In this document: one piece after another, positions 1 to 20,043 of the stretch
How the letters are laid out: every line of letters begins with the position of its first letter
Numbering within the stretch: position 1 is the stretch's first letter
DNA from: a virus
Strand: one strand, 5' to 3'
IMG/VR virus record: IMGVR_UViG_3300013101_000135
Coordinates: 1-20,043 of that record
Length of the DNA: 20,043 nucleotides
The notes under the pieces: generated by a model
What the model saw: only the letters and a program-made list of their open reading frames with translations
What the model was told of the DNA's origin: nothing
Databases searched by the model: none
Made by a program: the position numbers and the translations under genes

Positions 1-1
1 T

Positions 2-109
2 AGTATTGCTCCATCTGATATATACGTTGAAATGATTCACAGAGAAACACTTGGTCAACCAAAAGAACATGTAGTGGGTAGAATTCAAGTGTGTTTTGAT
101 TTGGAGTAA
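2..109 (+). CDS. 3' end of an unknown gene (truncated by the window)
   Basis: An open frame runs in from the left edge and stops with TAA at 107-109, leaving 35 visible codons. The visible peptide contains SDIYVEMIHRE and ends GRIQVCFDLE, with no motif I recognise. The next gene starts two bases after its stop, so the two are probably co-transcribed. The frame is chosen because it is open to the edge and abuts the next start tightly. No function can be given. Confidence 0.6.
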   Translation, partial: SIAPSDIYVEMIHRETLGQPKEHVVGRIQVCFDLE

Positions 110-111
110 TT

Positions 112-378
112 ATGAAAAACATCTATGTTGAAAAATGTTGTGAATGTCCATTCGTTTGTTGTGTAGGCGAAGACTTTGGTGAATATGATTGTGAATTTAA
201 ACCAAAAGGAATCGATAAAGAAGGTACATATGAAGATGGAAGAAAATATATTATTGCAGAAGATATTCCTTCTGGAACAGAGAAACCACCTGATTGGTGT
301 CCGCTAAGAAAAGAAGAAGTCATCACAGTCCAACTAACCATGAAGTGGGCTTTAGAGGAAGTAGATGGGAAATCATAA
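112..378 (+). CDS. Small cysteine-rich protein, 88 aa, probably metal-binding
   Basis: No function is known. The sequence opens with a dense cysteine block (CCECPFVCC, residues 9-17), has another Cys near residue 27, and ends its core with PPDWCPL around residues 59-65. Short phage and bacterial proteins with a CxxCP block and a terminal WCPL are common, and a bound zinc ion or iron-sulphur cluster is a reasonable inference, but no partner or reaction is known. The gene lies two bases after the preceding stop and overlaps the next gene by 14 bases, so it is part of a polycistronic unit. It is one of several small Cys-rich ORFs in the left half of the window. Confidence 0.8.
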   Translation: MKNIYVEKCCECPFVCCVGEDFGEYDCEFKPKGIDKEGTYEDGRKYIIAEDIPSGTEKPPDWCPLRKEEVITVQLTMKWALEEVDGKS

Positions 379-712
379 ACACGTTAAGGTTCGTAACAAC
401 GAAGCTGCTATTGTTTTCACCAACGATAGAGGTTTCGATATCGTTACTGGTTACGGACCATTGCTTATTCTAAAAATGGCTCAAGCTTTTGCCGTGTGTT
501 ATGCTGTAACCACACATGAACATTTGTTTGATGCCTTTAGAAGAATTATTATTTCAGATATGCAGATTCGTAAGCATCATTCAACCGATGTTAAAGAAAG
601 AATGCAAAGACAACAGATGATCGATTTGTTGTCTGATGGACTTGAAGAATTCGAAGACAAGGGGGGAGAAGAAGATGGTGATGGAGAAGATGGACCCACA
701 GAAGAGACATGA
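365..712 (+). CDS. Hypothetical protein, 115 aa, with acidic tail
   Basis: I do not recognise this protein. The first 80 residues look globular and mix beta-type and helical stretches (for example AAIVFTNDRGFDIVTGYGP, then a hydrophobic helix around residues 35-50). The last 20 residues are a run of Glu, Asp and Gly. There is no signal peptide or clear membrane segment. It overlaps the gene before it by 14 bases and the gene after it by 38 bases, which suggests translational coupling. The acidic tail is partly forced by the second gene, whose ribosome binding site and start are read in another frame of the same bases. Confidence 0.8.
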   Translation: MGNHKHVKVRNNEAAIVFTNDRGFDIVTGYGPLLILKMAQAFAVCYAVTTHEHLFDAFRRIIISDMQIRKHHSTDVKERMQRQQMIDLLSDGLEEFEDKGGEEDGDGEDGPTEET

Positions 713-995
713 TGTAGTCGAAAGAATCGTCAACTCAGGTGATGAATCTGCGAATATTATTTTGCAGATTTGTGATGAAATAGAAGTAGAAGCCAATGGT
801 TATGTTGATTTTCATATAGGTAAAAATGTATATTGCTGGAAAGAAGAAGGTGGTTGGTTGATTTTTCCAGAAAAAGAATTAACAGAATTTGCTTGTAATT
901 TGATGAGAAAAAACACTGAAATGCAATCGTTGCTCGTTCAGCATTTTTCAACACATCAACAATTAGAACGGTTAGCGCGGAGCCAAGATGACTGA
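675..995 (+). CDS. Hypothetical protein, 106 aa
   Basis: I recognise no function. The start at ATG 675 is chosen because GGGGGAG at 661-667 is a strong ribosome binding site at normal spacing. In-frame ATGs at 681 and 690 are alternatives, and an upstream in-frame ATG at 636 has no such site. The middle has a short beta-rich segment (YVDFHIGKNVYCWKEEGGW) followed by a helical C-terminal half that ends in polar residues. It overlaps the preceding gene by 38 bases and the following nuclease gene by 8 bases, so it belongs to the same transcript. Confidence 0.75.
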   Translation: MVMEKMDPQKRHDVVERIVNSGDESANIILQICDEIEVEANGYVDFHIGKNVYCWKEEGGWLIFPEKELTEFACNLMRKNTEMQSLLVQHFSTHQQLERLARSQDD

Positions 996-1338
996 TGAAA
1001 CCGATCTCTATTTTTATAAGGCAACGGTTCGTCGTGTAGTCGATGGCGACACAGTAGATCTCGATGTAGATTTAGGAATGAAGTGCCACGTACACGAGAG
1101 AATACGATTCAACAATTTTGATGCTCCTGAAACCTATGGTGTGAAGAAAGATTCTGAAGAATATCAACGTGGTTTAGCCGCGAAGATTGAGTTGCAAACT
1201 CTTCTTCCTGTGGGTCGTGAAGTTTTTGTGAAGACTTTCAAGGATAAAACAGGCAAATATGGTAGGTATATAGCTCAAATTTTTACTGGTGGTATTAATG
1301 TTGGTGAATTTATGGTTTCTTCTGGACACGAAAAGTAG
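988..1338 (+). CDS. Staphylococcal-nuclease-like (SNase/thermonuclease) protein, 116 aa
   Basis: This is a member of the thermonuclease family, Ca2+-dependent phosphodiesterases that cut DNA and RNA. The hallmark segments are present in order: RVVDGDTVDLDVDLG near residues 15-30 (metal-binding Asp), RIRFNNFDAPET near 38-49 (catalytic Arg, then Asp and Glu), and KTGKYGRYIAQIF near 90-102 (second catalytic Arg). The protein is close to the minimal domain and has no signal peptide, so it should act in the cytoplasm, unlike the secreted staphylococcal enzyme. The GGAG near 979 supports the ATG at 988. It overlaps the preceding gene by 8 bases. Host DNA breakdown or DNA processing is a plausible role but is inferred. 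Confidence 0.9.
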   Translation: MTDETDLYFYKATVRRVVDGDTVDLDVDLGMKCHVHERIRFNNFDAPETYGVKKDSEEYQRGLAAKIELQTLLPVGREVFVKTFKDKTGKYGRYIAQIFTGGINVGEFMVSSGHEK

Positions 1339-1340
1339 GA

Positions 1341-1380
1341 AAATTTGTAGCTTTTGTAGTATATGTAATATAGGAGAAAA
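1341..1380 (+). promoter_or_regulatory. Possible promoter region with a TTTGTAGTATAT motif
   Basis: This AT-rich spacer contains TTTGTAGTATATGTAATAT immediately before the ribosome binding site of the 1385 gene. TTGTAG (1345-1350) and TAATAT (1366-1371) could be a weak sigma70-type pair with a short 15-base spacer. The 12-mer TTTGTAGTATAT recurs on the minus strand in the divergent spacer at 10633-10759. The match could be chance in AT-rich DNA. Confidence 0.3.
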
Positions 1381-1384
1381 ACAA

Positions 1385-1795
1385 ATGTCGAATGGTTACA
1401 AGTTTTGTTGGAATTGTGAATATTATCATTCTCTTGGAATGAATGACGATTCTCATGGAAAATGTCAAGGAACCCCTCCGAATCCATCGGTGACAGAAGG
1501 TAGTGGTTATCCTCGTGTTTCTTTCAATAGTGACTGTAGTTGCTGGAGACCGCATCCAAATAAAGTGAAGATTCCTGGTCAAGATCCATTGCAAAAACGT
1601 ATCGATTCTGCTATCAAAGAATTAGTACAATTTGGAATGGGATTAGCTAAACAGCATCATCAATTTAGACTTAGACCGCATGAAACTCTATCATTACAAG
1701 AATTAGAAAACGATCCTGAATATCAAAAATTATTACACATCATTAAAATTCTCTCTGGTGAAAACGAAACAACGAACTCTGAAGAACAGATATAA
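1385..1795 (+). CDS. Cys-rich N-terminal domain protein, 136 aa
   Basis: The start at 1385 is supported by AGGAG at 1372-1376. An in-frame ATG upstream lies inside the nuclease gene and is rejected. Residues 7-56 carry FCWNCEYYH, then GKCQGTPPNP, then DCSCWRP, a spacing typical of small phage and proteobacterial zinc-binding or disulphide-type proteins of the form CxxC..Y, GxC..P, CxCW. The rest (about residues 60-136) looks like a helical hairpin ending in a polar tail. Function is unknown. It follows a 46-base AT-rich gap, one of the few real gaps in the left half, so transcription may restart here. Confidence 0.8.
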   Translation: MSNGYKFCWNCEYYHSLGMNDDSHGKCQGTPPNPSVTEGSGYPRVSFNSDCSCWRPHPNKVKIPGQDPLQKRIDSAIKELVQFGMGLAKQHHQFRLRPHETLSLQELENDPEYQKLLHIIKILSGENETTNSEEQI

Positions 1796-1808
1796 AAGGA
1801 GAAAGAAA

Positions 1809-2015
1809 ATGGCAAAGAAGAATCCTCTCGTCACTACTGCCAAGATCAAGGGTAAGGTCTACTACTTCGTCGATGGAGTGGGACCAAAAGGCCCTCACGT
1901 TGAAGCTCGAGGCGACAGCGTGAAGTTCATCAATCCAGATGATGAAGAGACTCCCAAACGCGACATGTCCTATGTCGGTTCTGCCATCAAGCTCATGGTT
2001 GAAGCTAATCAGTAG
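1809..2015 (+). CDS. Hypothetical 68-aa protein with high-expression-type codons
   Basis: I know of no function. The start at 1809 follows a clear AAAGGAG ribosome binding site; an in-frame ATG at 1758 lies inside the previous gene and is not needed. The protein is small, basic at the N-terminus (MAKKNPL) and rich in beta-type residues (KGKVYYFVDGVGPKGPHV), with no Cys, membrane segment or signal peptide. Its base composition is clearly unlike its neighbours: about half G+C, with AAG, TTC, TAC, ATC and CTC preferred, as in the capsid and HU-like genes of this window. I infer that it is made in large amounts, perhaps as a DNA- or host-binding early protein or a minor structural protein, but neither is shown. 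Confidence 0.8.
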   Translation: MAKKNPLVTTAKIKGKVYYFVDGVGPKGPHVEARGDSVKFINPDDEETPKRDMSYVGSAIKLMVEANQ

Positions 2016-2117
2016 AGCTTCTGTATCGACAAGGACATTCAGTATCTAACGAGGTTTATGTCTCGTGATGCTCAAAAAGTATCTAACCAATCCTTGATTT
2101 TTTCAAGGAAACAAAGG
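2016..2117 (+). promoter_or_regulatory. Leader with two small hairpins and a direct repeat before the NYN gene
   Basis: This spacer holds a direct repeat AGTATCTAAC (2041-2050 and 2078-2087), a 5-bp hairpin ACGAG/CTCGT (2049-2053 with 2062-2066), and a perfect 7-bp hairpin TCCTTGA/TCAAGGA with a five-T loop (2091-2109). The right arm of the second hairpin contains AAGGA, a possible ribosome binding site for ATG 2118, so folding could limit translation. No U-tract follows, so this is not a typical intrinsic terminator. The regulatory role is inferred. Confidence 0.4.
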
Positions 2118-3014
2118 ATGAAAACAATGGCAAATTCGAAAGTGGCAATCTTTGTGGATGGTAAGAATTTCTATGAAGGTCTTCGTGCCAGTGGATTGAC
2201 TAACAAGATTGATTTTCCAGCTCTGTCTGAGTTTATGGTCAGAGTTGTAAGAGGTAATATACTTACAGGACTTCATTATTACACTGGTATTGAGCCAGTG
2301 GGATATCAACCACAGCAGCAGCCATCACAATCATCAGAAGACAATGACGAGAACAGTGATGAGAAGCCAGAGCAGCTTCAGGAGCAGAAGAGAGGCGGTC
2401 TTGATGGCTTTCTTTCATTCCTTGAGACGCAGCCTGGATGCTTTGTGTATCGCTTTCCTCGACGCATTCGGCGTGTCTCTTGTGGTGAGTGTGGTCATGA
2501 GCACGCCTATACAGAAGAGAAGGCAGTTGACACGTCGTTGGTAGCGACCATGATTAGACAGGCGGCAATTGATGCGTTCGATTCAGCGGTGCTTTGTTCA
2601 GGAGATGCCGATCACACACCGGCACTTGAAGCACTACGGGACCTGGGAAAGCCTACCTGGGTTGCAACTTTCGGGGGTCATGGTCTCTCACGTCGTCTTC
2701 GTCAAGCGGCTTATGGCCACATCGATCTTTCCGCAGCCCATGGGAAGTATTCCGAGGGATTCGATGAGGAAAATGAGAAGGGCGACGATGAATACGATGT
2801 GGTTGCGGCTCTTGAAGAAGCCGAAAAGTATTTCGGTGACGAACGTTATGTCGGCTTCAATATGTTTGTGAAAGAATGGCGTTCAGAATATCTCCCAAAA
2901 AACATCACGCGACGTAAGCAATTCGTGCAGGAAATGATTGATGATGGACGAGTTGAAGCATACGAAGCCGATGACGGATGCAGAGCCATTAGAACAATTT
3001 GTGCCGATAGCTGA
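2118..3014 (+). CDS. NYN-domain (PIN-like) putative ribonuclease, 298 aa
   Basis: NYN domains are PIN-fold metal-dependent nucleases, often acting on RNA. Here the first strand carries the conserved KVAIFVDGKNFYEGL (Asp at about 14), a second acidic site is in AVDTSLVATMI (Asp about 138), and the third is LCSGDADHTPAL (Asp about 163 and 165), all typical of the LabA/DUF88 type. Between strand 1 and the second acidic site sits a Gln/Glu-rich linker (about 63-90) and a zinc-like insert SCGECGHEH (about 121-129). The last 70 residues resemble a small winged-helix domain. ATG 2118 or ATG 2127 could be the start; each has an AAGGA-like site, and the one at 2105-2109 lies in a hairpin. Target RNA and role, such as turning over host or phage transcripts or tRNA, are unknown. 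Confidence 0.85.
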   Translation: MKTMANSKVAIFVDGKNFYEGLRASGLTNKIDFPALSEFMVRVVRGNILTGLHYYTGIEPVGYQPQQQPSQSSEDNDENSDEKPEQLQEQKRGGLDGFLSFLETQPGCFVYRFPRRIRRVSCGECGHEHAYTEEKAVDTSLVATMIRQAAIDAFDSAVLCSGDADHTPALEALRDLGKPTWVATFGGHGLSRRLRQAAYGHIDLSAAHGKYSEGFDEENEKGDDEYDVVAALEEAEKYFGDERYVGFNMFVKEWRSEYLPKNITRRKQFVQEMIDDGRVEAYEADDGCRAIRTICADS

Positions 3015-3249
3015 TCGCTCTGAGTATCCATTAAGCTACTATGACATCGTGGAGTACATGCTCCACGGTGATTATAGTAAATATCAATTCAAGCGTCCAC
3101 CTGAAGAGGTGAGTGTTATGGTGCATGATTATATGTGTCATGCTGAAAAAGCATCGGCAATATTCCATCCTGAATATGGATGGTTTGTAATCAAGGCACC
3201 ATGTTCAGTTGTTGCATGGTGGAAGAAGACACACTTGATAGGAGATTGA
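2941..3249 (+). CDS. Hypothetical protein, 102 aa
   Basis: No family is recognised. The frame is open through the end of the NYN gene. ATG 2941 has AGGAA at 2929-2933, but gives a 74-base overlap. ATG 2971 and GTG 3001 are shorter options without a clear ribosome binding site. The body after residue 25 looks like a real small globular protein (YPLSYYDIVEYMLHGDYSKYQF, then a segment ending APCSVVAWWKK) with several aromatic residues. It ends one base before the next gene, so the two are likely translated together. Confidence 0.65.
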   Translation: MMDELKHTKPMTDAEPLEQFVPIADRSEYPLSYYDIVEYMLHGDYSKYQFKRPPEEVSVMVHDYMCHAEKASAIFHPEYGWFVIKAPCSVVAWWKKTHLIGD

Positions 3250-3250
3250 G

Positions 3251-3790
3251 ATGTTTGCTACAGAATATTTTGAAGACGAAACATGTGATGGTGAGGGATG
3301 TAATGACGAAGAATGCATTTCAACAAAAATTCATTTTGTAGGATTACTTGTAGAATATGATCATATTCTACCAACTGTTGAAATTAATCATAAGGGTGAT
3401 ATTTATTATAAATTAGCCAATGATGGAGGAGGTTTTAGCGAAGAAGAGAGTATAAGGACAGATATCGATGCTGCTCTTCTACGTCTTGAAAGAGAGTGCG
3501 CGGCAATAAAATCTTTCCACGGACAAATCAGAACAAAAGAACAAAGAAAAATCGTTGAGATTCTTGGTTTGAGGCACACTGGAAAGAAAATTGTGATTGA
3601 AAATAATAATGAATGCTACGGTTTACTATACAGTAAGAATGCTGAAGTTTGTAATCTTCATTGTGGATTAATGAAACAATGTATTCATAGTACAAAAATA
3701 CTTCGAAAAAGAATAGAGAATGTTTTTCCAACTATGAGCAGAACAATCTTTAAGTTGATGAAGGAGATTATGGATAGCGATGAACGTTAA
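3251..3790 (+). CDS. Hypothetical protein, 179 aa, Cys-rich ends
   Basis: I do not recognise this protein. It starts at ATG 3251 with AGGAG upstream in the last codons of the previous gene. The N-terminus has an acidic Cys cluster (CDGEGCNDEEC, about residues 12-22), the middle is beta-rich followed by a helix (AALLRLERECAAIKSFHGQ), and the C-terminal half contains ECYGLLYSKNAEVCNLHCGL and a long basic helix. Seven or more Cys residues suggest metal binding. It overlaps the next gene by 11 bases. No enzymatic motif is visible. Confidence 0.8.
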   Translation: MFATEYFEDETCDGEGCNDEECISTKIHFVGLLVEYDHILPTVEINHKGDIYYKLANDGGGFSEEESIRTDIDAALLRLERECAAIKSFHGQIRTKEQRKIVEILGLRHTGKKIVIENNNECYGLLYSKNAEVCNLHCGLMKQCIHSTKILRKRIENVFPTMSRTIFKLMKEIMDSDER

Positions 3791-4322
3791 ATTACCAATT
3801 AATCCATTAAACGAGGGAGAAGAGAAATTCTACACTGGTGTAGGATCTCGAGCTATAGATTTCGATATTGATTTTCTCATGAAGAGATGTGGATATGTAT
3901 TAGCAAACCTTGGTTATATCCTTCGTTCTGGTGGAGCAGAAGGTTCTGATAAAGCTTTTGAAGACGGGTGTGACCAAATTGATGATAGTTTGAAAAGAAT
4001 CTGGAGACCAAAACACGCAACACCAGAAGCGATTGAGATAGCAAAGCAGTATCATGGAAGATGGGATTTAGTAACTGAACATGCTGCGAAGCTTCATGGC
4101 AGAAACATTTTCCAAGTATTAGGAAGAAGTCTTGAGGTTCCAAGCGAGTTTGTATTGTGCTACACCCATGACGGTTGTACCAATCACAAAGATCGAACAG
4201 CTAAAACTGGTGGCACAGGAACAGCAATCAGTGTCGCAAGTGAACGAGGAATCCCAATATTCAATCTCAAATTAGCCAGACATAGAAAAATAGTAGAAGA
4301 GTGGTTGAGGAGGTTTAGATAA
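3780..4322 (+). CDS. DprA/SLOG-like nucleotide-binding Rossmann protein, 180 aa
   Basis: The protein has the signature of the SLOG superfamily (DprA/Smf and LOG-type Rossmann folds). A first strand and loop, YTGVGSRAID (residues 18-27), precedes a long helix. Then comes YILRSGGAEGSDKAFEDG (46-63), the phosphate- or ligand-binding loop typical of DprA. A C-terminal GGTGTAISVASERGIPIFNL matches the second conserved loop. Unlike bacterial DprA (about 300 aa or more) it lacks SAM and winged-helix domains, so it is a single-domain form. Such proteins may load recombinases on ssDNA or sense or process nucleotide signals; the sequence does not decide which. ATG 3780 overlaps the preceding gene by 11 bases, and the stop overlaps the next start (TAATG). 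Confidence 0.85.
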   Translation: MNVKLPINPLNEGEEKFYTGVGSRAIDFDIDFLMKRCGYVLANLGYILRSGGAEGSDKAFEDGCDQIDDSLKRIWRPKHATPEAIEIAKQYHGRWDLVTEHAAKLHGRNIFQVLGRSLEVPSEFVLCYTHDGCTNHKDRTAKTGGTGTAISVASERGIPIFNLKLARHRKIVEEWLRRFR

Positions 4323-4543
4323 TGTGGGTTTTATATGGGGTTTGTGCTTTCTCAGGTCATCCAGATGAAATTTCATCTTATGCTAAGTTCTCTTCTGAAG
4401 AATTAGCTAGAGAATATATCAAAAAATCATCTTTAAAGAAACCAACTAGATATACTGCTTTTAAAGCAAAAAGTCTTTTAGGTGGTTGTTGTGAAGCATA
4501 TGTTGAATATGAAGACGAATTAGATATTGATCCTGTTTTTTGA
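4322..4543 (+). CDS. Hypothetical protein, 73 aa
   Basis: No function is recognised. The start ATG shares one base with the stop of the DprA-like gene, so translation is probably coupled; GAGGAGG just upstream (about 4308-4314) is a good ribosome binding site. The peptide begins with a hydrophobic strand (MWVLYGVCAFSG), has a helix with an EELAREYIKK pattern, and ends with an acidic segment. It is the last protein gene before the first tRNA gene, 33 bases upstream of it. Confidence 0.75.
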   Translation: MWVLYGVCAFSGHPDEISSYAKFSSEELAREYIKKSSLKKPTRYTAFKAKSLLGGCCEAYVEYEDELDIDPVF

Positions 4544-4576
4544 AGAAAGGAAAAAATTTTTAAGACTAAAAGTTAT

Positions 4577-4652
4577 GGGGGTATAGCTCAGCTGGTAGAG
4601 CACCGTCCCTTTAAGTCGGTGGTCCAGGGTTCAAACCCCTGTGCCCTCACCA
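4577..4652 (+). tRNA. tRNA-Lys(TTT)-like, with unusual C33 and a mismatched anticodon stem
   Basis: A full cloverleaf can be drawn. The acceptor GGGGGTA (4577-4583) pairs with TGCCCTC (4642-4648) using two wobbles; the D arm is GCTC/GAGC; the T arm is CAGGG/CCCTG around TTCAAAC; and a discriminator A is followed by encoded CCA (4650-4652). The anticodon loop reads CCTTTAA (4608-4614), giving anticodon TTT (Lys), but position 33 is C instead of the near-universal T. The anticodon stem also has a T-T mismatch (4606 with 4616). A usual phage version would read CTTTTAA with GACGG. The gene may therefore be decaying, or be an odd functional form. Confidence 0.8.
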
Positions 4653-4741
4653 AAACTGGTCTTGAAAAAATAATGGCTCATTGTAAATGGAAGTACATTT
4701 GTTCTCATGGAATAAACCATCATCAACCATGTGAGGAAAAG

Positions 4742-5026
4742 ATGTCTAAAACAGAACAGACAGCAATTCGTATTTCTGAAGAATTGATAGCACGTATTGA
4801 TCGTTATATAGAAAATAAACAAAAGGAAATACCATATAAAAAACTAACTCGTTCCGATGCAATTCGGATGTTGTTACATCAAGAATTGGAATTAAAAGAA
4901 AAAGATTATGTTTTGGAGTTAATTTCATCAAATGAAGAAGCGCTATCAGAACAACTAAATAAAAAAGCAGAAGAATTGGCAACTGAAAGTCCCAACGAAC
5001 CCGTGATCGTGCCACCGAATAAATAA
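4742..5026 (+). CDS. Ribbon-helix-helix (CopG/Arc-type) DNA-binding protein, 94 aa
   Basis: Residues 3-45 match a ribbon-helix-helix domain: a short strand with TAIRISEELIARIDRYIE, a Lys-rich turn, then KLTRSDAIRMLLHQELE. Such proteins bind operators as dimers and usually repress transcription. The C-terminal half is polar and helical, ending in a Pro-rich tail. ATG 4742 has an excellent GAGGAAAAG site. An in-frame ATG at 4673 would add 23 residues with Cys and His (HCKWKYICSHGINHHQPCEE), which look genuine but lack a clear ribosome binding site. Its targets are unknown; the AT-rich spacers in this window are candidates. The next gene starts in its stop codon (TAATG). Confidence 0.85.
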   Translation: MSKTEQTAIRISEELIARIDRYIENKQKEIPYKKLTRSDAIRMLLHQELELKEKDYVLELISSNEEALSEQLNKKAEELATESPNEPVIVPPNK

Positions 5027-5241
5027 TGAGTTTTTGTTACGGATGGCGTTGGATTGAGCCATTTTGTCCTAAACATTGTAGAGATTCAGAGAAGTGTAGA
5101 AAACTTACTGAAAAATTGAAGAATCAAAACAAAATGATACAATCGGCTAAACCTGAAAGGGGTGAAGCCGATGAACAACCAACTAGACAATGCAATTGCC
5201 GACAGAGTGATGATTGTCATTGCAGGGATGTTCGGAGCTGA
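5026..5241 (+). CDS. Small Cys-rich protein, 71 aa
   Basis: Function is unknown. The N-terminus (MSFCYGWRWIEPFCPKHC) and a following DSEKC give four Cys and one His within about 24 residues, a plausible zinc site. A Lys-rich stretch follows, and the end holds another Cys/His group that lies inside the next gene's reading frame and may be forced by it. The start overlaps the preceding stop by one base. The 71-base overlap with the next gene is large, so the C-terminal part is less certain than the N-terminal part. Confidence 0.55.
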   Translation: MSFCYGWRWIEPFCPKHCRDSEKCRKLTEKLKNQNKMIQSAKPERGEADEQPTRQCNCRQSDDCHCRDVRS

Positions 5242-5491
5242 TCCTTCGATAGCTCAATCTCTGTTTGATTTTAGAGTCAATGTAGGCGACAACGATACAT
5301 TCACCTCTGTAGTACCAACACATGAAATATTTGAAGTAAATGGCGAACCTTGTCGTTTCATTGGCTTGTTTCACATATTGAATGCAATGATGTCTCCTGT
5401 TCAAACTGAAAAACATAATGGATGTAGTCGCCTTTCTCTTATCCGTGACGAAAAAGGCATGAGGATAGTTAAAACAGAAGAGCTGGAGTAA
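5171..5491 (+). CDS. Hypothetical protein, 106 aa
   Basis: No family is recognised. ATG 5171 is chosen because AAGGGG at about 5157-5161 is a good ribosome binding site; an in-frame GTG at 5162 is the alternative. The protein begins with a helical stretch (NAIADRVMIVIAGMFGAD) and continues with mixed beta segments. It ends two bases before the DUF3310 gene, so the two probably share a transcript. There is no signal peptide; the hydrophobic piece at residues 11-21 is too short for a sure membrane helix. Confidence 0.75.
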   Translation: MNNQLDNAIADRVMIVIAGMFGADPSIAQSLFDFRVNVGDNDTFTSVVPTHEIFEVNGEPCRFIGLFHILNAMMSPVQTEKHNGCSRLSLIRDEKGMRIVKTEELE

Positions 5492-5493
5492 AC

Positions 5494-5724
5494 ATGGCAT
5501 CTTCAAAAAGCACAGGTAGTGCTGTTGACCATCCTTCTCATTATAACCAAGGTAAAATTGAAGTTATCGATTTTATTGAAGACCAGAATCTCGGTTTTCA
5601 TGAAGGTAGTGCGGTAAAGTATATATGTAGGCATCTATTTAAAGGAAAGCCAGTTGAAGATTTAGAAAAAGCCATTTGGTATCTTCAGCGTCTTATCTCT
5701 CTGCATAAGGGAGGTGCGCGATGA
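5494..5724 (+). CDS. DUF3310 family protein (T7 gp1.7-like), 76 aa
   Basis: The core VDHPSHYNQGKIEVIDFIED, then AVKYICRHLFKGKPVEDLEKA and WYLQRL, is the DUF3310 signature. The T7 member (gp1.7) is a nucleotide kinase that acts on dTMP and dGMP, so a role in nucleotide supply is reasonable here, strengthened by the ThyX gene that begins inside the stop region four bases before its end. This copy is a minimal domain of 76 residues, smaller than T7 gp1.7. The exact substrate is not shown by the sequence. GAGCTGGAGTAA lies just before the start and supplies the ribosome binding site (GGAG). Confidence 0.88.
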   Translation: MASSKSTGSAVDHPSHYNQGKIEVIDFIEDQNLGFHEGSAVKYICRHLFKGKPVEDLEKAIWYLQRLISLHKGGAR

Positions 5725-6353
5725 AGGTTGACGAACTCGACTACACAGTTTTAACACCGGACGTTGATTTCGAACGTATGTTAACGTGTATCGAACGTGC
5801 TGGTAGAAATTGCTACAAATCAGAGGATAAGATCACTGATGAGAGCGCTAAGGCTTTCGTGGCTATGCTTATCAAGCGTGGTCATGAAGCAATGTTGGAA
5901 CACGCACCTAACATTGGTACTTTATTTCATGTGCCACGAGGATTAACTCATGAATTCGTTAGACATCGTTTAGCTAGTTTCGGTCAAGAGAGCACTAGGT
6001 ACTGCAACTACTCCAAGGGAAAGTTCGGTACTGAATTGACGTTGATTCCAATGATGGATGGTCTGACCTCGGTCCAGATAGAGCGTCGTAAGGACTTGTG
6101 GGAGGCCATTGAGCGTGTGTACCTGGCCGAGATTGACGAAGGCATCAAACCTCAACAAGCTCGTGACAACCTGCCTATTTGTCTAAAGTCGGACATCGTC
6201 ATTACCACTAACGTCCGACATTGGCGCGAGATCTTTCGACAGCGGACGACGAAGTTTGCACATCCACAGATGCAGACAGTTATGAAGAAGTTATTGGCCG
6301 ACTTCCGTAGCCGTGTGTCTGTGTTATTCGATGATGTTGGAACAGTTGATTAA
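5721..6353 (+). CDS. thyX: Flavin-dependent thymidylate synthase ThyX, 210 aa
   Basis: ThyX makes dTMP from dUMP using FAD, NADPH and methylene-tetrahydrofolate. The ThyX signature RHRxxSxxxxSxR is intact as RHRLASFGQESTR (residues 81-93). Upstream is RGHEAMLEHAPNIGTLFHV (53-71), matching the conserved His/Glu helix, and downstream DNLPICLKSDIVITTNVRHW and FRQRTTKFAHPQM form the C-terminal conserved block. Length is typical. ATG 5721 overlaps the DUF3310 gene by four bases, with GGAGGTG at about 5709-5716 as ribosome binding site. The stop is one base before the Met-type tRNA gene, so the two are co-transcribed. Phage ThyX helps meet the dTTP demand of replication. Confidence 0.96.
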   Translation: MKVDELDYTVLTPDVDFERMLTCIERAGRNCYKSEDKITDESAKAFVAMLIKRGHEAMLEHAPNIGTLFHVPRGLTHEFVRHRLASFGQESTRYCNYSKGKFGTELTLIPMMDGLTSVQIERRKDLWEAIERVYLAEIDEGIKPQQARDNLPICLKSDIVITTNVRHWREIFRQRTTKFAHPQMQTVMKKLLADFRSRVSVLFDDVGTVD

Positions 6354-6354
6354 G

Positions 6355-6427
6355 GGGCTGGTAGCTAAGCGGTAAAGCACGACGCTCATAACGTCGCGAC
6401 GCGGGGGTTCGAATCCCTCTCAGCCCA
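6355..6427 (+). tRNA. tRNA with anticodon CAT (Met, elongator type, or Ile2)
   Basis: The cloverleaf is complete: acceptor GGGCTGG (6355-6361) with TCAGCCC (6420-6426), D stem GCT/AGC, anticodon stem CGACG/CGTCG around loop CTCATAA (anticodon CAT at 6387-6389, T33 present), and T arm GGGGG/CCCTC around TTCGAAT. The paired first base argues against an initiator tRNA. Whether it is Met or lysidine-modified Ile2 cannot be decided by eye. After the discriminator A the sequence is TCA, not CCA, so the host must add the CCA end. It begins one base after the ThyX stop. Confidence 0.93.
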
Positions 6428-6453
6428 TCACACAACGATAAAAGGAGGATAAG

Positions 6454-6846
6454 ATGGCACCCAAGAAGAAGACAATGACAGCAAGCGAACGAATGAAGAA
6501 GTATTGGAAGGATCGAAGGAGCGGAAAGATCAAGGCTCCGAAGAAAAAGAAGGCAACAGCCAAAAAGCCGATGACCAAGATGGAGATAGCTCGCCACATG
6601 GCCGATCTCCACGAGATGAAGCCTGGGGAGGCTCGAGACTTCATCGCTGATTTCGTGGAACTCGCTGTGAAGCAGGTGAAGAAGAATGGCTCCTTCACCA
6701 TCCCAGGGCTCGTGAAGCTCGTGAAAAGGCGCACCAAGGCTCGTGATGGTCGCAATCCAGCCACAGGTGAGAAGATCCGTATCAAGGCTAAGACCGTGGC
6801 CAAGGCTCGTGTCCTAAAGAAGTTCAAGGATGAAGTGCTTGGATGA
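6454..6846 (+). CDS. HU/IHF-family DNA-binding protein with a long basic N-terminal tail, 130 aa
   Basis: The last 90 residues form an HU-type domain: a helical dimerisation part (MTKMEIARHMADLHEMKPGE, then DFIADFVELAVKQVKK) followed by NGSFTIPGLVKLVKRRTKARDGRNPATGE, with the conserved GRNPxTGE tip of the DNA-binding arm, and a C-terminal KAKTVAKARVLKKFKDEVLG. Ahead of it lie about 40 residues dominated by Lys, Arg and Ala, which resemble histone-H1-type tails. AAAGGAGG before ATG 6454 is a strong ribosome binding site, and the codon use is of the high-expression type. A role in compacting or bending phage DNA is likely. It overlaps the next gene by four bases (ATGA). Confidence 0.93.
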   Translation: MAPKKKTMTASERMKKYWKDRRSGKIKAPKKKKATAKKPMTKMEIARHMADLHEMKPGEARDFIADFVELAVKQVKKNGSFTIPGLVKLVKRRTKARDGRNPATGEKIRIKAKTVAKARVLKKFKDEVLG

Positions 6847-7346
6847 TATGGTTCTCTCTCTTTGTGTTTTCTGTCCTATGCTATGTTATATGGGCAGCAA
6901 TTCATGAATTGTCACATGTCTATATGGCTCACAAGCTTATAGGCATTACATATTGGGAAATTAATCTTATTCCAAAATTACCACAAGAAGCTAATTCTTT
7001 TCGAATACAGTTTGCATCCTGTTTCTACACACCGGGAAAGCTCCCAACCAAAAAACAACAAGCGGCAATTAGCATAGCACCGAGGATTCCTGATATTCTC
7101 GGTGCTATAGCTTTGCCATTTACTTGTTATACTTCAGAACCATTCTCTTATTTTCTTATGATATTTTTTGGTTCCGCTCTTATAGATTTGTTTGTTGGTT
7201 CACTTGGAATGTCTAAGAAATCTGATTTGCGAAAAGCATCTAATAAACTTGGATTATCTCCATGGTGGTTAAGAATTTTTGGATTCTTAACCATACTATG
7301 CTCTATAGGTCATCTGCTTAAAAATACAGGATGGATCATCAAATGA
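6843..7346 (+). CDS. Membrane protein with HExxH zinc-metalloprotease motif, 167 aa
   Basis: The first helix carries the zinc-protease motif in AAIHELSHVYMAHKLIG (His-Glu-x-x-His at about residues 21-25), within an otherwise hydrophobic segment. Further hydrophobic stretches occur at about 88-105 and 106-122, with FGSALIDLFVGSLG holding an Asp that could be the third zinc ligand, and another near 145-160. This arrangement resembles site-2-protease/M50-like or DUF3267-type membrane zincins, but the protein is short and assignment to either is inferred. It overlaps the HU-like gene and the kinase gene by four bases each. The substrate is unknown; cutting a host membrane or envelope protein is one idea. 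Confidence 0.8.
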   Translation: MIWFSLFVFSVLCYVIWAAIHELSHVYMAHKLIGITYWEINLIPKLPQEANSFRIQFASCFYTPGKLPTKKQQAAISIAPRIPDILGAIALPFTCYTSEPFSYFLMIFFGSALIDLFVGSLGMSKKSDLRKASNKLGLSPWWLRIFGFLTILCSIGHLLKNTGWIIK

Positions 7347-8014
7347 GAGAATGCCCTATCATCTGGTTGGAAAGTATCATTGGTGGTGGCAAAACAACAT
7401 TGTTAGAATACTTGAGAACAATGTTGAACATCAGAGCTTTTGATGAACCATTTGAACAAAATCCTTATTTTGATGATTCGTATGAGAAGCCAGAACACTT
7501 TGCTGCATTAGCTCAATTGTGGTTCGCTTTAAAGAGAGGAGAGATACATGAGCTTGCTACAGCTGAAGCCTTATTTGGAACTCAATTCGATGCTGTAGTA
7601 ATCGATAGAGGTTTGCCTGGTGATGAGGTTTTTGAAGCTGTACATCACAAGAGAGGAAACATTCAAGAAAGAGAACACGAACTATACAAATTGTTTTATA
7701 ACAATATTTTTAATAGACCGAAAGCATCTGCATTACTTATTTATTTAGATGTATATCCAGAAGAAGCAATGCAACGCATTAAAAATAGAGGTAGAGAAGC
7801 AGAGAAGGCAATTGATTTAGATTATTTGGTTGAAGTGAGAAACGAACATTATGATTTAATGGTTCGCATTGAGAATGGAAAACATGCGTGGTCTGGTAAA
7901 ACTAAAATAGTCAGAATTCCCTGGAACAGTCGTAATCAAAATCCAGAGATAGTTGTCGCAGCTATACTCAAAGAGTATCCTCATATAAGAAGAAGAGATG
8001 CCACACAATCCTGA
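7343..8014 (+). CDS. Deoxynucleoside kinase family protein, 223 aa
   Basis: These enzymes phosphorylate deoxynucleosides with ATP. The P-loop is WLESIIGGGKTTL (residues 8-20). IDRGLPGDEVF matches the DRS/DRY-type catalytic motif of the dCK/dGK/TK2 family. LIYLDVYPEEAMQRIKNRGREAEK holds the LID region with paired Arg residues. Length fits the family. Start choice: ATG 7343 makes a four-base ATGA overlap with the membrane protein gene; ATG 7331, twelve bases upstream, is a possible alternative. Substrate preference cannot be read from the sequence. Together with ThyX and DUF3310 it points to phage-directed dNTP supply. It overlaps the next gene by 17 bases. Confidence 0.92.
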   Translation: MRECPIIWLESIIGGGKTTLLEYLRTMLNIRAFDEPFEQNPYFDDSYEKPEHFAALAQLWFALKRGEIHELATAEALFGTQFDAVVIDRGLPGDEVFEAVHHKRGNIQEREHELYKLFYNNIFNRPKASALLIYLDVYPEEAMQRIKNRGREAEKAIDLDYLVEVRNEHYDLMVRIENGKHAWSGKTKIVRIPWNSRNQNPEIVVAAILKEYPHIRRRDATQS

Positions 8015-8231
8015 AAAATATATGGCCAATAGATATAGACGCGGTACACCTGAATATCTGTGGCGCAAATGGTATCAAAAGTTTTGGAAGGCATATCCAA
8101 GATACGCACAAGATCCAAGAGGAGAGCCGCCATCATTCATGCGGGATGAATTTATTAGAGATGTGATGGCTATGGTAGAACGAGAGCTAGCGAAGATAGC
8201 TCCAGAGAAGACAATTCTCAAAGACGAATAA
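7998..8231 (+). CDS. Hypothetical basic protein, 77 aa
   Basis: No family is recognised. The N-terminal half is rich in Arg, Lys and aromatic residues (NRYRRGTPEYLWRKWYQKFWKAYPRY) and could bind nucleic acid; the C-terminal half is an amphipathic helix. It begins 17 bases inside the kinase gene, with GAAGAAGAG just ahead of the ATG as a weak ribosome binding site. There are no Cys residues or membrane segments. Confidence 0.75.
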   Translation: MPHNPEKYMANRYRRGTPEYLWRKWYQKFWKAYPRYAQDPRGEPPSFMRDEFIRDVMAMVERELAKIAPEKTILKDE

Positions 8232-8268
8232 GTATAAACAAGAAAGACAACGATATGCGGAGAAGAAG

Positions 8269-8505
8269 ATGTCTGAAGAAACTAAAAGAGAAGAGCATTT
8301 GATCAGTGAACTACATGTTAGAAATTATATGTTACTTGAATTTCGAAAACTAAATCTGCATTTAAAAAGAATTGAACATCATCTTGAGAGGATTGCTATT
8401 CCTCCTGCTACACTTGATTATCAAGATCCTGATGCTGTGAAGAAAGCAACTAAGACTATTTCTGGTACTAGAAAAGTATCATCTGGTCAGGTAGATCAAG
8501 GTTAG
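8269..8505 (+). CDS. Hypothetical protein, 78 aa, helical
   Basis: Function is unknown. Residues 5-45 look like one long amphipathic or coiled-coil helix (HVRNYMLLEFRKLNLHLKRIEHHLERI), followed by a polar tail. GCGGAGAAG precedes ATG 8269 as a ribosome binding site. The stop codon overlaps the stop of the convergent minus-strand gene by two bases (TTAG at 8502-8505), so this is the end of the left plus-strand gene run. No terminator hairpin is seen at the junction. Confidence 0.75.
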   Translation: MSEETKREEHLISELHVRNYMLLEFRKLNLHLKRIEHHLERIAIPPATLDYQDPDAVKKATKTISGTRKVSSGQVDQG

Positions 8506-8996
8506 TCTGTTCTCGGATATCTCTTCACGCCAAATTCATCGACTACGCAGACTTGTTTTCCTAGTGCCAAATATCTATCAATGGTAGAAAGCCATTGATA
8601 TCCATTACTATCTTTTCTAGCGAAAATGAGTAGCGAACGTGTTTTCTCTGCCATTGAATCAAATTTTGTAAACTTTATTTCTTTCTCAGTGTATTTCTCC
8701 ATTATTTTTCGATACGGTGTGGTTCCGATCTCAGTAGTTACTCTGAATTTCCAGTTGGTAGCTTTCAATTGTTTCATGATTGATTTGAATATTTTTTGAC
8801 CTTTATTTTCAGCTTCTAATCCATCTTTCAAAAGAAGTGGTATTTGGTCTCCTGGTTTTACAGAATTAGGTTGACCACGATAATCAGAATCAATAATTAT
8901 CATCATAGTGCGATTTGCTTCAGCACCACGCAGAAAGATATCGTTGACGGAAGATTGTGGACTAGGTCGCATAAAACGAATTTGTTTCTTCTTCAT
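8502..8996 (-). CDS. Unknown protein, 164 aa, end of the minus-strand operon
   Basis: I do not recognise this protein. It looks like an alpha/beta fold: an early hydrophobic strand (RTMMIIIDSDYRG), a helix, a strand (WKFRVTTEIG), and later LLIFARKDSNGYQWLSTIDR, then YLALGKQVCVVDEFG. That last pair resembles the final strands of Rossmann-like folds. Its start overlaps the stop of the M15 peptidase gene by four bases, so it may work in lysis or in DNA metabolism with the rest of the cassette. There is no signal peptide or membrane segment. Confidence 0.8.
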   Translation of the reverse strand: MKKKQIRFMRPSPQSSVNDIFLRGAEANRTMMIIIDSDYRGQPNSVKPGDQIPLLLKDGLEAENKGQKIFKSIMKQLKATNWKFRVTTEIGTTPYRKIMEKYTEKEIKFTKFDSMAEKTRSLLIFARKDSNGYQWLSTIDRYLALGKQVCVVDEFGVKRYPRTD

Positions 8997-9490
8997 TGTG
9001 TGACAAGCCCCTTACGATATCTTTTTTCACCAGAGAGCTTGGAGAGAACTTGTTCTCTTAGACCACTAAGTTTTATGCTTACATGTACCCAACCACTATT
9101 AGGGCGTCCAGCTGTGTGGTATTCAAGAATCAATTGATCAAAGAAGATGTTGTTATCAATCCATTGAGCAAGTTTAAGATTTGAGACACCGTAGATTTCG
9201 ATATCACCTGCTTCACCTTTTCGATGTTGACTTCTTCTGCTACTGCCAGGTGTTGCATTATTTAGTTTAGGACCACGATATCCACTGTTGACGTGAACCG
9301 GTTTTTTGAAGTGGTCTCTAATTGGTTGAAGTACATTTTGGCAGAGTAGAGTGAGAGCTTCGATGACTTTGAAGCTTGTTGGTGTATTGTCGATACCAAG
9401 TCTTTGAGCAATAGAAGATCTTATCATTTCTCTGAGAGTAAAGTTTTTACTGAGTCTCATATCAAGATCGACCACGAATTTCTTTGCCAT
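8993..9490 (-). CDS. M15-type zinc peptidase, likely endolysin (L,D- or D-Ala-D-Ala-type), 165 aa
   Basis: Peptidase M15 enzymes cleave peptidoglycan stem peptides. The zinc site is visible: SGYRG (residues 69-73) in the core, SQHRKGEAGDIEI (87-99) with ligands His89 and Asp96, and GWVHVSIK (133-140) with His136. The N-terminal 60 residues are helical and contain LSKNFTLREMIRSS, the usual M15_3 start. There is no signal peptide, as expected for a holin-dependent endolysin, but no holin is evident beside it. AGGAG lies upstream of ATG at 9490. The stop overlaps the following gene by four bases. An alternative is a virion-associated or tail peptidase. Confidence 0.9.
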   Translation of the reverse strand: MAKKFVVDLDMRLSKNFTLREMIRSSIAQRLGIDNTPTSFKVIEALTLLCQNVLQPIRDHFKKPVHVNSGYRGPKLNNATPGSSRRSQHRKGEAGDIEIYGVSNLKLAQWIDNNIFFDQLILEYHTAGRPNSGWVHVSIKLSGLREQVLSKLSGEKRYRKGLVTQ

Positions 9491-9493
9491 CTT

Positions 9494-9715
9494 TTACTCC
9501 TGTTCTAGAATAAGAAAACGATAGATTGTTTGGCATCCACCGCAAATCATTCTAGCTTCTGCAAACAGAGGTTCATTCTCTGCTTTGTGAAGGTTAGTCA
9601 TACTGAGTGTGCGACCACATTTGCATGTACCTATAGCAGAGAATTCACTTCGATCTTGAATGAGCCGAAGTGGTATAATTTTTTCTTCATCTGATTTTGG
9701 TTTGCTTTTCATCAT
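9494..9715 (-). CDS. Small zinc-ribbon-like protein, 73 aa
   Basis: The protein has CKCGRTLSM near residues 32-40 and ICGGCQTIYRFLI near 58-70, two CxC/CxxC knuckles spaced like a zinc ribbon, so nucleic acid or protein binding is likely. Two adjacent ATGs (9715 and 9712) could start it; the ribosome binding site AGGAGA fits the second better. It overlaps the exonuclease gene by four bases and ends just before the endolysin gene, with that gene's ribosome binding site at its stop. Role unknown. Confidence 0.78.
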   Translation of the reverse strand: MMKSKPKSDEEKIIPLRLIQDRSEFSAIGTCKCGRTLSMTNLHKAENEPLFAEARMICGGCQTIYRFLILEQE

Positions 9716-10632
9716 TCTCCTAATTCACATAACGTAGTCATATTGTTTTTATGTTCATAGATACTTCTAAATTCTAACGCCATCAAAAGATCGAGCAACT
9801 TTTTAGGTTTTTGTCTTGGTGTTTCTAGAGGTATTAATTCTAAGTCTAATTTCAGTGTAATAATACCAAGAAACATTCTTGCTATTTCCATACCTTCTTC
9901 TAGTTTCTTTTTTACGTTTTCAGTTAGAGCCATTGTATGGATTTCACTTTCAATTTCTTTCAGTGTTGGAGAATCAACTTGACTGAAGATGTCTGCTGCT
10001 GTTTGCGGACCAATGCCTTTGATGCCTGGAATATGGTCTGTAGAATCTCCCACAATTGCCAAGAAGTGAGGGTAAAATTTTGGGTGGAAGCCAAAACGCA
10101 CTTTCTTGTATTCGTATTCTCTGATGAATTTTTTCTTGGTCCACCATCTGCTCTCTCCAGATCTTCGTTGGAGCACTCTCACCTTTTTCATGCGGAGCAT
10201 TTGCAGGAAGTCATGATCGTTGGAGTAGATGACGAACTGCTCCCATTCATTCTTGTGTTGCGCAATGTAGCTCGAGATCAAATCGTCCGCTTCTTCACCC
10301 TTCACTCGGTATTGTTCTATTCCAATTAGCTTCATTAACTTTCTACATGTTTTTAAGGAATTTTTTATGTCTTTATACTTCATCTTTGTATTGAGTTTTC
10401 TATTGGCTTTGTAATCTGGAAATATTTTCTTTTTTCTATCAGAACCACCATCCCAAAAAACTACAATTTTATCAAAAGTTTTTTCTTCGGTAATACTTAT
10501 AAGTCCTTTCAAGAACCCAAAAGCCATTCCAGTGAAGACCACTTTTCCATTGAGCTTGGTGGTCAGAGTCTCATGAGAAAAGAGACTCCTGAATGCTAGA
10601 GCATTCCCATCAACAAGTACAACTCTATGCAT
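9712..10632 (-). CDS. 5'-3' exonuclease (FEN/Pol I N-terminal-type), 306 aa
   Basis: This is a structure-specific 5' nuclease that removes RNA primers and 5' flaps. The acidic metal ligands are in place: VLVDGNALAFRS (Asp8), VVFWDGGSDRKK (Asp61), VKGEEADDLIS (Glu114, Asp116, Asp117), IYSNDHDFLQM (Asp139, Asp141) and VGDSTDHIPGIKGIGPQTA (Asp196, Asp199, then the helix-3-turn-helix DNA-binding loop). Length matches T4 RNase H and T5 FEN. It is the first gene of the minus-strand operon, transcribed divergently from TerS, and overlaps the following small gene by four bases. A replication role is well supported by family knowledge. Confidence 0.94.
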   Translation of the reverse strand: MHRVVLVDGNALAFRSLFSHETLTTKLNGKVVFTGMAFGFLKGLISITEEKTFDKIVVFWDGGSDRKKKIFPDYKANRKLNTKMKYKDIKNSLKTCRKLMKLIGIEQYRVKGEEADDLISSYIAQHKNEWEQFVIYSNDHDFLQMLRMKKVRVLQRRSGESRWWTKKKFIREYEYKKVRFGFHPKFYPHFLAIVGDSTDHIPGIKGIGPQTAADIFSQVDSPTLKEIESEIHTMALTENVKKKLEEGMEIARMFLGIITLKLDLELIPLETPRQKPKKLLDLLMALEFRSIYEHKNNMTTLCELGE

Positions 10633-10759
10633 AATCTTTGCCTCTTTTTGACTTCAGGAACGTTTTTGTATAGTATGTTGTTTCACTACATATATACTAC
10701 AAACCTACCTTGCGATGAGTTCTTTTTTCATATAGAATTTATTCATAGGAGTATTCCAA
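10633..10759. promoter_or_regulatory. Divergent AT-rich intergenic region with an imperfect inverted repeat
   Basis: This 127-base spacer separates the minus-strand exonuclease operon from the plus-strand terminase operon and should hold promoters for both. An imperfect inverted repeat spans about 10663-10703: TTTGTATAGTATGTTGT on the plus strand and TTTGTAGTATATATGTAGT on the minus strand. The 12-mer TTTGTAGTATAT also occurs at about 1353-1364. No textbook -35/-10 pair with 17-base spacing stands out, so a repressor site or a non-sigma70 promoter is possible. AGGAG at about 10747-10751 is the TerS ribosome binding site. Confidence 0.45.
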
Positions 10760-11263
10760 ATGTTCAAGAAACGACGCAACGCATTTCGCAAAAGACGAGC
10801 CGTTTATCTTCTAGTTGCATGTCAACTTGATGAGAAGACCGTTGCACGAGAATTAAGCGTCAAAGAGAGCACTGTTCGTAAGTGGATGAAACAACCTGAC
10901 TTTGCTGCCGAACTTGAGAAGGCTATGCAAAGGATAGAAGGCATTGATGCAAAGTGGCGTGCAAAACAGAATAAAATTCTATCTGGCAGGTTATATGAAG
11001 AGGCACACAATAGAATAGCGAACACTCGTGAATTAAGAGATATTCCATTGACTACATTAATCAGCAAGATAAGAGAAGTGAACAATGAAATCAGAGTTGA
11101 TACTCCTGGTGATGCTACATCTCGAGGCGAAATGACACACAAGCATGAGCTACAAGATGCTCTGCTTGAACGATACAAGGAAGCACAGAAGCAACAACCG
11201 CGTCTCAGTTTGGTTGAAATGCCATCTGGAGATGAACCAAAGAAAGAGGGTACAAATGAGTGA
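10760..11263 (+). CDS. Terminase small subunit-like protein (HTH), 167 aa
   Basis: Small terminases bind the packaging start and present DNA to the large subunit. Residues 11-48 hold a helix-turn-helix (RAVYLLVACQLDEKTVARELSVKESTVRKWM), followed by a long helical oligomerisation region (about 50-115) and a polar tail. Assignment rests on the HTH plus its position just before TerL. The ATG at 10760 is preceded by AGGAG. It overlaps the next small gene by 8 bases. Confidence 0.82.
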   Translation: MFKKRRNAFRKRRAVYLLVACQLDEKTVARELSVKESTVRKWMKQPDFAAELEKAMQRIEGIDAKWRAKQNKILSGRLYEEAHNRIANTRELRDIPLTTLISKIREVNNEIRVDTPGDATSRGEMTHKHELQDALLERYKEAQKQQPRLSLVEMPSGDEPKKEGTNE

Positions 11264-11525
11264 CGAAGAAAAAAAAGAAGGCATCTCAACAAGGATCTTT
11301 AGCAGAAAGAAGAAAGAATCTCCTGAAGAAGAAAAAGCCAAGGTGATGGAAGAGCCAGAGGCCATGAAGCTCGAGGAGACGGCTCCTGAGCCACCGCCAC
11401 CAGCAGTTTCCAAGGCACCAGCAAAGAAGTCAAAGCTCGCTGGTCATCCGGTTGCGCGCAGAAAGCATCGAACTGTGCTTTCTCAGAAGCCAAAAGAAGC
11501 ACATAAATATCTGCAAACGAAGTAA
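11256..11525 (+). CDS. Small Lys/Glu/Pro-rich protein between TerS and TerL, 89 aa
   Basis: No family is recognised and the sequence looks disordered: an acidic/basic mix (SDEEKKEGISTRIFSRKKK), a Pro-rich middle (PEPPPPAVSKAPAKKSK) and a basic end. The start lies within the last codons of TerS (ATGAGTGA overlap of 8 bases), with AAGAGGG upstream. It may be a small packaging accessory factor or a linker, but nothing in the sequence shows that. Confidence 0.7.
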   Translation: MSDEEKKEGISTRIFSRKKKESPEEEKAKVMEEPEAMKLEETAPEPPPPAVSKAPAKKSKLAGHPVARRKHRTVLSQKPKEAHKYLQTK

Positions 11526-11541
11526 CGGTTTTTGGTGCTTC

Positions 11542-13557
11542 ATGTTATCAATTAGTTCCGACATAAAAAATAGTATAGGATCTCACTTTGATGAAGTTGT
11601 TGAATCAAAGAAAAAAGAACTGAAAAAATCGAAGAGTAAAAAACTTAAATTAGTTGAAGAAAAACCTAAGCGCTTTCCACGACCAGTAAAACGCTTTCCC
11701 AAACCAGAAGGATGGACTCCACCTAGTTATCGAATAATCGTCAAGAAAGAACTTGATGAGGAAACGATGAATAGGTGGATGTCTACTCCTCCGGGATGGC
11801 TTGCTGCATTAACTGAAGATGCAGAAGGTGATCCGACTGAGTTTTATGATTATCAAAATGAACATTTGCTCGACCAATCAATTTTCAAAGGTGTAGATAA
11901 AGCCAGACAAACTGGTTTCAGTTATGGCAAAGCTGGAGAAGCTTTAGCTAAAAGCCATTTGAAGTTGGTTCAGACAACGATTTTTATTTCAAAAGACAAA
12001 GAAGAAGCAAATGAAAAAATTTACTTTGCAAAATATCTATATTATTCAATGCCAACAGAGTATCAAAGAAAAATTGTTGTTGAAAACAAGCAATCATTAG
12101 AGTTCGAATACAAGAATAGACGCACAAGAATTCTTAGTTTTGCTCAACGTCAACCTCGTGGTAAAGGCAATAACACAGATATTCTTCTTGACGAGTTCGC
12201 TCATATGATATGGGCGAATGAAATTTATACAGCTGCCGTTCCTGTTATTACCAGAGGTTCAGGAACAATTACTGTTGGTTCTACTCCACTTGGTAAGGGA
12301 ACACTTCATTATGAAATCATGAATAATAAGGAAGGTTTTCCCTATTATTCACGTATACAAATTCCTTGGTGGTATTGTCCAATTCTTTGTACCAACGTTG
12401 AAGATGCCAGAAAACTCGCTCCTTTCATGGAAACAAAGGAGCGAGTTGATATATTTGGTACGCAAAAATTGAAAATGATTTATAAATCAATGATTGATGA
12501 AGAAGATTTTCAACAGGAATATGAACTTCATACAGCTGATGAAAGTTATTCTTATTATCCATTAGACCTGATTCGTTCTTGTGCATTCGAAGATGAGAAG
12601 AGTCAGATACTCGAAAACAATATCGATCCAGATGAGATTCCTGTAGGCTTCGCTCCAGTCAAAGGTGAGAGTGGTTTAGTGATGCCTGATACCATCATGA
12701 ACCACTACAAGGATGAACATATCAATTGGTATTGCGATACAAATTCATTCCATGATGAAAATACTATTATGGATGGCATTGAAGAAATGACAGATAAACT
12801 TCTGTTAGCAATGCAGATTGAAGGCTTTGGAAGAAATCTTCTTCTTGGAATGGATATTGGACGAAAGAGAGATAGTTCAGAGATTAGCATACTTGAAGAA
12901 CATGATTTAGATTTATATAACCTTCATATCGAAAGAATGATGATAGAGCTGATTCACATACCATATAGAATCCAAAAAGAAGCAATCAGGCTACTGATTA
13001 AAAAACTTCCAATTGTCAAGGCCACTATCGATGGGACAGAAGGTTCGCATGGTGCGGACATAGCTGAGACATTGACTTACGAATTTCCACAAGTTATTGA
13101 ATCGATGAATTTTACTCCTGAATCAAAAGCACGTATGGCTAAGAATTTCCGCTTCAGATTGGAAGACAGAACAGTTGCTTTGTTGAATGATTCTAAGTCG
13201 ATAAAGCAAATTCACAGCATTAAAAAGATTGTCACTGAAGCATCAAATGTAAAATTTGGTGCTGAAAAATCCAAGAAACATCATGGTGATAAATTCTGGT
13301 CTAAAGCATTAGCTAGTATTGGTGGTAATGAATATGATAGAAACAACATTATACAATCAGGAAAAATAATTGGTATTGGCGATAGCAGAAACTTTGCATC
13401 AAATTTGCATAATGGCGACTCAATCATTAGAATAGCTGACAATTCAATGACACCCAATATGCAATTAGTGAAAAGTAGAATCCACAAAGACGATTTGCTC
13501 AGCGAAAGAGACGCTTATCAAGGCGAATTCTTTGACGCTGTTCCACATAAGTTCTAG
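11542..13557 (+). CDS. Terminase large subunit, 671 aa
   Basis: TerL is the packaging ATPase and headful or cohesive-end nuclease. The ATPase domain has a variant Walker A, KARQTGFSYGKAGEALAKS (residues 120-138), where the usual GKT/S lysine is replaced as in Mu-like terminases; Walker B DILLDEFAHM (213-222) with Asp217 and Glu218; and motif III TITVGSTPLGKG (242-253). The RNase-H-like nuclease domain shows LLLGMDIGRKRD (Asp438), KATIDGTEGSHGADIAETL (Asp497) and HHGDKFWSKALA (Asp583). The N-terminal 60 residues are Lys-rich. ATG 11542 has only a weak ribosome binding site; an earlier in-frame ATG at 11452 lies inside the previous gene. Confidence 0.95.
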   Translation: MLSISSDIKNSIGSHFDEVVESKKKELKKSKSKKLKLVEEKPKRFPRPVKRFPKPEGWTPPSYRIIVKKELDEETMNRWMSTPPGWLAALTEDAEGDPTEFYDYQNEHLLDQSIFKGVDKARQTGFSYGKAGEALAKSHLKLVQTTIFISKDKEEANEKIYFAKYLYYSMPTEYQRKIVVENKQSLEFEYKNRRTRILSFAQRQPRGKGNNTDILLDEFAHMIWANEIYTAAVPVITRGSGTITVGSTPLGKGTLHYEIMNNKEGFPYYSRIQIPWWYCPILCTNVEDARKLAPFMETKERVDIFGTQKLKMIYKSMIDEEDFQQEYELHTADESYSYYPLDLIRSCAFEDEKSQILENNIDPDEIPVGFAPVKGESGLVMPDTIMNHYKDEHINWYCDTNSFHDENTIMDGIEEMTDKLLLAMQIEGFGRNLLLGMDIGRKRDSSEISILEEHDLDLYNLHIERMMIELIHIPYRIQKEAIRLLIKKLPIVKATIDGTEGSHGADIAETLTYEFPQVIESMNFTPESKARMAKNFRFRLEDRTVALLNDSKSIKQIHSIKKIVTEASNVKFGAEKSKKHHGDKFWSKALASIGGNEYDRNNIIQSGKIIGIGDSRNFASNLHNGDSIIRIADNSMTPNMQLVKSRIHKDDLLSERDAYQGEFFDAVPHKF

Positions 13558-13566
13558 AGGTTAGTG

Positions 13567-15186
13567 ATGCAGCAAGCTCACGTTTTGAGAACGCCGTTCC
13601 CTAGCGAAACTGAGATAGCATCGCTTCCTCCGATTGCGAAAAATATTCTTGGAATGTTCGAAGGTCAGGTAGAAATGTCTGACTACAAAGAATTAGCAAA
13701 TGGATTGGTTGATGCAAACAATGGTAGAGAACCAAATTTTGGTGAAGCAAAAGTTAAATATCGTAACCCTGATTTATTAAGGACTGCGAAAAAAGAAGCA
13801 GGAATTGGTGAATATAATCCTGATAGAATACCAGTTTCTACTTATGAAAAAATGAGGTTAGATCCTCAAATTGCTCTTGCTACTGCACTCATAGAACTTC
13901 CTATTCTGGCTCAAAATTACAGAATCGAATGTGCCAATCCGAAGATAGCTGCTGTTGTAGATGCTTGTCTTCGTCCTATTTACAAGAAACTTCTCAAATC
14001 AATGCTTCGCGCAGTTCAGTTTGGTTTTGCAACTGGTGAGAAAGTTTGGGAAAAAGTCAAATTAAGAATCGATCAAGAAGGCGATGATGGTAAGAATGCT
14101 ACTATTTATAATCGTTATACTGTTGTTCTTAAAAAGGTTAAGTTTATTCATCCAAAATCAGTTAGAATTATTAGAGATGAAAAGTCGGAAGATATTGAGT
14201 ATGTTACGCAAACCCAAGACTATTATGATTTTAAAGGAAAAAGAGTTCCGAAAGTCCATATCAAAGATATGGTTTGGTTTGCGTTAGACGATGAATATGG
14301 AAATTTCTTTGGAAGTGCTCGTTATAAAAACGTATATCAAGCGTGGTACTGGTATCAAATAGTTGTTCAATTTATGCTGCGCTATCTTGAGCGTCGTGGC
14401 GCTCCAGCAGCAGTTGGTAAAGCACCATTTGGTTCTACAACAAAAGCAGATGGTGAAAAGGTTTCAAATATTGATGTGATTTTGGAGGCAGCATACGCTC
14501 TTGTTTCAAATTCTGCTGTTGCCATCCCATCACAATATGATAAAAATGGTAACGAATTATGGAAACTCGAGCTTGTTGAAGACGAACAACGTGGCGAACT
14601 CTTTCTTGAAGTTCTTCGTTATTTCAATATCTTAAAGCTTCGTGGTCTCTTTGTTCCAGACAAGGTTGGGACAGCTGAAGGTGCGTCAACGAATGCTACT
14701 ACTGAAGGGCACACTGACGTTCATCTTTTAGAAGAAGAGGCTTTAACTCAGTTCCTTGAGAGTTGTTTAAACACACAAGTTATTCCTGATATTGTTCAAA
14801 ACAATTTCCCTCCAAGTAAAATAGTTCCTTGTACTATCAAGATTGAAAGACTCAATCATAGCAAGCGCGCACTTATGAAGGACGTGCTAACTAGAATGCT
14901 TATGGTCTATTCAGGAGCCATGCGTGATGGTAATTGGCCAAATTGGTTGCCATCAGTGAAAGAGATTGCAAAATTCCTTGAGGTTCCTGGTTCTGAATCA
15001 ACAACACAATTCTTGCCATTGAATATCAATGATGGTAATAATGATAATCCAGATGCATCATCTGATGATGATTCTTCAGATGATACGCCTTCAGATAAAA
15101 AAGATAAGATAGATAAAAACAACAAAGATGCGACTCCCCGGAAGGATCGTACTCGTCGTGATAGGCGTTCAAAAGAGCGCGCCTGA
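13567..15186 (+). CDS. Portal protein, Mu gp29-like (DUF935), 539 aa
   Basis: The portal forms the dodecameric gate at the capsid vertex. The protein follows TerL, has portal length, and carries the DUF935-type pattern: an early region with DPQIALATALIELPILAQNYRIEC, then LKSMLRAVQFGFATGEKVWE, PKVHIKDMVWFALDDEYGNFFGSARYKNVYQAWYWYQ (given here in pieces only to mark the wing/stem), then a helical segment LRYFNILKLRGLFVP and a barrel-like C-terminal part. The last 50 residues are low complexity, first Asp/Ser-rich, then Lys/Arg-rich. ATG 13567 follows AGAGG at 13555-13559; GTG 13564 is the alternative. It starts 9 bases after TerL and ends 15 bases before the protease gene. Confidence 0.9.
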   Translation: MQQAHVLRTPFPSETEIASLPPIAKNILGMFEGQVEMSDYKELANGLVDANNGREPNFGEAKVKYRNPDLLRTAKKEAGIGEYNPDRIPVSTYEKMRLDPQIALATALIELPILAQNYRIECANPKIAAVVDACLRPIYKKLLKSMLRAVQFGFATGEKVWEKVKLRIDQEGDDGKNATIYNRYTVVLKKVKFIHPKSVRIIRDEKSEDIEYVTQTQDYYDFKGKRVPKVHIKDMVWFALDDEYGNFFGSARYKNVYQAWYWYQIVVQFMLRYLERRGAPAAVGKAPFGSTTKADGEKVSNIDVILEAAYALVSNSAVAIPSQYDKNGNELWKLELVEDEQRGELFLEVLRYFNILKLRGLFVPDKVGTAEGASTNATTEGHTDVHLLEEEALTQFLESCLNTQVIPDIVQNNFPPSKIVPCTIKIERLNHSKRALMKDVLTRMLMVYSGAMRDGNWPNWLPSVKEIAKFLEVPGSESTTQFLPLNINDGNNDNPDASSDDDSSDDTPSDKKDKIDKNNKDATPRKDRTRRDRRSKERA

Positions 15187-15201
15187 ACATAGGAGTCCAA
15201 G

Positions 15202-17229
15202 ATGCAAACTAAGCTTGAAAAACGTATTCAAGACCTTCTTAAAGACCCAAAGTTCAGGCCAAATCAAAAGAAGAAAACACGCGAGATGTCTGCTTTGGCT
15301 ATTTGCCAAGCGTCTCAGAATAAAAAGAAAAACTCTGAAGCAGACATTTTCTCTACTTTATATGATCTACCAGAGAGCATTGCTATTTCCATCAACGAAG
15401 ATGGAATGATTGAACTTTCTGAAATCGAAGATATTGAAGATCAGGTTTTTGAAGAAACTAATGATGAATCTGGATACGATTTATTCTTTGATGAAAATGG
15501 CATGGAAGACGAAAGCATGAATGGGTTTTTGATCCTTAGTGAAATCAGTCTAACTGAAAAGAAAAAGAAGAAGAGCGAAGATAGCGACGATGATGACGAT
15601 GATGACGATGATGATGATGATAGCTACAAAGCTGCTATTTCTCAATTAGAACTTCTTCGTTCTGGTACTTGGGCACATCCATGGTATGGAAAAATTGTTT
15701 TTGATAAGAAATATTTCGTAAGTTGTATTCAGAATTTTGCCAATAATATCCTTCATCGCGACATCTCCTTTGATGCTCAACATATGCCATGGTTTGGCGC
15801 AGTCGCTTGGGTGACTAAGCTGAGCATGAGTTTGAGAAAATTCTTCGATGGCAAACGTCGTTGGGTGCTGAAAGCTGAAGCTGAGTTCACAGAAGATGGA
15901 GAGAAAATGATCCGCCAAAAGCGGTTCAAATATTTCTCTTCTGAAGTTCACGATAATTATCGCGAACAAGAGATGGGTAAAGACGAAGACGAAAATAAAC
16001 TCAAAGAATACGGTCCCACTTTGATGGGGGGTGGCGTCACCAATCGCCCTTACATCTCGGGAATGTTGGCAGTACAGCTCAGTGAGGATGGTTTGGGTTT
16101 CAGGAGTGTCAAGCCCGTCACGAATGGTCCCCCAACCAAAACCTTTACTGAAGTAGCAGTTGGTGACGAGGAGGTAAGCGAAGAAGAAATTGAAAAAATT
16201 GTTACCAAACTGGACGAAATTATAAAAGAAAAGAAAATAGATCTAGCAGAGACAACAGCTCGACCGCCTGAAAGTACGCTTCCTGATACATCATTTGCCC
16301 TGATAAAAGAAGACAAGACAGGGAATGTGGTGAAGCGTGCGTTGTCTCACCACAAACCTGATGTCAAGTCAAATGCAGAGGACAGCTCTGTGGACATTAG
16401 GGCTCTCAGGAAGGCTTTGGCGCAGTGGAATCATGTCAAGGGGTTTACCCCTGCTGAAATCGTCAAGGCAAAGGAACACCTTCTAGCTCATGCTAGTGAG
16501 GTGTTGAAGTCCCAAGAGGCTGCGCCAGCAGCAAAACCAGCAACACAAGAAGGAGTCGATAGCATGGACTTCGAGCAGATGATCAAAGATGTCCAGACGA
16601 AGCTCGACGCCTTGGACGACAAGGACTCCGAAATCGCCAAGGCATACTCCGAGCAGATTACCACCATCAAGGCTACCCAGCAAAAGGCAGAGGAAACTGC
16701 GAAAGAGTTCGCAGATGACCAGGGAAAGAAATTTGCTGAGCAGCAGAAGAAGATCGAAGAGCAGAACGAAGCTCTCGAGAACCAGAAGAAGAAGTTCGAT
16801 GAGATGGAATCTCGTTGGGCTGTCGCAGATGAGGAGCGTCGTCAGGCGCAAATCAGTCTCTTCTGTGAGTCTCTTGAGAAAGAAGATCACCTTCCAGCGA
16901 CTATCGAAGTCGTGAAGAGGTACATGTTTGCGGACGTGGGCAGCTTCACGATGGAGTTCAGTGAAGGCGAAGGCGAAGAGAAGAAGGAAGTCAAGGTTAA
17001 CCTTGAAAAGATGTTCAAGGAAATCCTGGATTCCATTCCGAAAGAGCGTCGCGCCAAGCTGAGTGAGAATCTGAGAGGCGAAGGTGATGACACTCCTGTT
17101 GTCGCCGCCAAGACAGAAGTCAATCTCTCGGATGAAGAGAAGCCGGTCAACATCGACGATCCCAAACGTCGTGCCCGTGCTCTTTCCAGAGCTGGCTACA
17201 AGGTGAAAGAAGCAGGCGACATTCAGTAA
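15202..17229 (+). CDS. Mu gpI-like prohead protease with fused scaffold, 675 aa
   Basis: The middle (about residues 145-300) matches the Mu-like prohead protease (gpI) family: SGTWAHPWYG, then ISFDAQHMPWFGAVAWVTKL (catalytic His194), AEAEFTEDGE, KYFSSEV (catalytic Ser at 246 or 247) and GGGVTNRPYISGM. About residues 400-437 match a short helical region seen in phage proteases (ALRKALAQWNHVKGFTPAEI, then HLLAHA). The C-terminal 220 residues are a coiled-coil scaffold. The N-terminal 145 residues are an unusual extension ending in 12 consecutive Asp (129-140). Proteolysis should remove scaffold during maturation. ATG 15202 has AGGAG upstream. An internal start at 16564 probably makes free scaffold. 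Confidence 0.9.
   Translation: MQTKLEKRIQDLLKDPKFRPNQKKKTREMSALAICQASQNKKKNSEADIFSTLYDLPESIAISINEDGMIELSEIEDIEDQVFEETNDESGYDLFFDENGMEDESMNGFLILSEISLTEKKKKKSEDSDDDDDDDDDDDDSYKAAISQLELLRSGTWAHPWYGKIVFDKKYFVSCIQNFANNILHRDISFDAQHMPWFGAVAWVTKLSMSLRKFFDGKRRWVLKAEAEFTEDGEKMIRQKRFKYFSSEVHDNYREQEMGKDEDENKLKEYGPTLMGGGVTNRPYISGMLAVQLSEDGLGFRSVKPVTNGPPTKTFTEVAVGDEEVSEEEIEKIVTKLDEIIKEKKIDLAETTARPPESTLPDTSFALIKEDKTGNVVKRALSHHKPDVKSNAEDSSVDIRALRKALAQWNHVKGFTPAEIVKAKEHLLAHASEVLKSQEAAPAAKPATQEGVDSMDFEQMIKDVQTKLDALDDKDSEIAKAYSEQITTIKATQQKAEETAKEFADDQGKKFAEQQKKIEEQNEALENQKKKFDEMESRWAVADEERRQAQISLFCESLEKEDHLPATIEVVKRYMFADVGSFTMEFSEGEGEEKKEVKVNLEKMFKEILDSIPKERRAKLSENLRGEGDDTPVVAAKTEVNLSDEEKPVNIDDPKRRARALSRAGYKVKEAGDIQ
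16564..17229 (+). CDS. Predicted nested scaffold protein, 221 aa, in frame within the protease gene
   Basis: This is an in-frame internal start at codon 455 of the protease gene, with AAGAAGGAG (16547-16555) eight bases before ATG 16564. The encoded product is almost entirely Glu/Lys/Gln-rich coiled coil (for example MIKDVQTKLDALDDKDSEIA, then KKIEEQNEALENQKKKFDEM), ending in a basic tail, as for phage scaffolds. Codon use and GC rise just after the start. The design copies lambda, where scaffold Nu3 starts inside protease gene C. The protein product itself is inferred. Confidence 0.6.
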   Translation: MDFEQMIKDVQTKLDALDDKDSEIAKAYSEQITTIKATQQKAEETAKEFADDQGKKFAEQQKKIEEQNEALENQKKKFDEMESRWAVADEERRQAQISLFCESLEKEDHLPATIEVVKRYMFADVGSFTMEFSEGEGEEKKEVKVNLEKMFKEILDSIPKERRAKLSENLRGEGDDTPVVAAKTEVNLSDEEKPVNIDDPKRRARALSRAGYKVKEAGDIQ

Positions 17230-17294
17230 GTAGGAGACCTGGCTTATTGAGTGTTTTCTGTTGAAGAGAAGAAAAAGAAACTCGGAGGAACGAG

Positions 17295-17708
17295 ATGAGT
17301 GACCAGATTGGATACCACGGGTACGATGGCACGGGTCTCAGTGAGGAGATCCTTGCTTCGAAAGAAAACCTCGTCGAGCAGTCTGTGACTATCGACGCTT
17401 CCTGTCGTGACACTCAGCACGATGTTACGACAGATCTTCGTCGTGGTTTGGTTCTGTGGCCTGACCCGACAGTGGCAGATCGCTACACGCAGTTCGATGC
17501 TGCTGCCAAGACAGCCCTCGCTGGTGCTGAAGCTGTGGTTCTCGCTGTGCCGCTGGACATCAGTGGTAGTGTGGATCTTGTGGCAAAGGTCTACTACGGT
17601 GGTGTCTTCAAGCCAGACAAGCTGGTGGATGACAGCGGTTATGGCCTGACCCACTTCGATGCAACCGAGCGTGCTAAGGCACAGCGCATCATCATCAAGA
17701 ATGAGTAG
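17295..17708 (+). CDS. Head decoration protein, lambda gpD-like, 137 aa
   Basis: Decoration proteins clamp the outer capsid surface. Position directly before the capsid gene and a beta-rich core support this: LRRGLVLWPDPTVADRYTQF (about 49-68), AEAVVLAVPLDISGSVDLV (about 78-96), KVYYGGVFKPDKLV (98-111). This matches the general gpD pattern of an initial G-LVL strand, a turn and a later G-F-P-L segment. CGGAGGAACGAG before ATG 17295 is a strong ribosome binding site, and codons are of the high-expression type. Alternative: a related head fibre or cement protein. Confidence 0.8.
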   Translation: MSDQIGYHGYDGTGLSEEILASKENLVEQSVTIDASCRDTQHDVTTDLRRGLVLWPDPTVADRYTQFDAAAKTALAGAEAVVLAVPLDISGSVDLVAKVYYGGVFKPDKLVDDSGYGLTHFDATERAKAQRIIIKNE

Positions 17709-17766
17709 TGTGGTTTGGAGGAGACACACTCTTTCTTGAAAGGAAAGTTCTGAAAAGGAGTAAGAA

Positions 17767-19020
17767 ATGGATGATCTGAGAAACCACGAACTCCTCCAGC
17801 CAGCGCATATCTCCAAGCTGCTGGATGAGATCATTCCTGACGACAGTCAGTATTACATGACGACTATCATTCCGTTAGTCACTCAGGATACTGACGAAGT
17901 GATCGTGGATGTGCGCGACAATATCGGTGGCATGACTCAGGCAGTGGCCCAGGGTGCTGAGTCGCCGATGGTTGAGTTCCGGGGACAGAGCCAGTTCAAG
18001 TTCACCCCGGCGCATTTCCGTGAGAAGACAGTGTTGAGTGAGCGCGATCTCAAAGTGATCCGCAAGATCGGTACTGCTTCTGAGTTAGCCAAGGCTGAAG
18101 ATCGTGTGGCCGAGGTCGTTGGTGGTCTGCGTATGCGCCTCGAGACAAGGATCGAGTGGTGCAAATGGCAGATGGTCTTCGGTACTCTCGACATCGATCA
18201 AACCGATGTGCAGTTCTCGGTGGATTACGGTATTCCAGCGGACTACACGCCAACACTCGCTGGTGTTGACAAATGGGATGCGCTGGCAACAGCTGATCCT
18301 GTTGATGACATCATTGAGTGGGCGTACCTGTTCAGGGATGAGGGAATCGATCCTGAGTACCTGCTCTTTACTCGTGCGGTCGAGAAGCTTCTGCTTCAGA
18401 ACACAACACTGCGTGAGTTGGCCGAGGCACACTACACCAATACCGGCAAAGCCGAGATGAACACGGCTCGCCTCAACGAGATGCTGAAAACCTTCGCGGG
18501 TTATGCATACAAGGTGTACGACAAGGGTTACTTCTTCAAGATGAAGTTAGAAACTCCTGTCACACCAGCGAGCACAAGCTTCATCGTCAGCGAGAACCCT
18601 GGTGTCAATACTGGTGATGAGGTGACGTTGATCCACAAGAGTGGTTCGCGTCTTCCTGGTGGAAAAGTGAAAGTCACGGTCACGCCGACCGGTCTTTCCT
18701 TTGCGCACGCTGCTATCGGTGGAACCGTGACCTTCCCGGCCGGTTCTACCGTTCGCATCAAGAAACGCTTCATCCCTGACAACCTAGCGTTGCTCATGGG
18801 TGCGGTGCCTCCTGGGACCACAGGTGGTACGGACTTCGCAGAGTTCGTTTCAACTCCAAGTCCCTACAATGGTGGCATCATGAATGCGCAGCCTGGTCCG
18901 TTCGGGAAGGTTGTTGTGGATGATGATGGCGATCCTCCTAAGGTGTCGGTCATTGCCGGTATCTCGGGGCTTCCTGTTCTGTATCATCCGACCTGCAACC
19001 TGATCGCTACTGTCTACTAG
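17767..19020 (+). CDS. Major capsid protein, lambda gpE-like (phage_cap_E), 417 aa
   Basis: The gpE-type HK97-fold capsid protein shows the expected order: an N-terminal arm (residues 1-60), GQSQFKFTPAHFREKTVLSE near 73-92 in the E-loop region, then a long helix with EDRVAEVVGGLRMRLETRIEW, a P-domain strand DIIEWAYLFRDEG, and a C-terminal region after residue 335. About 75 residues (258-333) between YDKGYFFKM and RFIPDNLALLM look like an inserted beta domain (VTPASTSFIVSENPGVNTGD and on), so this capsid is larger than the usual gpE of about 340 residues. AAAGGAG precedes ATG 17767. Strong codon bias fits the most abundant virion protein. Confidence 0.93.
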   Translation: MDDLRNHELLQPAHISKLLDEIIPDDSQYYMTTIIPLVTQDTDEVIVDVRDNIGGMTQAVAQGAESPMVEFRGQSQFKFTPAHFREKTVLSERDLKVIRKIGTASELAKAEDRVAEVVGGLRMRLETRIEWCKWQMVFGTLDIDQTDVQFSVDYGIPADYTPTLAGVDKWDALATADPVDDIIEWAYLFRDEGIDPEYLLFTRAVEKLLLQNTTLRELAEAHYTNTGKAEMNTARLNEMLKTFAGYAYKVYDKGYFFKMKLETPVTPASTSFIVSENPGVNTGDEVTLIHKSGSRLPGGKVKVTVTPTGLSFAHAAIGGTVTFPAGSTVRIKKRFIPDNLALLMGAVPPGTTGGTDFAEFVSTPSPYNGGIMNAQPGPFGKVVVDDDGDPPKVSVIAGISGLPVLYHPTCNLIATVY

Positions 19021-19038
19021 CGTAGACGTGATGAATGT

Positions 19039-19081
19039 TTTTCAAGGCTGGGGTATGGGAAACTGTACCCCACCTTGAAAA
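19039..19081 (+). terminator. Long GNRA-capped hairpin after the capsid gene (terminator or mRNA-end structure)
   Basis: TTTTCAAGG plus TGGGGTA (19039-19055, one bulged C at 19048) pairs with TACCCCA plus CCTTGAAAA (19066-19081). The stem extends by two wobbles and a G-C pair to a GAAA tetraloop (19059-19062), about 19 pairs in all. No U-tract follows, so it is not a standard intrinsic terminator. It may slow transcription, protect the 3' end of capsid mRNA or be a processing site. Confidence 0.5.
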
Positions 19082-19126
19082 GCTTCTTCATAAAATAAAA
19101 AACAACAGAAACGATAGGAGAAAACG

Positions 19127-19534
19127 ATGGCAAAGAAAGTTCTTAGTGATTTCACTGTTGAGTGCCATCTCAATGGTTGGCATTGCAAAAACAAGTCAAG
19201 TGCTACCAAGATGGTTGGTGGCAATGTCAAGATTCTGCGAAGTGGTCAGAAGTTCAGGGGTGACGAAATCATAGAACGCATGGTTGTCGCCCTTGAGCCA
19301 CCAGCTGATACTTTCAGAGATAAAGCTACTGGCAAAATGACAGAAGTTCTGTCTCTTGTTGGTGGTTCTGCCAAAGATCTTCGCGTTGCTTTCGAAGATA
19401 GGCAGAAGGAACTTGAGTCTGTCAGTGAAGCATCGGTTGTCAAACCTGAGCCGACTCCTGATCCAGAAGATGATGAAGAAGAAAAGAAAGAGAAATCGAA
19501 AGAGCCCAAGCGTAATCCACGCCCCCCACAGTAA
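19127..19534 (+). CDS. Hypothetical protein, 135 aa, likely head-completion region
   Basis: Family not recognised. The first 100 residues look globular (a beta-rich start with two Cys in FTVECHLNGWHCKNKS, then KILRSGQKFRGDEIIERMVV) and the last 35 are a Pro/Glu/Lys-rich disordered tail. It follows the capsid gene and hairpin, with AGGAG before ATG 19127, so a connector, adaptor or other structural role is plausible from position only. Confidence 0.8.
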   Translation: MAKKVLSDFTVECHLNGWHCKNKSSATKMVGGNVKILRSGQKFRGDEIIERMVVALEPPADTFRDKATGKMTEVLSLVGGSAKDLRVAFEDRQKELESVSEASVVKPEPTPDPEDDEEEKKEKSKEPKRNPRPPQ

Positions 19535-19569
19535 GAGATATCAACAATTTCAGTTGAGAGGGGCACAAG

Positions 19570-19923
19570 ATGAGTAGAGACATAAAAGAAGAAGTCGTCA
19601 AAGCTGAATATTGGCTTGACGGAATCGATCCTGAGCTTCACGACAAAGCTCAGAACGATCCAGATTATTTGTTTCGAACACAAGAAAAAAAGATTGCAAT
19701 ATTTCTCAAAGCCAGAGGATTTCCTGTTCGTGGCTTAGAGAAAAAGCAGTTGAGAATTGCCGGTGGTCAGAATAAGAAGATTCTTACATTCTGTTTTGAC
19801 CATACCGTGCAAAGAGCTAGATTAGAATATTACAATGACAATAATCCTGAGTCGTACAACGTGAATGCCAAATCCATTCTCGATGCGCAACAGGACATCA
19901 CTTCAATGATTGTGAATTTTTAG
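19570..19923 (+). CDS. Hypothetical protein, 117 aa, possible structural protein
   Basis: No firm family. It shows an EEVVKAEYWLDGIDPELHDK start, a helix (RTQEKKIAIFLKARGFP), and ILTFCFDHTVQRARLEYYND. The pattern of a helix, a short Gly loop, an F-x-F strand and a Tyr-rich end faintly recalls small phage DUF5659-type proteins, but this is weak. GAGAGGGGC before ATG 19570 is a ribosome binding site. It is in the capsid operon, so a head-tail joining or accessory role is possible. Confidence 0.78.
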   Translation: MSRDIKEEVVKAEYWLDGIDPELHDKAQNDPDYLFRTQEKKIAIFLKARGFPVRGLEKKQLRIAGGQNKKILTFCFDHTVQRARLEYYNDNNPESYNVNAKSILDAQQDITSMIVNF

Positions 19924-19932
19924 GAGGGAAAG

Positions 19933-20043
19933 ATGGAAGAAGCAACAAAACTCGTTTCACTTAATGACTTAATCACATTGAGTAATCTTGTGTTGATTAT
20001 TGCGATCCAAGTTGTACTTGGTGCTGTTAAGGTCACACTCGAA
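19933..20043 (+). CDS. 5' end of a small membrane-type protein (cut by the window)
   Basis: An open frame begins at ATG 19933 behind a very strong AGGAGGG site (about 19923-19929) and stays open to the edge (37 codons seen). Residues 16-34 form a hydrophobic helix (LSNLVLIIAIQVVLGAVKV) typical of a membrane segment. Size and function cannot be known; a holin-like or tail-associated membrane protein are both possible. Confidence 0.65.
   Translation, partial: MEEATKLVSLNDLITLSNLVLIIAIQVVLGAVKVTLE

What the first reader, a model, noticed from the sequence alone, without database searches (positions are those of the whole stretch)
4577..4652. tRNA-Lys with C33 and a T-T mismatch in the anticodon stem
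The loop is CCTTTAA where tRNA-Lys(TTT) normally has CTTTTAA; U33 is near-universal because it forms the U-turn. The 30-40 pair is T-T. All other arms pair well and CCA is encoded. The gene may be decaying, altered to resist an anticodon nuclease that cuts tRNA-Lys (such as PrrC), or a sequencing error. The evasion idea is speculative but testable.
Basis: partly seen in the sequence, partly recalled or inferred. Interest (0 to 1): 0.55.

Follow-up and report, generated by a model that had tools for sequence, protein, structure and literature searches.

The report
Phage lysine tRNA with odd anticodon arm
A bacterial virus carries an intact lysine transfer RNA gene that breaks two near-universal rules in the arm that reads the code; both oddities recur in unrelated viruses and are very rare in bacteria, so they look like a virus habit rather than decay or error.

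Summary
In detail: tRNA-Lys(UUU) at 4577-4652 has C33 (4609) and a U30.U40 mismatch (4606/4616). It lies on a phage contig binned with a metagenome-assembled bacterium. The rest of the cloverleaf is intact and scores like the neighbouring tRNA-Met (61.5 vs 62.8 bits).

Neither oddity is unique. C33 occurs in 43 of 1301 other distinct tRNA genes on the phage loci examined, across most isotypes. A matched pattern found none in 117 bacterial assemblies apart from this contig, against 316 U33 matches. C33 tRNAs have no more stem mismatches than U33 tRNAs, which argues against decay. U30.U40 is the only mismatch seen at that pair among 90 distinct phage tRNA-Lys genes whose neighbouring pairs were fixed (11 of 90). 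The exact C33 plus U.U core recurs in two other phages whose tRNAs are only 70-75% alike.

I read this as a working, phage-type tRNA-Lys with a remodelled anticodon arm. Resistance to host tRNA-cutting defences is a published hypothesis and fits the positions changed. However, C33 is not lysine-specific, and no PrrC- or AriB-like gene was found in the co-binned genome. Relaxed constraint is nearly as likely.

The parts
4577..4652 (+). tRNA-Lys(UUU) gene with encoded CCA
   Evidence: ARAGORN, Rfam 61.5 bits, sequence
4603..4619 (+). anticodon arm 27-43, CCGTC-CCTTTAA-GTCGG
   Evidence: read from the sequence; arm drawn by ARAGORN
4609..4609 (+). C at position 33, where nearly all tRNAs have U
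   Evidence: sequence; 43 of 1301 other phage tRNAs share C33
4606..4606 (+). T30, 5' side of the U30.U40 mismatch
   Evidence: sequence; recurrent in phage tRNA-Lys
4616..4616 (+). T40, 3' side of the U30.U40 mismatch
   Evidence: sequence; recurrent in phage tRNA-Lys
4610..4612 (+). anticodon TTT
   Evidence: ARAGORN
6355..6427 (+). tRNA-Met(CAT), ordinary loop with U33; with the tRNA-Lys the only tRNA found in the 110 kb contig of this phage

Best explanation
This is a genuine and probably working phage tRNA-Lys(UUU) whose anticodon arm has changes that phage tRNAs repeatedly show and bacterial tRNAs very rarely do: C33 and, in tRNA-Lys with G29-C41 and C31-G39, a U30.U40 mismatch. Shown: it is intact; each change recurs in unrelated phages; both are absent or very rare in the bacterial assemblies searched; C33 does not go with decay. 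Inferred: it is charged with lysine (UUU anticodon, A73) and reads AAA/AAG during infection. Its arm differs from the tRNA-Lys of bacteria related to the co-binned genome at 27, 29-31, 33, 39-41 and 43, which includes the bonds cut by known tRNA-Lys-directed defences (33-34 by PrrC, 40-41 by AriB). It would then serve as a substitute that such nucleases cut poorly while host tRNA is being destroyed.
For: Intact cloverleaf and normal score. Same C33 plus U.U core in two other phages with different acceptor and T stems. U.U is the only mismatch at 30-40 in 90 distinct phage tRNA-Lys with fixed neighbours: U.U 11, A-U 2, U-A 0. 29 distinct U33 tRNA-Lys with the same U.U core. C33 in 43 of 1301 phage tRNAs against none in 117 bacterial assemblies apart from this contig, with 316 U33 matches. 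No excess of stem mismatches in C33 tRNAs. AriB cuts U36AAUC/A41 and U39A abolishes cutting (PMC12409363 section 22), while this tRNA has G39 U40 C41. PrrC cuts 3' to U33 (PMC2610378 passages). Phage tRNA-Lys rescues phages from PrrC170 (PMC11555353 passages).
Against: C33 is spread over most isotypes, so it is not a lysine-specific answer. No PF13166 hit in the co-binned genome, 1 of 42 assemblies of its phylum over the cut-off; no PF14491 hit in the co-binned genome. The host is not proven. 72 of 109 sampled phage tRNA-Lys keep U39, the AriB-sensitive base. In cellular assemblies 13 of 80 stretches found by a scan of 84,980 genomes hold a whole C33 tRNA-Lys, so C33 is rare there, not absent. 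The contrast for the U.U core alone is weak: 2 of 109 phage against 0 of 384 assemblies, P 0.049.
Confidence: 0.45

Rival explanations
1. Relaxed constraint: phage tRNAs are extra copies that only have to work passably for one infection, so U33C and a mild U.U mismatch are tolerated and drift in without being selected. The tRNA still functions and helps to meet a high lysine demand.
For: C33 is spread over most isotypes. U.U also occurs at 28-42 and 30-40 in other phage isotypes. Lysine is 8.8% of codons in 20 window ORFs against 3.8% in a rough sample of 28 open frames of the co-binned genome.
Against: If drift made the mismatch, other mismatches and A-U or U-A pairs should be at least as common at 30-40; they are not. 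C33 tRNAs keep their stems as well as U33 tRNAs. C33 tRNAs fall together in the same loci slightly more than chance (18 pairs against 9.2, P 0.024).
Confidence: 0.4
2. Decaying tRNA gene on its way to a pseudogene.
For: Two unusual positions in one arm.
Against: All other pairs are intact and the score matches the tRNA-Met. The same two changes occur together in three phages. Stem mismatches are no commoner in C33 tRNAs: P 0.39 for other isotypes, 0.63 for Lys(UUU).
Confidence: 0.08
3. Sequencing or assembly error at 4609 or 4616.
For: The window and the identical IMG/VR contig may share the same reads.
Against: L007 and L356 carry the same core on other contigs. C33 also occurs in named phage records, 8 of 149 tRNAs read.
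Confidence: 0.03
4. Shifted loop: U34 plays the part of U33 and UUA (35-37) becomes the anticodon, making a suppressor of UAA stops.
For: With C33, the first uridine of the loop is U34, and UUA would follow it (sequence).
Against: A one-base shift breaks most pairs of the arm (sequence). The 20 window ORFs counted end in TAA 7, TAG 4 and TGA 9 times, so UAA is in ordinary use as a stop.
Confidence: 0.02

Closest known systems
Phage tRNAs with anticodon-loop changes proposed to resist host anticodon nucleases (van den Berg et al. 2023, PMC10264068; results section read)
   Same: phage-encoded tRNA whose loop differs from the usual one next to a known cleavage bond
   Different: that work treats mycobacteriophage and enterobacterial phage tRNAs; its main text does not use U33, C33 or position 33, and for coliphage tRNA-Lys it points to tRNA repair
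T5 tRNA-Lys(UUU), resistant to AriB of PARIS (PMC12409363, passages and section 22)
   Same: phage tRNA-Lys(UUU) changed at 39 and 41 in the 3' side of the anticodon stem
   Different: T5 has A39 and C41; here G39, U40, C41 with a U.U mismatch and C33; resistance is not tested here
Phage tRNA-Lys that rescues phages from PrrC170 (PMC11555353, passages)
   Same: tRNA-Lys supplied by a phage against a tRNA-Lys nuclease
   Different: I did not see those tRNA sequences; the paper stresses supply as well as sequence
tRNA-Lys of named phages with U30.U40: Microbacterium phage Magritte (UUU), Rhodococcus phage Weasels2 and Streptomyces phage LilMartin (CUU), Virus Rctr197k (UUU)
   Same: U30.U40 mismatch closed by C31-G39
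   Different: they keep U33

Membership tests
tRNA-Lys(UUU) | cloverleaf with family score over the gathering cut-off | tested here: met
   61.5 bits against a cut-off of 29
tRNA-Lys(UUU) | anticodon UUU, A73 | tested here: met
   role of A73 recalled
tRNA-Lys(UUU) | charged by LysRS and reads AAA/AAG | not testable with these tools
   needs an assay
ordinary cellular tRNA-Lys | U33 | tested here: not met
   C at 4609
ordinary cellular tRNA-Lys | paired 30-40 | tested here: not met
   T.T
nuclease-resistant phage tRNA | encoded by a phage | tested here: met
   terminase, portal and head genes on the contig
nuclease-resistant phage tRNA | differs from host tRNA at a known cleavage site | tested here: inconclusive
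   differs from tRNA-Lys of assemblies related to the co-binned genome, but the host is not proven and this genome's own tRNA-Lys(UUU) was not seen
nuclease-resistant phage tRNA | host has a matching nuclease | tested here: inconclusive
   no PF13166 or PF14491 hit in an 87% complete genome; other nucleases not searched
nuclease-resistant phage tRNA | resists cleavage | not testable with these tools
   needs an assay
tRNA pseudogene | several broken stems or low family score | tested here: not met
   one mismatch only; score as for the tRNA-Met

The most novel reading that the evidence does not exclude
Phages as a group carry tRNAs that break the U33 rule (about 3% of genes here, across most isotypes), plus a U30.U40 mismatch in tRNA-Lys, as a general protection against enzymes that recognise or cut the anticodon arm, and such tRNAs still translate well enough with C33.
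Probability: 0.3. Interest if true: 0.7.

Novelty: new variant of a known kind. Interest (0 to 1): 0.42.

Why it matters
U33 is taught as nearly invariant because it makes the U-turn that presents the anticodon. If phages repeatedly use C33 and a stem U.U in otherwise intact tRNAs, these are natural test molecules for what U33 really does, and for how tRNA-cutting defences recognise their targets. The prediction is simple to test with transcripts of the natural tRNAs.

Tried and rejected
Wrong pattern: one search used four N instead of three; none of its 8 loci gave a tRNA; it was repeated correctly. Free folding of the 76-mer (z -1.56) did not return the cloverleaf and decided nothing. No relative of the window among 50,697 phage records by megablast; tRNA-only matches in the rows listed were 75-84% identical in phages and 80.5% in plasmids. 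ThyX relatives gave one C33 tRNA-Lys, that of the same phage. L356's tRNA had no match in the phage records; matches of L007, L008 and L117 tRNAs led only to the named phages read. 16S rRNA was not found in the co-binned genome, so its name stays unknown. PrrC/RloC and AriB families in that genome: none. Shifted-loop UAA suppressor: rejected on pairing and stop usage. Codon compensation: AAA share 0.54 in the window, 0.52 in the co-binned genome, no shift. A figure printed for the U.U excess assumes equal mismatch types and independent lineages; it is not used.

Full report
What is there. The window is contig C37 of a metagenome-assembled genome (3.6 Mb, 492 contigs, 86.6% complete, 7% contamination). 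It is phage DNA: terminase, portal, major head protein, ThyX, endolysin, exonuclease and a DprA-like protein are recognised. An IMG/VR contig of 109,973 bases is identical to it over the 14,350 bases compared. Searched with the tRNA family, that contig has two tRNAs, this tRNA-Lys and a tRNA-Met. The tRNA-Lys lies between two ORFs on the same strand, 33 bases after one stop and 20 bases before the next in-frame ATG, so it is probably cut from a common transcript (inference).

The observation. Positions: C27 C28 G29 T30 C31, loop C32 C33 T34 T35 T36 A37 A38, G39 T40 C41 G42 G43. C33 is at 4609, T30 at 4606, T40 at 4616. The tRNA scores 61.5 bits against 62.8 for the tRNA-Met nearby.

Is C33 unusual? 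A scan of viral contigs for GGTAGAGCA-N5-CCTTTAA gave 16 stretches. 13 are tRNA-Lys(UUU) with C33; one (L005) looks like a tRNA interrupted after the loop; two are not tRNAs. The same pattern in one genome for each of 84,980 species gave 80 stretches, of which 13 hold a complete tRNA-Lys with C33 (13 distinct sequences, one locus with two copies). Three further stretches (L163, L170, L199) look like the 5' half of a tRNA. Beyond lysine, on the viral loci held, 43 of 1301 distinct tRNAs other than Lys(UUU) have C33 (the two loci of the window's phage left out). They cover most isotypes: for example Val 7 of 34, Glu 4 of 62, Leu 2 of 158, and none of 44 Cys, 36 Trp, 34 Asp or 32 Phe. Some loci were chosen because they hold a C33 tRNA-Lys: there the count is 5 of 57, elsewhere 38 of 1244. 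As a cellular control, a pattern fixing D arm, variable loop and T loop found C33 in 1 of 117 assemblies, the window's own contig, and U33 in 114 of 117 with 316 matches (my hand sum of the table). The identical pattern on the viral loci, leaving out anticodon TTT, gives 2 C33 and 31 U33 distinct (Fisher 0.009). In a small direct sample of cellular loci, 2 of 95 distinct non-Lys tRNAs have C33, both on loci chosen for a C33 tRNA-Lys (L200, L217). In stretches of six named phage records, 8 of 149 tRNAs have C33: six in Virus Rctr197k (an enrichment genome), one each in Vibrio phage Luma and Synechococcus phage S-CBWM1, none in Forrest, Weasels2 or Magritte.

Is it decay? Unpaired stem positions in ARAGORN structures: C33 tRNAs mean 0.93 (n 43), U33 tRNAs 1.08 (n 1254), P 0.39; within tRNA-Lys(UUU) 0.75 (n 16) against 0.97 (n 215), P 0.63. 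So C33 does not go with loose stems. C33 tRNAs fall together in the same loci a little more than expected (18 pairs against 9.2, P 0.024; loci with two or more 9, P 0.095).

The U.U mismatch. Scans with the core fixed: C33 with U30.U40 gave 7 stretches, 3 of them tRNA-Lys (window phage, L007, L356), 70-75% identical overall and different in acceptor and T stems. U33 with U30.U40 gave 58 stretches, 38 of them tRNA-Lys, 29 distinct. C33 with A30-U40 gave 4 stretches, none a tRNA. The 32 distinct tRNA-Lys with the core fall in 11 groups at 80% identity, so the distinct sequences are not all independent. Other phage isotypes have it too, 9 of 1269. Named examples are Magritte tRNA-Lys(UUU), Weasels2 and LilMartin tRNA-Lys(CUU), Rctr197k tRNA-Lys(UUU) and Luma tRNA-Asn. 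In 385 assemblies the Lys core matched in two: the window itself and G119, where ARAGORN finds no tRNA. The direct comparison, 2 of 109 phage against 0 of 384 assemblies, gives P 0.049, so the cellular rarity of the mismatch is suggestive, not firm.

What it does. The tRNA has the lysine anticodon and A73, so charging is likely (identity elements recalled). I recall older work in which C33 in suppressor tRNAs was tolerated; it was not read here. Assemblies related to the co-binned genome have tRNA-Lys arms TCTGA-CTTTTAA-TCAGA. That contains the U36AAUC/A41 site cut by AriB of PARIS, where U39A abolishes and A41C reduces cutting (PMC12409363, section 22). The phage tRNA has G39, U40, C41. PrrC cuts 3' to U33, at the 33-34 bond (PMC2610378, passages), and the phage tRNA has C33. 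LshCas13a prefers tRNAs with uridine-rich anticodons such as Lys(UUU) (PMC11042736, passages). So the changes lie where known tRNA-Lys nucleases act. Against this, the co-binned genome has no PF13166 (PrrC/RloC; family link recalled) hit and no PF14491 (AriB-type; link recalled) hit, and 1 of 42 assemblies of its phylum passes the PF13166 cut-off. The host is not proven, C33 is not a lysine matter, and 72 of 109 sampled phage tRNA-Lys keep U39 (A31-U39). Relaxed constraint explains C33 about as well; it explains the exclusive U.U less well. AAA share of lysine codons is about the same in window and co-binned genome (0.54 and 0.52), while lysine itself is commoner in the window (8.8% against 3.8%, a rough count on open frames).

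Known or new. The idea that phage tRNAs resist tRNA-cutting defences by anticodon-loop changes is published (PMC10264068, results section), and has support for some tRNA-Lys (PMC11555353 and PMC12409363, parts read). The main text of PMC10264068 does not use U33, C33 or position 33. Searches of the held library for phage tRNA with position 33, and phage-encoded tRNAs with U33, returned no paper; broader searches listed nothing on this by title or start of abstract. So the phage-wide C33 count and the U30.U40 tRNA-Lys class may be new, within a library that lacks most subscription papers.

Verdict. Real, intact, not unique, probably working. The mechanism is open between selection by tRNA-cutting defences and relaxed constraint.

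Noticed in passing
L194 and L197 (Omnitrophota assemblies): Two assemblies named Omnitrophota carry the same tRNA-Lys(UUU) with C33 and a perfect CCACC/GGTGG stem; could be chromosomal or phage.
   Followed up: no
L005, L163, L170, L199: 5' halves of a tRNA with a CCTTTAA loop that then run into other sequence, perhaps attachment-site remnants of integrated elements.
   Followed up: no
L566 (Virus Rctr197k 170000-197311): 6 of 41 tRNAs read there have C33, in Leu, Val, Arg and Met, and its tRNA-Lys(UUU) has U30.U40.
   Followed up: partly
L561 (Streptomyces phage Forrest 80000-110000): Two RNA ligase genes and a polynucleotide kinase gene lie among its tRNA genes, and all 14 tRNAs read have U33: repair genes rather than loop changes.
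   Followed up: no
L076, L423, L564 and L565: tRNA-Ile(GAU) with loop CCGATAA or CCGATTA (C33) recurs in unrelated phages, two of them named.
   Followed up: no
window 6355-6427: tRNA-Met(CAT) starts two bases after the ThyX stop codon; whether it is elongator Met or Ile(CAU) was not tested.
   Followed up: no
plasmid records: 17 Clostridioides difficile plasmid records match the window tRNA; the rows listed match over its full length at 80.5% identity and have no annotated tRNA gene there.
   Followed up: no
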